Notes under the pieces: generated by a model | Seen by the model: the letters and a program-made list of their open reading frames with translations, nothing else | The model's database searches: none | What the model was told of the DNA's origin: nothing | Translations under genes and position numbers: made by a program | NCBI RefSeq assembly: GCF_017901155.1 | Contig: NZ_CP072800.1 | Coordinates: 1,949,283-2,013,282, forward strand | Origin: Candidatus Thiothrix anitrata | GTDB lineage: Bacteria > Pseudomonadota > Gammaproteobacteria > Thiotrichales > Thiotrichaceae | DNA length: 64,000 bases | Direction: 5' to 3' | Part shown: one piece after another, positions 1 through 64,000 of the stretch | Numbering within the stretch: the stretch's first letter is position 1 | How the letters are laid out: each line of letters starts with the position of its first letter

Positions 1-2
1 GT

Positions 3-1556
3 GGCCTGACTGCGAAAGCGCGTGAGTCCCTGGGTCTGCCAGCGGTTGACCTGTTCCGCTCGCCTGAGCAGCCTGCTGATACTGGCAAAGGCTACACACT
101 GGCGCAGAAAATGGTTGGTAAGGCGTGCGGTCTGCCGGGTGTACGCCCTGGTATGTATTGCGAACCGAAAATGACCACGGTTGGTTCACAAGATACTACT
201 GGCCCGATGACTCGTGACGAGCTGAAAGATTTGGCTTGCTTGGGTTTCTCTGCCGACCTGACCATGCAGTCTTTCTGCCATACGGCTGCTTACCCTAAGC
301 CAGTTGACGTGGTAACTCACCACACGCTGCCTGATTTCATCATGACCCGTGGCGGTGTTTCTTTGCGCCCCGGTGATGGTGTAATCCACTCGTGGTTGAA
401 CCGCATGTTGTTGCCGGATACCGTTGGTACTGGTGGCGACTCGCATACCCGTTTCCCGATTGGTATTTCCTTCCCTGCGGGTTCTGGTCTGGTCGCGTTT
501 GCTGCTGCGACTGGCGTTATGCCGCTGGATATGCCGGAATCTGTGCTGGTACGTTTCACTGGCACAATGCAACCGGGTATCACGCTTGCGTGACCTCGTT
601 CACTGCCATTCCGCACAAAGCGATTCAAATGGGATCTGCTGACCGTGGAAAAGAAAGGCAAGAAGAACGTGTTCAACGGTACGGTGCTGGAAATCGAAGG
701 TCTGGATCACCTGACTGTCGAACAAGCCTTTGAACTGTCTGACGCTTCTGCGGAACGTTCTGCGGCGGGTTGTACGGTTGCGCTGTCTGAAGCATCGGTT
801 GCTGAATACCTGCGTTCCAACATCGTTATGCTGAAATGGATGCTCTCAGAAGGCTATGGCGATCCACGCACCATCGAACGCCGTATCGGCAAGATGGAAG
901 AGTGGCTGGCGAATCCAAGCCTGATGCGTGCTGATGCGGATGCAGAATACGCAGCCGTGATCGAAATCAATATGGATGAGATCAAAGAGCCTATCCTGTG
1001 TGCGCCGAATGACCCGGATGATGCACGTCTGTTGTCGGAAGTGGCTGGTCGCAAGATTGATGAAGTCTTCATCGGTTCGTGCATGACCAACATCGGTCAC
1101 TTCCGTGCGGCGGGCAAGCTGCTGGATGCCGCTAACACGCAAATCCCAACCCGTATGTGGATTGCGCCACCGACCAAGATGGATGCAGCCCAGTTGAGTG
1201 ACGAAGGTTACTACAACATTTACGGTCGTGCTGGTGCGCGGATGGAAATGCCGGGTTGTTCACTGTGCATGGGTAACCAAGCACGTATTCAGGAAGGTTC
1301 AACTGCGGTTTCCACCTCTACCCGTAACTTCCCGAACCGTTTGGGGACTAACACTGACGTGTTCTTGGCTTCGGCTGAGTTGGCGTCTGTTGCGGCGGTT
1401 ATGGGTAAATTGCCAACGGTTGCAGAGTACATGGAATATGCCAATAAGCTGGATAGCATGTCGGCTGACATTTACCGTTACCTGAACTTCGATAAGATGG
1501 AAAGCTATCAGAAGGCGGCGGCGAAAGTTGTGCCGATTCCGGTAGTGGCAGGTTAA
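3..1556 (+). CDS. acnB: Aconitate hydratase B, 3' part, reading frame broken
   Basis: AcnB interconverts citrate and isocitrate in the TCA cycle, using a [4Fe-4S] cluster. The gene enters from the left edge, so the N-terminal part is missing; about 516 codons of a protein usually near 860 residues remain. Seen: the stretch [16 protein letters not shown] near the edge, the cluster cysteine in [12 protein letters not shown] and the pair in [12 protein letters not shown]. The frame runs cleanly from position 3 to about 580 and again from about 640 to the stop, but between them three single-base insertions (near 573, 605 and 634) shift it through all three frames and back. Each intermediate frame still reads conserved AcnB sequence (LRDLVH, then [10 protein letters not shown]). 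As given, translation would stop at 591-593. This is either a local sequencing error or a very recent inactivation; the rest looks functional. Confidence 0.93.
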
Positions 1557-1560
1557 AGAA

Positions 1561-1603
1561 CCCCTCACCCCCAGCTCCTCTCCCGCGTAGCGGGCGAGGG
1601 GAG
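1561..1603. repeat. GC-rich imperfect palindromic repeat
   Basis: A run of C-rich sequence (CCCCTCACCCCCAG) leads into an imperfect palindrome whose arms are GCTCCTCTCCCGC and GCGGGCGAGGGGAGC. It lies directly after the acnB stop. Elements of this general composition are common as dispersed intergenic repeats in proteobacteria; no second copy was seen in this window, so its repeat status is inferred. Confidence 0.5.
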
Positions 1604-1610
1604 CAAGAGA

Positions 1611-1636
1611 AAGCTCCGCTAGTCGGGGCTTTTTTC
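1611..1636 (+). terminator. Rho-independent terminator downstream of acnB
   Basis: Stem AGCTCCG / CGGGGCT with loop CTAGT, followed by a run of six T. It lies 55 bases after the acnB stop and fits termination of that transcript. Confidence 0.8.
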
Positions 1637-1728
1637 GGTTTGGACAGTCTGAAACCGCTGGAAAAGGGATTATCTTTGACTCAGATTGTTCTATGATTGA
1701 ACCGCGATGTAAAAAAGAGGGAGTTTTT

Positions 1729-2271
1729 ATGAGTGTTAATGTCAAAAAGTTATTGAATATTACGGTAATCAGCGTGCTATTGCTGGCAAGTGCGGCCTGC
1801 ACTAAAACCGATGAGGTTAAGCAGGAGAGTGGCAAAGCGGTAGCCGCAGTCAAGGCAGCAGACAAACCTGCTGCGGCTCATTCTGTTCAAAATGCAGTTA
1901 GTCATTCGGCGGCAGTTGCTAATGCCAAAGTGGGTAATGTCCCCATCCGGCGCATTACTTTTGTTGAAAATGCGGATTACGCAATCATTACCGGCACGCT
2001 GTCCGGTTTTGAGGATGCTCAATATTTTGTGGTAGACACAGCTAAAGGTAAGACCCTCACGGTCGAGCAACTCGACCAAGTAGGCAGCGGGCGGATTTCT
2101 GCCTATGTCACCGCACCTAACGGTAGCAACGCTAATGATATGGATTTGTCCTGCCATAGCAAGTCAACGATTGCTCCGACTATCGCCGGAGATTACACAA
2201 TCAAAGTGGTGCAATGTAAAAAAGCTGATCCTTGGAAGGGGGTTTATGGCATCAAGATAACGATCCAATAA
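1729..2271 (+). CDS. Putative lipoprotein, PliG-like (g-type lysozyme inhibitor fold)
   Basis: A 180-residue exported protein. I chose the ATG at 1729 because GAGGGAG lies just upstream; an in-frame ATG at 1693 has no such site and would place charged residues before the signal peptide. The N-terminus has a positive start, a hydrophobic core (ISVLLLASAA) and then Cys, which suggests a lipoprotein signal although the lipobox is not ideal. An Ala-rich linker follows, then a C-terminal domain with FVVDTAKGKTLTVEQL, APNGSN, GDYTIKVVQCKK and a final GIKITIQ strand. This pattern resembles periplasmic inhibitors of g-type lysozyme and related pre-peptidase-like beta sandwiches, recognised from general similarity only. 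It stands alone between two terminator-like hairpins. Confidence 0.6.
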   Translation: MSVNVKKLLNITVISVLLLASAACTKTDEVKQESGKAVAAVKAADKPAAAHSVQNAVSHSAAVANAKVGNVPIRRITFVENADYAIITGTLSGFEDAQYFVVDTAKGKTLTVEQLDQVGSGRISAYVTAPNGSNANDMDLSCHSKSTIAPTIAGDYTIKVVQCKKADPWKGVYGIKITIQ

Positions 2272-2295
2272 ACCTTGATACGAGCGTTGTTTAAT

Positions 2296-2326
2296 AGGAT
2301 GAAGAGGGGTTCTTCTCTTCCATCCT
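2296..2326. terminator. Hairpin between convergent genes
   Basis: AGGATGAAGAG pairs with CTCTTCCATCCT with one bulged C. It sits between the stops of the lipoprotein gene and the reverse-strand oxygenase gene and could serve both. There is no long T run, so efficiency is uncertain. Confidence 0.5.
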
Positions 2327-2357
2327 ACTCATCCTTAAAGCGTGTCAAGCCCCGCGT

Positions 2358-3293
2358 TCAAGACATGTCCGGCAAACAAAGCTGCCAAGTAGCCAGCAAG
2401 CGCGTAAACCTTTCCATTCCCTTCAGTTCCTCGCGCAAGATTTCCCAGCGTATTAAATCAAACGAATCCCGATACAAATACGCCACCCAGTCCGCCAGCC
2501 GCACCGCTGCATAAGTCTCCGCATCGTGCGTATCGCCATCATCCAGTCCCGTACTGAACTGGTATCCGCTCACAACCGTTGCCGCGTCATAGCCCCAACG
2601 ATGCAGCGCAATCGCCGCTGTACCTGCCCGATATGTCATCTCTTCGGGCAAACTGGCTTCGGCAGCCGAGGCAATCGGGTCGAGTGCAGCCGGTAACTCT
2701 GAGAAATGCAGATTGGCAAACAAGGCCTTAATGTGCGCCTCAAGTTCGGGCGTATTGGCGACATGCCAGAAATTGAAGACCACGGTTTGGCGCGGCTGAG
2801 TCACTTCGGTGACACCATGATAAGACTTCGGGTGCAGCAAAAAACCAAAGGCTTTGTTGTGTTCAGGGTTAACCTTGAAGACGGCTTCGCCCTCTGGTGA
2901 GGCAAATAATTCCAGCACCCCGCCATGTTCAGGCTGCCAGTGTTTATTGAGTTGCACCACCAAGCGTGCAATTTCATAGCCCAAGAACGGGCGGTCGCTG
3001 TGGATGCCGATGACGTGTCCGGGCAGCATTCGTTGCGCCGTGACCATAAAGTGGTTGATCAGTGGTAAACCAGTAATCTCACGCATTCGGGCGAGTATTT
3101 CGGCATGAAATGTTGCGGGAATAGCCTCAGTCACATCGCGCAATGAACAGCGGTAAAATGCGCCATCGCGATGTTGCCACTCACACTCTTGCTCAAATAG
3201 CTGCTCAAGTGTCGCGCACTGTTCCTCAGAAAAGGCGGCATCCACAGCAAAAAAGAGAAACGGATAGTTGTAGTGCTGTGGTTGCAAGAGCAT
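2358..3293 (-). CDS. 2-oxoglutarate/Fe(II)-dependent oxygenase
   Basis: A 311-residue protein of the prolyl-4-hydroxylase-like 2OG-Fe(II) oxygenase superfamily. The iron ligands are visible as HSD in GHVIGIHSDRPF and the distal His in KSYHGVTEV; the Arg that binds 2-oxoglutarate fits PRQTVVFNFW. These enzymes hydroxylate amino-acid side chains or small molecules; the substrate here is unknown. The start at 3293 is preferred because its ATG overlaps the stop of the upstream flavoprotein gene (TGATG), a typical coupled arrangement; a start at 3320 would add nine hydrophobic residues and a longer overlap. It is the last gene of the reverse-strand run that begins with the OsmC-like gene. The C-terminal 100 residues (after LPAALDPIAS) lie outside the oxygenase core and are not recognised. 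Confidence 0.8.
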   Translation of the reverse strand: MLLQPQHYNYPFLFFAVDAAFSEEQCATLEQLFEQECEWQHRDGAFYRCSLRDVTEAIPATFHAEILARMREITGLPLINHFMVTAQRMLPGHVIGIHSDRPFLGYEIARLVVQLNKHWQPEHGGVLELFASPEGEAVFKVNPEHNKAFGFLLHPKSYHGVTEVTQPRQTVVFNFWHVANTPELEAHIKALFANLHFSELPAALDPIASAAEASLPEEMTYRAGTAAIALHRWGYDAATVVSGYQFSTGLDDGDTHDAETYAAVRLADWVAYLYRDSFDLIRWEILREELKGMERFTRLLATWQLCLPDMS

Positions 3294-4420
3294 CAACGAT
3301 ACTGCCGCAAATACCACCATTCAAAGCCGCGTTTCGCCCAATGGAACACGCGGGAGTTCGGCAACATCAGGTTCTTTTGTTCGGTACGCGACACCAGCAT
3401 TCCCTTGTTATTGGAATCGACGATACACATCAATTCAACTTTAAACGTCGCATCCGCAGCAGTGCCATTAAGTTCTGCCAGTACGTTTTTGGCGGCAGCT
3501 TCGGCTTGTAAATCAGCCATGTGCGCTTGTTTCGGCATCCAGTCGGGGCCGGGGAAACTGCCAGAATCGCCCGCGACATACACCTTGTCGAAACCTTCCA
3601 CTTTGCAATGTTTGTCAGCTTTGAGCAAACCGCCCGCAGAACGGGGCAGGGTGGTGTTATCAAACCACAGATTGCCCGTCATTCCCGGCATAAACAGAAT
3701 CAAATCAGCCGCAAATTCGCCGCCTTCGGTCTTCACCTTGTCGGCTTCAAAGCCTTTCATTTTGTGGCCAAGGTGCGTTTTAATGCCGCGTTTTTGCATT
3801 TCATCCAGCAAGCCTTTCATCGCTTTTTCGCCCAAGCGGTTGCCGGGTTTGTCGGCAGGGCTGAAAAATACCAGTTTAAATTTGTCGCGGCGACCTTGTT
3901 GACGCAGCAACGTATCCGTGCCGAATAGGAACTCGAACATCGGCCCACCACGCATCGCGCTTGGCTCATTCGGGTTGCCCGCAAAACCAATCGCAATTGT
4001 GCCGCCTTGCAGTGCATTCAAACGGTCGCGGATTTGTTCGGCAGCAGTAATGCCTTCACAGGGTGTGATGGAATGTTCAATACCGGGGAGTTTTTTGATA
4101 AAACGCCCGCCAGAAGCAATGATCAGCGCGTCATTGGCGACTTCGCCGTTATCGGTTTCGACGATACGCCCGCCATCGCGCAAGCCGGTGACATTACCCT
4201 TGTGAAAGGTCACGTTCATGCGGCTGAAGAAATTGCCTAACGGTACAATCAGGTCTTCGCGTTTACGGATGCCGCTGGGAATCCAGATAATCCCCGGCAA
4301 GTAGTGCAGCTCAGCACGCGGCGCAATCACGGTGATTGCCACGTCTTTGTTATGTTTGCGCAATTCACGTACTGAACTCAGAGCAGCAAAACCCGCTCCA
4401 ATAATCGTAATTTTATTCAT
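3293..4420 (-). CDS. FAD-dependent oxidoreductase, sulfide:quinone oxidoreductase-like
   Basis: A 375-residue pyridine-nucleotide-disulfide-type flavoprotein. The FAD-binding motif GAGFAALSSVRELR is at the extreme N-terminus from the ATG at 4420, which lies right after the cysS stop; a start at 4438 would overlap cysS by 16 bases. The second FAD motif is VYVAGDSGSFPGP. Overall layout (ITVIAPRAELHYLPG, IASGGRFIKKLPGIEHS, CEGITAAEQI, LMCIVDSNNKGML) follows the SQR family, in which sulfide is oxidised and quinone reduced at the inner membrane. Two of the expected redox Cys can be matched (TPCEGI, ELMCIV), but the middle one, normally in a GASCFGP-like segment, is replaced by SAMRGGPMFEF. It may therefore be a divergent SQR type or a different quinone reductase. 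The C-terminus (FEWWYLRQYR) is amphipathic, as in membrane-attached relatives. Confidence 0.75.
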   Translation of the reverse strand: MNKITIIGAGFAALSSVRELRKHNKDVAITVIAPRAELHYLPGIIWIPSGIRKREDLIVPLGNFFSRMNVTFHKGNVTGLRDGGRIVETDNGEVANDALIIASGGRFIKKLPGIEHSITPCEGITAAEQIRDRLNALQGGTIAIGFAGNPNEPSAMRGGPMFEFLFGTDTLLRQQGRRDKFKLVFFSPADKPGNRLGEKAMKGLLDEMQKRGIKTHLGHKMKGFEADKVKTEGGEFAADLILFMPGMTGNLWFDNTTLPRSAGGLLKADKHCKVEGFDKVYVAGDSGSFPGPDWMPKQAHMADLQAEAAAKNVLAELNGTAADATFKVELMCIVDSNNKGMLVSRTEQKNLMLPNSRVFHWAKRGFEWWYLRQYR

Positions 4421-4422
4421 GT

Positions 4423-5808
4423 TTACGCTCGTTTCCATGTTGTATTGCCCGCGCTATCTTCCAGAATCACGCCTTGGGCTTTGAGTTCGTCGCGAATGCG
4501 GTCAGATTCCGCCCACTGTTTCGCTTTACGTGCGTCCAAACGTTGTTGGATCAGAGCTTCAATCGCCGCATCATCCAAGCCATCAGCCGCCGCTTTGCCT
4601 TTGAACCAGCTTTCGGGGTCATCCTGTAGCAGCCCTAAAATCCCGCCGAGTTTTTGCAGCAAAGCACCCAATGGCGCAGCGGCGGCATCACTTTGGGTTT
4701 TACGGATGCGGTTAATATCACTCGCGAGTTCAAACAACATCGCTATTGCAACGGGTGTATTGAAATCGTCGTCCATTGCGGCGTTAAAACGGGTTTCGTA
4801 ATAGGTGTAAGCTGCCACGCCAGATGCAGGCAAGCCACGAAGTGCGGTGTACAAGCGCGATAATGACGCACGTGCCGCATCCAGTTGATCCGTGCCGTAA
4901 TTCAATTGGCTGCGATAATGGCTATTGAGGATGAAAAAGCGGATTTCCGCCGCTTTGTAATGGGTCAGCACTTCGCGAATGGTGAAAAAGTTATTCAGCG
5001 ATTTCGACATTTTCTCATCGTTAACCCGGATGAAGCCGTTGTGCATCCAGTAATTAACGTAAGTGTGTCCGTTGCACGCTTCGCTTTGCGCAATTTCGTT
5101 TTCGTGGTGCGGAAACTGCAAATCCGAGCCGCCACCGTGAATATCGAAATGGCTACCCAAGCGCGTTTTCGACATCGCGGAACATTCAATGTGCCAACCT
5201 GGGCGGCCTTGTCCCCAGGGTGATTCCCACGCCGGTTCGCCCGGTTTGCTGGCTTTCCACAGCACGAAATCAAGCGGATCGTCTTTCACCTCGTCCACCG
5301 CCACGCGCTCGCCAGCACGTAATTCGTCGAGTTTGCGCCCGGATAATTTACCGTAACCTTCAAATTTGGATACGTCGTAATACACGTCACCGTTTTTGCC
5401 TTGGTAAGCGTAACCTTTGCCCATCAAGGTATTGATCATGTCGAGCATTTCATCAATGGTTTCGGTCGCACGCGGCTCTTCGGTGGGGCGCAATACGTTT
5501 AGCGCGTCCTCATCCTCGTGCATTGCGTCGATGAAACGTTGGGTTAACGCTTGAATGCTTTCGCCGTTTTCAGCAGCGCGACGGATGATTTTATCGTCAA
5601 TATCGGTAATATTACGCACGTAATTCACCGCGTAATTGCTGGCGCGTAAATAGCGGTAAACCGTGTCAAACACCACCATGACGCGGGCGTGACCCAGATG
5701 ACAATAATCGTAAACCGTCATGCCGCACACGTACATGCGCACGGTTTTCGGCGTAATCGGAATAAAGTCTTCTTTTTGACGGGTCAGGCTATTGTATATC
5801 TGTAACAT
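4423..5808 (-). CDS. cysS: Cysteinyl-tRNA synthetase
   Basis: A 461-residue class I aminoacyl-tRNA synthetase that charges tRNA-Cys. The HIGH-type motif is [10 protein letters not shown] near residue 36 and the KMSKS motif is intact in [11 protein letters not shown]. Zn-binding residues fit CGMTVYDYC at the N-terminus, GWHIECSAM and HHENE. Length is normal. It follows the OsmC-like gene by 14 bases and is followed by the flavoprotein gene 2 bases after its stop, so the four reverse-strand genes from 6242 to 2358 look like one transcription unit. Confidence 0.97.
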
Positions 5809-5822
5809 GGTGATACTTCAGG

Positions 5823-6242
5823 TTAGTCAACAAGTTTACTGAGGATGGCGACACCGTTGCTCAAGGTTTTATGCACCGGGCAACGGTCGGCAATATCCAG
5901 CAATTTTTCGCGCTGTTCGGCGGTCAAATCACCCACGAGCTGAATGTCACGGGTAAACACGCTTTGCTTATTCGCGTCACGGGTGTGTTTCAGGGTAATG
6001 CAAGCGTCTTGCAACGGCCATTTCTTGCGCTCGGCATACATGCGTAAAGTCATCGCGGTACACGCACCCAACGCGGCTTTTAAATACTGATAGGGTGCTG
6101 CACCGAGATCATCACCACCTAAGGGAACAGGTTCATCCGCCACCATTTCATGTTTACCGGCACGAATATCACAGGTGTAAGTTCCTTCGGCATCGCGTAG
6201 TCTGACAACAACGGTATGCGGGTCTTTGGGTTGTGCGTCCAT
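5823..6242 (-). CDS. OsmC-like thiol peroxidase family protein
   Basis: A 139-residue OsmC/Ohr-family protein. The two conserved redox cysteines are seen in ALGACTAMTLRMYAERKKWPL and ADRCPVHKTL, the spacing expected for organic hydroperoxide reductases and the YhfA-like branch. The start at 6242 is chosen for the upstream AAAGGGA; a longer frame to 6278 would add 12 residues with no ribosome site. It is the first gene of the run leading into cysS. Confidence 0.85.
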   Translation of the reverse strand: MDAQPKDPHTVVVRLRDAEGTYTCDIRAGKHEMVADEPVPLGGDDLGAAPYQYLKAALGACTAMTLRMYAERKKWPLQDACITLKHTRDANKQSVFTRDIQLVGDLTAEQREKLLDIADRCPVHKTLSNGVAILSKLVD

Positions 6243-6462
6243 AAATCCCTTTCGGCAAGTGGTTAAGAATAGATGCAAATGGTAACGGAAAGGCCGCCAG
6301 CCTGCCAGCTTTCACAATAGGTGTGTAGTTGTTGTTGCATGTTCGTGCTCGATAACTTGGTGAGCGATGTGTAACAATTGCTGGGTTTACCTTGGACGCG
6401 CTTGGGTTACGGCTGCGTATTGCGCTAATAACTAACACATTCTCAGTGCTTACACCGTTAGC

Positions 6463-7062
6463 TTAGATGTGCGTGTTCTGCAATTGCTCATACAAGTTTG
6501 CCGCAAAATCCTGTGGCAAACCGCTCAGGGTCAAGCCGTGCAAGATGGCTTCCCGGTTGTTGAATGCTGCTTGGGGCGTTGGGAAAGCTCCGGCGCGTAC
6601 CAGCTCTTCGCACATCCACGCCACATTTGCGTAGGCGGTGCGCATTCCAAATTGTGGGTTGATTTGGAACATCCGGTAGATTTCGGAACTCATCCGTAAC
6701 CAGATTAACTGGCGTTGGTCTTTGATGCGGTCGAGGGTGGCGGCGGTTTGCTGCGCGATTGGAGTCATGGCGGGAATGATTGCCCTGAATATCTGATAGC
6801 TCAGGTCAATCAGGTTTTCGCCGCTGGCTTGCAGGGTGTATCCGCCACGTTCACAGTAAAACAACTGCCGCTTAAATTCGCTGACTTCCATCGACAACCA
6901 ATCCTCGGCGTATTCACCGAAAGCAGGCCAGCGGCTGATGGAGTAAGGTAATTGTTGCGCCAACGCCTGCAATTGCGTGGCGTAAGCACGGTGGTCACGC
7001 AGCGGGAGCAAGCTGGTCAGGTCACTGAATGGAATGCTGGTGGTTGGGGCGGGTAGTGGCAT
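6463..7062 (-). CDS. Small unknown protein, copy A, coupled to the ATPase/TOPRIM gene
   Basis: A 199-residue, mostly helical protein that I do not recognise. Landmarks: FSDLTSLLPLRDHRAYATQL, RWPAFGEYAEDWL, a Cys-Glu-Arg in FYCERGGYTLQ, and IYRMFQINPQFG. No signal peptide or membrane segment. Its ATG follows the stop of the ATPase/TOPRIM gene with no intervening base, so the two are translated from one message. A near-identical copy lies on the other side of that ATPase gene (8792-9385): only about six substitutions over 195 residues plus a different C-terminal tail (QNTHI here). The tight coupling suggests the product works with the ATPase, perhaps as a regulator or sensor subunit; this is inference. 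Confidence 0.8.
   Translation of the reverse strand: MPLPAPTTSIPFSDLTSLLPLRDHRAYATQLQALAQQLPYSISRWPAFGEYAEDWLSMEVSEFKRQLFYCERGGYTLQASGENLIDLSYQIFRAIIPAMTPIAQQTAATLDRIKDQRQLIWLRMSSEIYRMFQINPQFGMRTAYANVAWMCEELVRAGAFPTPQAAFNNREAILHGLTLSGLPQDFAANLYEQLQNTHI
6481..7062 (-). repeat. 582-bp direct repeat, copy A
   Basis: This 582-bp segment matches 8804-9385 in the same orientation without gaps and with few mismatches. The limits coincide with the start codon of the small gene and a point 18 bases before its stop, so the repeat is almost exactly one coding region. Confidence 0.9.
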
Positions 7063-8709
7063 TCAGCCAGTCCGTTTTAGCAACTGGGCAATCTGCTCCT
7101 TGAACCACTGGGTACGGCTCAATTCTAGTTGATTGCGGTTAGCCCGTTGTGGCAGTTCTTTTCCGTAATCCTTGGCAGGAAACACTTTGTAGAAGGTTTC
7201 AAAGTCGTCGCTGTTAAGTAGATCGCGGATGTATTGAGCGTCTTTGCTGTATTGTTTACGCCTGTCACCCTGCAACTCTTTATCAAAAGGATAGCTTTCC
7301 CGTGCTTTTTGAATACCGAAGACCAAATCTTCCTTGATTCTGTTTTTAATGGTGAGCACCTGCTGGATGTAATCTGCCTTGTTAAAACTGCTGCCAGCCA
7401 CTTCGGCAAGGTTATCCGGGTGATAGAGGTAGTTTTCGATGCTGTAATAACGCAGGATATGAATAAAAGGGAATATTCTTTCAAATTCTTCCACTTCGGT
7501 ATCGGTCAGGTAATCACGGTCAATAATGCCTTCCGTTTTGGTATCCCGTGCGCGTACAAACACTTGAAATTTGTTGTAACGGTTGCTGGCGAACAGAACA
7601 TTTGGTAACTGTAAGCTATTGTATTTGGAGGTATCTTCGCCTTCGCAGAAAACGAAGCGACGTTCTGCCAACAAGTTGCCTAGAAACTCGTGAGGGATGG
7701 CAATTTCCAGTACATCAAGATTTTCCTTGGGTTCTGGTGTGAGCGTTTGGGGAATATCAAAATCCAGTGAATCAAAGTCAATAATGGCGGCATGGGGGGC
7801 TTGACGGGCGTAGTCGATAAACCCCAAAGCGTGGGAGGCTGTCCACAATTGTGAAGTCGCAGGAATCCAGTTTTCGGTCACTTCCTTCAATAGGTCAAAT
7901 TGCAGGCGAGTATTCATGTGACCGTCCATTTCATCAATGTAAATGATCTTATCTTCCAGATAGTCTTGCCGCACTAACAGGTTAAACAGGATGATCACCA
8001 CCTGTTTTTCCCCGTGGCTGAGTAGCTCGAAGGGAATTTCGCTTTTGCCCTTTTTGAAATACGGCTCTACGGCGGTGCGAGAGTTGGGTTGTTTGTAGAC
8101 AGCAAAGCGTAAGGTGGTGGAGGTGTCTTCGCCAAAAATATGGCTCAGGGCAGTGTTGACTTTGGATATGTATTTGTCGCGGACTTTGGCGACTTCTTGC
8201 TCGTTAGCTTTGCCTTCCACCAGCAGGCGTTGCAAGGCTTGATTCAACAAATCGGCATGAGCGTGGACATCGGCGGCAAAGCGTTCATCCTGATCAATGA
8301 AATAGGATGGGGTATCGGCATTGATTCTGAGAATATCGGCAACATCCAATTCCTGATCGGTCGGTTTTTTGATGCGTGGGGTAATGCGCAAACTGCTACG
8401 ACCGTAGAATTTTCCGGCACTGTCTTTGGAAAAAGCATCCGCACTTCGCTCGTAGGTGGCGGTATCCGTGGTGATGGTTACGGCGGGTGTGGCGGCATTT
8501 TTGCTGAAATACGGGTCGTTATCTTGCAGGTGCAACGGTTGGTAGCCGTGCGCAGGGGGAGATAACCAGTTAAACGCATCAAACACGCTGGATTTGCCGC
8601 AGCCATTTGCACCAATCAGCAGCACCAGTTTGGCATCGCTGGGGATGTTGCGAATGGTCAGGTCGGTAAAGCGTTTGAAGTTTTGTAGGCGTAATTCCCG
8701 AATCTGCAC
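7063..8709 (-). CDS. ABC-type ATPase fused to TOPRIM/DUF4435 nuclease-like domain (PARIS/OLD-like)
   Basis: A 548-residue protein. Residues 1-310 are an SMC/ABC-like ATPase: Walker A GANGCGKS at 33-40, signature SHGEKQ at 231-236, Walker B KIIYIDEM at 254-261 and switch His at 293. Residues 350-548 look like a TOPRIM-type DUF4435 domain: E356 in FVFCEGED and the acidic pair D397/D399 in EGIIDRDY, then ILRYYSIENYLYHP. DUF4435 next to or fused with an AAA ATPase is known from the PARIS anti-phage system (AriA plus AriB) and resembles OLD nucleases. This would be a single-chain version. It is followed with zero spacing by the small gene copy A and preceded by copy B. An anti-phage role is inferred from domain content and setting. 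Confidence 0.75.
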   Translation of the reverse strand: MQIRELRLQNFKRFTDLTIRNIPSDAKLVLLIGANGCGKSSVFDAFNWLSPPAHGYQPLHLQDNDPYFSKNAATPAVTITTDTATYERSADAFSKDSAGKFYGRSSLRITPRIKKPTDQELDVADILRINADTPSYFIDQDERFAADVHAHADLLNQALQRLLVEGKANEQEVAKVRDKYISKVNTALSHIFGEDTSTTLRFAVYKQPNSRTAVEPYFKKGKSEIPFELLSHGEKQVVIILFNLLVRQDYLEDKIIYIDEMDGHMNTRLQFDLLKEVTENWIPATSQLWTASHALGFIDYARQAPHAAIIDFDSLDFDIPQTLTPEPKENLDVLEIAIPHEFLGNLLAERRFVFCEGEDTSKYNSLQLPNVLFASNRYNKFQVFVRARDTKTEGIIDRDYLTDTEVEEFERIFPFIHILRYYSIENYLYHPDNLAEVAGSSFNKADYIQQVLTIKNRIKEDLVFGIQKARESYPFDKELQGDRRKQYSKDAQYIRDLLNSDDFETFYKVFPAKDYGKELPQRANRNQLELSRTQWFKEQIAQLLKRTG

Positions 8710-8791
8710 GGTGCGGCTCTCATGTGAAGGGTGTTCTGTGATTCTAGCTTAACTGTATCATGGTTGTTAGCGGTCTTGTTTCGTGTGATCA

Positions 8792-9385
8792 CTACAATGG
8801 TTTCAATTGCTCATACAAGTTTGCCGCAAAATCCTGTGGCAAACCGCTCAGGGTCAAGCCGTGCAAGATGGCTTCCCGGTTGTTGAATGCTGCTTGGGGC
8901 GTTGGGAAAGTTCCGGCGCGTACCAGCTCTTCGCACATCCATGCCACATTTGCGTAGGCGGTGCGCATTCCAAACTGTGGATTGATTTGGAACATCCGGT
9001 AGATTTCGGAACTCATCCGTAACCAGATTAACTGGCGTTGGTCTTTGATGCGGTCAAGGGTGGCGGCGGTTTGCTGCGCGGTTGGGGTCATGGCGGGAAT
9101 GATTGCCCTGAATATCTGATAGCTCAGGTCAATCAGGTTTTCGCCGCTGGCTTGTAGGGTGTATCCGCCACGTTCGCAGTAAAACAACTGCTGCTTAAAT
9201 TCGCTGATTTCCACCGACAACCAATCCTCGGCGTATTCACCGAAAGCAGGCCAGCGGCTGATGGGGTAAGGTAATTGTTGCGCCAACGCCTGCAATTGCG
9301 TGGCGTAAGCACGGTGGTCACGCAACGGGAGCAAGCTGGTCAGGTCACTGAATGGAATGCTGGTGGTTGGAGCGGGTAGTGGCAT
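8792..9385 (-). CDS. Small unknown protein, copy B
   Basis: A 197-residue paralogue of the product at 6463-7062, differing at about six internal positions (for example Ser to Pro near 41, Arg to Gln in the FKQQLFYCERGG segment) and in its short tail (EQLKPL). The ATG at 9385 is used because the match to copy A begins exactly there; the frame is open upstream to a TTG at 9436. It lies 82 bases upstream of the ATPase/TOPRIM gene in the same orientation, and divergently from the Uma2 gene. Function unknown. The two copies bracketing one effector gene may be a duplication accident or a selected arrangement. Confidence 0.75.
   Translation of the reverse strand: MPLPAPTTSIPFSDLTSLLPLRDHRAYATQLQALAQQLPYPISRWPAFGEYAEDWLSVEISEFKQQLFYCERGGYTLQASGENLIDLSYQIFRAIIPAMTPTAQQTAATLDRIKDQRQLIWLRMSSEIYRMFQINPQFGMRTAYANVAWMCEELVRAGTFPTPQAAFNNREAILHGLTLSGLPQDFAANLYEQLKPL
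8804..9385 (-). repeat. 582-bp direct repeat, copy B
   Basis: Partner of 6481-7062, offset by 2323 bases, same orientation and no gaps. The intervening sequence is the ATPase/TOPRIM gene and its upstream spacer, so recombination between the copies would delete that gene and leave one small gene. Confidence 0.9.
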
Positions 9386-9500
9386 TGCGGTGGTTTCCAA
9401 AGGGTGGTTGCTAAACGCGGGCTTGGATTCTGCCAAACGGTTGCTGACGATGTTATCCTAAGTGCCTATCACCGATATACAGCAAACGGGAGTGATGCAG

Positions 9501-10088
9501 ATGGCATTGGCAAGACAACTGACTTACCTGAGCGTTGAGGCGTATCTCGTGGGGGAGCGTGAGAGCGAAATTCGCCATGAATACGTGGATGGGGTTGCTT
9601 ATGCGATGGCGGGCGCAAGCGTGAACCATAATCAGATTACGGCTAATGTCCTGACCGAGTTGCGGATGCATTTCAAGCAAACGGGTGTGGATTGCCGCCC
9701 ATTCAGCAGCGATTTGCTGGTGAGGACGGGCAAAGACCGCTACCGCTACCCCGATGTTGTGGTCGTGTGCGATGAGCAATTTCTGGATGACTATTCGACC
9801 GAATCCCCGGTGCTGATTGTGGAAGTGTTGTCCAAAGCTACTCGCCAGCGTGACCGGCAAGTTAAACGGCTGGAGTATTTGCAATTGCCCAGTTTGCAGG
9901 AATACATGCTGATTGAGCAGGATACGGTAGAGGTAGAAGTTTTCCGCCGTAGCGATAGCTGGCGACCTTCGTATTATTATTGGGGTGATATGGTGGTGCT
10001 GGAATCGGTTGGGTTGAGTTTGAGTGTGGAAAGTATTTATGAGCGGGTAAGGAATGAGGATGTCGGGCGTTTGTTGGCTGACAAATAG
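9501..10088 (+). CDS. Uma2-family putative endonuclease (DUF820)
   Basis: A 195-residue PD-(D/E)XK-superfamily protein. Seen: LTYLSVEAYL near the start, RHEYVDGVAYAMAGAS, the central PFSSDLLVRTGKDRYRYPDVVVVCD with the catalytic Asp, and PVLIVEVLSKATRQRDRQVKRLEY containing the E-x-x-S-K type motif. Uma2 proteins are abundant in cyanobacteria and filamentous sulfur bacteria; their biological role is poorly known. The start at 9501 is chosen for GGGAG eight bases upstream; in-frame ATGs exist at 9495 and 9462. Its 3' end and the sequence beyond are duplicated in tandem at 10632-11388. Confidence 0.85.
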   Translation: MALARQLTYLSVEAYLVGERESEIRHEYVDGVAYAMAGASVNHNQITANVLTELRMHFKQTGVDCRPFSSDLLVRTGKDRYRYPDVVVVCDEQFLDDYSTESPVLIVEVLSKATRQRDRQVKRLEYLQLPSLQEYMLIEQDTVEVEVFRRSDSWRPSYYYWGDMVVLESVGLSLSVESIYERVRNEDVGRLLADK

Positions 10089-10603
10089 TTCCATTAGGTT
10101 TTTGTTTTAATTGATGGGGGATTTTAATGAAGAAAGATCTATCATAATATGAAAGAAAAATACATCATTATTTTTTCCATGCGTGCTTTTAGCAATACGA
10201 ATTTGCCTTGTATCTATGAATTGATCGGATAAGGATTTGAAATTATGAGCTTTATTGAAAATGCAATTTTCTGGGAAACTGCTTTCTGAAAAATCGGTGC
10301 AGTAATCATCCCATGTGGAATCGAATTTTTGTTGCTCTCCAAGATAGTAAATTATCATATAATACTTATTAAGATTACTATCATATGATTGTGTTTTAGT
10401 AGCGTGTTCCTGAGTCGTTTTTTTATTTTTTCCAAATAGCCTAAGAGCTTCAATTCTAGTTAAAACTGTACTTCCAGATCTGATCGTTAAGTCAATTTCA
10501 CCAGCATTTTTTCCGGTTGGAGAACGTCCGGCTCTATTTTGATCGCTGATTGACCACCCCCATAGTTCAAATCTTAAGCTTAACATTGCGATGAATAAAT
10601 CAT
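9847..10603. repeat. 757-bp tandem duplication, copy 1
   Basis: Matches 10632-11388 with a constant offset of 785 bases and no difference that I could see. It contains the 3' end of the Uma2 gene and, on the other strand, the last 159 codons of the nuclease-like gene. The 28 bases between the copies (10604-10631) are not random: they resemble the Uma2 sequence just upstream of copy 1 (GTGGAAGTGTTGTCCAAAG versus GTGGAAGCGTTGTTCAAAG). Confidence 0.93.
10107..10586 (-). pseudogene. Duplicated C-terminal fragment of the 1263-residue nuclease-like protein
   Basis: 159 codons identical to the end of the product of 10892-14683, beginning with MLSLRFELWGW and containing the whole nuclease-like domain. 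It arose through the 757-bp tandem duplication. It has an ATG, but the sequence upstream on this strand is Uma2-derived, so expression is doubtful. If translated it would release the nuclease-like domain on its own. Confidence 0.85.
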
Positions 10604-10631
10604 CGTGGAAGCGTTGTTCAAAGCGACCGCG

Positions 10632-10873
10632 AGCGTGACCGGCAAGTTAAACGGCTGGAGTATTTGCAATTGCCCAGTTTGCAGGAATACATGCTGATTG
10701 AGCAGGATACGGTAGAGGTAGAAGTTTTCCGCCGTAGCGATAGCTGGCGACCTTCGTATTATTATTGGGGTGATATGGTGGTGCTGGAATCGGTTGGGTT
10801 GAGTTTGAGTGTGGAAAGTATTTATGAGCGGGTAAGGAATGAGGATGTCGGGCGTTTGTTGGCTGACAAATAG
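10632..10873 (+). pseudogene. Uma2 gene 3' fragment
   Basis: The last 80 or so codons of the Uma2 gene, repeated by the tandem duplication. The conserved catalytic half is missing. The reading frame at the junction is shifted relative to the Uma2-like spacer before it, so no fusion protein is made. Confidence 0.85.
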
Positions 10874-11388
10874 TTCCATTAGGTTTTTGTTTTAATTGAT
10901 GGGGGATTTTAATGAAGAAAGATCTATCATAATATGAAAGAAAAATACATCATTATTTTTTCCATGCGTGCTTTTAGCAATACGAATTTGCCTTGTATCT
11001 ATGAATTGATCGGATAAGGATTTGAAATTATGAGCTTTATTGAAAATGCAATTTTCTGGGAAACTGCTTTCTGAAAAATCGGTGCAGTAATCATCCCATG
11101 TGGAATCGAATTTTTGTTGCTCTCCAAGATAGTAAATTATCATATAATACTTATTAAGATTACTATCATATGATTGTGTTTTAGTAGCGTGTTCCTGAGT
11201 CGTTTTTTTATTTTTTCCAAATAGCCTAAGAGCTTCAATTCTAGTTAAAACTGTACTTCCAGATCTGATCGTTAAGTCAATTTCACCAGCATTTTTTCCG
11301 GTTGGAGAACGTCCGGCTCTATTTTGATCGCTGATTGACCACCCCCATAGTTCAAATCTTAAGCTTAACATTGCGATGAATAAATCAT
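10632..11388. repeat. 757-bp tandem duplication, copy 2
   Basis: Second copy of 9847-10603. Here the nuclease-like gene continues intact beyond the repeat, while the Uma2 gene is truncated; in copy 1 the reverse holds. Confidence 0.93.
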
Positions 11389-14300
11389 TATATTGGTCTT
11401 CGTGTTTAACTCCTCCAATCTTTTCTTGTAGCAAGCGAGATGCCCGAACTAACTCACTTAAAATAAACATGCCCAAGTCATAATGTTCATTTGTTATCTT
11501 TGCTGGTAGAATCTTTGGGATAATATCTGCTTTTTCCGAGTTGAGAGCATTAAGTAAGTTTCTTAATTCTGTTCGCATTTTCAAATCAGGATATTTATCT
11601 TCAAGTTCTTGGATTACTAAAGGAACTAATGCGCCTTGTTGTTCATAAAAAACCTTCCCATTTTTGATAAATAAATAAGCATTGGTACTTAGTTTTCTGC
11701 TTGTTAAATTTTCAAAGATAATTTCAAAGGTTTCCTCATTGTATAGGTAAGCTGGTGGCAACTGATTTATTATCTGATCAAACTCATGAGATTTTGATTC
11801 ATTATTCAATATTATTAATTTTAAGTTATTGGAGTAATCCTGAATTTGATTCAAGTAATCCACATCATGTTTGTTGTACATTTCTGTTTTTTCTACGAAT
11901 GAAGTCCATGCATTAAAAGTATCAATTTTTTCTTGTCGTGAAATGGTTTTCTGAATAAGCTTAACCCTCAATAGTTGAAACTTATGTTCAATAAGTGGTT
12001 TTTCACGCTCACATAAATAATTTAAAATTTTTTCGGATTTTTCATGATCTTTTTCATTGTAGGTTAAGTGAAGAGCGTGATAGTAAATGGCTTTTTCTCG
12101 AATTGCAATTGACTTGTTCTTTTTGAATTCATTTAAACTTTCGATGTTTTTTTCTTTATATGAAATCAGGAGTTCAATCTCATCTGCAAAATTTTCCATA
12201 TTGTTAATATCATGCTTTCTTGAAATGTAGTGTCTCTTTATTTTTTCAAGCAATGGTTTTGCTATTTCCCAACTCTCTTCAGAGTTAACTGCATTAACTG
12301 TTGTGTTCTCAATTTCTGTAATAAAATGTACACTATTAAGGAAATTATCTAAGTCAACTTGCTTAATAATGTTTTTCAATATATTCTTCGAGGAAGGATG
12401 GCTTATTTTATTGACGCATTCTATCATCATATTAATATCAACAGAGTTCTCAAAAAAATCCCTAATTAGTGATGAAGCCTTATCTTCATTTAATAAGTTA
12501 ATATACTCAAACAGTAGAGTTCTCGGTGATTTTTCATAATCATTTATTTTTTTGCCAAATATAGGCAGAGGAAATTCAAAAATATTTATTCTTGATTTAT
12601 GAATGTTATTCAGATTGTGTTTAATAGATAGAGAAAATATCCATCCTTCCAGTATTTCTGTAATTGATATTTCTGTTTCTTTGATGTATTTACCCTTCTT
12701 TTTTAAGGAAAGATAAGCAATGCATAATATCTTGAATAGAGTGATTAATTTTTGCTTTTGCTCTTCGTTTTGATCATGGTATTTGTTTTCATTTGTATTG
12801 AATGTAATTGCTTCGTTGATATGTCTATAAAGCTGTTCTAGTTTCTTTTCTTGTGCAATGTAAATAATAGCGTTTGCCCAATCAACTGTTTCAATAGCAA
12901 AGTCATTTGCATCTCTTTTTACATTTTTCTGTTTAATTATTGTGTGGTCATAATAGTCTACAGTATCTATTGAAGTTGCGGTAAAATACCAAAATAAATG
13001 CTTGTAGATTGTGTTTGAAATGCACTGTGCTGATTTAGTTAATAATGTTTGATCTTCTTTTTCACGTATAGGAAGTTCTTCCTGGATTTTCATTAAATCA
13101 AGTAGTAAATTTAAAATACTTATTTTTATGTTAATATATCCATGTGGATCTTTATCATGATTATTAAAATCCATGCTAATTCTATTGATTATTCTTGAAG
13201 CAAACAAATGCTTATCAAAAAAGTAATCATCCTTATAGAAACCTGAATTACTAAAAGAACTTCTTAGCTCATTAACTGTTTTTAAATATTTTTCTTTGTC
13301 AATATGATGTTGATGTGAGTTACTACTAAATGCAGGCTCGGCAGAGTTCAGTAAAATTTCTACAATTTCTTTGACATTGATATTTTCGTTATGAGTAAGG
13401 TTTTTCTTTGCTTCTCGAAGGCATAATGAAAAAAATAATATGAATGCCTGTTGACGTATGATGGCTTTCTTTTCCTCTTTTTGAGAATTGTCATATGTGG
13501 CGAATTTATCAAAAACAAAATCATCTGATATTTTGAATGTGTTGATAGCCGCCAAAGCTGAATCCATTAGGCAATATTCATAAGTAAATAATTCCATAAA
13601 TGCCTTCATATTGTTATTTTTGAAATGATCAATTATAACAACTATAATATAAGGCTTATTGAGATTTAACTCTATGAATTCTAATATTATCTCTATATTT
13701 TCGGTATTTAAAATTCCGATTGCTTTTAAAAGTGAGTTATATATTCTTCGGTGTGTTTGATAGAGATAAAATTCGCGACCATTATAGTCTATGCGATTAA
13801 CCCCATTTATTATTTCTTGTATATCGGCGTTCTCTATGCTTCGTTTTGGAATTTCATTGCCCATGTCTGCCATGTAAGAAAATTGATAGTCAAGAACTGA
13901 TTTTCTTAATTCGATGTCAGAATTTTCCAAATCATATTCAAGTGATATTAATTCTTTAACTATATTGGCGAGTTCTAAATTTTCATTTTCATTCAAAAAA
14001 TCAAAACTTGTATTTGGATATATTCGTGTTTCAAGACATTGTTGAATGATAAAATGAATTTTTTCATTTGTGGTTAGTTCAATAAGAAACCATAAGTGCA
14101 TTATTATCTCATCATCAAGGATGTCTAGTGTGGCAAAGTCATCTTTTTCCCATAAATATATATTTCCATCTTTTTTAATGTAATGTTTATCTTCTAAATA
14201 CTTCAAGCATTGTTTGTTGTTTTCATCTATACGTAATAATTGCTCCATTTCATTTTGAGAGATTTTTACCTTTATTGAGTAATGCTTTTCATGGTAGTTA

Positions 14301-14683
14301 TTTAGAAATGACAGCTCATCCTTGCTGTTATCTGAATGTGTATTTTCTTTATTGTATTTATCAAACAAGTAAAGTACGCTGCGTGCTATGTAGGTTTTCT
14401 TGAAAATTAATCTAATAAATCCCTTGTTGATTAAACCTTCCAGCGTAATATTTTTATTATGTTTAATATTATATTCAGTTATTGAATTTTCTATATTTTC
14501 AATCGATCTTTCAGGGTAGTTTGCATTTTTTATGAGCAATGCAATGAACTTACTTAAGCCAAAGCGCAAATTAAAAGTTTTTAGCTGTTTTTCCTCTTCA
14601 GAGATGTAATGATTTTCAGGCTGATTAAATGCATTGATCTTCCTGCCAAAATCAATAAAATCTTTGCGAATGAAATAGTCCAT
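10892..14683 (-). CDS. Very large AT-rich protein with C-terminal PD-(D/E)XK-like domain, possible defence protein
   Basis: A 1263-residue protein without signal peptide, membrane segment or Walker A motif. Most of it (about 1-1050) is a helical, Lys/Asn/Ile-rich region I cannot assign. The last 160 residues hold GWSISDQNRAGRSPTGKN, then GEIDLTI (E1134, D1136) and TRIEALRL (E1150, R1153). This is the layout of restriction-endonuclease-like folds (E...GEID...IEAK), although the usual final Lys is replaced and activity is uncertain. Base composition is far more AT-rich than the flanking genes, which points to recent transfer. It sits between the Uma2 gene and uvrA, close to the ATPase/TOPRIM gene. 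Large helical proteins ending in a nuclease are frequent in anti-phage systems; the role here is inferred. Confidence 0.7.
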   Translation of the reverse strand: MDYFIRKDFIDFGRKINAFNQPENHYISEEEKQLKTFNLRFGLSKFIALLIKNANYPERSIENIENSITEYNIKHNKNITLEGLINKGFIRLIFKKTYIARSVLYLFDKYNKENTHSDNSKDELSFLNNYHEKHYSIKVKISQNEMEQLLRIDENNKQCLKYLEDKHYIKKDGNIYLWEKDDFATLDILDDEIIMHLWFLIELTTNEKIHFIIQQCLETRIYPNTSFDFLNENENLELANIVKELISLEYDLENSDIELRKSVLDYQFSYMADMGNEIPKRSIENADIQEIINGVNRIDYNGREFYLYQTHRRIYNSLLKAIGILNTENIEIILEFIELNLNKPYIIVVIIDHFKNNNMKAFMELFTYEYCLMDSALAAINTFKISDDFVFDKFATYDNSQKEEKKAIIRQQAFILFFSLCLREAKKNLTHNENINVKEIVEILLNSAEPAFSSNSHQHHIDKEKYLKTVNELRSSFSNSGFYKDDYFFDKHLFASRIINRISMDFNNHDKDPHGYINIKISILNLLLDLMKIQEELPIREKEDQTLLTKSAQCISNTIYKHLFWYFTATSIDTVDYYDHTIIKQKNVKRDANDFAIETVDWANAIIYIAQEKKLEQLYRHINEAITFNTNENKYHDQNEEQKQKLITLFKILCIAYLSLKKKGKYIKETEISITEILEGWIFSLSIKHNLNNIHKSRINIFEFPLPIFGKKINDYEKSPRTLLFEYINLLNEDKASSLIRDFFENSVDINMMIECVNKISHPSSKNILKNIIKQVDLDNFLNSVHFITEIENTTVNAVNSEESWEIAKPLLEKIKRHYISRKHDINNMENFADEIELLISYKEKNIESLNEFKKNKSIAIREKAIYYHALHLTYNEKDHEKSEKILNYLCEREKPLIEHKFQLLRVKLIQKTISRQEKIDTFNAWTSFVEKTEMYNKHDVDYLNQIQDYSNNLKLIILNNESKSHEFDQIINQLPPAYLYNEETFEIIFENLTSRKLSTNAYLFIKNGKVFYEQQGALVPLVIQELEDKYPDLKMRTELRNLLNALNSEKADIIPKILPAKITNEHYDLGMFILSELVRASRLLQEKIGGVKHEDQYNDLFIAMLSLRFELWGWSISDQNRAGRSPTGKNAGEIDLTIRSGSTVLTRIEALRLFGKNKKTTQEHATKTQSYDSNLNKYYMIIYYLGEQQKFDSTWDDYCTDFSESSFPENCIFNKAHNFKSLSDQFIDTRQIRIAKSTHGKNNDVFFFHIMIDLSSLKSPIN

Positions 14684-14835
14684 TTCAATTTTTCTCTGCT
14701 AAAGTTCTGTTTGAGTAGAATTTTACCTTGATAATCACTTTAGTGGAATGTTGATATTTGATATTTTAAGGTTAGATGTGGTCATCCCCCGAAACCTGCT
14801 AAACTTCGTCTTTTGTTCGGTACGAGCTTGCACTC
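14684..14835. other. Intergenic border between AT-rich gene and uvrA
   Basis: Divergent spacer of 152 bases. The left half is AT-rich like the nuclease-like gene, the right half has normal composition, with the change near 14780. I see no recognisable LexA (SOS) box before uvrA. Confidence 0.5.
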
Positions 14836-17736
14836 ATGGAAAAATTCATCCGCATTCGCGGCGCACGCACCCACAACCTGAAAAACATCGACCTCGACCT
14901 GCCACGTGACAAGCTGATCGTGATCACGGGCTTGTCGGGTTCGGGCAAGTCGTCGCTGGCGTTCGACACGATCTTTGCGGAAGGGCAGCGGCGTTACGTC
15001 GAGTCGCTGTCCGCCTACGCCCGCCAGTTCTTGTCGATGATGGAAAAGCCGGATATTGACCACATCGAAGGGCTTTCCCCGGCGATTTCCATCGAGCAGA
15101 AAACTACCTCGCACAACCCGCGTTCCACCGTCGGCACGATCACCGAGATTTACGACTACCTGCGCCTGCTGTATGCGCGGGCGGGTGTGCCGCGTTGCCC
15201 GACGCATCACGTTGATTTGCAAGTGCAAACCGTCAGCCAAATGGTCGATCAAGTGTTGAGTTTGCCCGAAGGCAGCAAGCTGATGTTGCTTGCTCCGGTG
15301 GTACGCGAACGCAAGGGCGAGCATGTGCAATTGTTTGATTCGTTGCGGGCGCAAGGCTATTTGCGGGCGCGGGTGAATGGCGTGGTCTACGAACTGGACG
15401 TGCCGCCGACGCTGGAATTGCGCAAGAAACATACCATCGAAGTGGTGATTGACCGTTTCAAAGTGCGCGACGACATGCAATTGCGCCTCGCGGAATCGTT
15501 TGAAACTGCGCTGAAACTCGCCAACGGGCTGGCGGTAGTTGCACCAATGGACGGGGGGAGGTTGGCTTCGACTTCGCTCAGCCAACGGGAGGGGGATCGT
15601 TCCCGTTCCCTGAGCGAAGTCGAAGGGAACACCACCGAACCTGCCGAACTCATTTTTTCCGCCAACTACGCCTGCCCGCATTGCGGTTGGTCGCTGACCG
15701 AACTCGAACCGCGCTTGTTCTCGTTCAACGCTCCCGCTGGCGCGTGCCAAACCTGTGACGGCTTGGGCGTGGAACAGTTTTTCGACCCGCAACGGGTGGT
15801 GGCAAATCCGTCGTTGAGCCTTGCGGATGGCGCGGTGCGCGGCTGGGATCGGCGTAACGCTTACTACTTCCAGATGGTGACTTCCTTGGCAAACCACTAC
15901 AGTTTTGATGTGGAAAAACCGTGGAGTGAACTGCCGCAGAAAATCCACGACATTATTCTGAGTGGCAGCAAGTTTGACGAAATCGACTTTACCTACGTCG
16001 GGCAAAAAGGGCAGGTCTACCAGCGTTCGCACACCTTTGAAGGCGTATTAAACAACCTCAAACGCCGTTACCGCGAAACCGATTCGAGTGCGGTGCGCGA
16101 AGAATTGGCGAAATACCTCGCCAGCCGTGCCTGCCCCGATTGCGGCGGCACACGTTTGAACGAACAGGCGCGGAACGTGTTTATCGCGGGGCGCAATTTG
16201 CCTACGATCACGCATTTGCCGATTGGCGAAAGCCATGCGTTTTTCCGCAGCCTGAATTTGCCGGGGACGCAGGGGCAAATTGCCGACAAGATTTTGCGCG
16301 AAATTGCCTTGCGCTTGGAATTTCTGGTCAATGTCGGGCTGGATTATTTGACCCTGAGCCGCAGCGCGGAAACGCTCTCCGGCGGCGAAGCGCAACGCAT
16401 CCGCCTCGCGTCGCAGATTGGCGCGGGGCTGGTCGGGGTGATGTACGTGCTGGATGAGCCATCCATCGGCTTGCACCAGCGCGACAACGCCCGCTTGCTG
16501 AAAACGCTGTTCCGCCTGCGTGACCTTGGCAATACCGTGATCGTGGTCGAGCATGACGAAGACGCGATCCGTTCCGCCGATCATGTGCTGGATATTGGCC
16601 CCGGCGCGGGCGTGCATGGCGGCTACATTATTGCGCAAGGCACACCCGAAGAAGTGTTTGCCACGCCAAATTCGGTGACGGGGCAATTCATGTCCGGGCG
16701 GCGCAAAATCACCATGCCTGCGCAACGCACCCCGTTCAACCCCGAACGCACCATCAAACTGATCGGCGCGACCGGTAATAACCTCAACGATGTGACGCTG
16801 GAAATTCCGCTGGGGCTGCTGACCTGCATCACGGGCGTGTCGGGGTCGGGCAAATCGACGCTGATTAACCGCACCCTGTACCCGTTTCTGGCACGGCATC
16901 TGCATGACAGCAGTGTGGAAGTTGCCCCGGTGCGCGAAGTGCTGGGCGTGGAGCAAATCGACAAAATTATCGACATCGACCAAAGCCCGATTGGGCGCAC
17001 CCCGCGTTCCAACCCCGCCACCTACACGGGCGTGTTTACCGCGATCCGCGAACTATTTGCGGCGACGCAAGAAGCGCGTTCACGCGGCTATTTGCCGGGG
17101 CGGTTTTCGTTCAACGTCAAGGGCGGACGTTGCGAAGCCTGTTCCGGCGATGGCTTGATCAAGGTCGAAATGCACTTTTTGCCGGACGTGTACGTGACCT
17201 GCGAAGTGTGCGAAGGTAAGCGTTACAATCGCGAAACCCTCGACATCCGCTACAAGGGCAAGAACATCAGTGAAGTGCTGGCGATGACGGTGGAAGATGC
17301 CAGCGAATTTTTCGCCGCCGTGCCGTCGATCCACACCAAGCTGCAAACGCTGATGGACGTGGGGCTGTCGTACATCACGCTGGGGCAAAACGCGACTACG
17401 TTATCGGGTGGTGAGGCGCAGCGTGTCAAGCTGGCGAAAGAGCTTTCCAAACGCGGCACAGGCAAGACGATTTATATTCTGGATGAGCCGACCACGGGGC
17501 TGCATTTCCACGACGTTGATCAGTTGCTGCAAGTGCTGCATCGCTTGCGCGATGGCGGCAATACCGTGGTGGTGATTGAGCATAATCTGGATGTGATTAA
17601 GACGGCGGATTGGGTGGTGGATTTGGGGCCGGAAGGCGGGAGTCGTGGGGGGAATGTGATTGCGGTGGGGACACCGGAACAGGTGGCGGCGGCGGAAGGA
17701 TCGTTTACGGGGCAATTTTTGAAGCGGATGTTGTGA
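14836..17736 (+). CDS. uvrA: Excinuclease ABC subunit A
   Basis: UvrA is the damage-sensing ATPase of nucleotide excision repair. The 966-residue product has the first Walker A GLSGSGKS at 32-39, a zinc finger with CPHCGW (about 280) and CQTCDG, a first signature [12 protein letters not shown] (about 514), the second Walker [10 protein letters not shown] (about 668), a CEACSGDG...CEVCEG zinc module, and a second signature [12 protein letters not shown] (about 856). Between VAPMD and [15 protein letters not shown] there are about 25 extra residues compared with the E. coli protein; they are encoded by a palindromic DNA repeat inserted in frame just before a zinc finger. The final 540 bases recur, diverged, at 28297-28836, so this 3' end may have been brought in with the island that follows. 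Confidence 0.97.
15561..15630. repeat. Paired palindromic (REP-like) element inserted in uvrA
   Basis: Two 26-bp units, 15561-15586 and 15605-15630. Each is a hairpin: unit 1 has stem GTTGGC/GCCAAC around the loop TTCGACTTCGCTCA; unit 2 has stem GTTCCC/GGGAAC around the exact reverse complement of that loop. The stems differ from each other but are each perfectly compensated. The insertion preserves the uvrA frame. Confidence 0.8.
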
Positions 17737-18001
17737 TACACCTGACGTTGCAGCCACCATACAGTACAAAAGTGGACAAAAATTGCGTTTTTTAAACAAA
17801 AAATAAATTTGATGTGCTATCGTGGCAGGCGGTACTATTTTTTTGATGGAGTGTGCTGCCATGTTGCATCTGTCCTCTACTGCCTATATCAAATGCTCTC
17901 ACGTAAACAGCATATTGCTACCATTACCGATTAATGGAATGTCCACTGGGATTGGAATTTCATGTTTTTTTGCCAAGTGCAGCACATTCGTCATAATAAA
18001 T
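17737..18001. other. Spacer after uvrA, left end of island
   Basis: Noncoding by appearance. Composition changes within it from GC-rich uvrA sequence to AT-rich sequence. A frame is open from 17822 but its first 60 codons do not look like protein and precede a good signal peptide, so I do not count them as coding. No integrase or recognisable attachment site was seen. Confidence 0.4.
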
Positions 18002-19578
18002 ATGATGAAAGATAAAATTATTAATTTTACTCTTATGTTGTTGCTCCTTGTTTTTCCTGTAAATGCACTGGCGTTAGAAAAAGATTATGGTGAGTATCAA
18101 TATATATCAAACACAGTGACTACTCAACTAGATAAATTATATATTGATAAAGCAGTAAAGCCCGTTATAAATCAAGTTGTCGCATATACTTTGTATTTTG
18201 GTCAGAAATCACTAGAGAAAACTTTAGAAAAAGCTGGATTAAGTAAAAATCTTCAAAAATCAAAAATTATTAATGTCATAACTGCATCTTTCGACGATGA
18301 AGGACTTAGTAAATTAAAACAGGCGCTTGAAAAAGATATGTCTCCTAGAGATGTGCTTATATTTTTTATGGATATTTCCATGGAGATATTAACTGATGCC
18401 TATGTGGCTGGAATAGAAAATGAAACTGATAAACAAGTTTATAAATGGATGATTAAACTTGCATATATTGATGTAAAAGTTATTGTTCTTGCTAATTATG
18501 GCGACCCCATAGATAGAGCATCTGCTGTAAAAGAATACGTTAAAGATAGTGGTTATCTTCTATTTGATATTGGAATGAATGATTACAAAGCTTATAAATC
18601 ATGGAGAAATGATAGTTTCAATTCAGACGTTTCCAAGGTTAAAGCTAAAATTTTTAATGTTTATTTGAATGTTTCTAGGCAATATTTTTATGGAATGAAT
18701 TCTAGTAAAGAAAGCTTGCTAAAAAAATTCACAGAAACATGTGTAAATGATTATAGTGTTAATTCTGCCAATCCATTTTACAATGGCGGTAGATTCAATA
18801 ATATTGTCAGGCAGGAATGCGATAAGTATTTACAAGAAATTAAAAGTCAAGATAATCAGAAAATTACAAAAATGCTTAATTATGCTAAGTATTTGGATGA
18901 CGATGCCTTTGAAAGATTTATAGTTTATTTTTTTCCTGAAAACGAAAGAAATCAACTTAGAGTATATAAGGAAAAATATAAAAATTACATCGGCTTTGTT
19001 GATGTTGACAAGAGGCATTGGGTTGCAAAGTATTTATTCAAAGCGGCCTTTCTGGGGGTCGATATTCATGGGTATGATGGAGGAGTCACATTTGGTCTTG
19101 AGAATGGGGTGAGTAATGCTGAGGCTTTAAAATTGATTCATAATGAAATATTGTATTATTCTATGCCTAGCGGCAATGGCCTAGAGAAATATTATTATAA
19201 TATTAAGAAAAAAAACCCATATTTTTTTGAAGGGATGCTTGGAATGGAGCAAAAATTAAGGGTTTGCTCTAAATTGGATAATTCAAATTGTTTATTAAGG
19301 GGGATATGGCTGTTCTTATGGTTAGGGCACTTGGTTTAAAGTTTAATCACCCATCTGGCCTAGAAATATCTAGAGGTTGGGATGGAAATTCTATGGCTCT
19401 AAAGAAAAAAGGTATCGTTTCTGGAAATGTAAAAAATGATGGGGTTGACTATTATGAACCGGCCAAAACCATTACTCGTGGAGAATTTCTAAAAATTTTA
19501 ATAAATGCCATTATTTATAAAAGATGTGGGGCATTAAAAAATAAACCATCTTTTCAATGTGCTTTGGATGGCTATTAA
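18002..19578 (+). pseudogene. Secreted protein with C-terminal SLH domains, frameshifted
   Basis: The product begins with a signal peptide (MMKDKIINFTLMLLLLVFPVNALA). Its middle is helical, AT-rich in coding and unrecognised. From about residue 330 come S-layer homology repeats: FVDVDKRHWVAKYLFKAAFL...GVSNAEALKLI, then DMAVLMVRALGLKF, ALKKKGIVSG and ITRGEFLKILINAI. The frame ends at 19339, but a second frame from about 19300 continues the SLH pattern to 19578. The switch falls in a run of five G (19299-19303); one more G would give an uninterrupted 525-codon gene. SLH domains bind cell-wall or outer-envelope polymers. Either a sequencing error or real loss of the last SLH repeats explains the break. 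The next gene starts 16 bases downstream. Confidence 0.65.
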
Positions 19579-19594
19579 TAAGAGGCAATGATGT

Positions 19595-21356
19595 ATGTTA
19601 TTATTTTTTAGAAGTTTTCTTTTAAAATTTATTGCCTTGTTATTTTTCGTCTCCTATTCTGCGGATTTATATGCAGGATTTGAGGTGGTAAATCCAAATA
19701 CGCGGATATATAGTGACCAGTATAAGATTGGCAATGGGGCAAAGTTGAGTGATTCTGGCACGATCTATACCTATGCCTATATGTCGGGTAGTCAAGTTGT
19801 TGTGTATGTGATGGCAAAATCAGGGTCATTCAAGCAAAATGCCGTTTTTGGTGTTTACAAAGGAGCTATCAATGACAGCAGTCGTATTGCAACTAGTGCA
19901 AATCTTAAAGGGGGGAGTGGCGGTTACGTTTCTTTCACACCAAGCGAAAGTGATTATCGCGTCATGCTTCAGACGACAACAACTGACGGAACAGTTGTAA
20001 GTTTTTATATCAATACGCCTTTTACGGTCACGGTAACAGCCCCCTCAAGCAGCAGCCTTAGTGTATCGCCCAACCCCGGCTATGTAGGGGATCAATTGAC
20101 ATTTTCTACGTCCTTAAATGGTGATTTACCCAGCGGCTATACGGTAAAAATCACACTGGCTGACAGTTCTGGTAACTGGACACTGAGTGAGCATGATATG
20201 TCTGGTTCTGGACGTAATTTCACATACCAGCGAATCATGAATGAGGCAGGGCAAAATAGGCAGTACCGGGTTGCCATCTTCAAAGGGTCAGCGCGTAAAA
20301 CAGATTGGTATTACGGCACATATACAGTTAAGGAAAAATTACCCGAAGTTTACAGCGTCAGCCCGCTAACGGGTGATTTAAACAAAGACCAGACTTATAC
20401 AGTGACGGGAGTAAATCTGCCTTCCAGCCTAGTGTTTACCATTGCGGATGCCGATGACTGCGGGCAAACTTCGTATAACTCAAGTTCGGTGACATTTAAC
20501 TGTATCCCTCGCCTCTCCGGTAGCAAAAGTTACAGTGTCAAGAAACAAAGCCAAGGCGATATATTGAAGACCGGGATTATCAACGTGGACAGCGGCATCA
20601 CTGGGGTGTCAGTTTCGCCCATTTCCGGCTACGCGGGGGATCAGTTCACCTTCTCTGCTATTCTAAAAAATGACTTACCATCGGGGTTCAGCGTGAAAAT
20701 TACTTTCGCCAATGCCTCTGGTAACTGGACACAAGCGGAACATGATATGTCCGGCGGGTCACGTAACTTTTCATACCCTCGCGTTATTAGTGAAATTGGT
20801 CAAGACAGGCAATATCGGGTTGCCATTTTTAACGGAAATAATCGTAAAACAGACTGGTATTCAGGCACATACACGACTAAAGCAAAACCTATAGCAGTCT
20901 CCAGCGTCAGCCCTGAAACGGGCGAACTGAACAAGGCACAGACTTATACAGTCAAAGGAAGTAACTTACCCTCAAGTTTGGTATTCACCATTGCAGATGC
21001 CGACGACTGTAGACAAACTTCGTATAACTCAAGTTCGGTGACATTCAATTGTACCCCGCGCACCTCCGGTAGCAAAAGCTACAGCGTCAAGAAGCAGAGC
21101 CAAGGCGACGTATTGAAAACTGGGACTATCAATGTCGACAGCGGTATCGCTGGGGTGTCGGCTTCCCCTACTTCCGGCTACGTAGGGAATCAATTCACCT
21201 TCTCCACTACCTTAAAAGATGACTTGCCATCGGGATTCAGCGTGAAAATCACTTTCGCCGATGCCTCCGGTAACTGGACACAAGCAGAACATGATATGCC
21301 CGGCGGACCGCGTAACTTTTCATACCCGCGTGTTATTGATACGGTTGGACAGGATA
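19595..21356 (+). pseudogene. N-terminal part of a giant surface protein, cut by IS110
   Basis: Starts with a signal peptide (KFIALLFFVSYSADLYA) and continues as about 590 residues of secreted beta-rich repeats. A module of about 183 residues recurs three times: SPxxGYxGDQxTFS...SGNWT...EHDM...FxYxRxxxxxGQ, RQYRVAIF, RKTDWYxGTYT, then SVSPxTGxLNKxQTYTVxGxNLPSSLVFTIADADDC. The latter half resembles IPT/TIG-like domains. Inside the third module, after VGQD, the IS110 element interrupts the frame; translation would end shortly inside it (21383-21385). Removing 21357-22559 (1203 bases, divisible by three) restores the frame into RQYRVAIF of the next fragment. Confidence 0.85.
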
Positions 21357-21372
21357 GATACCGTCTTGCCAG

Positions 21373-22356
21373 TCAAGCATTTTGATAGTCTGGCTGATAT
21401 TTTTGTTGGGTTTTCAGCACCCCAAAACAGAGGTGAACCAGCTTGCGCATAGCAGCCCCCAGCGCGGACATTTTAGTCTTTCCCTTTGCCAACAAACGCC
21501 CATAAACAGCCTTCACATGAGCGTTATGCTGGATGGCAACAATGGCTGCCATGTACAGGATGGCACGCAGGTGGGAAGGCCCTGATTTTGACAGTTTGGC
21601 ACGTCCGTTCAGTGAGCTTCCTGATTGCCTTTCGATCGGGACAAGCCCCAGATAAGCCGCCAATTGTTCCGCAGAATTAAAGGTGTGGGCGTGCATGATT
21701 GCCAATAACTGTGTGCTACTTTGCGACCCAATGGCGGGGATGCTTTCGAGCAGTTCCCGGTCATTTTTGAGTGTCGGGTCTTGGTCAATATGGTCATCAA
21801 TTTGTGACTGTATTTTCTTCAGTTGTGCCGTGATAAAGGTGATGCTGTCGGTGATGGATTGCCGGATCAGGGCGGATTCCTTGCCAGCTTCTGCTTTCTC
21901 TTGGCGGTTTTTCTCCCGCTGCAAGTCTTGCTTAATGGCTTCACGCCGTGCCAGCAAGCCTTTCAGGATGCGGGATTCCGCTGATGGCGGCAGCCAGCGG
22001 CTGGGTTTTGTCAGTAACCCATAACGCGCCAAAACACGGCTATCAACACCATCCGTTTTGGTGCGCACACCTAAGCCATAGGCAAACCCTTTGACGTGGG
22101 CAGGGTTGGCAATCGAGACTATGCCTCCCGCATCATGCAAGGCTATTGCGGCTTGTTCGTGGTAAATGCCTGTGGCTTCCATCACGATGTGCAACTCCGT
22201 TACGGAAATATCGCGTGCCGTTAACCAATCCAATAATTTGGCAAATCCAACAGGGCTATTTTCCACCACCTTGAATTTATATTTGTCCTGTTCCTGATTA
22301 ACCAATAAGCTGCAATCCAGCTTGGCTTTGGCTACGTCAATGCCTAAATAATGCAT
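21373..22356 (-). CDS. IS110-family transposase (DEDD recombinase)
   Basis: 327 residues from the ATG at 22356, which has AAGGAG upstream; the frame is open further but without a good start. The N-terminal RuvC-like DEDD domain shows GIDVAKAKLDCS, VMEATGIYHE and KTDGVDSRVLA. The C-terminal Transposase_20 domain has SIPAIGSQSSTQLLAIM and LGLVPIERQSGSSLNGRAKLSKSG, with the catalytic Ser of this family. IS110 recombinases are guided by a bridge RNA made from the element's own leader. The gene appears intact. Confidence 0.96.
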   Translation of the reverse strand: MHYLGIDVAKAKLDCSLLVNQEQDKYKFKVVENSPVGFAKLLDWLTARDISVTELHIVMEATGIYHEQAAIALHDAGGIVSIANPAHVKGFAYGLGVRTKTDGVDSRVLARYGLLTKPSRWLPPSAESRILKGLLARREAIKQDLQREKNRQEKAEAGKESALIRQSITDSITFITAQLKKIQSQIDDHIDQDPTLKNDRELLESIPAIGSQSSTQLLAIMHAHTFNSAEQLAAYLGLVPIERQSGSSLNGRAKLSKSGPSHLRAILYMAAIVAIQHNAHVKAVYGRLLAKGKTKMSALGAAMRKLVHLCFGVLKTQQKYQPDYQNA

Positions 22357-22559
22357 AAAATCGCTCCTTGATATGTGCCAACTTTGCCCATTTTCCTTGT
22401 CCATGCAGGGTCAGTGCCCCTTGGATACCGTCCAGTGTCTGTGTCGGCGAAAGTGGGGATAAAGGGCTTTTTCTATCCTACAAGGTTTGTCCTTAAGGCA
22501 ACTGACAAGCTTCCTTTATCCCGTTGCAATGGTAGCTAACCACTGCAAGCATCAAGATA
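22357..22559 (-). ncRNA. Candidate IS110 bridge RNA (leader of the transposase gene)
   Basis: The 203-base leader contains a long stem on the transcribed strand: GGGATAAAGG (22456-22465) pairs perfectly with CCTTTATCCC (22513-22522), extended by GCTT/AAGC after a two-base bulge. The loop (about 22470-22506) contains two short matches to the sequences flanking the insertion: TATCCT (22474-22479) is the reverse complement of AGGATA, which ends the left flank (21351-21356), and AAGGCAA (22495-22501) equals the right flank at 22561-22567. Nearer the gene, GATACCGTC (22424-22432) equals the first nine bases of the element's other end (21357-21365). That is the arrangement expected of target- and donor-binding loops. 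Known bridge RNAs have the target loop first, as here. Confidence 0.6.
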
Positions 22560-22879
22560 CAAGGCAATACCGGGTTGCTATTTTCAACGGAAATAGCCGC
22601 AAAACAGATTGGCATTTTGGTACATACACAGCCAAAGAGAAAACTACCGTTTCCAGCGTCAGTCCCGAAACAGGCGAGCTAAATAAAACTCAGGTCTATA
22701 CTGTCAAAGGAACTAATTTACCTTCCACACTCGTATTTACATTGGTCGGCGCGAGCGATTGCAAACAAAGCTCTCATACACTAACCACCGTAACATTTAG
22801 CTGCACCTCTAGCAGCTTAGGAGACAAGGCATATACGGTCAAAGACCGTCCTCAAGGAACAACATTAAAACAAGGATAG
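22560..22879 (+). pseudogene. Continuation of the giant surface protein after IS110
   Basis: Resumes at RQYRVAIFNGNSRKTDWHFGTYTAKE and finishes the third 183-residue module (VSSVSPETGELNKTQVYTVKGTNLPSTLVFTL, then KDRPQGTTLKQG). It meets a stop at 22877-22879. One additional G near 22876 would continue the frame as IVKVVLANLSEII into the long frame that follows, giving a single gene of about 2,310 codons once the IS is also removed. Confidence 0.75.
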
Positions 22880-22920
22880 TCAAGGTTGTACTAGCTAACC
22901 TTAGTGAAATTATCTCTTAC

Positions 22921-25900
22921 TTGTCTACTAATGAGCCAATAATTGCAAGGATGCTAACCACTTCTAACTTATCAAAGCCGCTATCTAGGGCTGAAGCAGC
23001 AATTTTGTTGGATGTCTTCTTATATAAGCAAAAGCCCACCTATAAGCAAGATATGTCTGATTATCCCAAAGCTTTTGCAGATGCTGATGAAACGGCGAGC
23101 TATTTCAGTTCAGTGGAGCGTTTGGCCTATTTCAAAGGCAGCCAAGACACTGAAACGGTATTGAGCAAGGAAAATACCTTGTTAAGACCACTTGACAAGA
23201 CACTACGTCAAGAGTTTGTGAAAATGGTAGTACAAGGTTTGGATATAAAGATAAACTCAGGCAGTTCCTATATTGGCGGATTTTCTGATTTCAATCTGAT
23301 CAAAGGCACATGGACGGAGCGTTACTTTAATACAGCGGTAGGTGCAGGTTTTATTTTTGGAAATAATAACAATTTAGAACCAACAAAAGCACTGATCATT
23401 CAAGATGCACTGTATATCTTGGCAAGGGCAAAAGGTAAGTTTAGTTACAGTGGCAATGGCTTTGAAGACCCGTCAGCGTTTGATGATACCAAACACTTGA
23501 GCCAGACTATCGGCTTTGATTACGAGCCATCTAATTATCTATCAAATGCAAAACCGATTGACATAACTGCTGTCAAAACACTAACCACCACCACAACGGA
23601 TGCAGCAAAATGTGGCGTTAGTAGCGGCTCAAACTACAAAGTGCTGGAAGTTTCTGCAACTATAGATACCTCTACGCAGGTGCGTGAATATTATTGGTGG
23701 GCGACAAACTTTGGTTATTTCAAAGAGTATATGGGTGATAAAAAATTCAAGAAGGTATGTTTTTTCCCCGCAGCGGTTGCACCTCAAGGCAACTATCAAA
23801 TAACAGTCAATGGCGGGGATAACATTGGCTATGTCGACCAATATTCTGTTGCAATCTCCCCCGCAGCGTTCTCATATACAGGCCAAGGTGTGCCCGTCGA
23901 TAAGCCGACCAACCAGATTGCAGACATCCAGTACAAGCCCTTGTCCACTATCATGCGCACTGGGAATGCCTATGCTATTGACCTGACCCCCACAGTTATT
24001 GAGAAGACATCCGTGAATTTGGGTGTGGAAAACGTTACGGTGCGTTTAATTGCCGGTAGTTTGGATGAGTTAGTCTTTGCCGGGCAACCTGATGCAGGGA
24101 TCGTAAGGTTTCTTGTACCGGATCATGCCGAATTATATGGCAAGGATGTCAAACTGAGAATTGAGCTTAACACTCAACAAATCCAAGGTGTTAAGGTGAC
24201 AGAAACCATACGCTACTTGCCAAAATTTGTAATAGGTGGCGTGGTTTTTAATGCTGGCATTGACCATAATGCAACTTCGATCAAGGTTGGAAATGAAACC
24301 ATTGCCCTGAACGAAAACAATGAATTTTATACGGAACTGGACGCGACTAATGAAATCACGGGGCTAAAAATACAAGTCAACAGCGATAGTGTTACTAATA
24401 GTTTCGACCAAAAAATCATTGAGTTGACATATGGCAGCCCTAAATTGTTCGTTGACTTCTATGGAGAAAACCGTACTGACAGCGACAGTGATGGTGTAAT
24501 TGATGCGGCGGATAATTGCCCACAAATTGCAAATGCAAACCAAGCCGATACAGACTGGGACGGTATAGGTAATGTTTGTGATAGCGATGATGACAATGAC
24601 GGTATGCCAGATGAATGGGAAACCAAATACGGCTTGAACCCGTTGGATGTCAGCGATGCAGAATCAGATAAGGATAGTGATGGTATTTCCAATCTGAACG
24701 AATATAAGAATGGCACAAATCCAACACAGAAAGATGGTCAAACTCCCGATTTACAGATTTCTGATGCACAATTTTCTGCCAGTATTCAAGCTGGAAAGTC
24801 CCTCACTGTTTCGCTGCAAGTAAAAAATGTAGGCAATGGCTTAGCGGCTGCCTCTACTTTAGAAATATGGTTATCCTCAGATAACGTGTTGAATGAAAAG
24901 ACAGATCCTATTTTAGCTTCAATGACAATATCAGCACTCACAGCGGGAAAAACTGAATTTAAGTCCGTAGTGGTTACGGTTCCTTCAACGTCTAGAGGTG
25001 TACAATATCTGCTGATGAAAGCCGACAGCAAAGGTACTGTGAGTGAAATAAATGAACCTAATAATCTCGTTAAGAAACAGATTTCAATCTCAAATAGTCA
25101 GCCCGTTGCTTATGCGGCTACTGAAACACTTAATGAAGATACTGCAAAAAGTATGACTCTAAAAGCAACGGATGCGGAAAACAACATTCTGACCTATACC
25201 ATCGTCGGACAGCCGACTCATGGTAAAATAACAGTACCGGGCAGCGACGGAAAAATCACGTATACCCCAAATGCCAATTATTACGGAACAGACATTCTTA
25301 CTTTTAAAGTGAATGATGGTGGTTCAGATTCTAAAACTATGGCGGTCAGTATCAACATAAAAGCTGTGAATGATGCTCCTACCGTTACTGCACAAACGCT
25401 GAAAATACCGAGAAATCTGAGGAAAAAAATCCTTTTACAAGGCAAAGATATAGAAGATGGTAATAAACTCACTTACAGCATCAAAACCAAGCCAACACAA
25501 GGGATGCTGGGGACTCTGGTGGGGAACAAGGTGAGGTATACGCCGAAAAAAGGATACGTGGGAAAAGACAGCTTCAGCTTTGTTGTTAAAGATTCCGGCG
25601 GCCTATCCTCCACTGTAGCGGTAGTCAGCATTACAGTGACGGCTACCAATAACCTTCCAGTAGCTAAACCGCAAACGGTCGCATTATCTGAGGACAAACA
25701 GGTGTCCGTTACTTTGGTGGGAACAGATGTGGATCAGGATAAACTCACGTATACGGTAGTGGACAAGCCGCTTAATGGTACATTAGGGTCACTGAGTGTT
25801 GACAAGCTCACCTATACACCTAAAGTCAATTACAGTGGGAGTGATGCCTTTACTTTCAAAGTCAATGATGGCAATGCCGATTCACCTGTGGCAAAAGTTA

Positions 25901-27729
25901 CATTAAATGTAGCGGCTGTGAATGATGCTCCTACCGTTACTGCACAAACGCTGAAAATACCGAGAAATCTGAGGAAAAAAATCCTTTTACAAGGCAAAGA
26001 TATAGAAGATGGTAATAAACTCACTTACAGCATCAAAACCAAGCCAACACAAGGGATGCTGGGGACTCTGGTGGGGAACAAGGTGAGGTATACGCCGAAA
26101 AAAGGATACGTGGGAAAAGACAGCTTCAGCTTTGTTGTTAAAGATTCCGGCGGCCTATCCTCCACTGTAGCGGTAGTCAGCATTACAGTGACGGCTACCA
26201 ATAACCTTCCAGTAGCTAAACCGCAAACGGTCGCATTATCTGAGGACAAACAGGTGTCCGTTACTTTGGTGGGAACAGATGTGGATCAGGATAAACTCAC
26301 GTATACGGTAGTGGACAAGCCGCTTAATGGTACATTAGGGTCACTGAGTGTTGACAAGCTCACCTATACACCTAAAGTCAATTACAGTGGGAGTGATGCC
26401 TTTACTTTCAAAGTCAATGATGGCAATGCCGATTCACCTGTGGCAAAAGTTACATTAAATGTAGCGGCTGTGAATGATCCGCCAACTGCTGTTGCTCAGC
26501 CTATCATGGTGTTCAAGGATGCTTTATTTGCCATTACTCTGGTAGGGACAGACATTGAGGATGCTGCCGACAAGCTGGTTTATGCTATTGCTACCCAGCC
26601 GACCAAAGGCAAACTGGGGGTTCTTGCGGGAAACAAGGTCACGTACACACCAAACAAGGGTTACACAGGAAAGGATAGCTTTACCTTTAAGGTGACAGAT
26701 ACAGGTAAGGCTGTTTCCGCTACTGCCACGGTAAGCATTAAAGTCGTGGCTCAGCCCAACATTAGCTCTATAACCCCTCTGGTCGGGCGCGTAGGTCAAA
26801 CCGTGACGCTTAATATATCCGGCACTAACTTACCCACCACCATTGTGGCAAATATTGCGGCACAGACAGTTGGTTGTAGCAAGACGAAAGCAACGGCAAC
26901 TGCGGCCACTTTCACTTGCCCGTTGAATACGGCGGGTAGTCAAGCTCTGGCTATCAAAACGAAAGCGAACGGCGGAGTGATCATCAGTGGTGGCACTGCC
27001 ACTTTCGTGGTGTCCCCAAAATCGTCTGCAACTGGCAAGCTCAACGACACGGGCATCACGCTTTGTGGGGATTACGCTTACGGTAATAGCGGCAAACACA
27101 ATAATAATGTGTCTTGCTCATTACTTACTGATGCTGATGGCGACCCCGTACCTCTGGGGCAAGATGGTACGTCTGGACGTGATGTTACCAATAATGATGA
27201 TAGTGATGGTCATGCTGGTTTCAGCTTTACTAAAATTAGTAACACAGGCGCGGAACTACCCAACTCTGCCACCGAATGGTCATGCGTGAAAGATAACGTG
27301 ACTGGGTTGATGTGGGAAATCAAGACCGATGATGGTGAGCTACACGATAAAGACTGGACATATTCTTGGTACGAGCCGGACGGAACGAAAAATGGCGGCA
27401 ATGCAGGTAAGCAGAATGGTGGTTCATGTGGTGGTAGCCAATGTGATACTTATGGCTTTGTGCAAGCAGTCAATGCAGTGGGCTGGTGCGGGTATAAGGA
27501 TTGGCAGATTCCAAATAAGATGGATTTATATTCCATCGTCAGTAACGACCGTTCCGCTCCCGCGATTGACACTACCTACTTTCCAGACACGGGTGCATAT
27601 GATGGATTTTGGTCATCGTCTCCTTCATATGCTGACCACGCATATAGCATCCAATTCGCTATCGGTCGCGAAGGTTCGGGTGCTAAGAGCAATTTTTCGA
27701 GTGTCCGGTTAGTTCGTGGGGGACAGTAA
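22921..27729 (+). CDS. Giant surface protein: SLH, TSP3, CARDB, cadherin-like and Lcl domains
   Basis: A 1602-residue frame beginning at a TTG, almost certainly the C-terminal part of the gene starting at 19595. In order: SLH-like repeats (residues 1-190, LSRAEAAILLDVFL, TLRQEFVKMVVQGLDI, WTERYFNTAVGAGFI); beta-rich sequence; calcium-binding thrombospondin type-3 repeats (about 520-600, DSDSDGVIDAADNCPQ, DSDDDNDGMPDEWE); a CARDB domain (about 620-730); five or more cadherin-like/VCBS-type modules ending in YTPKxxYxGxDxFxFxVxD; an IPT-like segment; and a C-terminal Lcl/DUF1566 domain (NVTGLMWEIK, GYKDWQIPNKMDLYSIV, FWSSSPSY, VRLVRGGQ). Two 552-bp units inside it are identical. It is an adhesin-like or sheath-associated protein. 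Confidence 0.85.
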   Translation: MSTNEPIIARMLTTSNLSKPLSRAEAAILLDVFLYKQKPTYKQDMSDYPKAFADADETASYFSSVERLAYFKGSQDTETVLSKENTLLRPLDKTLRQEFVKMVVQGLDIKINSGSSYIGGFSDFNLIKGTWTERYFNTAVGAGFIFGNNNNLEPTKALIIQDALYILARAKGKFSYSGNGFEDPSAFDDTKHLSQTIGFDYEPSNYLSNAKPIDITAVKTLTTTTTDAAKCGVSSGSNYKVLEVSATIDTSTQVREYYWWATNFGYFKEYMGDKKFKKVCFFPAAVAPQGNYQITVNGGDNIGYVDQYSVAISPAAFSYTGQGVPVDKPTNQIADIQYKPLSTIMRTGNAYAIDLTPTVIEKTSVNLGVENVTVRLIAGSLDELVFAGQPDAGIVRFLVPDHAELYGKDVKLRIELNTQQIQGVKVTETIRYLPKFVIGGVVFNAGIDHNATSIKVGNETIALNENNEFYTELDATNEITGLKIQVNSDSVTNSFDQKIIELTYGSPKLFVDFYGENRTDSDSDGVIDAADNCPQIANANQADTDWDGIGNVCDSDDDNDGMPDEWETKYGLNPLDVSDAESDKDSDGISNLNEYKNGTNPTQKDGQTPDLQISDAQFSASIQAGKSLTVSLQVKNVGNGLAAASTLEIWLSSDNVLNEKTDPILASMTISALTAGKTEFKSVVVTVPSTSRGVQYLLMKADSKGTVSEINEPNNLVKKQISISNSQPVAYAATETLNEDTAKSMTLKATDAENNILTYTIVGQPTHGKITVPGSDGKITYTPNANYYGTDILTFKVNDGGSDSKTMAVSINIKAVNDAPTVTAQTLKIPRNLRKKILLQGKDIEDGNKLTYSIKTKPTQGMLGTLVGNKVRYTPKKGYVGKDSFSFVVKDSGGLSSTVAVVSITVTATNNLPVAKPQTVALSEDKQVSVTLVGTDVDQDKLTYTVVDKPLNGTLGSLSVDKLTYTPKVNYSGSDAFTFKVNDGNADSPVAKVTLNVAAVNDAPTVTAQTLKIPRNLRKKILLQGKDIEDGNKLTYSIKTKPTQGMLGTLVGNKVRYTPKKGYVGKDSFSFVVKDSGGLSSTVAVVSITVTATNNLPVAKPQTVALSEDKQVSVTLVGTDVDQDKLTYTVVDKPLNGTLGSLSVDKLTYTPKVNYSGSDAFTFKVNDGNADSPVAKVTLNVAAVNDPPTAVAQPIMVFKDALFAITLVGTDIEDAADKLVYAIATQPTKGKLGVLAGNKVTYTPNKGYTGKDSFTFKVTDTGKAVSATATVSIKVVAQPNISSITPLVGRVGQTVTLNISGTNLPTTIVANIAAQTVGCSKTKATATAATFTCPLNTAGSQALAIKTKANGGVIISGGTATFVVSPKSSATGKLNDTGITLCGDYAYGNSGKHNNNVSCSLLTDADGDPVPLGQDGTSGRDVTNNDDSDGHAGFSFTKISNTGAELPNSATEWSCVKDNVTGLMWEIKTDDGELHDKDWTYSWYEPDGTKNGGNAGKQNGGSCGGSQCDTYGFVQAVNAVGWCGYKDWQIPNKMDLYSIVSNDRSAPAIDTTYFPDTGAYDGFWSSSPSYADHAYSIQFAIGREGSGAKSNFSSVRLVRGGQ
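25363..26466 (+). repeat. Exact tandem repeat, two 552-bp units
   Basis: Units 25363-25914 and 25915-26466 appear identical base for base and each encodes 184 residues (two cadherin-like modules). The next unit (from 26467) starts alike and then diverges. Identity at synonymous sites implies recent duplication or gene conversion; it is also a place where short-read assembly can miscount copies. Confidence 0.93.
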
Positions 27730-27733
27730 CTTT

Positions 27734-28291
27734 ATGCTAAGACTAATAACAACAGTGGTATTGAACTACCTACTCGTGCTGTTGCCATTGAGCAGCTATG
27801 CTCAAACTTGCCAGACTAGCAGCATTCTTGCCACCACTCCTAGTGCTCAATTCACCGACCATGCTGATGGTACGATTACAGATACGAAAACTGGATTGAA
27901 ATGGAAAAAATGCAGCGAAGGGCAGGTATGGAATAATGTAACTGGCGGTTGTGATGGTAGTATCACAAATTACATTTGGAAAAATGCGATTCAGCAGGCG
28001 CAGAGCATTAATAATAATGGCGGCTTCGCTGGTTATTTTGACTGGAGATTGCCGAACAAAAATGAGCTATTGTCCATCGTAGAAAATCAGTGCTCTTGGC
28101 CTGCGATAAACCTAACGGTGTTCCCGGATACACCTGTCAGATTGTTTTGGTCATCTTCTCCAGTTACGCCAGAAACACTATTTGTAAAAGATAGCGACCG
28201 TGCATGGGGTGTCACCTTTTATTACGGTAATAGCTTTGATGGTGACAAGAACGACAATTGTGGTGTCCGGTTAGTCCGCAGTGAACTATAA
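27734..28291 (+). CDS. Secreted Lcl/DUF1566-domain protein
   Basis: A 185-residue protein with a signal peptide ([23 protein letters not shown]) and then one Lcl C-terminal domain: [63 protein letters not shown]. The same domain closes the giant surface protein whose stop lies four bases upstream, so this looks like a duplicated, stand-alone version. The ATG at 27734 follows GGGGGACAG. Lcl domains occur in surface proteins such as the Legionella collagen-like adhesin. The gene ends five bases before the uvrA fragment begins. Confidence 0.85.
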
Positions 28292-28296
28292 GCCTC

Positions 28297-28836
28297 ACCT
28301 GCGAAGTGTGCGACGGCAAGCGTTACAATCGCGAAACCCTCGACATCCGCTACAAGGGCAAGAACATCAGCGAAGTGCTGGCGATGACGGTGGAAGATGC
28401 CTGCGAATTTTTCGCCGCCGTGCCGTCGATCCACACCAAACTGCAAACGCTGATGGACGTGGGGCTGTCGTACATCACGCTGGGGCAAAATGCCACGACA
28501 CTTTCGGGCGGCGAAGCGCAGCGTGTTAAGTTGGCGAAAGAGCTGTCCAAACGCGGCACGGGCAAGACGATTTATATTTTGGATGAGCCGACCACGGGGC
28601 TGCATTTCCACGACGTTGACCAATTGCTGCAAGTGCTGCACCGCTTGCGTGACGGCGGCAATACCGTGGTGGTGATTGAGCATAATCTGGATGTGATCAA
28701 GACGGCGGATTGGGTGGTGGATTTGGGGCCGGAAGGCGGGAGTCGTGGGGGGCATATTATTGCGGTGGGTACGCCGGAGCAGGTGGCGGAAACTGAGGGG
28801 TCGTTTACTGGAGAGTTCCTCAAACGGATGTTATAA
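28297..28836 (+). pseudogene. Displaced 3' end of uvrA
   Basis: The last 180 codons of a uvrA gene, in frame to its own stop, matching 17197-17736 with a constant offset of 11,100 bases and no indels. By eye about 91% of bases agree (47 differences in 540), and most differences are at third codon positions, so both versions evolved as working uvrA before coming together. No start or N-terminal part is present. It directly precedes the NYN gene, which probably marks the original downstream context of uvrA. Confidence 0.95.
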
Positions 28837-28843
28837 AGGCATC

Positions 28844-29326
28844 ATGAAAAAAGTCAGTCTCTTCGTCGATGTACAAAACATCTACTACACTACCCGCGCT
28901 GCTTACGGATGCAGTTTCGACTACAACCGTTTTTGGGCGCAAGCCACCGCCGAGCGTGAAGTCGTGCAAGCCAATGCTTACGCCATTGAGCGCGGCGACG
29001 AAAAGCAGATGCAGTTTCAAAACATCCTGCGTGCGATAGGGTTTGAGGTGAAACTCAAACCCTATATCCAGCGCAGCGACGGTTCTGCCAAAGGCGATTG
29101 GGATGTGGGTATCACGCTGGATGTGATCGAAGCCGCTGCCAACACCGACATTATCGTGTTGGCATCCGGCGATGGCGATTTCGATATGTTGTTGCTGCGG
29201 GCATACCAACGCTATGGGGTGGAAACCGAGGCGTATGGTGTCCCCGGTTTGACCGCCAATTCCCTCATCAATGCCGCGACCCGTTACGTGCCGATTGATG
29301 ACAGCCTGTTATTGGGCAAACGCTAA
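28844..29326 (+). CDS. NYN-domain (LabA/DUF88-like) putative ribonuclease
   Basis: A 160-residue PIN-like NYN protein. The acidic residues expected for metal binding are in SLFVDVQNIYY, GDWDVGITLDVI and LASGDGDFDMLL. Such proteins are thought to cleave RNA; substrates of this group are not known. The start at 28844 has AAGG a few bases upstream and follows the uvrA fragment by seven bases. Its stop overlaps that of the convergent glycosyltransferase gene by four bases. Confidence 0.88.
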   Translation: MKKVSLFVDVQNIYYTTRAAYGCSFDYNRFWAQATAEREVVQANAYAIERGDEKQMQFQNILRAIGFEVKLKPYIQRSDGSAKGDWDVGITLDVIEAAANTDIIVLASGDGDFDMLLLRAYQRYGVETEAYGVPGLTANSLINAATRYVPIDDSLLLGKR

Positions 29327-30492
29327 TCCCCTGTGAATCCATTCCGCTGCATCGTTGCCAGATAAAACGCTAGTAGCTTTTGTGCCTGCGCAGTGTGTGA
29401 CCAAGTGGCGGCGTACTGACGCGCTTCCTTGGCTTTTTGCGCATGTAAGGTTTTTCCTGTCAGTAAACGTTTTACCTGTGCGGCAAACAGCGCGGGGTTT
29501 TCCGGTGCGACCAAACCGCCAAGACCCGCCCCAATCACATCTTTAGTTCCCAACACTGCCGTCGAAACTACCGGTGTTCTGCACGCCATTGCTTCTAACA
29601 AGACTAAGCCTTGGGTTTCAGTACGTGACGCAAACACAAACACGTCAGCCGCCTTGTAACAGGCTTGCAAATCACCATCACGCCGCAAATAGCCCATAAA
29701 ACGTACATTCTGTTCCAAGCCGCGCCGCTGAACTTGAGCGTGCAGGGCTTTTTCAGCGGGGCCTTCGCCGGTAATCAGTAGCAACACATCCGGCACGGAT
29801 GGTAATAATTGTTCAACAACTTCCAGCAAAAAACCGATGTTTTTCTCGAATGCGACCCGCCCTACAAACAGTAATAATGGGCGATCTGCCGCAATAGTAT
29901 ATTGCTCACGAAATGCCACGCCATCACCGCTGTCAAACACTGCCAAGTCCAGCCCCGTGGGTAACACGCTCATAGGTGTGGTAATGCCGTAATTTTCCAA
30001 CACCTGTTTCATTGCCGTGGATGGCACTACCAATGCATCCAAGTCCGCACATTGCGTCCGCGAAAACCGCCGTGCGGCATAGCGCAGCCAAGATTTCGGC
30101 AACCAAGGAATGTAGTTGTAAAGGTATTCCTCGAAAAACGTATGATAAGTCGCCACAACCGGCAGTTTGAGTTTGCGGGCAAGTTTTAACCCAGCGTAAT
30201 GCGCCACAAACGGGGTATGGATGTGGATAATGTCGTAATGTTCCGCCCGTAATTCCGCCGTCAAGCGATGAATATGACGGATGCGCATCATGCGGTCTTC
30301 CGGGTCAATAAGCACGCCCCGCGATGCAATGCGGATAATGCCTGCCTCATCTTCCGCGGTTTGCCCATAATCCGGGGCAATCAACGTGACACTGTGCCCT
30401 GCCGCCTGCAACGCCTGCCGGAACGCTTGAATCGAGGTGGAAACACCGTTGACTCGCGGGAAATATACGTCGGAAACCATCAATATACGCAT
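29323..30492 (-). CDS. GT4-family glycosyltransferase
   Basis: A 389-residue retaining glycosyltransferase of family 4 with two Rossmann domains. Seen: MRILMVSDVYFPRVNGVSTS at the N-terminus, HIHTPFVAHYAGL, LLFVGRVAFEKN in the middle and the E-x7-E motif in ETQGLVLLEAMACRTPVVST. Relatives transfer sugars to lipids such as phosphatidylinositol or diacylglycerol; the nearby phosphate-starvation genes make a glycolipid role conceivable, but nothing in the sequence fixes the acceptor. No PhoB-type box was seen before it. Confidence 0.9.
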   Translation of the reverse strand: MRILMVSDVYFPRVNGVSTSIQAFRQALQAAGHSVTLIAPDYGQTAEDEAGIIRIASRGVLIDPEDRMMRIRHIHRLTAELRAEHYDIIHIHTPFVAHYAGLKLARKLKLPVVATYHTFFEEYLYNYIPWLPKSWLRYAARRFSRTQCADLDALVVPSTAMKQVLENYGITTPMSVLPTGLDLAVFDSGDGVAFREQYTIAADRPLLLFVGRVAFEKNIGFLLEVVEQLLPSVPDVLLLITGEGPAEKALHAQVQRRGLEQNVRFMGYLRRDGDLQACYKAADVFVFASRTETQGLVLLEAMACRTPVVSTAVLGTKDVIGAGLGGLVAPENPALFAAQVKRLLTGKTLHAQKAKEARQYAATWSHTAQAQKLLAFYLATMQRNGFTGD

Positions 30493-30521
30493 CTGCCAAT
30501 ATTCTCTGCTGTAGGTAACGC

Positions 30522-30546
30522 AAAAACCCCGCCGGATGGCAGGGTT
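30522..30546 (-). terminator. Rho-independent terminator of the choice-of-anchor I gene
   Basis: On the reverse strand AACCCTGCC-ATCC-GGCGGGGTT is followed by a run of T. It lies 26 bases after the stop of the reverse-strand gene at 30572. Confidence 0.85.
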
Positions 30547-30571
30547 CTATTTTTCGAGGTTTGTGCCCCGA

Positions 30572-32722
30572 TTATTTCAAGCGACGCACTAAGGGCAATA
30601 ACAGCAAAGCTAACAGCCCAAACAGGTGGAAACTGCCACCACCGCCGTTATTCGTTGCCACCGCTGTGCCTATGGCTACCGGATCAACAATGGTGCCGTT
30701 AGCGGTTTTGTCCGCATCCAACGTACCGCCATCGGTGATGCTGAATGAAACTGTATTTCCGTCAATGCTTGCTCCAGAAATTTCGGTATAACCCGCTGAA
30801 GTGATTTTGTAGAGTTTACTGTTAGCCGGAATAGCTGACGGCATGGTTAATGTCATGGTAATGGTTTGTCCATTCGTCAACCCGGTCACTTTATAGCTGG
30901 TAACACCGTAGTCAAATGCCATGTTGTCGGGCTTGCCTGTCGGGTAAGCACTGGCACTTTCCACTTTCATATTTTCGACGTTACCTGCGCTGGTTTTAGC
31001 GGTAATCCCACCAGCATCCACTTCAGAACTTTTGATTTGGAAAATAGTAGTTGTACCGCTAAGTTCATGAGCAACAACGAGTAATGGCGTGTTATTGGGG
31101 CTATCTTCTGCGGCAATGAAGGTCATGCCCTCTGGGGAGATGTCGCCCACATCACTGGAAGCCAAGGTTTCTGTCACTGGGACAGTACCAACGGACAAAG
31201 GTGGAACGAGCAAATTGTCATCATCATCTGCAAACGCTGCATTAGTGTTGCGGTTATTGACATATTTAACGAAGGTTGGCGTAGTTGGTGTGGTCACATC
31301 GTAAATCATGACACCGCCAATTCGTTCAAGGCCAACGAACGCATAGTGTTTACTGCCTACTTTACCAACAGTCACGGCTTCGGGTTCGACACCTTTGTCG
31401 TCACTGCGGGCATCTGGACTGTTGGTTAAACCGTCTGCATTGAATAAACCGGAAAAGGTGGAGTCTTCCAGAATCTTAGTGGCAAACTGATTACCAGAGT
31501 CGAAAGTCGGTGTATTGTTTGTATCTGTTAAAGTTGAGGTATCCCACACCGAGAAAGAACGTGCGCCGAAAGCATGAATTACATCAAAATCACCGTCACC
31601 GTCGGTATCACCGTTAGCTGTGGTCGTTTTCAGGCGACCAAGATTGGCATCTTGTTTTAGGGTTGCACCCGTTGGAAATGCAGTAGCATCCAAGGTCAAA
31701 TCTTTAACTCGTTTTTCCTCAGAATAACCACTGTAATCACGGGAATCCCCTTCATTGGCGGTAAGTACGTAAGTTTTGCCATTGACGTACAGATTGCTGA
31801 TCGCATCGGGCAAGTAAAAACCTTTGACAGGCCATTCCTTGAGTGTGGTTGTGCTGTCTTTGTCACTAGCATCCAAGGTATTTGCCGCGAGGCTATGATC
31901 CTTCGTACCGAGTGGGTAGATACCTTTAACGGTTGCGCTCACAAGGTCAATTTCAGCGATGGCGTTATTTTCTTGTAACGTTGCCCATGCCGTTTTTGAA
32001 TCTTGAGAAACGGTGATGTATTCCGGTTCAATGTCTTGAGCTGCGGTAGCGTTAAGGCCAAAAATACGCACACCTTTAGCGACTAACGTTGCTTTGTCAA
32101 ACGCTCCAAATCCGACGTTTGTGACCGTGGCATTGTCTAAACCTGTTGATAAATCAATGATACTGACGGAGCCTTCTGGGTCATTCGTATAGTCACTGTT
32201 AGGTTCACCTTCGTTAGCGGAGATAACTTTTTTGCCGTCGGGCGTGAATGTCACCATATCAGGTAACGCCCCTGCGTTGACTGATTTTTTGAATGACAGG
32301 TCAGCAGCATCGTAAAATGCGATAACTCCCGGATCTTGCTTAGTTTCTGCCTGTACCGCGACAGCAATCAGACCGTTATAAGCCGCGACGCTGTTAGGTG
32401 AACCATTGTAAAAACCAGTAATGGTGTTTTTGACGTCAATGCTACCAACAGAAATGGGGTTGGTAGGGTCAGTGATATTCAGAACATCAATCGCACCATC
32501 AACTGCATTAACGACAAACAAGCGTTTAGTGGTTTTATCGTAGGCGACGATTTCAGCCTTACCTGCAATGTCATCAATTTTCCCACTTTTGAGAGTTACT
32601 TCTACTCCATGTGCATAACGCCCAATCGGTGTGATGTCTGAAACGCCACTAGCATTGGCGTTCATACTGAGTGTTGCGGCAGCAACTGCCAAGGTTAATA
32701 AAGAAAAGTTGAAACCAGCCAT
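30572..32722 (-). CDS. Choice-of-anchor I family protein, GlyGly-CTERM-like tail
   Basis: A 716-residue exported protein. It starts with a signal peptide (FSLLTLAVAAATLSMNANA) and continues as a beta-propeller-like choice-of-anchor I domain (IVAYDKTTKRLFVVNAVDGAIDVLNI, VTFTPDGKKVISANEGEPNSDYTNDPEGSVSIID, YVLTANEGDSRDYSGYSEEKRV). The tail NGGGGSFHLFGLLALLLLPLVRRLK (Gly-rich, hydrophobic helix, basic end) resembles GlyGly-CTERM signals processed by rhombosortase. Proteins of this family are often linked to alkaline phosphatase or phytase-like activity; a PhoB-type box upstream and two PhoX genes next door support a phosphate-starvation role. AGAGG precedes the start. Confidence 0.85.
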   Translation of the reverse strand: MAGFNFSLLTLAVAAATLSMNANASGVSDITPIGRYAHGVEVTLKSGKIDDIAGKAEIVAYDKTTKRLFVVNAVDGAIDVLNITDPTNPISVGSIDVKNTITGFYNGSPNSVAAYNGLIAVAVQAETKQDPGVIAFYDAADLSFKKSVNAGALPDMVTFTPDGKKVISANEGEPNSDYTNDPEGSVSIIDLSTGLDNATVTNVGFGAFDKATLVAKGVRIFGLNATAAQDIEPEYITVSQDSKTAWATLQENNAIAEIDLVSATVKGIYPLGTKDHSLAANTLDASDKDSTTTLKEWPVKGFYLPDAISNLYVNGKTYVLTANEGDSRDYSGYSEEKRVKDLTLDATAFPTGATLKQDANLGRLKTTTANGDTDGDGDFDVIHAFGARSFSVWDTSTLTDTNNTPTFDSGNQFATKILEDSTFSGLFNADGLTNSPDARSDDKGVEPEAVTVGKVGSKHYAFVGLERIGGVMIYDVTTPTTPTFVKYVNNRNTNAAFADDDDNLLVPPLSVGTVPVTETLASSDVGDISPEGMTFIAAEDSPNNTPLLVVAHELSGTTTIFQIKSSEVDAGGITAKTSAGNVENMKVESASAYPTGKPDNMAFDYGVTSYKVTGLTNGQTITMTLTMPSAIPANSKLYKITSAGYTEISGASIDGNTVSFSITDGGTLDADKTANGTIVDPVAIGTAVATNNGGGGSFHLFGLLALLLLPLVRRLK

Positions 32723-32800
32723 CGTGCAGACCTCTGAATAAGGATTGGATAAAATTCTGAGGTACAGCGTAACGACCTTATTTGAAGGATATGTTGCGGT

Positions 32801-32820
32801 TATATTAAGAAATGATGTCA
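32801..32820 (-). promoter_or_regulatory. Candidate PhoB box of the choice-of-anchor I gene
   Basis: On the reverse strand CTGACAT-CATT-TCTTAAT, two degenerate 7-mers with an 11-base period. It is almost the same as the site before the distal phoX (38111-38130). It lies 79 bases upstream of the start codon. Confidence 0.55.
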
Positions 32821-32863
32821 GAAAGAGAGATCAGCTTGACGAATGTCAAGCTGTTCGGAAGAT

Positions 32864-33307
32864 TCACCATGTTTCGTGACAAGTAACACCTTCTTCATGA
32901 TATTCCGATGATACATGCAGCGTGATGATTTTATGCCCTGTGACCGCTTCCGTGACTCCATCAATCAAGCCAAACCCGAAATTACACAGAGCATGACTAC
33001 CCGCTTGAATGCCACGTTCTTTCAGCACAAGACCAATGCGGCAACCTTGTAATTCGGCATGATTGTCTTGCAACGCAACACCGTCCATAAACTCTTTGTC
33101 TTGGAAAAACTTGGCAACAATGCTGCGTGCTATTTCAGCATCACCCTGTTGCCCCGTGCCTAAACGTTTGCCCATTTGTTTACCAGCATAACGGAAGACA
33201 CTGATGGTGCCTTTCTTGCCAATTAGCATTTCAATCTGCTCCGCCAAGTCAGCTAATAATGTTACTAAGTCGTGGGTGTCCATTGCGCACTGTTTTTTGG
33301 TTTCCAT
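32864..33307 (-). CDS. Unknown cytoplasmic protein, possibly V4R-like
   Basis: A 147-residue protein I do not firmly recognise. The N-terminus is helical (DLVTLLADLAEQIEMLIGKKG), followed by ISVFRYAGKQMGKRL and GLVLKERG. The C-terminal half is a GFGLIDGVTEAVTGH segment and a closing HVSSEYHEEGVTCHETW with Cys and His clustered at the end. That layout is reminiscent of small-molecule-binding V4R domains. No signal peptide. GGGAG lies upstream of the chosen ATG. It stands between the choice-of-anchor I gene and phoX, with its own AT-rich upstream region. Confidence 0.6.
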   Translation of the reverse strand: METKKQCAMDTHDLVTLLADLAEQIEMLIGKKGTISVFRYAGKQMGKRLGTGQQGDAEIARSIVAKFFQDKEFMDGVALQDNHAELQGCRIGLVLKERGIQAGSHALCNFGFGLIDGVTEAVTGHKIITLHVSSEYHEEGVTCHETW

Positions 33308-33398
33308 ACATACTCCCTACTTAATGTTAGAAAATAATAATATAGCAAAGTTCTGATGCATTGCTGTGATAAGGCGATAATTGGCACTACGAGAGGTA

Positions 33399-33419
33399 AG
33401 CCCGGCATTGCACCGGGCT
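33399..33419 (-). terminator. Hairpin after the proximal phoX gene
   Basis: AGCCCGG / CCGGGCT with a seven-base loop, 50 bases after the phoX stop. A matching hairpin and matching flanking bases follow the second phoX gene, so the 3' trailer was duplicated along with the gene. No T run on this strand. Confidence 0.5.
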
Positions 33420-33468
33420 ATCATTGGAAAAGAGATGGGAGAGGAATTTTCGTTAACGCACGTCGGTT

Positions 33469-35685
33469 TTAGACAGCGATTTTGCCGCCGTCATTACGGG
33501 TAATGACAACCGTTGCTGAGCGTGGGCGTGCAGTGCCGCCATCCGGCCAGTGGCTGGTGAACTGAGCTGGATTAGTGGCGGAAGTACTATTTTCACCAGG
33601 GTGCTGGATGTTGACGAAAATGGCTTTGCCATCAGGGGATTCGGCAATGCCAGTAATTTCGCAGTCTTTTGGCCCGACTAGGAAACGGCGAAGGGTTGTT
33701 GTAGTGGCGACCTTACCCATACGTGTTGTGATGCTGGTCTGACCAGAAGGCACAGATTGATTATTGATCGTTACTGATGAACCGTCCCCAATAGTCCCCG
33801 GAATGGCAGCCAGCATCATGCAGTTGGTAGTATCAGTATAATAGCCATCATCTGTTTGCACCCACAGCAAGCCGGGTACAGCATGACTAAACCATAAACC
33901 GTCCGGGCTGGAAAAGTCGTTATCTGCTGTCAAGTTAGAAAGGTTTACGTCAGTAGTGGCACTGGACTCCGCTCCGAACAGGTAAATATCCCAAGTAAAG
34001 GTAGTTGCCGCGTGATCATTGCCAGCTTCTTTCCAGCGGATGATGTGCCCGTTGACGTTACCCTTGTTGGTTGCGGTGCCTTTGGTATCAGCATAATAAC
34101 GTGGGTTGGCTGCATCTAACGGCACTGCATTTGAGCCACGCCCACTGCTGGATACATTGTTGGTGAGGGTCATATAGACTTCGCCATTCAGCGGGTTTAC
34201 TGCCCCCCATTCAGGACGATCCATTTTGGTCGCGCCAACAGCATCGGCAGCCAGACGGGCGTTGATGACCACATCGGCTTCATCCGCAAAGGTGTAGGTT
34301 GCATAGTTGGCTACCGTTGGGTTGCTCATGTTCAGCAATATCCACGTACCTGTGCCATCAGCATTGAATTTAGCGACGTACAGCTTGCCCGCGTCCATGT
34401 ACTTGTCACCGGCAAACATGCCACCATTGGCATCAGCGGCATCCCACAAGGCATCTGAAACAAACTTGTAGATGTATTCGTTACGGGCATCATCACCCAT
34501 GTAGAACACAATCGGCTTACCAGGTACAGCTTTGGCAGGCCACGCGCCTTCATGTCCAAAGCGACCTAAAGCGGTACGCTTGCGCGGAGTTGAACCAATG
34601 TCAAATGGGTCAATTTCAACTACCCAACCGAATGTATTAGCCACATTACGATAGTCGCTGGCAGCCGTTGTACCGGTAATGCCTGCATTCCAGCGGGCGT
34701 ATACTCCTCCGGCAGTAGTATCAAGACCTGTTGTTGTTGTCCGTGACCAGTTATAACGACCAGAACTGGAGCCATTCACACCGTAACGGTTTAACGAGGT
34801 ATTTTCTTTGGCAGTACGGGTAGTGTCATTACGACGGTAGAAATAACCAGCCCAGTTTTCTTCGCAAGTCAGGTAGGTTCCCCACGGGGTATAACCATGC
34901 GCACAGTTATTGATCGTGCCACGGGTTTGTGAGCCGCTGGTGGAGTAGGCTGTTACCATCAGGTCGTCATAAGCCGCAGGCCCAGAAATATCCATCATCG
35001 TTGCGCCGGTAATACGGCGATTGTAATTGGAATAACGGTTGACCTGATACGTTGAGCCTGACTTGACGACTTCCACCACTGACACGCCGTGAGCTGCTAC
35101 TTCCTTGTCAATTTCCGCTGTTGGACGGGCATTGGTGTTGGCAGAACCGTAATCAGTTGGGCCATTAGCGTGCATAAAGCCCAAGTCTTCCGCTACTTCA
35201 TGGTTGAGACACAGCAGCCCACGGCTGGAATTGCTGTAATCATGTGCAGTACCGGTAGTATTCATGCCGAAATAATGCATCCCGTCGTGGTGATCCCCAG
35301 AACGGTTGTCAAAGTCGGTGTCTGTTCCGTCATTCTTGTAACGAGGTGCAGAGGTATTGATCGGGTCGCCCGTTGCCAGCAACACCGTAGCCGTATAACC
35401 TGTCGGAACTGTCAGAGCATCGGCAACGCTTTTGGCAACAGCATTGAAGCTCAGAGTCAAACCGGGAGTTGCAGGAGGTGTTGTTGATGGGCTATCGCCG
35501 TCTGAACAAGCAGTCAAGCCCATACCAAACATGGAGGTTGCCATCAATGCAAAGCTTCCTTTCAGCAAGCCACGACGACTGATTCGTGCTTCCAGTATTT
35601 GTTCAAAGGTAGGGTTATTGGACGTATTGTGTCCAATGTCTTCAGAGTCTACAGCTTGGGAAAGTAAGTGGTTTTGTCCGCTCAT
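33469..35685 (-). CDS. phoX: PhoX-family alkaline phosphatase (DUF839), Tat-exported, proximal copy
   Basis: A 738-residue phosphatase of the PhoX family, which uses Fe and Ca to release phosphate from organic esters in the periplasm. The start at 35685 is taken for the upstream GAGGATAAAGG; the frame stays open to 35829. A leader of about 30 residues precedes the Tat motif SRRGLLKG and a hydrophobic stretch ending in TAC. Conserved PhoX segments: LCLNHEVAEDLGFMH, RGTINNCAHGYTPWGTYLTCEENWAGYF, GWVVEIDPFDIGSTPRKRTALGRFGHEGAW, VFYMGDDARNEYIYKFVS, DRPEWGAVNPLNGEVY, SSPDGLWFS, and RPRSATVVITRNDGGKIAV at the end. A second, similar copy lies just upstream. Confidence 0.92.
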   Translation of the reverse strand: MSGQNHLLSQAVDSEDIGHNTSNNPTFEQILEARISRRGLLKGSFALMATSMFGMGLTACSDGDSPSTTPPATPGLTLSFNAVAKSVADALTVPTGYTATVLLATGDPINTSAPRYKNDGTDTDFDNRSGDHHDGMHYFGMNTTGTAHDYSNSSRGLLCLNHEVAEDLGFMHANGPTDYGSANTNARPTAEIDKEVAAHGVSVVEVVKSGSTYQVNRYSNYNRRITGATMMDISGPAAYDDLMVTAYSTSGSQTRGTINNCAHGYTPWGTYLTCEENWAGYFYRRNDTTRTAKENTSLNRYGVNGSSSGRYNWSRTTTTGLDTTAGGVYARWNAGITGTTAASDYRNVANTFGWVVEIDPFDIGSTPRKRTALGRFGHEGAWPAKAVPGKPIVFYMGDDARNEYIYKFVSDALWDAADANGGMFAGDKYMDAGKLYVAKFNADGTGTWILLNMSNPTVANYATYTFADEADVVINARLAADAVGATKMDRPEWGAVNPLNGEVYMTLTNNVSSSGRGSNAVPLDAANPRYYADTKGTATNKGNVNGHIIRWKEAGNDHAATTFTWDIYLFGAESSATTDVNLSNLTADNDFSSPDGLWFSHAVPGLLWVQTDDGYYTDTTNCMMLAAIPGTIGDGSSVTINNQSVPSGQTSITTRMGKVATTTTLRRFLVGPKDCEITGIAESPDGKAIFVNIQHPGENSTSATNPAQFTSHWPDGGTARPRSATVVITRNDGGKIAV

Positions 35686-35756
35686 GCCTTTATCCTCATC
35701 TGGTTGATAAATGGAAGTGAGCATATTGATTTCATGTAAAGAAGTTATTTCATAAA

Positions 35757-35775
35757 CATGAATAATTGATGTTAT
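35757..35775 (-). promoter_or_regulatory. Candidate PhoB box of the proximal phoX
   Basis: On the reverse strand ATAACAT-CAAT-TATTCAT, two degenerate 7-mers with an 11-base period, close to the pstS site (ATGTCAT-CAAT-TATTAAT). It is 72 bases upstream of the start. Confidence 0.5.
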
Positions 35776-35793
35776 GAGTAACTGATATGAGCA

Positions 35794-35814
35794 AGCCCGG
35801 CGTTGCACCGGACT
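35794..35814 (-). terminator. Hairpin after the distal phoX gene
   Basis: AGCCCGG / CCGGACT with a G-T pair and a seven-base loop, 47 bases past the stop of the second phoX; counterpart of the hairpin at 33399-33419. Confidence 0.5.
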
Positions 35815-35861
35815 ATCATTTGAAGACATGGGAGAGGAATTTTCGTTAACGCACGTCGGTT

Positions 35862-38033
35862 TTAGACAGCGATTTTGCCGCCGTCATTACGGGTAATGAC
35901 AACCGTTGCTGAGCGTGGGCGTGCAGTGCCGCCATCCGGCCAGTGGCTAGTCATCTTGCTGTCGGTTGCCCAAGTTTCACTGCTGTTTTCGCCGGGATGC
36001 TGGATGTTGACGAACAAGGCTTTGCCATCCGGGGTTTCGGTAATGCCGGTAATTTCGCAGTCTTTTGGTCCAACGAGAAACCGGCGTAAATTATCGCCCG
36101 GTTGTTTGCCCGCGTGGGTATTCATGTCCTGATCATTACCATTGTTAGTCGTGACGGCCTTGTTGGTCAGTGTCGATAACTTGCCATCGCCTACCTGTCC
36201 CGGAATCGCTGCCAACATCATGCAATTCGTGGTATCGGTGTAATACGCATCATCTGTTTGTACCCACAACAACCCCGGAACAGCTTCGCTAAACCACAAC
36301 CCATCAGGGCTGGAAAAATCATTATCTGCGGTCAATCGAGAAACATTGACGTGGGCATCATCCGATGCAGGCGCACCAAACAGATACACATCCCACTGAA
36401 ATTGCGTAGTCGTATGATCGTTACCAGCCTCGCGCCAGCGGATAATGTGTCCGTTCACATTGCCTGCGACACTCTTTCCAGCTTTAATACTGCTGTAATA
36501 ACGCGGATTGGCTGCATCCAATGGTGTAGTTGCTCCCCGGCCATCTTTGTCGGAAACGTTATTGGTCAAGGTCATATAAACCTCGCCATTGAGTGGGTTA
36601 ACGGCTCCCCACTCTGGGCGATCCATCTTGGTCGCTCCCACGGCATCAGCCGCAATCCGGGTATTAATCACCACATCCGCTGCATCACTGAAGGTGTAAT
36701 TGGCATAGTCACTAATCGCTTTATTGTCCATTGCCAACCACAACCAAGTTCCTGTGCCATCAGGGTTAAATTGAGCCACATACAATTTTCCGGCATTCAG
36801 GTATTTATCGCCTGCGGCCATGCCGCCGTTGGCATCCTGCTCACTCCACAAAGCATCGGACACGTATTTGTAGATGTACTCATTGCGCGAGTCATCACCC
36901 ATATAAAAGACCACTGGTTTGCCGACACTCACCGGGGCAGGCCATGCGCCCTCGTGTGCAAAACGTCCTAATGAAGTACGTTTTTTGGGGGTTGCCTCTG
37001 CTTTAAAGGGGTCAATTTCAACGACCCAGCCAAAGGTATTGGCTACATTGCGGAAATCTTCGGTTGCTGTTGCGCCGGTAGCTCCCGCATTCCAGCGGCG
37101 GTATAAATCCGTTGTGTCGTTCGCACCAGCACGCGCCCAATTGTAACGCCCAGAAGTGTCGCCTTTAATGCCATAACGTTTGAAACCGGTTAACTCTTTC
37201 GCAGTACGCGCACTGTCATCTTCGCGGCGATAGAAATATCCCGCCCAGTTTTCTTCGCACGTCAGGTATGTTCCCCAAGGGGTGTAGCCGTTGGCGCAAT
37301 TGTTGATTGTGCCGCGTGTTTGTTGCCCATTGGGTGAAAATGCGGTTTTCATTGCATCATGACCAGCGGCAATGCCGTCCAGTTCAAATAATGTTTCTCC
37401 GGTAATGCGGCGGTTCAAGGGGTTTTCTGGGCTAAGGCGATAACCTGTTGTTGTTTTGGTGACTGCGACCACCGTAACGCCGTGTGCTGCCACTTCTTTA
37501 TCAACTTCCTGCATTGGGCGATCATTGGTGCTGTCTTTGCCGTAATCGGTTGCCCCAGTCGGATGCATAAAGCCTAAATCTTCCGCAACTTCATGGTTAA
37601 TGCACAGTAAGCCCTGTTGCGCATTGCTGGCATCCCAGCCATTGCCAGCGGCATTCAAGCCGAAATAAAACAAGCCATCGTGGTGGTCACCAGCGCGGTT
37701 GTTGAAATCATGGTCGGTGCCATCGTTTTTATAAGCAGTCACACCGGTTTTAATCGGATCACCTGTCGCTAATAACACTGTTGCGGTATAGCCTTCAGGA
37801 ATACTGAGTGCGTCAGCAACACTTTTCGCCACGGGTTTAAAGGCCAATGCCAAGTCTTGCGTAGCAACGCTGACTGCGGATTTTTCAGATGCATCACAAC
37901 CGCTTAAGCCCGTTCCCAAGACTGAGGCTGCCATCAGATAAAAGCCGCCTTTGAGTAAATGACGGCGGCTCAGACGCGCTTCCAGCACTTGCTCAAAAGT
38001 CAGGTTGTTTGATGTGTTTTCCGTATCGCTCAT
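35862..38033 (-). CDS. phoX: PhoX-family alkaline phosphatase (DUF839), Tat-exported, distal copy
   Basis: A 723-residue paralogue of the neighbouring PhoX. Tat motif LSRRHLLKGG followed by a hydrophobic stretch ending SGC. The same conserved segments are present: CINHEVAEDLGFMH, TRGTINNCANGYTPWGTYLTCEENWAGYF, VFYMGDDSRNEYIYKYVS, DRPEWGAVNPLNGEVYMTL, DGLWFS, and an identical C-terminus. The last 40 codons and the 3' trailer are nearly identical in DNA to the other copy, while the middle differs more, which suggests partial gene conversion. Both copies have their own PhoB-type box. Confidence 0.93.
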   Translation of the reverse strand: MSDTENTSNNLTFEQVLEARLSRRHLLKGGFYLMAASVLGTGLSGCDASEKSAVSVATQDLALAFKPVAKSVADALSIPEGYTATVLLATGDPIKTGVTAYKNDGTDHDFNNRAGDHHDGLFYFGLNAAGNGWDASNAQQGLLCINHEVAEDLGFMHPTGATDYGKDSTNDRPMQEVDKEVAAHGVTVVAVTKTTTGYRLSPENPLNRRITGETLFELDGIAAGHDAMKTAFSPNGQQTRGTINNCANGYTPWGTYLTCEENWAGYFYRREDDSARTAKELTGFKRYGIKGDTSGRYNWARAGANDTTDLYRRWNAGATGATATEDFRNVANTFGWVVEIDPFKAEATPKKRTSLGRFAHEGAWPAPVSVGKPVVFYMGDDSRNEYIYKYVSDALWSEQDANGGMAAGDKYLNAGKLYVAQFNPDGTGTWLWLAMDNKAISDYANYTFSDAADVVINTRIAADAVGATKMDRPEWGAVNPLNGEVYMTLTNNVSDKDGRGATTPLDAANPRYYSSIKAGKSVAGNVNGHIIRWREAGNDHTTTQFQWDVYLFGAPASDDAHVNVSRLTADNDFSSPDGLWFSEAVPGLLWVQTDDAYYTDTTNCMMLAAIPGQVGDGKLSTLTNKAVTTNNGNDQDMNTHAGKQPGDNLRRFLVGPKDCEITGITETPDGKALFVNIQHPGENSSETWATDSKMTSHWPDGGTARPRSATVVITRNDGGKIAV

Positions 38034-38110
38034 GCCAGAATTCTCTTGTGACGCTAAAGTTATCCCGCCAAGCAGACTACAGTATTATTGTTGAAGTATT
38101 TGTTTCAGTT

Positions 38111-38130
38111 AAGTTAAGAAATGATGTCAC
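38111..38130 (-). promoter_or_regulatory. Candidate PhoB box of the distal phoX
   Basis: On the reverse strand GTGACAT-CATT-TCTTAAC, nearly the same as the site at 32801-32820; 78 bases upstream of the start codon and in the divergent spacer with the SMR gene. Confidence 0.55.
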
Positions 38131-38206
38131 GTATCGCCAAACGTACCATTCATCATTAATATGTGTGCGCCATCGTTTATTATTCTCCACGGAAAGCACC
38201 CCATTT

Positions 38207-38536
38207 ATGTCTTACTTTTATCTTGCACTTGCTATTGTTGCTGAAGTCATTGCAACCAGTTCATTGCGGGCGACAGAAGAATTTACCAAACCCATCCCTA
38301 CGCTTATTATGGTTGTGGGTTATGGATTTGCCTTTTATTTCATGACATTGGCATTGCGCACTTTGCCACTAGGGTTCACTTATGCGGTGTGGTCAGGGTT
38401 AGGAGTCGTGCTGATAAGCATCATTGGTATTATTTTCTATAATGAACGACTGGACTTGCCCGCTGTCATTGGCATCGGCATGATTATTGCTGGTGTCGCC
38501 ATCATCCAGATATTTTCAAAAATCGTGCCGCATTAA
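38207..38536 (+). CDS. emrE: Small multidrug resistance (SMR) family transporter
   Basis: A 109-residue inner-membrane protein with four hydrophobic helices. The SMR hallmark Glu in helix 1 is seen in LAIVAEVIATSSLRAT, and the family segments FYFMTLALRTLPLGFTYAVWSGLGVVLIS and GMIIAGVAIIQIFS are present. Relatives act as dimers and exchange protons for cationic drugs or polyamines. The start at 38207 follows GGAAAG. The gene symbol is the family prototype; substrate is unknown. Confidence 0.9.
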   Translation: MSYFYLALAIVAEVIATSSLRATEEFTKPIPTLIMVVGYGFAFYFMTLALRTLPLGFTYAVWSGLGVVLISIIGIIFYNERLDLPAVIGIGMIIAGVAIIQIFSKIVPH

Positions 38537-38547
38537 ATCAGTGCGTG

Positions 38548-39300
38548 TCAGCCGCACACCTCATCTTGCACTTCACTATCGGTTTGTTCTTGCTGGTATT
38601 CGTGCAGTACCGCAATTTTTTGCCAAATCTTGCGGGAAAGGTCGTTGGTCAAAGACTCCACATCATTGACCGCATCGTACAGTACGGGATCATTGAAATT
38701 TTGTGCATAATAAGTAGCCAATTTACCAATAATTGAAAGCATTTCACTGCAATAATCAAGATAACGAATCAGTTCAAATGCCCCTAAATTACGTTGCGGT
38801 GACGAAGCCGTGCGTGCTGCTTTATTAAGAATGTAGCTAGGATCTTTGGTCAACTGATGCATATCTACCACATGGGCGATGGCTCGCAATTCATGAATCG
38901 CCGCCAGAGCACGGCTACGCTTGAAACGTTGCTCAAACGTGATAAGAAACAACACCCATAACCCCAACAAAAATGCACCGCTCATCACCGCTTCTACTGC
39001 TTGCAAAAAATCACCCGGTTCAGCAACGCGGTTGGACAACAATTCAGTCAAGGGATTGAACGTAAAAACAAACGCAACCCCCAGCACCCACAATGCCGAA
39101 AGAATCATTGAGGTGCGCAACTTCCAATTGGGGCGGGAAATCCAATCTGCTTTAGCCTTTAAGCTATCAACCAAATCGCTTAATTCCTGACATACCCTAA
39201 CCAAATTAGCAGTGGGGAACCGCTCTTGAATACGGGCGCATAATTTCTGGTTGGTACATTGGATCAAATCCACATCAAGACGACGATAAGAACGGGTCAT
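38548..39300 (-). CDS. Unknown membrane protein with two transmembrane segments
   Basis: A 250-residue protein, not recognised. After a soluble N-terminal 60 residues come two hydrophobic segments (SMILSALWVLGVAFVFTF and AVMSGAFLLGLWVLFLITF) about 25 residues apart, then a helical cytoplasmic domain of about 120 residues (RALAAIHELRAIAHVVDMHQLTKDPSYI, EMLSIIGKLATYYAQ). AAGGAG lies well placed before the start. It is convergent with the SMR gene and downstream of the esterase gene, with 17 bases between. Confidence 0.7.
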   Translation of the reverse strand: MTRSYRRLDVDLIQCTNQKLCARIQERFPTANLVRVCQELSDLVDSLKAKADWISRPNWKLRTSMILSALWVLGVAFVFTFNPLTELLSNRVAEPGDFLQAVEAVMSGAFLLGLWVLFLITFEQRFKRSRALAAIHELRAIAHVVDMHQLTKDPSYILNKAARTASSPQRNLGAFELIRYLDYCSEMLSIIGKLATYYAQNFNDPVLYDAVNDVESLTNDLSRKIWQKIAVLHEYQQEQTDSEVQDEVCG

Positions 39301-39317
39301 GCCGACTCCTTTTCACA

Positions 39318-40046
39318 TTACAAATACAACGTTGCCATGCGCCGCCAATAGTAACCACGGTGCGCCCGCTCGTCCCATTCGTGCAACTGATGGCGAATAC
39401 CCTTGCTATGCAAAATATGGCTGAGATGGTGGTTATTGCCCAGAAACGGATCTTCTTTACCAATCACCAACACAATATCCATTTGCCGCAAATGATGCAG
39501 CCGCCAGTCGCAATGCAAATCCGGTAAAAAGTGGGTAGGCGTGTGAAAATAAATGTCGTTGTCGTAATAACCATCAAACAAATTGGTGAAACTTTCCACC
39601 TGCATGGTCAAGTCGTAACGCCCGGAAAATGCCGCCAATTTTTGGAATAAATGCGGATGCCGAAACGCAATATTGGCAGCATGAAACGCCCCTAGACTAC
39701 ACCCGTGCGCAATGGTGCAAGGGTGGTGGTTCTTGTGCTGCATAAACGGCAGCACTTCATGAAGAATGTATTCTTCAAAACGAATATGGTAGCGGATACG
39801 TTCAGCCGGGTGTTTCCAGAAACAGTACAGTGACTCATGATCAAGGCTATCCACGCAAAACAGTTGCAACTGCCCCGCCTCAATTTTATGGGCAAGCTGT
39901 TGCACCACGCGCAGTTTTTCATACTCGTAAAAACGCCCGTCACGGGTGGGAAATACCAGCACTTTCGCACCGGCATGTCCGAACACCAGCAATTCCATCA
40001 TGCGCCCAACACGGGCACTGTACCAACAGTGATATTCCCTGCGCAT
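39318..40046 (-). CDS. Alpha/beta-hydrolase esterase
   Basis: A 242-residue protein of the esterase-D-like group. The nucleophile motif is GCSLG in TIAHGCSLGAFHAANIA; the family opening MRREYHCWYSARVGRMMELLVFGHAGAKVLVFPT is intact from the ATG at 40046, which I prefer over 40094 because the extra 16 residues look unrelated. His near the C-terminus (EWDERAHRGYYWRR) fits the catalytic His. No signal peptide. Substrate unknown; a second hydrolase gene lies 78 bases upstream. Confidence 0.85.
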   Translation of the reverse strand: MRREYHCWYSARVGRMMELLVFGHAGAKVLVFPTRDGRFYEYEKLRVVQQLAHKIEAGQLQLFCVDSLDHESLYCFWKHPAERIRYHIRFEEYILHEVLPFMQHKNHHPCTIAHGCSLGAFHAANIAFRHPHLFQKLAAFSGRYDLTMQVESFTNLFDGYYDNDIYFHTPTHFLPDLHCDWRLHHLRQMDIVLVIGKEDPFLGNNHHLSHILHSKGIRHQLHEWDERAHRGYYWRRMATLYL

Positions 40047-40124
40047 CCTGCACCTAAATTGCGTACTCACATGAGTGGCACAATAAACAGGCAATATTGC
40101 AATTTGATGACTGACAAACCCCTA

Positions 40125-41084
40125 TCACAAGCGTGAGAAAAACTCTTCCAGTTCCCCCTGTAATGCCTGTTCCTGTGCAGCTTGTTGCGGGTAGGCAAAA
40201 TGCCCCGCATCCAACGTAAACAGCGTTTTTTCACCAGACAGTGCGTTGTAAATAGCAAACTGCCCCGGTGGCGCAACTGCCGGGTCAAACAATGCAGTGG
40301 CTACGTGCATCGGTTGCCGGATGAAAGTGGCAGCACTGGCGGCATCGTAATATTGCAAGGTTGCCAGCACGTTACCGTGTTGCTGCTGATAGCGTTGCAC
40401 TGCCGCCCCACTACCAATAGTCGGTAATTGCAAACGTAACGGCTGATTACCAAACGTGGGAACATTCAAATGTGCACGCTGGATACGCGGCTCCCAGGGC
40501 AGGGCCAATGCACCAATCCCGCCCCCGAAACTGACACCCGAATAACCAATATGCCCTTGCGTGGCCGGAAACAACATTTGCATGGACGACACCGCCAGCC
40601 ACACATCATCCACGCAGCCGCCAATAATGTACTGTTGTGGCTTATCGATGTCATGCAAGACATGGAAAGCAGGGTTGGTGGAAATAGGCGGGTGCTGGCT
40701 ACGAGCTAAGCCCCGGAAACACGGAAATAGTAGCGCGGCTCCCTTCGGGCATAAACGGTAATCCGGCCCATCGCAACCACCGTAGCCGTGTCCGAACACC
40801 ATTCCCCGCGTGACGGGCTGGTTTTGCGGAATCAGCACCCAACCCCGGATAACCACATGATCGGTAGAAAAATAGCGCAGGCTATAGACTTCAAAACCCG
40901 CGTGTGACGTACCCGTATGCCTAATTCGCGGGCAAGGATGCACCTGCAACGCTCGCGCATAGCGTGCTTGCCAGAACGCGCGGAAATCCGTTGGCGCAAG
41001 TGGTGCACCAACATTCAGCAGCTCATCCAGTGAATAATCATAACTGGGATCAAAAGCAAAACCATGAGTAAAACTGGCTGGCAT
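40125..41084 (-). CDS. Acetylxylan-esterase-like (AXE1) hydrolase
   Basis: A 319-residue alpha/beta hydrolase related to the AXE1/cephalosporin-C deacetylase family, which deacetylates sugars. Nucleophile motif GVSFGGG in HIGYSGVSFGGGIGALALPWEPR; other landmarks: VVIRGWVLIPQN, GMVFGHGYGGCDGPD, catalytic Asp region ATALFDPAVAPPGQFAIYNAL and His in LDAGHFAYP. AAGGAG precedes the ATG. No signal peptide, so the substrate is intracellular. Confidence 0.85.
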   Translation of the reverse strand: MPASFTHGFAFDPSYDYSLDELLNVGAPLAPTDFRAFWQARYARALQVHPCPRIRHTGTSHAGFEVYSLRYFSTDHVVIRGWVLIPQNQPVTRGMVFGHGYGGCDGPDYRLCPKGAALLFPCFRGLARSQHPPISTNPAFHVLHDIDKPQQYIIGGCVDDVWLAVSSMQMLFPATQGHIGYSGVSFGGGIGALALPWEPRIQRAHLNVPTFGNQPLRLQLPTIGSGAAVQRYQQQHGNVLATLQYYDAASAATFIRQPMHVATALFDPAVAPPGQFAIYNALSGEKTLFTLDAGHFAYPQQAAQEQALQGELEEFFSRL

Positions 41085-41134
41085 CCGCGCTCCTTTATCA
41101 AGCTATGGAAACCTGCGTTATACCCTATTTTGCT

Positions 41135-41440
41135 TCATACACGCACAATGGAATTTTCCCCGTCCACACCGTTTAGCGCGTAACCATCGGCTTCCCAATC
41201 ATTTTCCCAATGATTGCCGTCGTACAAGTAACGAAATTGGTATTCGGATTGGCTGGTGTCGAGTTCCAGTAAAGTGGTGAATTCCCCGTTTTTTAAAGGG
41301 GTCATAGGCGTTGCTTGCGCATCCCAATCGTTGAATTCCCCTACCAGATAGATATTACGGGCAGAACCAGCGGCATCTTTGGAGATGCGGAATGTCACTT
41401 TGCAGGTCGGGCGGGTTTTCAGATACTGTTTTTTTAACAT
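41135..41440 (-). CDS. Stand-alone CBM48/isoamylase early-set domain protein
   Basis: A 101-residue protein that is essentially one glycogen-binding early-set domain: VTFRISKDAAGSARNIYLVGEFNDWDAQATPM, then GEFTTLLELDTSQSEYQFRYLYDGNHWENDWEADGYALN. Such domains bind alpha-glucans in branching enzymes and AMPK-like regulators; here no enzyme is attached. GGAG precedes the start. A 10-bp inverted repeat in the leader overlaps the start codon and could hide it (see 41439-41504). Confidence 0.85.
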   Translation of the reverse strand: MLKKQYLKTRPTCKVTFRISKDAAGSARNIYLVGEFNDWDAQATPMTPLKNGEFTTLLELDTSQSEYQFRYLYDGNHWENDWEADGYALNGVDGENSIVRV

Positions 41441-41504
41441 TGCTTAACTCCAGATACAGGTTTGGTGGATGGGTATGTTCCCACAAAATTGTTAAGCAAT
41501 TTTT
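41439..41504 (-). promoter_or_regulatory. Leader inverted repeat covering the start of the CBM48 gene
   Basis: ATTGCTTAAC (41439-41448) and GTTAAGCAAT (41491-41500) are perfect inverted repeats. The gene-proximal arm includes the end of the Shine-Dalgarno region and the first two bases of the start codon. The distal arm also belongs to a small AT hairpin (AAATTG-TTAAG-CAATTT), so two exclusive structures are possible. Function is inferred. Confidence 0.4.
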
Positions 41505-41514
41505 ATGCCCAAGC

Positions 41515-43310
41515 TCATAAACCCGCATTTCGGCATACGCTTAAGGGGCGCATCATCAGCCGTCGTTTATGGTAATGGTTGCCCATGCGTTGCAGGATAC
41601 CATCCAGAAAACGCACGGTTTCTACGATATTCGGCCCTTTGTTCAACATGGCGCACTCGGCACGAATGCTCATGGCAGCATCAGAAACTTCCGCACGGGA
41701 TGGTGCCCCTTTTTTCGCCATGCCCTCCAAGATTTGAGTAGCCCAAATGACCGGGATATGAGCGGCCTCGCACAACCAAAGGATTTCTTCCTGTACTTCC
41801 GATAAGCGTTCAAAACCCACTTCTACCGCTAAATCCCCCCGTGCAATCATGACTCCAATGTGAGGCGAGCGCATGGCTGTCAGCAAAATCGCAGGCAAAT
41901 TCTCAAAAGCCGCACGATTTTCAATTTCAGGATAATCCCGGTCTCCGGGATGCCTAAACGTTGAAAATGTTGCTGCAAATCCGCCACATCTTGCGGTGAT
42001 CGCACGAAAGACAAGGCAACCATATCCACTTTGCCAGCCATTGTTTCCAAATCAGCCAAATCCTTAGCCGTTAATGCGGGTAACTCAAAAACGGTATCGG
42101 GGAAGTTAATGCCTTTTTCCGCCCGCAATTTCGCGCCGCCGGGTGGGGTTTGAGTAATACGCACAAGGATTTCTGCGCCACCATTGTGTTCAACTATCCC
42201 GCCGATTTTGCCATCGTCGAGCCACACGGGCTGGCCTGCCTGCACCACATCAAAAGCTTGCTCCAAAGTACAGTGGATACGTGCGGGCGAGCTGCTGCCC
42301 GGTTTATTTTCACGGGTTAGCGTCAGATAGTCGCCGCACTGTAAAACCAGTGGCAGGGTTACTTCGTGAACATCCGTCAACCTGCCTTTGCCCAGCTTGT
42401 CGCCGTTACGCATGAAAAAAAGTGGGGTGTCTTCTACCAAATAAATGGTTTGGTGAGTTTCGACCAAACGGGCGTGCTGGTGTTCGGCAACAATGGTTAA
42501 TTCACGATGGGCCTCACGTGCATCGTTTAACAGAATGGAATCCCCGATGCGAGTCTCTGTCAAAACATCGCCACTTACCGTTAAACTGGGAATATCATGT
42601 GTCACCGCATCGTCACCGGGAGGAATTAACCAAATTCGTGCGGGGGTTTGCACCTGCCCAAATAAGTCGCGGACAGGTTTCAGTTTTAATACCCGCCCCG
42701 CAGCACCCAACGCACCGGTACGGAGTTTAGGCCCTGCTAAATCCAATTGGGTTTTGCACAGGGTATGCGTTTGGGATTCAGCCAGTCGCAGATTGCCAAG
42801 CATTTGCTGCCAAGTGTCGGCATTATCGTGGGCGCAATTAATACGCATCACATCCATGCCTGCTTCCAATAAATCACTGAGCAACTTATGTCCATCCGCT
42901 GCTTCGGTGGGCATTGTGACCATAATGCGGGCTTCACGTTGACTGGGGCGTTTTCCAAACAATGAACAACTGGCTTGCTCCAATAGCTGCTGACTTTCGG
43001 TGACGTGGATAGGAGCTATGGGCGCAACGGAAGGGGTGAAACCATGCAAGCATTCCAAAGCGGCAATCACGCTATTGAGGGTTGCCAACGTATGCGCTTC
43101 AAGGATACCGAGGGAGCTTAAACCGCGTTCAATCAAGGCAAGTTGTACGTCACGCAGTTCATGACTACGTAAGGCCAAATAGTGCAATAAATTTTGTGCC
43201 GACAGGACATGGTTGGGATGAATATTTTCCCTATCGGGATTTTTTTCCGAAAAACCAACTGCTTGTTCACGCAGTCGACGTAAGCGGTGCAGTAACTCGT
43301 TATCATCCAT
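41515..43310 (-). pseudogene. Pyruvate-kinase-like protein, frameshifted at the active-site lysine motif
   Basis: Two overlapping frames (43310-41880 and 41898-41515) together encode about 598 residues. An N-terminal extension of about 125 residues precedes a pyruvate kinase core: RIMVTMPTEAADGHKLLSDLLEAGMDVMRINCAHD, KTQLDLAGPKLRTG, GINFPDTVFELPALTAKDLADL, MVALSFVRSPQDV. After the shift: VMIARGDLAVEVG, IWATQILEGMAKKGAPSRAEVSDAAM. The shift falls exactly in the family signature: the first frame ends IILKLK while one extra A would read IILKIENRAAF. The A run at 41925-41927 (T on the plus strand) is the likely site. The canonical C-terminal allosteric domain is absent. Either sequencing error or inactivation. 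Confidence 0.8.
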
Positions 43311-43387
43311 CGACTCAATTCCATTTTTGGAAACTTTAATATTATGTCGTTATTGTGGCAATTTAATGACAGTCGACGAGATGATGC

Positions 43388-43407
43388 ATGTCATCAATTA
43401 TTAATAT
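43388..43407 (+). promoter_or_regulatory. Candidate PhoB box of pstS
   Basis: ATGTCAT-CAAT-TATTAAT, two 7-mers with an 11-base period, the second degenerate; 78 bases before the pstS start. Similar sites precede the two phoX genes and the choice-of-anchor I gene. Confidence 0.6.
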
Positions 43408-43484
43408 ATGTGCCATAAAAATTTCATGAAGACGCTCTACGATTCGCGCAAATCCACCCGGATTCTTTTTAAGGAGCTTTTTAA

Positions 43485-44525
43485 ATGAAACAACTCACAT
43501 TGGCAGTCGCACTGGGCTTGGTCGCTGCATCTGGCGTAGCACAAGCACGCGATAGTATCGAAATCGTCGGTTCTTCCACCGTATTCCCTTTCAGTACGGC
43601 TGTTGCTGAACAGTTTGCTAAAAAAAGCGGCGGTGCTGCCCCTAAAGTAGAATCCACTGGTACTGGTGGTGGTATGAAATTGTTCTGCGCAGGCGCAGGC
43701 ATTGAAACGCCAGACATCACCAACGCTTCCCGCCGAATGAAAAAAGGCGAAATGGAAACCTGCATCAAAAATGGCGTTACCGATGTTACTGAAATCAAAA
43801 TCGGTTATGACGGTTTGGCTATCGCACAATCCAAAACTGGCGATCCAATCAATCTGACAGCACGTGAACTGTACTTAGCAGTTGCTAAAGAAATCCCAAT
43901 GCCAGATGGCACGTTTGTTCCAAACACTTACCAAACTTGGAAAGACGTTAACCCTGATCTGCCAGCACACGAAATCGAAGTTATCGGGCCACCACCAACT
44001 TCTGGTACACGTGACTCTTTCGTGGAACTGGGTGTAGAAAAAGGTTGCTTGAAGTTCCAAGGCATCCCTGAGTTGAAAAAGAAAGACAAAAAGATGTTCA
44101 AGGAAAAGTGCCATACTCTGCGTGAAGATGGCAAATTCGTTGAAGCTGGCGAAAACGATAATCTGATCGTACAAAAGCTGCAAGCTAACCCTAAAGCGGT
44201 TGGCGTATTTGGTTACAGCTTTCTCGAACAGAATGCTGACTCACTGAAAGCAGTTTCAATCAATGGGATCGTACCAACACCGGAAACTGTGATGAGTGGT
44301 AAATACCCAATGGCACGTTCTATGTTCATCTACGCTAAGAACAGCCATGCGGGTCAAGTTGCTGGCTTGAAAGAATTCTTAACTGAATTCACTAGTGATG
44401 CAGCAATGGGTGCAGACGGTTATTTGGCTGACAAAGGCTTAATTCCTCTGCCAGCAGGCGAGTTGAAAGCTTCTCAAGATGCAGCCGCTAATATGACCCC
44501 TGTTTCTGTTAATTCTTTGAAATAA
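43485..44525 (+). CDS. pstS: Phosphate ABC transporter substrate-binding protein
   Basis: A 346-residue periplasmic phosphate-binding protein. Signal peptide MKQLTLAVALGLVAASGVAQA. Phosphate-binding loops: IVGSSTVFPFSTAVAEQF, ESTGTGGGMKLFC, PDITNASRRMKKGE and PTSGTRDSFVELG. Length is typical. TAAGGAG lies before the ATG. It has its own terminator, and the remaining pst genes start about 5.9 kb downstream after lipid-remodelling and toxin-antitoxin genes, so pstS is a separate unit. Confidence 0.96.
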   Translation: MKQLTLAVALGLVAASGVAQARDSIEIVGSSTVFPFSTAVAEQFAKKSGGAAPKVESTGTGGGMKLFCAGAGIETPDITNASRRMKKGEMETCIKNGVTDVTEIKIGYDGLAIAQSKTGDPINLTARELYLAVAKEIPMPDGTFVPNTYQTWKDVNPDLPAHEIEVIGPPPTSGTRDSFVELGVEKGCLKFQGIPELKKKDKKMFKEKCHTLREDGKFVEAGENDNLIVQKLQANPKAVGVFGYSFLEQNADSLKAVSINGIVPTPETVMSGKYPMARSMFIYAKNSHAGQVAGLKEFLTEFTSDAAMGADGYLADKGLIPLPAGELKASQDAAANMTPVSVNSLK

Positions 44526-44554
44526 AAGTTCTTTACTTCTGATGATGGTTATTT

Positions 44555-44582
44555 AAGGGGACGATTATTCGTTCCCTTTTTT
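44555..44582 (+). terminator. Rho-independent terminator of pstS
   Basis: AAGGGGACGA-TTAT-TCGTTCCCTT followed by a T run, 30 bases after the pstS stop. Confidence 0.9.
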
Positions 44583-44599
44583 ATTTATCTCCAAAAGCA

Positions 44600-44628
44600 A
44601 GTAAAAATAAAGGGCGGAAATTCCGCCC
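44600..44628 (-). terminator. Rho-independent terminator of the btaB-plcP gene
   Basis: On the reverse strand the palindrome GGGCGGAATTTCCGCCC is followed by TTTATTTTTA. It lies 30 bases after the stop of the fusion gene. Confidence 0.88.
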
Positions 44629-44657
44629 AAAGTTTCCTTCATCACTTATTTTTACTG

Positions 44658-46112
44658 TTATACAACCACAGCACTGGTTGGGGTTAATGCATCAACTTGC
44701 TTTCCTGTCTTCTGTACCGCGCTCCAACGCACCACATGCAAACTCCCATCCCACTCTTCCACCAACGCGGTGCAACTTTCGACCCAATCGCCATCGTTGC
44801 AATACAACACCCCGTCAATGTCACGGATTTCGGCATGGTGAATATGCCCGCAAATAATCCCATCCAACTGACGCTTCTTGGCCTCTTTCGCCAGCGTTTC
44901 CTCAAATGCCGAGATGAAATTCACCGCCGACTTGGTTTTGTGCTTGAGATACGCCGAGAGTGACCAATACGGATAACCCATGCGCCGCCGCAAACGGTTG
45001 TACACATTGTTCACCACCAGCAAACGCTCGTAAATCCAGTCGCCGAGGATCGCCAGCCACCGCGCAAACTGCATCACGCCATCAAACTGGTCGCCATGCA
45101 GCACCAAAAACTTGCGCCCATCCGCTGTGGTATGCACCACTTCGTCTTCCAAACTGATGGCAGTAATTTGATGATGAATAAACGGGCGCAAAAACTCATC
45201 GTGATTGCCGCTAACATAAGTGACTTTCGTACCGCGTTGCGCCCGTTCAAACAGCAGGTGCAAAATCTGGTCGTGGAACGCATCCCAATACCAGCGTTTG
45301 CGTAATGCCCAGCCGTCGATAATATCGCCGACCAAATACAAATGATCGGCCTGATTGTGTTGCAGGAAATCGAGCAAGAACTCGGCTTTGCACCCGCGTG
45401 AACCGAGGTGCGTATCAGAAATCCAGATACTGCGATATTTGCGGAAGTTCTGGTTGATGGTCATTGGGAATCCCCCTTTCTGGTAATGCGCAAGCACTGC
45501 GTAACGCCCACTCAGGTGACGAATACGCAATTGGTCGTGATGACGGGCTGCCATTTGCTCCAAATACGCCGGGACTGCCGAATCAGGGTGGACATTGAAC
45601 CAAGCCAACCACTGCAACAGCAGCTTGCGAAACCACGCGGGCATGGTTTGCTGGTCGGAAAAATCCACCACATGCAAACAACCACCGGGTTTAAGGATGC
45701 TTAAGGCATGTTCCAACGCATCCTGCCAACCGGGGATCATCGACAGCACATACGAAAACACAATGTGATCAAACGGTTTTTCCAATCCAAACGTAGTGTG
45801 ATCGACCTGTCCAGCCAAGCCTTGCCGCAAGGTAATTTGTTGTGCATACAAAGTGTTACGCAAATTATCGCGGGCAGTGTCCAGCATCATCGCCGATGCA
45901 TCCATGCCGTAGAGTTTGGCGTGCGGTTGGCGGTAAGCCAACTTGGTTAAGTTACGCCCGGTGCCGCAGCCGATTTCCAGCACCGTTTCGCCCGGTTGCA
46001 ACGGGATTTCTGCCAACAGTGCATCGCGCCCCAACAGATAATACTTGCGCGACAAGTCGTAAACGTACCGCTGGTAACGGTACTGCTGATCCATTTTCTG
46101 TGCGGCATCCAT
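44658..46112 (-). CDS. btaB-plcP: BtaB-type N-methyltransferase fused to PlcP-like phospholipase C
   Basis: A 484-residue frame with two enzymes. Residues 1-216 are a SAM-dependent methyltransferase (ETVLEIGCGTGRNLTKLA, LYGMDASAMML, HIVFSYVLSMIPGW, LHVVDFSDQQ) of the BtaB type, which trimethylates the head group of the betaine lipid DGTS. Residues 217-484 are a calcineurin-like metallophosphoesterase (WISDTHLGSRG, YLVGDIIDGW, YVSGNHDEFLRP, VLHGDQFDG, GIICGHIHHAEI, NDGDWVESC) very like PlcP, which cuts phospholipids to diacylglycerol under phosphate starvation. No stop separates them. A strong AAAGGGGGA lies seven bases before the internal Met (45464), so PlcP may also be made alone. Start 46112 follows the btaA stop by two bases. 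Confidence 0.85.
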   Translation of the reverse strand: MDAAQKMDQQYRYQRYVYDLSRKYYLLGRDALLAEIPLQPGETVLEIGCGTGRNLTKLAYRQPHAKLYGMDASAMMLDTARDNLRNTLYAQQITLRQGLAGQVDHTTFGLEKPFDHIVFSYVLSMIPGWQDALEHALSILKPGGCLHVVDFSDQQTMPAWFRKLLLQWLAWFNVHPDSAVPAYLEQMAARHHDQLRIRHLSGRYAVLAHYQKGGFPMTINQNFRKYRSIWISDTHLGSRGCKAEFLLDFLQHNQADHLYLVGDIIDGWALRKRWYWDAFHDQILHLLFERAQRGTKVTYVSGNHDEFLRPFIHHQITAISLEDEVVHTTADGRKFLVLHGDQFDGVMQFARWLAILGDWIYERLLVVNNVYNRLRRRMGYPYWSLSAYLKHKTKSAVNFISAFEETLAKEAKKRQLDGIICGHIHHAEIRDIDGVLYCNDGDWVESCTALVEEWDGSLHVVRWSAVQKTGKQVDALTPTSAVVV

Positions 46113-46114
46113 CG

Positions 46115-47329
46115 TCAATCGGCCTTGCGGTAGAGGTGGAAACCACCGTAAATCGCCGAACGGTCTTGCTGGAACAATTGCGCGGAAGCTTCAGCTTCGT
46201 ACACAAACTGGCTGCGTAATTCGGCTGGCAATGCGGTTTCCAACGGTGATTCGGCGGCGGCGGTACGGAAGATAATGCGCGTCCCCGGCTTACCCACGCG
46301 GGCAACTTGCGTCCACAACTGAGTAAGGACTTCATCCGTCATCCAGTCCTGCGCATCGAGGAACACGAAACGGTCGTAACTGTGTGGGGCTTGCTGTTCC
46401 AGAAAGTCGATCATGGAGCCGAGGTGCGTATCGACTTTGCCCAATTGCTGGCGGATAGCGTCGTAGTTTTCGGCTTTCAGGTAATCGGGAATCGCCTGAC
46501 GCTTTTCATGGTCGTAGCTGTGGCTAAAACCTTGCCATGCGAAATAGTTATTCTGGATCGGAGTATCACACGCCAGCCGCTCGACGCGCTCGCGGTATTG
46601 TTCAATCAGATTGCCCTGTTCTTTCATCGCCTTGTATTGCTGCGGCGGAATGCCAAGGCTGAACACCGACATCGGCAGCTTGCCCAAAAACTTCACCAGT
46701 TTATTGTCGAAAAACGGTGCGATGTGTTGGTTAAAAATCGCTTTCTGTTCGTACAAACTGGTGGCGGTGAGGAGCTTTTCAGGGTGGTAATTGGTGCGGC
46801 GAGCAATCCAGTGCAAGAAGCGCATGAAATAGCCAAAGCGCGTTTGCCGATACAGCCCGTCACGGAACATATTAATACGCTTTTGCCCCAAGATGCTGCG
46901 CCCCTGCCAGAATCCATCCAGTGCATCATCCAAATGCGGGCGGATGTATTGCTCATAATGCGCCGGATTGGTATCGCGGTCAGCGTAACCAAAGAAATCG
47001 TAGAAGGTGGCGTGATCCGGCAGGTATTTCAATGCCTTTAACTTCAAGCGCGTCAACGACAAATGGTAAGGGTTCAGGTCAATCGCGGTGATATGCGCGG
47101 GGCTTGCGGTCAGGTAATTCAGCACGTTACAGCCGCCCGAAGCAATCGTCAGCACGCGGCTTTCCGAAGTCAGTTGCAAGGCTTGCATATCCACCGTGGG
47201 GTCTTCCCAAATCTGGTTGTAGATGAAGCTATTGAACCAAAAGCTGAACAAACGTTGCTGCATCCCCATCAAGGACGTGGGGGCATGTTGATGCACAGCA
47301 TCGCGCATTGCGTCGGAAATACCTGCCAT
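46115..47329 (-). CDS. btaA: SAM:diacylglycerol 3-amino-3-carboxypropyltransferase (BtaA, DUF3419)
   Basis: A 404-residue enzyme making the first step of betaine lipid (DGTS) synthesis: the aminocarboxypropyl group of SAM is moved to diacylglycerol. Seen: FNSFIYNQIWEDPTVDMQALQLTSESRVLTIASGGCNVLNYLTASPAHITAIDLNP (DUF3419 opening with SAM site), LGQKRINMFRDGLYRQTRFGYFMRF, and a second Rossmann-like part near FVFLDAQDWMTDEVLTQLW. A strong PhoB box is 52 bases upstream, and the BtaB/PlcP gene follows with near overlap, so supply of diacylglycerol, its conversion and methylation are in one operon. Confidence 0.93.
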   Translation of the reverse strand: MAGISDAMRDAVHQHAPTSLMGMQQRLFSFWFNSFIYNQIWEDPTVDMQALQLTSESRVLTIASGGCNVLNYLTASPAHITAIDLNPYHLSLTRLKLKALKYLPDHATFYDFFGYADRDTNPAHYEQYIRPHLDDALDGFWQGRSILGQKRINMFRDGLYRQTRFGYFMRFLHWIARRTNYHPEKLLTATSLYEQKAIFNQHIAPFFDNKLVKFLGKLPMSVFSLGIPPQQYKAMKEQGNLIEQYRERVERLACDTPIQNNYFAWQGFSHSYDHEKRQAIPDYLKAENYDAIRQQLGKVDTHLGSMIDFLEQQAPHSYDRFVFLDAQDWMTDEVLTQLWTQVARVGKPGTRIIFRTAAAESPLETALPAELRSQFVYEAEASAQLFQQDRSAIYGGFHLYRKAD

Positions 47330-47380
47330 GAAACTCTCGCTAACAAAATCTAATCGTGGCAGTGAGGCTAAGGCTTGGGA

Positions 47381-47398
47381 ATGACGGCAAAATGACGG
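47381..47398 (-). promoter_or_regulatory. PhoB box of btaA
   Basis: On the reverse strand CCGTCAT-TTTG-CCGTCAT: two identical 7-mers with an 11-base period, the clearest PhoB-type direct repeat in the window. Confidence 0.8.
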
Positions 47399-47428
47399 TT
47401 ATATGATGGTTGTGTTAATTGTGGAAAA

Positions 47429-47474
47429 ACAGCGTTTAAGCTGTAAAAATAGGAAAAAACAGCTAATATAGTGT
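47429..47474 (+). promoter_or_regulatory. Candidate HipB operators
   Basis: ACAGC-GTTTAA-GCTGT (47429-47444) is a perfect palindrome. A second site, ACAGC-TAATAT-AGTGT (47459-47474), has one mismatch and lies exactly 30 bases further on, about three helical turns. Both precede hipB, as expected for autoregulation. Confidence 0.6.
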
Positions 47475-47487
47475 TTAAGGAGGAACC

Positions 47488-47802
47488 ATGCTTATCCACG
47501 ATCAAATCCGCACCCGCCGCCGCCATTTGGGGCTAACCCAAGCCGCTATGAAAACCCGCATCGGCATGGGTCAACAGCAATACCAGCGCATTGAAGCCGG
47601 TGGCAATGCCAACCTCGACACCCTGAAACTGATTGCCGATGGGTTGAATGCCGAATTGATGTTAATCCCGCGTCAACGGGTGCAAGCCGTGCTGGATTTG
47701 CTCAAGAGTGCCGACACCCGCGCCAATGTTGAGAATGACGCGCCCCTCGAAAATCCTTGGCAAGATTTCCTCGCTGATTTGTATGAGGAAACCGACACAT
47801 GA
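47488..47802 (+). CDS. hipB: HipB-like antitoxin, HTH transcriptional regulator
   Basis: A 104-residue protein with an Xre-type helix-turn-helix (IRTRRRHLGLTQAAMKTRIGMGQQQYQRIEAGGNANLDTLKLIADGL) and an acidic C-terminal tail. It overlaps the HipA-like gene by four bases, the standard antitoxin-toxin layout. AAGGAGG lies before the start, and paired palindromes upstream suggest autorepression. Confidence 0.88.
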   Translation: MLIHDQIRTRRRHLGLTQAAMKTRIGMGQQQYQRIEAGGNANLDTLKLIADGLNAELMLIPRQRVQAVLDLLKSADTRANVENDAPLENPWQDFLADLYEETDT

Positions 47803-49064
47803 ACCAGCCTGTCGCCAGCGTCTTGGCATTACACCTGCACGGCACACTCGTTGCATACCTGACGGGTTTTGCGGGTGGGCATAACATCCTCACGTTTACA
47901 CCTGACTATTTACAGGCCAGCACGCGCCCAACCTTTACGCTGACTCAATTGGGCAAACCCACCATGCTGGATAAACCTTGGCAAACGCGCCAACGTTTGC
48001 ACCCGGTACTGTCCAATTTGTTGCCCGAAGGCGCATTGCGGGAATGGGCAGCGCACCAACTGAAAATTCACCCGGACAATGAATTTCCTTTGCTGGCATG
48101 GCTTGGCAACGATTTACCCGGTGCGTTGATTGCCACGCCAGTTGAACCGCAACACGTTCCTACTTGGGCATTAAATCAGCGTAGCCAAGTGACTCCGCTA
48201 GTCGTGCCCGTCAGTCATTATGGGCAACGTTTTTCTCTTGCGGGCGTACAAATGAAATTTTCCGGCAAACGCAAAGATGGGCGTTATCACGTCAGTCGGA
48301 CAGGGGAATTGGGCAACTGGATCATCAAAACGCCGTCCACCCTTTACCCTCAAGTGCCCGCAAATGAATACACCTGCATGACGCTGGCAGGTTTGGCAGG
48401 GGTCAATATTCCTGAAATCCGCCTGATACCGCTGGCTGACTTGGACGGTTTACCCAATATTCCCTTGCCTGCGGAAACCCATGCCTACGCTATTCGTCGC
48501 TTTGATCGGGATGAGGCCGAGGGGCGTATTCATACCGAAGATTTCGCTCAAATCTTGCAAAAATACCCGCATGAAAAATACCGCGACAGCAATTACGAAA
48601 TGTTGGGGCGCATCCTGCTGCAATACAGCCACGATGGAGTAGCCGATTTACAACAACTGGCACGCCGCCTGCTGGTCAATATCCTACTGGGGAATGGCGA
48701 TGCGCACCTGAAAAACTGGACGGTTTTCTACCCCGACCACATCACGCCGCAACTTGCCCCTGCGTATGACATCCTGCACACCCAAACCTACATTACGGGT
48801 GAAACGCGGGCAGCGTTAAATCTTGGCAATGAAAAGGATTGGTACAAACTTGGCTGGCAACATTTCCAGCAATGGGCAACCAAATCCGGGGTAGCTTGGC
48901 CTGTTATTGAAACGGTATTGCAAGACACCCTAGAACGCGCCCACGAATTGTGGCCTGCGGCATTGGCAGCATTACCGATGTTGGAAACACAGCAAGCGGC
49001 GTTGCGGGCGCATTGGCAACGGCTACATCCGGCATGGCGGATTGCATCCGATAAATTATGCTAA
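47799..49064 (+). CDS. hipA: HipA-like serine/threonine kinase toxin
   Basis: A 421-residue HipA-family kinase. Seen: the N-terminal HipA domain with LLPEGALREW, the SLAGVQMKFSGK segment (HipA SLAGAQEK), GNWIIKTPS with the ATP-binding Lys, the catalytic loop GNGDAHLKNWTVFY (Asp and Asn) and the metal-binding Asp in LAPAYDIL. HipA of E. coli phosphorylates glutamyl-tRNA synthetase and halts growth; targets of this branch differ and are unknown here. The pair sits inside the phosphate-regulon region, between btaA and olsB. Confidence 0.92.
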   Translation: MNQPVASVLALHLHGTLVAYLTGFAGGHNILTFTPDYLQASTRPTFTLTQLGKPTMLDKPWQTRQRLHPVLSNLLPEGALREWAAHQLKIHPDNEFPLLAWLGNDLPGALIATPVEPQHVPTWALNQRSQVTPLVVPVSHYGQRFSLAGVQMKFSGKRKDGRYHVSRTGELGNWIIKTPSTLYPQVPANEYTCMTLAGLAGVNIPEIRLIPLADLDGLPNIPLPAETHAYAIRRFDRDEAEGRIHTEDFAQILQKYPHEKYRDSNYEMLGRILLQYSHDGVADLQQLARRLLVNILLGNGDAHLKNWTVFYPDHITPQLAPAYDILHTQTYITGETRAALNLGNEKDWYKLGWQHFQQWATKSGVAWPVIETVLQDTLERAHELWPAALAALPMLETQQAALRAHWQRLHPAWRIASDKLC

Positions 49065-49129
49065 GATCGTTGTCATTAGCATCTATTGCAATGCACTGGG
49101 AAAGTAACATTGAATATCGGGAGGTTTTT

Positions 49130-49330
49130 ATGTCAATGGTAGTCAGTGACCCTGCGATTTTAGGTGGGGCATTAGTATTCAAATCAACCCGCGTCCCCGT
49201 GCGCAACCTGTTTGATTACCTGCTGGCAGGCGACAGTGTGAAAGATTTTCTGGAAGACTTTCCTACCGTTTCTTTTGAGCAAATCCGATACGCGCTGCAA
49301 TCTCATTCGAGCTGCCAGCAACCGCTTTGA
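49130..49330 (+). CDS. DUF433 antitoxin-like protein, possibly truncated
   Basis: A 66-residue protein with the DUF433 pattern: SDPAILGGALVFKSTRVPVRNLFDYLLAGDSVKDFLEDFPTVSFEQIRYAL. DUF433 proteins are small HTH-like antitoxins usually paired with a PIN-like (DUF5615) toxin. CGGGAGG precedes the ATG at 49130. The usual end is replaced by SHSSCQQPL, and another frame continues with protein-like sequence (49305-49409), so the C-terminus may be altered by a deletion. Confidence 0.75.
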   Translation: MSMVVSDPAILGGALVFKSTRVPVRNLFDYLLAGDSVKDFLEDFPTVSFEQIRYALQSHSSCQQPL

Positions 49331-49409
49331 AGATTTGCAACCACTCGCTTCATTGCTGACAGATGCTGTTAGTAAGGTACGTGCGGGAGAGATTGCGCGA
49401 ATTCCTTAA
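49305..49409 (+). pseudogene. Remnant, possibly of the DUF433 partner toxin
   Basis: A frame without start codon reads IRAASNRFEDLQPLAS and ends AGEIARIP before a stop. It looks like the C-terminus of a small protein joined out of frame to the DUF433 gene. A deletion removing most of a partner toxin gene would explain this. Identification is tentative. Confidence 0.35.
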
Positions 49410-49455
49410 ACACAATACCCACATTTAACCTTCCTGCAAAATAACCGTCATTCCC

Positions 49456-49473
49456 CTGTCACACACCTTTCAT
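49456..49473 (+). promoter_or_regulatory. Candidate PhoB box of olsB
   Basis: CTGTCAC-ACAC-CTTTCAT, 11-base period, followed at the usual distance by a TATTAT -10 element (49486-49491). Confidence 0.7.
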
Positions 49474-49507
49474 AAGCTGGCGCGATATTATGAAAGGAGT
49501 GCAACCT

Positions 49508-50317
49508 ATGACCGCCGCTATTCACCACGACACCCACCAAAACTTACGTCCGCATCTGCCGCAATTGCGGGTAGAACTCGCTGCCACCCCCGCTGATGTG
49601 TATGCATCGCAACGCCTGCGCTATGAAATCTTCGCCAAAGAGCAAGGCGCACAGCTAGAAAGTGCCAATGAAGGCATCGACCGCGACCATTACGACCACT
49701 ACTGCCATCACCTGCTGGTGCGTCGCACTGATAATAATGAAGTGGTTGGTTCCACCCGCATTCTTACCACCCCGAATGCGCGGAAAGCGGGCAGCTTTTA
49801 CTCCGAAAATGAATTCGACCTGCGCGGCCTGTTCCCGCAATTGAAAGGCAATGCGATTGAAATCGGACGCACCTGCATTCACCCCGACTTCCGCAATGGC
49901 GCGGGCATCGGCATGTTGTGGCTGGGTTTGGCGCAATTCATGGAAATGCACCGCGTGGATTTCATGTTCGGGTGCGCCAGCATCAGCATGAACGACGGCG
50001 GCGCACAAACGTCTGCGATTATGCAGGAAGCCCGCGCCAACAACCTCGCTCCTGCTGAACTGCGCGTCAAACCGTTGATGCACTTACTGCCAGCGCAACC
50101 TGCCGCCAAAGTGAATATGCCGCCACTGCTGAAAGCCTACCTGAAACTCGGCGCGTGGGTAGCAGGCGAACCGTGCCTCGATCCTGATTTCAACGTCGCT
50201 GATATTTTCATCCTGCTGGACGTGAACAACCTCAATACCCGCTATCACCGCCATTTTGTGCAAGGCAGTTTGCAACGCCGCCCGGTCAGCGACGTGGGTT
50301 TATTGCAAGCGGCATAA
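49508..50317 (+). CDS. olsB: Ornithine N-alpha-acyltransferase-like (OlsB) GNAT protein
   Basis: A 269-residue GNAT-fold acyltransferase. Seen: VYASQRLRYEIFAKEQGAQL, DHYDHYCHHLLVRRTDNNEVVGSTRIL, IEIGRTCIHPDFRNGAGIGMLWLGLAQFM and FMFGCASISMNDGG, all typical of OlsB, which attaches a 3-hydroxy fatty acid to ornithine in the first step of ornithine-lipid synthesis. The start at 49508 is chosen for AAAGGAG nine bases upstream. A PhoB box precedes it, in keeping with the known use of ornithine lipids when phosphate is scarce. The second enzyme, OlsA, is not in the window. Confidence 0.85.
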   Translation: MTAAIHHDTHQNLRPHLPQLRVELAATPADVYASQRLRYEIFAKEQGAQLESANEGIDRDHYDHYCHHLLVRRTDNNEVVGSTRILTTPNARKAGSFYSENEFDLRGLFPQLKGNAIEIGRTCIHPDFRNGAGIGMLWLGLAQFMEMHRVDFMFGCASISMNDGGAQTSAIMQEARANNLAPAELRVKPLMHLLPAQPAAKVNMPPLLKAYLKLGAWVAGEPCLDPDFNVADIFILLDVNNLNTRYHRHFVQGSLQRRPVSDVGLLQAA

Positions 50318-50330
50318 AACCATTAACAGC

Positions 50331-50348
50331 TTGTAATAATATTGTCAT
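50331..50348 (+). promoter_or_regulatory. PhoB box of pstC
   Basis: TTGTAAT-AATA-TTGTCAT, 11-base period, with TACAAT (50359-50364) ten bases further as -10. It lies just after the olsB stop. Confidence 0.75.
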
Positions 50349-50414
50349 ACTTCGCGCCTACAATCCGAGCCGCGATCTTTCAACCTGACCGAACAGTCCC
50401 AATCAGGAGTTTTC

Positions 50415-51806
50415 ATGAGTACCTTGGGTATCTTGCTGACGCTAACGGTGTTAGCAGCATTCAGCTATTACATCGGCCGCAAACGCTCACTCGCACTCGC
50501 TACCCCGGTGAAGCGTGGCGGTAACGACCTGCATTCCTTGCCCAGTTACTACGGGTATCTGGTGGTGGTCTGGGCGATTATTCCGGCGTTGCTGGTATTT
50601 GCCTTGTGGTCAATGGCAGAAAAGCCGCTGTTAACCTCCAACATGATGTCAAACCTACCAGCGGAATATCAGGGTAAATCGGCGGATGAGCTGAGCCTTA
50701 CCACTAACCGCATCCATAATCTGGCAAACGACCCAGCACAACTGGCAACGGCTGAACCCGTTTTGAAAGCGGCAGCAGAGGAATACCAGCAAATGCAGTC
50801 CCTGAGCAATACCATCAAAACGGTGTTGGTGTTGGCGCTGGCAATTGCAGGGATATTCATTGGTTTGCGTCATGTGAAACCCAAAACCCGTGCGCGTAAT
50901 CAGGTGGAACGGGTGGTGCAGTACATTATGATTGGCTGCGCTTCCATCGCGATTTTGACCACGGTGGGGATTGTGTTTTCGGTCTTGTTTGAGTCTTACC
51001 GCTTTTTTGGGCATGTGCCAGCGACTGACTTTCTGTTTGGGACACACTGGAGTCCGCAAACCGCGATGCGGGCAGATCAGGCGGGCAGCTCCGGCGCATT
51101 CGGTGCAGTCCCCTTATTTGTCGGTACACTGTTGATCTCGTTTATTGCTTTGCTGGTTGCCGTGCCTTTGGGGTTGATGTCAGCCATTTACCTATCTGAA
51201 TACGCCGGACCTAAATTACGTGCTTACGCAAAACCTGCGATGGAAGTATTGGCGGGTATTCCTACCGTGGTTTACGGCTTTTTCGCCGCCCTCACGGTGG
51301 CTCCGTTTATTCGTGAACTGGGTGAATCATTGGGGTTGAGTGTGGCATCTGAGAGTGCGTTGGCAGCAGGCTTAGTCATGGGGATTATGATTATCCCGTT
51401 TATGTCATCGTTATCCGATGACGTTATCAACGCCGTACCACAGTCGTTGCGCGACGGTTCTTACGGTATGGGAGCTACCAAGTCGGAAACCATCAAACAG
51501 GTTATCTTACCAGCGGCATTGCCAGGGATTGTGGGTGCTTTTTTGTTGGCTGCTTCGCGGGCAATCGGTGAAACCATGATTGTAGTAATGGCGGCAGGTC
51601 TGGCTGCTAACCTAACGGTTAATCCGCTGGATTCCGTCACTACCGTTACCGTCTACATTGTGAAATTGCTCACAGGTGACCAAGAATTTGACAGTGCCAA
51701 AACCTTGGCGGCATTTGCCCTTGGCTTAAGCCTGTTTGTTGTTACTTTGATTCTGAACGTGGTGGCACTGCATATCGTGCGCAAATACCGCGAACAATAC
51801 GATTAA
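50415..51806 (+). CDS. pstC: Phosphate ABC transporter permease
   Basis: A 463-residue inner-membrane permease. Residues 1-170 are an extended N-terminal region with two hydrophobic segments and a periplasmic loop (LTTNRIHNLANDPAQLATAE), seen in the longer PstC type of many proteobacteria. The transport domain follows, with AVPLFVGTLLISFIALLVAVPLGLMSAIYLSEYAGPK and the EAA-like loop VPQSLRDGSYGMGATKSETIKQVILPAALPGI. CAGGAG precedes the start. First gene of pstC-pstA-pstB-phoU-phoB-phoR. Confidence 0.95.
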   Translation: MSTLGILLTLTVLAAFSYYIGRKRSLALATPVKRGGNDLHSLPSYYGYLVVVWAIIPALLVFALWSMAEKPLLTSNMMSNLPAEYQGKSADELSLTTNRIHNLANDPAQLATAEPVLKAAAEEYQQMQSLSNTIKTVLVLALAIAGIFIGLRHVKPKTRARNQVERVVQYIMIGCASIAILTTVGIVFSVLFESYRFFGHVPATDFLFGTHWSPQTAMRADQAGSSGAFGAVPLFVGTLLISFIALLVAVPLGLMSAIYLSEYAGPKLRAYAKPAMEVLAGIPTVVYGFFAALTVAPFIRELGESLGLSVASESALAAGLVMGIMIIPFMSSLSDDVINAVPQSLRDGSYGMGATKSETIKQVILPAALPGIVGAFLLAASRAIGETMIVVMAAGLAANLTVNPLDSVTTVTVYIVKLLTGDQEFDSAKTLAAFALGLSLFVVTLILNVVALHIVRKYREQYD

Positions 51807-51821
51807 CCGGGAGCCATTGTC

Positions 51822-53102
51822 ATGAGTACCACGACTGAGAAAGTTAAAGCGACCCTAGGGAAACGCTACGCCCGTGAAAAACGCTTTCGTTTTTATGGCA
51901 TAACAGCCATTGCCTTAAGCATTTTGTTTCTGGTGATTTTGCTGACGGATATTATTGGCAAAGGCTATCCTGCCTTCACCAGCACCTACATCAAACTTGA
52001 TGTGCACTTAGATGCGCAAACTCTTGGTGTCACTGCCGATTCCACGCCTGAACAATTACGCACCGCCAATTACAATACGGTGGTAAGAAAGAGTCTGGAT
52101 GCGCTGCTTCCCGGTGTGGAAAGCAGGAAAGAGAAGAAGGCACTGCGGGGTTTGGTGAGTGGCGATGCGCAGTACGAACTGCAACGTCAGGTTATGGCGG
52201 ATCCCGCATTGATTGGCACTAACCAATCCGTATGGGTGTTGGCGGATGACGATATTGACACCTATTACAAAGGTCATGTTGATCGCACCCTTCCCGAAAG
52301 TGATCGCCGCATCAAAGACTTCCAATTGGTTTGGTTGGATAAACTTGAAGCAGAGGGACGCATCGACAGCCAGTTTAATACCATACTGTTCACACGGGGC
52401 GATTCACGTGAACCGGAAGAGGCAGGGATTTTAAGTGCCTTGATTGGCTCGTTCTACACCTTGCTGGTGACACTCGCCTTATCCTTCCCGATTGGGGTAG
52501 CTGCGGCGATTTATCTGGAAGAGTTTGCTCCCAAGAATAATTTCTGGGTGGATTTGATTGAGGTCAATATTAATAACCTCGCTGCCGTGCCATCCATTGT
52601 GTTTGGTTTATTGGGCTTGGCGGTATTTATCCAGTTATTTGGAATGCCACGTTCTGCACCATTAGTGGGCGGGTTAGTACTGACCCTGATGACCTTGCCG
52701 ACCATTATTATTGCCACCCGTGCGGCATTACGGGCTGTGCCACCTTCCATCCGGGAAGGTGCTTTGGGTATCGGCGCATCCAAAAGCCAAACCGTGTTCC
52801 AGAATGTGTTGCCACTGGCAATGCCAGGCATCCTCACCGGTACGATTATCGGCATGGCGCAAGCGTTGGGTGAAACCGCTCCGTTGCTGATGATCGGTAT
52901 GGTTGCCTTCATTATGGATGTCCCCAGTAGCGTGACTTCACCATCAACCGTGTTGCCGGTACAGATATTCCTGTGGTCTGACAGCCCGGAACGTGCGTTT
53001 ATTGAACGCACCTCAGCCGCGATTATGGTACTGCTGGCATTCTTGGTGTCGATGAACCTGCTCGCCGTCATCCTGCGTAAACGCTTTGAGCGTCGCTGGT
53101 GA
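51822..53102 (+). CDS. pstA: Phosphate ABC transporter permease
   Basis: A 426-residue permease with a DUF3333-type N-terminal extension (one membrane segment ALSILFLVILLTDIIGKGYPAF, then a periplasmic loop to about residue 200) and the BPD transport domain with IGSFYTLLVTLALSFPIGVAAAIYLEEFAPK and the EAA loop VPPSIREGALGIGASKSQTVFQNVLPLAMPGI. It begins 15 bases after pstC with GGGAG upstream. Confidence 0.95.
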   Translation: MSTTTEKVKATLGKRYAREKRFRFYGITAIALSILFLVILLTDIIGKGYPAFTSTYIKLDVHLDAQTLGVTADSTPEQLRTANYNTVVRKSLDALLPGVESRKEKKALRGLVSGDAQYELQRQVMADPALIGTNQSVWVLADDDIDTYYKGHVDRTLPESDRRIKDFQLVWLDKLEAEGRIDSQFNTILFTRGDSREPEEAGILSALIGSFYTLLVTLALSFPIGVAAAIYLEEFAPKNNFWVDLIEVNINNLAAVPSIVFGLLGLAVFIQLFGMPRSAPLVGGLVLTLMTLPTIIIATRAALRAVPPSIREGALGIGASKSQTVFQNVLPLAMPGILTGTIIGMAQALGETAPLLMIGMVAFIMDVPSSVTSPSTVLPVQIFLWSDSPERAFIERTSAAIMVLLAFLVSMNLLAVILRKRFERRW

Positions 53103-53172
53103 TCCCGGCTCATCATAGTGTGTGACTCTTAACCTAAATTCCCTTACCCTTTAGCATATGAAGGTGAACCCG

Positions 53173-54060
53173 ATGACTGAAGCGACAATTGATATGACAA
53201 CGAAAGCAGTACCCAAATTTAGCACCGCTGCCAGCGGCGGACGTGAAGAATTTGCCCACACCATTGACGGCACGATCGGCAAGCCGTATCTGGATGGCAA
53301 AGACACCAAATTCTTCTGCCGGGGCGTGAACGTATTTTACGGTGATACCAAGCAAGCGATTTTCGATGTCAATATGGACATCGGGAAGAACGAAGTCATT
53401 TCCATGATTGGTCCATCCGGTTGTGGCAAATCCACTTTCCTGCGCTGCCTGAACCGCATGAATGACACCATTGCAGGTTGTCGCGTGACCGGTGACATTA
53501 AGCTCGATGGTGAGGATATTCACGGCAAAGAACAAGATCCGGTACTGCTTCGCGCCCGTGTTGGTATGGTATTCCAAAAGCCAAACCCGTTCCCAAAATC
53601 CATCTATGACAACGTAGCCTATGGCCCGCGCCTGCACGGTCTGGCGGCTAACCGTGCCGAATTGGATGATATTGTGGAGCAAAGTTTAACCAAAGCCGGT
53701 TTATTCAAAGAAGTCAAAGATCGTCTGCAAGCACCAGGCACGGGGCTTTCTGGTGGTCAGCAGCAACGTCTGTGCATTGCGCGTACCATTGCGGTTAGCC
53801 CGGAAGTTATTCTGATGGATGAGCCGACCTCCGCACTTGATCCGATTGCCACCGCGACTATCGAGGAATTGATTGACGAATTACGCGCAAGCTTTACTAT
53901 TTGTATAGTAACCCATTCGATGCAACAAGCAGCGCGGATTTCGCAACGCACCGCTTATTTCCATCTGGGTTATCTGGTTGAATTGAACGACACCAAAACT
54001 GTCTTCACCAACCCACAACACCAATTAACTGAAAATTACATTACAGGCCGCTTCGGCTAA
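53173..54060 (+). CDS. pstB: Phosphate ABC transporter ATP-binding protein
   Basis: A 295-residue ATPase. Walker [11 protein letters not shown]-loop [15 protein letters not shown], signature [16 protein letters not shown], Walker [14 protein letters not shown], switch His in IVTHSMQQA. An N-terminal extension of about 45 residues precedes the ATPase core. The start at 53173 follows GAAGGTGA; an ATG at 53158 has no such site. It is 70 bases after pstA and 13 before phoU. Confidence 0.96.
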
Positions 54061-54073
54061 GGCGGTACGGGGT

Positions 54074-54793
54074 ATGGAAAGCATGAACACAACACAGCAT
54101 ACATCTCAGAAATACAATCACGAGCTGGAAGAAGCCCGCAGCAAACTGATGACAATGGGTGGTTTAGTCGAAACCCAAGTCACCAATGCCATCAAGGCGT
54201 TGCTGGAACGTGATAGTGCTTTGGGTGAAAAAGTCGCGTATTCCGACCATGAAATCAATGCAATGGAGGTCTTACTCGACGAACATTGCGCCGAAATCAT
54301 TGCGCGTCGCCAGCCAGCAGCCAGCGATTTGCGCTTGCTAATCACCATTATCAAAGTCATTACTGACCTTGAGCGTATTGGTGATGAGGCTGAAAAAGTC
54401 GGACGTTACGCGGTGGAAATGACTGAAACCGCTACCTATGGCGATTTACATAATTCACTGCGCCACTTGGGTGAACACGTGAAGGCTATGCTGAGCAACA
54501 CCTTGGACGCGCTGGCACGTTTGGACGTTGCTCAAGCGATGCAGGTGGTGAAGAATGACCAGAAAGTGGATGATGAATTCGACTCTATTACCCGCCAGCT
54601 CTACACCCGCATGTTGGAAGACCCACGCAATATCAAAGACAGCTTGAATGTCACTTGGTGTGCGCGTTCACTGGAGCGAGTCGGTGACCACTGCAAAAAC
54701 ATTTGCGAATACGTGATTTATCTGGTGAAAGGCAAAGACGTGCGTCACACCAACTTAGAAAGTATCCGCGAAACGATTTTGGGTGATGATTAA
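54074..54793 (+). CDS. phoU: Phosphate signalling regulator PhoU
   Basis: A 239-residue, all-helical protein of two PhoU repeats, each with an acidic metal-binding E/D-x-x-x-D motif (TDLERIGDEAEKVGRYAVEM and WCARSLERVGDHCKNICEYVIYL). PhoU links the Pst transporter to PhoR and keeps the system off when phosphate is plentiful. An alternative start at 54083 would drop three residues. Confidence 0.96.
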   Translation: MESMNTTQHTSQKYNHELEEARSKLMTMGGLVETQVTNAIKALLERDSALGEKVAYSDHEINAMEVLLDEHCAEIIARRQPAASDLRLLITIIKVITDLERIGDEAEKVGRYAVEMTETATYGDLHNSLRHLGEHVKAMLSNTLDALARLDVAQAMQVVKNDQKVDDEFDSITRQLYTRMLEDPRNIKDSLNVTWCARSLERVGDHCKNICEYVIYLVKGKDVRHTNLESIRETILGDD

Positions 54794-54802
54794 GTTGCCT
54801 GC

Positions 54803-55504
54803 ATGAAAAAACACATCCTGTGCATTGAGGACGAAGCCGCTATCCGTTCCATGATTCGTTTTTCGCTGGAACGCGAAGGCTATGTGGTGACAGAAGCAGC
54901 GGATGCTCGTGCAGCCCGTGATGCAGCAGCATCCAGCCCACCGGATTTAATGCTGGTGGACTGGATGTTGCCGGACATTTCCGGGCCGGAACTGATCCGG
55001 CGTTTCCGCCATGACCCGTTGACCCGCGACATTCCCATTATCATGCTCACCGCCAAAAGCGAAGAGGATGACATGATTCACGGGCTAGATGCGGGTGCGG
55101 ATGATTACCTGATCAAACCGGTGTCGCTGAAAGCCCTGAGTGCGCGGATCAAAGCCCTATTACGCCGTTCCGAGGGTTTCGACGAACAGCGGGTGATCAA
55201 TGCCGGGCGTTTGCAACTCAACCAAAATGCGCACCAATTGCGCATCGACGGTGCGCCTGTGCATCTCGGCACGACCGAATACCGCCTGCTGGAATTTTTC
55301 ATGCAGCACCCCGAAAAAGTCTATTCCCGCGCTCAATTGCTGGACTTTGTATGGGGTCAAAATACCTATATCGAAGAACGCACTGTTGATGTGCATGTGC
55401 TACGCTTGCGCAAAACCTTGAAGACTCACGCCGCAGATAACGTGATTCAAACCATCCGGGGTGCTGGCTATTTATTTAGTGCAATCGAATCAACAGGTGA
55501 TTGA
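54803..55504 (+). CDS. phoB: Phosphate regulon response regulator PhoB
   Basis: A 233-residue OmpR-type regulator. Receiver: acidic pair E9/D10, phosphoacceptor D53 in MLVDWMLPDISG, Thr/Lys in MLTAKSEED and YLIKPVSLKAL. Winged-helix DNA-binding domain: LGTTEYRLLEFFMQHPEKVYSRAQLLDFVWGQNTYIEERTVDVHVLRLRKTL. It would bind the period-11 boxes described here. Stop overlaps the phoR start (TGATG). Confidence 0.96.
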   Translation: MKKHILCIEDEAAIRSMIRFSLEREGYVVTEAADARAARDAAASSPPDLMLVDWMLPDISGPELIRRFRHDPLTRDIPIIMLTAKSEEDDMIHGLDAGADDYLIKPVSLKALSARIKALLRRSEGFDEQRVINAGRLQLNQNAHQLRIDGAPVHLGTTEYRLLEFFMQHPEKVYSRAQLLDFVWGQNTYIEERTVDVHVLRLRKTLKTHAADNVIQTIRGAGYLFSAIESTGD

Positions 55505-56799
55505 TGCCGAACAACTATTGGAGTGTGGAGCGCTATCGGTTAGCCTTCGTAGTAGGCTTCGGTTTTGTGCTCGCATGGTTAACTCCTTATCCTTTCCCCA
55601 TTATGGTGCTGATTCTGCTGGGTTATATCGGCTGGATGTTGCACAAACTCTATCAATTGCAACGTTGGCTAACCAATGGGCAGAAGCCGGAAGAAATGCC
55701 CGATAGTGACGGAGCATGGGAACAAATTGCCTATTTGTTCCACAAGTCTCAACAAAAAAGTGCCGAGCGTAAGCAAAGGCAAAAAGAATTGCTGAGACGT
55801 TTTGATAACGTTTTGTCGGTATTACCAGATGCGGCGATTTTACTGGATGCTGACAACCACATTCAGTGGGCAAATAAATCTGCGGCCAAATTGCTCAATA
55901 TCATCAACGCAACCGATAGGGGCAAGCGTATCGATACCTTGTTACGCAACCCCGACTTACACAAATTGCTGGAAGAAAACAGCGAACGCAAAGTCACCTT
56001 TCCCGCACCGCGCAATAGCAACCTGACCCTGCGGGCACGGTTATTGCCTTTACAAGGTGGCTCACGGGTATTAAGTGTGCGCGACATTAGCGAAGGCATA
56101 CAATTGCAAAAAACCCGTAAAGCATTCATTGCCAATGCTTCCCACGAATTACGCACTCCGCTGACTGTGCTGACCGGCTATATCGAGTTGTTTGAACAAG
56201 ACCCGGATTTGCCGGAGTATTTACGTAGTCCCTTGCAACAATCCCGCGAACAAGCCGCCCGGATGCAGCAAATCATCAGTGATATGCTGGCATTGTCACG
56301 GCTGGAAAGTCAGGAAATTACTCCACTGATGGGTAATCGTGTCAATGTGCCTGTGATGCTGGAAAACAGCATCCAAGCCATTCGCGACACTTTGGCAAGT
56401 GATACGCACCGATTGGAAACCCAAATTGAACCCGATTTATGCGTGTGCGGCTCGGAAAAAGACATTAACAGCGTGATCACCAACTTGCTGGCGAATGCGG
56501 TGAAACATACTCCCGCTGGCACCACTATCCGCATCCGCTGGGAAAGCACTGAGGATGGGCAAGCCTGCCTGAGCGTGACCGACAACGGCCTTGGCATTCC
56601 TGAGAAACACCTGCCGCATTTGACCGAACGCTTCTACCGTGTGGATGAAGGGCGTTCGCGTGCCAGTGGTGGCACAGGGTTGGGTCTAGCGATTGTGAAG
56701 CACGTGATACAGTGGCATAACGGCAAGCTGACGATTACCAGCAAACCGGGGAATACTGAGTTCAAAGCGTGTTTTCCGGCGAAGCGGGTATTGGATTAG
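55504..56799 (+). CDS. phoR: Phosphate regulon sensor kinase PhoR
   Basis: A 431-residue membrane kinase. Two N-terminal hydrophobic segments (RLAFVVGFGFVLAWLTP and FPIMVLILLGYIGWML) without a large periplasmic domain, a PAS domain (VLPDAAILLDADNHIQWAN), HisKA with FIANASHELRTPLTVLTGYIELFE, and HATPase with NLLANAVKHTPAG, DNGLGIPEKH and GGTGLGLAIVKHV. Signal comes through PstSCAB and PhoU. Ends in a four-base overlap with the convergent hybrid kinase gene. Confidence 0.96.
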   Translation: MPNNYWSVERYRLAFVVGFGFVLAWLTPYPFPIMVLILLGYIGWMLHKLYQLQRWLTNGQKPEEMPDSDGAWEQIAYLFHKSQQKSAERKQRQKELLRRFDNVLSVLPDAAILLDADNHIQWANKSAAKLLNIINATDRGKRIDTLLRNPDLHKLLEENSERKVTFPAPRNSNLTLRARLLPLQGGSRVLSVRDISEGIQLQKTRKAFIANASHELRTPLTVLTGYIELFEQDPDLPEYLRSPLQQSREQAARMQQIISDMLALSRLESQEITPLMGNRVNVPVMLENSIQAIRDTLASDTHRLETQIEPDLCVCGSEKDINSVITNLLANAVKHTPAGTTIRIRWESTEDGQACLSVTDNGLGIPEKHLPHLTERFYRVDEGRSRASGGTGLGLAIVKHVIQWHNGKLTITSKPGNTEFKACFPAKRVLD

Positions 56800-59525
56800 G
56801 TCGATGTACGACGACCCGCCAGCCACCGTACCAAGATCGCCCGCAATTGCGCCACATCAATCGGTTTCGCGAGATAATCGCTCATCCCACTCGCGAGGCA
56901 ATGTTCGCGAATCGTGGCCGAAGCATGAGCCGTCATCGCAATAATCGGTAAGGTTTGCCAACGCGGGTCGGTACGCAATTCACGGGTCAACGCATCGCCT
57001 GTCATCCCCGGCATCTCAATATCCATCAATACCAGATCGAAGTCACCAGCCACCAATGTCGCCCGTGCCTGCGTGGCATTTTTTGCTTGCTCGGTAACGC
57101 AACCGAAGCGGCGCAACACCTCAATGCTGATCATCAAGTTCAATTCATCGTCATCCACCACCAGAACCCGCGCCCCCGTGAGCAATAATTCTGCGTTAGC
57201 AGCACTGGGAGTTGATGCAGTATTAGGCAATACCGTAGACGCAGCTTCACACCCGAAATCTGCACAAAATGCAAACTCACTACCCACCCCATGAATGCTT
57301 TCTACCGTAATCGCGCCGCCCATCAACTCCACCAAATGGCGGCTAATGGATAAGCCTAAACCTGAGCCTTTTACTGCCTCGTGTTCGCCCGCATCAATCC
57401 GCACGAATGGCTCAAACAAGCTCTCACGCTGATTTGCCGGAATTCCGATTCCCGTATCACGCACACTGAATTGCAACCTGATCTTATTCGCTGCCCGCGC
57501 TTGCAAACTCACATGCAAAGAAATGCTGCCCTTATTGGTAAATTTAACCGCATTAATCAGCAAATTATTCAATACTTGGCTTAAGCGCAACGGGTCGCCC
57601 ACCAACACGGTTGGAATATCGTCTTGCACTTCCAGGCGAAACGCCAAGCCCTTCTCTTGGATAGCGTCCTGCACAATATGCTGAACACTTTGCAGAATCC
57701 CCTGCACATTGAATGGCACAGGGCGTAACACTACTTCCCCCGCCTCAATGCAAGAAAAATCCATCACATCTTCCACAATCCCCAGCAATAAGCGTGAGGA
57801 GCTATGCAATTTTTCCGCGTAATCCCGTTGCTTGCCCTGCAAATCCTCCCGTTGCAGCAATTGCGCCAAACCCGTGACGGCATTCAACGGTGTGCGGATT
57901 TCATGGCTAATATTCGCAAGAAAAATGGATTTAGCACGGGTCGCTGCATCCGCTTGTTCTTTGGCTTGCTGCAATTTCTGCTGAACATCGACCTGTGAGG
58001 TAATGTCCATGATCAAGCCATCCAGCATCAACGGTGCACCATCTCCCGACCACTCCACACAGTGCCCTTGATCCCACACCCAACGCCATGAACCATCCCA
58101 ATGCTTCATCCGGTAGGTCAAGCCAAATGACTGCTTCTGTGTAACGGCTACGGTGATTTCATCCCACACATGTTGTTGGTCTTCGGGATGTATAAAATCG
58201 TTGAGTGCCCCACCTTTTTTTCCTTGCAAGTAATTAGCAGGGCAACCGGTAAGCGCTTCACACCCATCGCTGACAAATTCCAGCGTCCATTCGCGATCAT
58301 AGCGGCAACGGTAGGCCATACCCGGTAGATTACCAATCAAGCTTTGCAAGGAACGCTGGCTTTCCTGTAATAAAAGCTCCATTTCTGCCTGAGCTTGCAT
58401 GGTCTGTTGCAGCAGGGTGTTTTTTTCCTGCAAACGCCCATTCACCCACGCCACCAAACCACTGCCGATAAAGCCCAGCAGCGCAACCAGTCCAAATCCG
58501 CCGAGTACCCACCAGACCCAGCGGTAATCCGGTTTCTGGTCGGGGTCGTACCAAAAACCATCCAGCTTGCTGGTGTCGTTGACCATCCCCAACTTGACGA
58601 AAGTATCCGCCATGCGCCGCCAGCGTTCCACATTCATGTGACCGATCTGCACAATATCCGGCTTTACCAGCTCGTGGATATGTGACGCCTCAAACTGCAA
58701 CGCCTCACGGTTCAAGTGCGGGTAACGTTTCAGCAAAACCGTAATCATGTCATCGGGATTTTCCAGCGCGTATTGCCAACCCCGCACCACCGCACGGCGT
58801 AACGCTGCCACTTGCTCAGGGTGTTCCTGCATGTGCCGTTCACTGGTAAACAGCGTATCGCCGTAAAAATCCACCCCGTAAGTGATCGGCTGAATGTAAT
58901 GGATGTCGCGCCCCGCCTGTTGGTTGAGGAAGGGTTCATTGGTCATGTAACCGTATTCCGCATCCACCTGCCCAGACAGCAATGGCTCCATCCCCGGTCG
59001 ATTCGGTTGCAATGCCAGCGCATCCAACGTCACCCCTTCGTTCACAAACATCGCCGCGATTTCCACAATCGGCTGCCCGCCGACCTGCATCCCAATGCGT
59101 TTGTGGGCTAAATCGTGCGGGGTACGCAAACCCGCCTTACCCTCGGTCATTAACATCGCGGGCGAATGCTGGAAAATACTCGCCAACGCCACCACCGGCT
59201 TGCCTTGCAAACGGTAGTACACCAATTCCCCCGCCTCAATCGCATAGTCTGCCCGCCCCTCTAACACCTCAATCAAAGGCGCAATGTCAGAACCACCCGG
59301 CAATAAAGTGACATCCAGCCCCTCCTCACGGAAAAAGCCGTATTCCAGCGCAGCGTAATACCCTGCAAACTGGAACTGTGGCTGCCACTTCAATTGCACG
59401 ATAACGGGTTCTAAAGGCGGTGCGGAAGCACTCACCGGTGGAAGAAACAGGAACAAGCAAGCCAGCAAAACCCAATGGCAACGCCTTAGGTTCACTGGCT
59501 TGAACGATGAAATAGGCTTAGACAA
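56796..59525 (-). CDS. Hybrid sensor kinase with NMT1/ThiY-like periplasmic domain
   Basis: A 909-residue membrane protein. Signal/anchor (WVLLACLFLFLPPVSASA), then residues 40-345 form an NMT1/THI5-type periplasmic-binding domain (VIVQLKWQPQFQFAGYYAALEYGFFREEGLDVTLLPGG), a membrane helix (VWWVLGGFGLVALLGFIGSGLVAW), a coiled coil, a PAS domain (FIHPEDQQHVWDEI...RMKHWDGSWRWVWDQGHC), HisKA (ANISHEIRTPLNAVTGLAQLL), HATPase (NNLLINAVKFTNKG, GSGLGLSISRHLVELMGG) and a receiver (VLVVDDDELNLM, LVLMDIEMPGMTG, KPID). It should sense a pyrimidine-like or sulfonate-type ligand directly. No output regulator is adjacent. Confidence 0.92.
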   Translation of the reverse strand: MSKPISSFKPVNLRRCHWVLLACLFLFLPPVSASAPPLEPVIVQLKWQPQFQFAGYYAALEYGFFREEGLDVTLLPGGSDIAPLIEVLEGRADYAIEAGELVYYRLQGKPVVALASIFQHSPAMLMTEGKAGLRTPHDLAHKRIGMQVGGQPIVEIAAMFVNEGVTLDALALQPNRPGMEPLLSGQVDAEYGYMTNEPFLNQQAGRDIHYIQPITYGVDFYGDTLFTSERHMQEHPEQVAALRRAVVRGWQYALENPDDMITVLLKRYPHLNREALQFEASHIHELVKPDIVQIGHMNVERWRRMADTFVKLGMVNDTSKLDGFWYDPDQKPDYRWVWWVLGGFGLVALLGFIGSGLVAWVNGRLQEKNTLLQQTMQAQAEMELLLQESQRSLQSLIGNLPGMAYRCRYDREWTLEFVSDGCEALTGCPANYLQGKKGGALNDFIHPEDQQHVWDEITVAVTQKQSFGLTYRMKHWDGSWRWVWDQGHCVEWSGDGAPLMLDGLIMDITSQVDVQQKLQQAKEQADAATRAKSIFLANISHEIRTPLNAVTGLAQLLQREDLQGKQRDYAEKLHSSSRLLLGIVEDVMDFSCIEAGEVVLRPVPFNVQGILQSVQHIVQDAIQEKGLAFRLEVQDDIPTVLVGDPLRLSQVLNNLLINAVKFTNKGSISLHVSLQARAANKIRLQFSVRDTGIGIPANQRESLFEPFVRIDAGEHEAVKGSGLGLSISRHLVELMGGAITVESIHGVGSEFAFCADFGCEAASTVLPNTASTPSAANAELLLTGARVLVVDDDELNLMISIEVLRRFGCVTEQAKNATQARATLVAGDFDLVLMDIEMPGMTGDALTRELRTDPRWQTLPIIAMTAHASATIREHCLASGMSDYLAKPIDVAQLRAILVRWLAGRRTST

Positions 59526-59571
59526 ACTGTTTTTACTCCTCAGTGGCTAAGCGCACCCTCGCATAATGCGC

Positions 59572-64000
<4,429 letters not shown>

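What the first reader, a model, noticed from the sequence alone, without database searches (positions are those of the whole stretch)
22357..22567. IS110 leader looks like a bridge RNA whose loops match its own insertion site
A 10-bp perfect stem (22456-22465 with 22513-22522) encloses a loop with TATCCT, complementary to the left flank AGGATA ending at 21356, and AAGGCAA, equal to the right flank starting at 22561. A separate segment, GATACCGTC (22424-22432), equals the element's other terminus at 21357-21365. These three short matches fall exactly where target and donor guides of the IS621-type bridge RNA should act, so the current target can be read from the RNA.
Basis: partly seen in the sequence, partly recalled or inferred. 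Interest (0 to 1): 0.72.

Follow-up and report, generated by a model that had tools for sequence, protein, structure and literature searches.

The report
IS110 insertion sequence with bridge RNA
This is a jumping gene whose own small RNA spells out both the place it has jumped into and its own ends, as in the recently described bridge-RNA elements; it is a clear new example of a known mechanism rather than a new one.

Summary
The finding holds. Window 21356-22563 (- strand) is a complete 1208-bp IS110-group element between two CT cores. Its recombinase matches IS621 over residues 1-320 of 327 (PDB 8wt6, E 6e-62). Its 207-bp left end encodes a bridge-RNA-like structure. The reported stem and three matches are at the stated coordinates. 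The loop guides TTGCCT and (U)AGGAUAG specify the 11 core-proximal bases of the target, TTGC-CT-ATCCT. A covariance model built from 18 relatives without the window finds the leader (E 2.6e-16) and, in the genome, only the two IS copies. Among relatives, guides fit their own targets better than other elements' targets (0 of 100,000 permutations for either guide). The second copy (one base different) sits at another site with the same right half and one guide mismatch on the left; two sister genomes hold that site uninterrupted. Verdict: a new member of a known kind. Expression and activity were not tested.

The parts
21356..22563 (-). complete IS110-group element, 1208 bp counting both CT core copies
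   Evidence: Ends fixed by a second copy identical except for one base, by the CT core at both ends, and by uninterrupted homologues of the second copy's site
21356..21357 (-). CT core at the right end of the element (AG on + strand)
22562..22563 (-). CT core at the left end of the element (AG on + strand)
21373..22356 (-). DEDD recombinase, 327 aa from ATG 22356 (the ORF could start at ATG 22404, inside the RNA)
   Evidence: PF01548 5.4e-21 and PF02371 2.2e-23; IS621 8wt6 6e-62 and ISCro4 9t56 5.7e-62; D7, E60, D102, D105 and a serine-rich SGSS stretch (which residues are catalytic is recalled)
22357..22563 (-). left non-coding end that encodes the bridge RNA
   Evidence: fold z -3.16; alignment with relatives
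22526..22546 (-). 5' stem-loop
   Evidence: 8 pairs, 4 with changes on both sides
22513..22522 (-). 5' arm of the outer stem of the target-binding loop
   Evidence: 10-bp perfect stem with 22456-22465; homologous stems of other sequence in relatives
22456..22465 (-). 3' arm of the outer stem of the target-binding loop
22496..22501 (-). left target guide, core-proximal part, 5'-TTGCCT-3'
   Evidence: equals left target + core TTGC-CT; guide-target covariation in relatives
22481..22495 (-). inner hairpin of the target-binding loop (TAAGG/CCTTG)
   Evidence: four of its five pairs never vary
22473..22480 (-). right target guide, 5'-UAGGAUAG-3'
   Evidence: complementary to CT-ATCCT, then G.U and T.G wobbles
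22424..22432 (-). left donor guide, 5'-GACGGTATC-3'
   Evidence: equals the right end of the element; its third base agrees with the donor in 34 of 34 elements
22407..22421 (-). hairpin of the donor-binding loop (AGGG/CCCT)
   Evidence: 2 of its 4 pairs have compensatory changes among 23 sequences
22396..22400 (-). right donor guide, 5'-ACAAG-3', complementary to the left end CTTGT
   Evidence: invariant in 23 of 23, so no covariation test is possible
21371..21376 (-). -35 box TTGACT in the right end; with the left end it forms a promoter only in the circular form
   Evidence: TTGACT-N17-TATCTT across the junction, score 9; 127 of 5000 shuffles and 31 of 2558 window stretches reach 9; integrated ends score 7 and 7
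22554..22559 (-). -10 box TATCTT in the left end
21349..21355 (-). right half of the target (ATCCTGT in recombinase orientation)
   Evidence: same 7 bases at the second copy
22564..22570 (-). left half of the target (GTATTGC in recombinase orientation)

Best explanation
A mobile element of the IS110 group. Excision joins its two ends into a circle, which creates a promoter (TTGACT-N17-TATCTT) that drives an RNA of roughly 160 nt from the left end. The RNA folds into a 5' stem-loop, a target-binding loop and a donor-binding loop. In the target loop TTGCCU reads the left half of the target (bottom strand) and UAGGAUAG reads the right half (top strand), both including the CT core. In the donor loop GACGGUAUC and ACAAG read the element's own joined ends. 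The DEDD recombinase holds this RNA and exchanges strands at the CT cores. Shown by sequence: anatomy, boundaries, guide-target fit in two copies, guide-target and guide-donor agreement in relatives, conserved fold. Inferred from IS621: excision as a circle, transcription, RNA length, RNP formation and strand exchange.
For: Recombinase matches IS621 over residues 1-320 of 327, has both Pfam domains and the DEDD residues. Two copies in the genome with guide-compatible sites. Homologues of the second copy's site in G015 (252 of 297 identical, no gap) and G011 (215 of 301, 5 gap positions, none at the junction) run uninterrupted across it. Left-guide matches 5.51 of 7 to own target versus 3.03 to others, 35 distinct pairs; right-guide 3.76 versus 2.88 of 7, 33 distinct pairs; 0 of 100,000 permutations for each, also without the window copies. 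Donor guide and donor agree at the variable third base in 34 of 34, and over 8 positions in 32 of 34. Model R1 without the window: 66.6 bits, E 2.6e-16, next hit 6.0 bits, E 7.9, and only the two copies in the genome at E <= 0.001 (150 of 233 candidates scored). Changes on both sides in 11 of 29 pairs, 0 of 500 shuffles. In a same-genus genome four left flanks and three right flanks of a sister element fit that element's different guides, with small mismatches.
Against: Outer left-guide positions do not all fit: CAGTTGC against GTATTGC (4 of 7 strict) and CCGTTCC (5 of 7). Two other sites of the window beat the own site by strict count. Copy 2 has a mismatch in the core-proximal guide. 15 of 35 left-guide rows and 26 of 33 right-guide rows have some other element's target that fits better than their own. 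Relatives share ancestry, so permutation counts overstate independence. The left donor guide does not pair with the T of the core in the window element, as in 30 of 34 elements, although PMC11208160 includes the core in each guide. One of five measures, further pair types, is not above shuffles (207 of 500). G015 has TT, not CT, at the core position. No RNA or activity data.
Confidence: 0.95

Rival explanations
1. The leader is a structured 5' untranslated region that controls the recombinase, and the matches to flanks are coincidence.
For: It lies directly upstream of the gene and folds well; small RNAs thought to modulate the recombinase are mentioned for ISPpu9 in PMC11208160 (section 5).
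Against: Both target motifs in order arise in 3 of 20,000 shuffles; guides follow targets and donors in relatives. A regulatory role could coexist but does not explain this.
Confidence: 0.02
2. The working RNA is a short processed seekRNA of about 60-100 nt holding only the target-binding loop, rather than the full two-loop bridge RNA.
For: [quoted passage not shown] The target loop here is a compact unit.
Against: The donor loop, with a left guide that agrees with the donor's variable base in 34 of 34 elements, is conserved too, which suggests that it is under selection.
Confidence: 0.2
3. The recombinase protein alone recognises the target; the leader merely carries copies of past flanks.
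For: Both copies share the same 7-base right half ATCCTGT.
Against: The leader matches the top strand on the left and its complement on the right, at the two sides of one internal loop, and at the same alignment columns in relatives with different targets.
Confidence: 0.02

Closest known systems
IS621 bridge RNA and recombinase (IS110 group; PMC11208160, PMC11208158)
   Same: Homologous recombinase; RNA in the left end; 5' stem-loop, target loop, donor loop in that order; left guide on the 5' side and right guide on the 3' side; CT core; promoter formed at the circle junction.
   Different: Different target (TTGC-CT-ATCCT here; ATCAGGC-CT-AC for IS621), in coding sequence at both known copies rather than REP elements; right target guide of 7 pairs plus 2 wobbles, against 4 (up to 7) for IS621.
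ISEc21 seekRNA (IS110 family; PMC11187229)
   Same: Non-coding region upstream of the gene; bottom-strand match before top-strand match.
   Different: Not compared by sequence here; the form of the RNA here is unknown.
Element of same-genus genome G010 (L088, with the same left end as L008), 74% DNA identity
   Same: Same ends, a homologous leader, same donor guides.
   Different: Both target guides differ and so do its sites: left halves (A/G)GCTC, right halves ACA.., beside short palindromes that look REP-like.

Membership tests
IS110 family, IS110 group | DEDD RuvC-like domain PF01548 plus PF02371 | tested here: met
   D7, E60, D102, D105
IS110 family, IS110 group | long left end, short right end | tested here: met
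   207 bp against 17 bp
IS110 family, IS110 group | insertion at a short core without a longer target duplication | tested here: met
   only CT at both ends; homologues of the site of copy 2 run across the junction
IS110 family, IS110 group | promoter reconstituted at the RE-LE junction | tested here: met
   TTGACT-N17-TATCTT, absent from the integrated ends; by chance in 127 of 5000 shuffles and 31 of 2558 window stretches. Spacing 17 is best in 21 of 21 elements, but in 14 of the 20 relatives at a placement 7 bases further upstream
IS621-type bridge RNA | two loops, target loop first, left guide 5' and right guide 3' of each loop | tested here: met
IS621-type bridge RNA | guide-target covariation | tested here: met
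IS621-type bridge RNA | guide-donor covariation | tested here: met
   left donor guide 34 of 34 at the variable base, apparently few independent events; the right donor guide does not vary in 23 of 23, so it says nothing
IS621-type bridge RNA | core dinucleotide included in each of the four guide pairings | tested here: inconclusive
   met by both target guides and the right donor guide; the left donor guide pairs with C but not T of the core, as in 30 of 34 elements
IS621-type bridge RNA | a curated RNA family model matches | tested here: inconclusive
   no Rfam match up to E 1; whether Rfam holds an IS110 bridge RNA family was not checked; own model R1 matches
IS621-type bridge RNA | RNA expressed, bound by recombinase, directs recombination | not testable with these tools
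   needs experiment
IS1111 group | RNA in a long right end | tested here: not met
   right end is 17 bp

The most novel reading that the evidence does not exclude
The element has undergone natural retargeting. Of 41 relatives 31 carry right guides ending in GTAG for CT-AC targets; a same-genus sister element sits beside REP-like palindromes. This element carries GGATAG with a different left guide to match, and both known copies sit in protein-coding repeat genes at a CAG-GAT-AG stretch. In its host no free copy of the perfect 11-base target is left, so further spread must use imperfect sites, as copy 2 did.
Probability: 0.4. Interest if true: 0.4.

Novelty: new member of a known kind. Interest (0 to 1): 0.3.

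Why it matters
It shows that a bridge RNA's target can be read from raw sequence by eye. It adds a natural guide set with a right target guide of 7 pairs plus 2 wobbles and a CT-AT target, where 31 of 41 relatives examined have CT-AC guides. Together with its same-genus sister element it is a clean pair for studying how such elements switch targets in nature. The mechanism itself, and natural redirection, are already published (PMC11208160, PMC11187229).

Tried and rejected
Rfam with a permissive threshold gave nothing. The consensus helix CTTGT/ACAAG that RNAalifold draws between the two ends of the left-end alignment is rejected as an RNA helix: by analogy with IS621 the transcript should start downstream of the -10 box (inferred), so CTTGT would not be in the RNA; the match is read as the right donor guide facing the donor.

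I looked for a target repeat family behind the window element's choice. At up to one mismatch TTGCCTATCCT has 30 places in the own genome against 26 for the reversed control, 0 exact; by base count about two exact ones would be expected, so their absence is weak evidence. In the same-genus genome G010 it has 54 places against 22, 2 of them exact, which I cannot explain. The sister element's target GGCTCCTACAA has 6 exact places in G010 and 1 in the own genome, but at one mismatch it is below its control in both (45 against 72, 22 against 43), so enrichment is not shown by that test.

A second IS110-family pair in the genome (L133/L134) and a third, partial relative (L092) were looked at and left: the 75% DNA match of L092 lacks the left end. 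DNA matches to the element were found in 3 of 16 genus genomes and 3 of 63 family genomes, the latter with at most 6 candidates scored per genome.

Rows dropped or failing. In one search, 179 stretches encode a relative; the best 80 (79 loci) were kept by the cap. Of these 79, 48 were used; 7 had no left end by my pattern, 9 no right end (one had neither). One search lists 43 rows (41 loci, 2 window copies): for the left guide L008 was left out (4 flank bases) and 7 duplicates were collapsed, giving 35; for the right guide 8 rows without right end and L023 (3 flank bases) were left out and the second window copy collapsed, giving 33. L017 and L022 fit poorly on the left because the automatic border or column is shifted there; they are counted as they stand. 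L025, L037 and L079 also fit poorly. In one search the automatic stem search picked a non-homologous helix in L015 and L040; the homologous stem of 7-8 bp is visible by eye (2 of 23 sequences). Model R1 has 17 pairs, only 4 of them in the outer stem, so its score rests largely on sequence. The pair counts use 8 chosen close sequences of the 23 in A1 (one, L035, not in A1).

Full report
What is there. On the - strand, window 21356-22563 is a complete insertion sequence of 1208 bp, counting the CT dinucleotide at each end. It encodes a 327-aa recombinase with the two Pfam domains of the family. Residues 1-320 match the solved IS621 and ISCro4 enzymes, and D7, E60, D102 and D105 are present. The non-coding left end is 207 bp, the right end 17 bp.

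The observation. In the orientation of the recombinase the empty target reads ..GTATTGC-CT-ATCCTGT.. The loop carries 5'-TTGCCT on its 5' side, equal to the left half plus core, and 5'-UAGGAUAG on its 3' side, complementary to the core plus right half, followed outward by two wobble pairs. So 11 consecutive bases of the target are fully specified. Further out on the left the fit fails: one wobble-compatible position, then two mismatches. GACGGTATC is the left donor guide; it does not cover the T of the core. Shuffled leaders hold both target motifs in order in 3 of 20,000 cases. Ranked over all 5747 CT sites of the emptied window by strict matches to a 14-position guide, two sites beat the own site and four tie with it.

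Second copy. A copy with one different base lies at G000:C1:3368716-3369923. Its site is GCCCGTTCC-CT-ATCCTGTGG, in a gene whose larger part is a Sel1-repeat protein; the other part has no Pfam match. The right half is identical for seven bases; the left half has one mismatch to the guide in the six core-proximal positions. Three sister genomes of 15 have a DNA match to the flank. G015 runs across the junction without a gap (252 of 297 identical; its core reads TT) and G011 at 215 of 301 with 5 gap positions, none at the junction; G002 aligned only in pieces. The window copy interrupts a gene with TIG domains. Of its three homologous repeats only the hit one carries the full AGGATAGGCAA.

Relatives. 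One genome scan gave 79 loci under its cap; 48 were examined, 41 had a left end by my pattern. Aligned by column, the left guide matches its own left target at 5.51 of 7 positions against 3.03 for other elements' targets (35 distinct pairs). The right guide matches 3.76 against 2.88 of 7 (33 distinct pairs). No permutation of 100,000 reached either value. Results against: the own target is best or tied for only 20 of 35 left and 7 of 33 right rows; many relatives have similar targets and right-guide fits are short. The donor guide agrees with the donor at its variable base in 34 of 34 elements (20 C, 14 T), and over eight positions in 32 of 34; this probably reflects few independent changes.

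Fold. A consensus of 23 left ends has 27 pairs, 17 with compensatory change. The five pairs CTTGT/ACAAG in it never vary and are read here as guide-donor complementarity. On eight close sequences the target loop is an internal loop between a 16-pair outer stem and a 5-pair hairpin; 96.1% of cells pair, against 31.5-51.4% when slid by up to 3 columns, and 11 pairs have changes on both sides (0 of 500 shuffles); the number of further pair types is not above shuffles (207 of 500). A covariance model built without the window scores it at 66.6 bits, E 2.6e-16; the next window hit is noise, 6.0 bits. In the genome it finds only the two copies at E <= 0.001, with 150 of 233 candidates scored.

Promoter. 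Joining the ends makes TTGACT-N17-TATCTT. A score as high occurs in 127 of 5000 shuffled junctions and 31 of 2558 window stretches; the integrated ends score lower, 7 against 9. In 14 of the 20 relatives the best pair sits seven bases further upstream. For IS621 an RNA of about 177 nt starts from such a junction promoter (PMC11208160 section 5).

What is known. I read the outline, sections 5 and 12 and search passages of PMC11208160, and passages of PMC11208158 and PMC11187229. They describe the same architecture, the inclusion of the core in the guides, an rG:dT pair at frequent IS621 sites, longer right guides in some orthologues, and natural redirection. Two literature searches were seen as listings; I did not search for this particular element by name, and ISfinder is not available here, so it may already be catalogued.

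What is mildly new. The guides differ from those of its relatives. In 31 of 41 the right guide ends in GTAG (targets CT-AC); this one ends in ATAG, otherwise seen only in L045. A same-genus element with 74% DNA identity has other guides and other sites: four left flanks (A/G)GCTC and three right flanks ACA.., the left ones with short palindromes. That pattern fits natural retargeting, but the direction of change was not tested with a tree.

Noticed in passing
L092 (G000:C1:2717678-2718515): A third relative in the same genome, 75% identical over 839 bases, without a recognisable left end and bridge RNA; probably a remnant.
   Followed up: partly
L133 and L134 (G000:C1:2292440 and 2298059): Two near-identical copies of another, more distant IS110-family element with a common block of 1204 bases; its RNA was not analysed.
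   Followed up: no
L025, about 1582-1814: In Halomonas beimenensis one copy of a relative seems to be inserted into the start of the recombinase gene of another copy, at a site that fits its left guide poorly.
   Followed up: no
L094-L097 (genome G010): Left flanks of the sister element contain short palindromes (GCTTGC..GCAAGC, CCTGC..GCAGG), which look REP-like; three pairs of near-matches to GGCTCCTACAA in G010 lie inverted with starts 23-61 bp apart.
   Followed up: partly
genome G010: The window element's 11-base target at up to one mismatch occurs 54 times in G010 against 22 for the reversed control, but 30 against 26 in its own genome.
   Followed up: no
window 19595-27729: The element splits a repeat-rich TIG-domain gene; next to it lies a 1602-aa ORF (22921-27729) with long near-identical internal repeats.
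   Followed up: no
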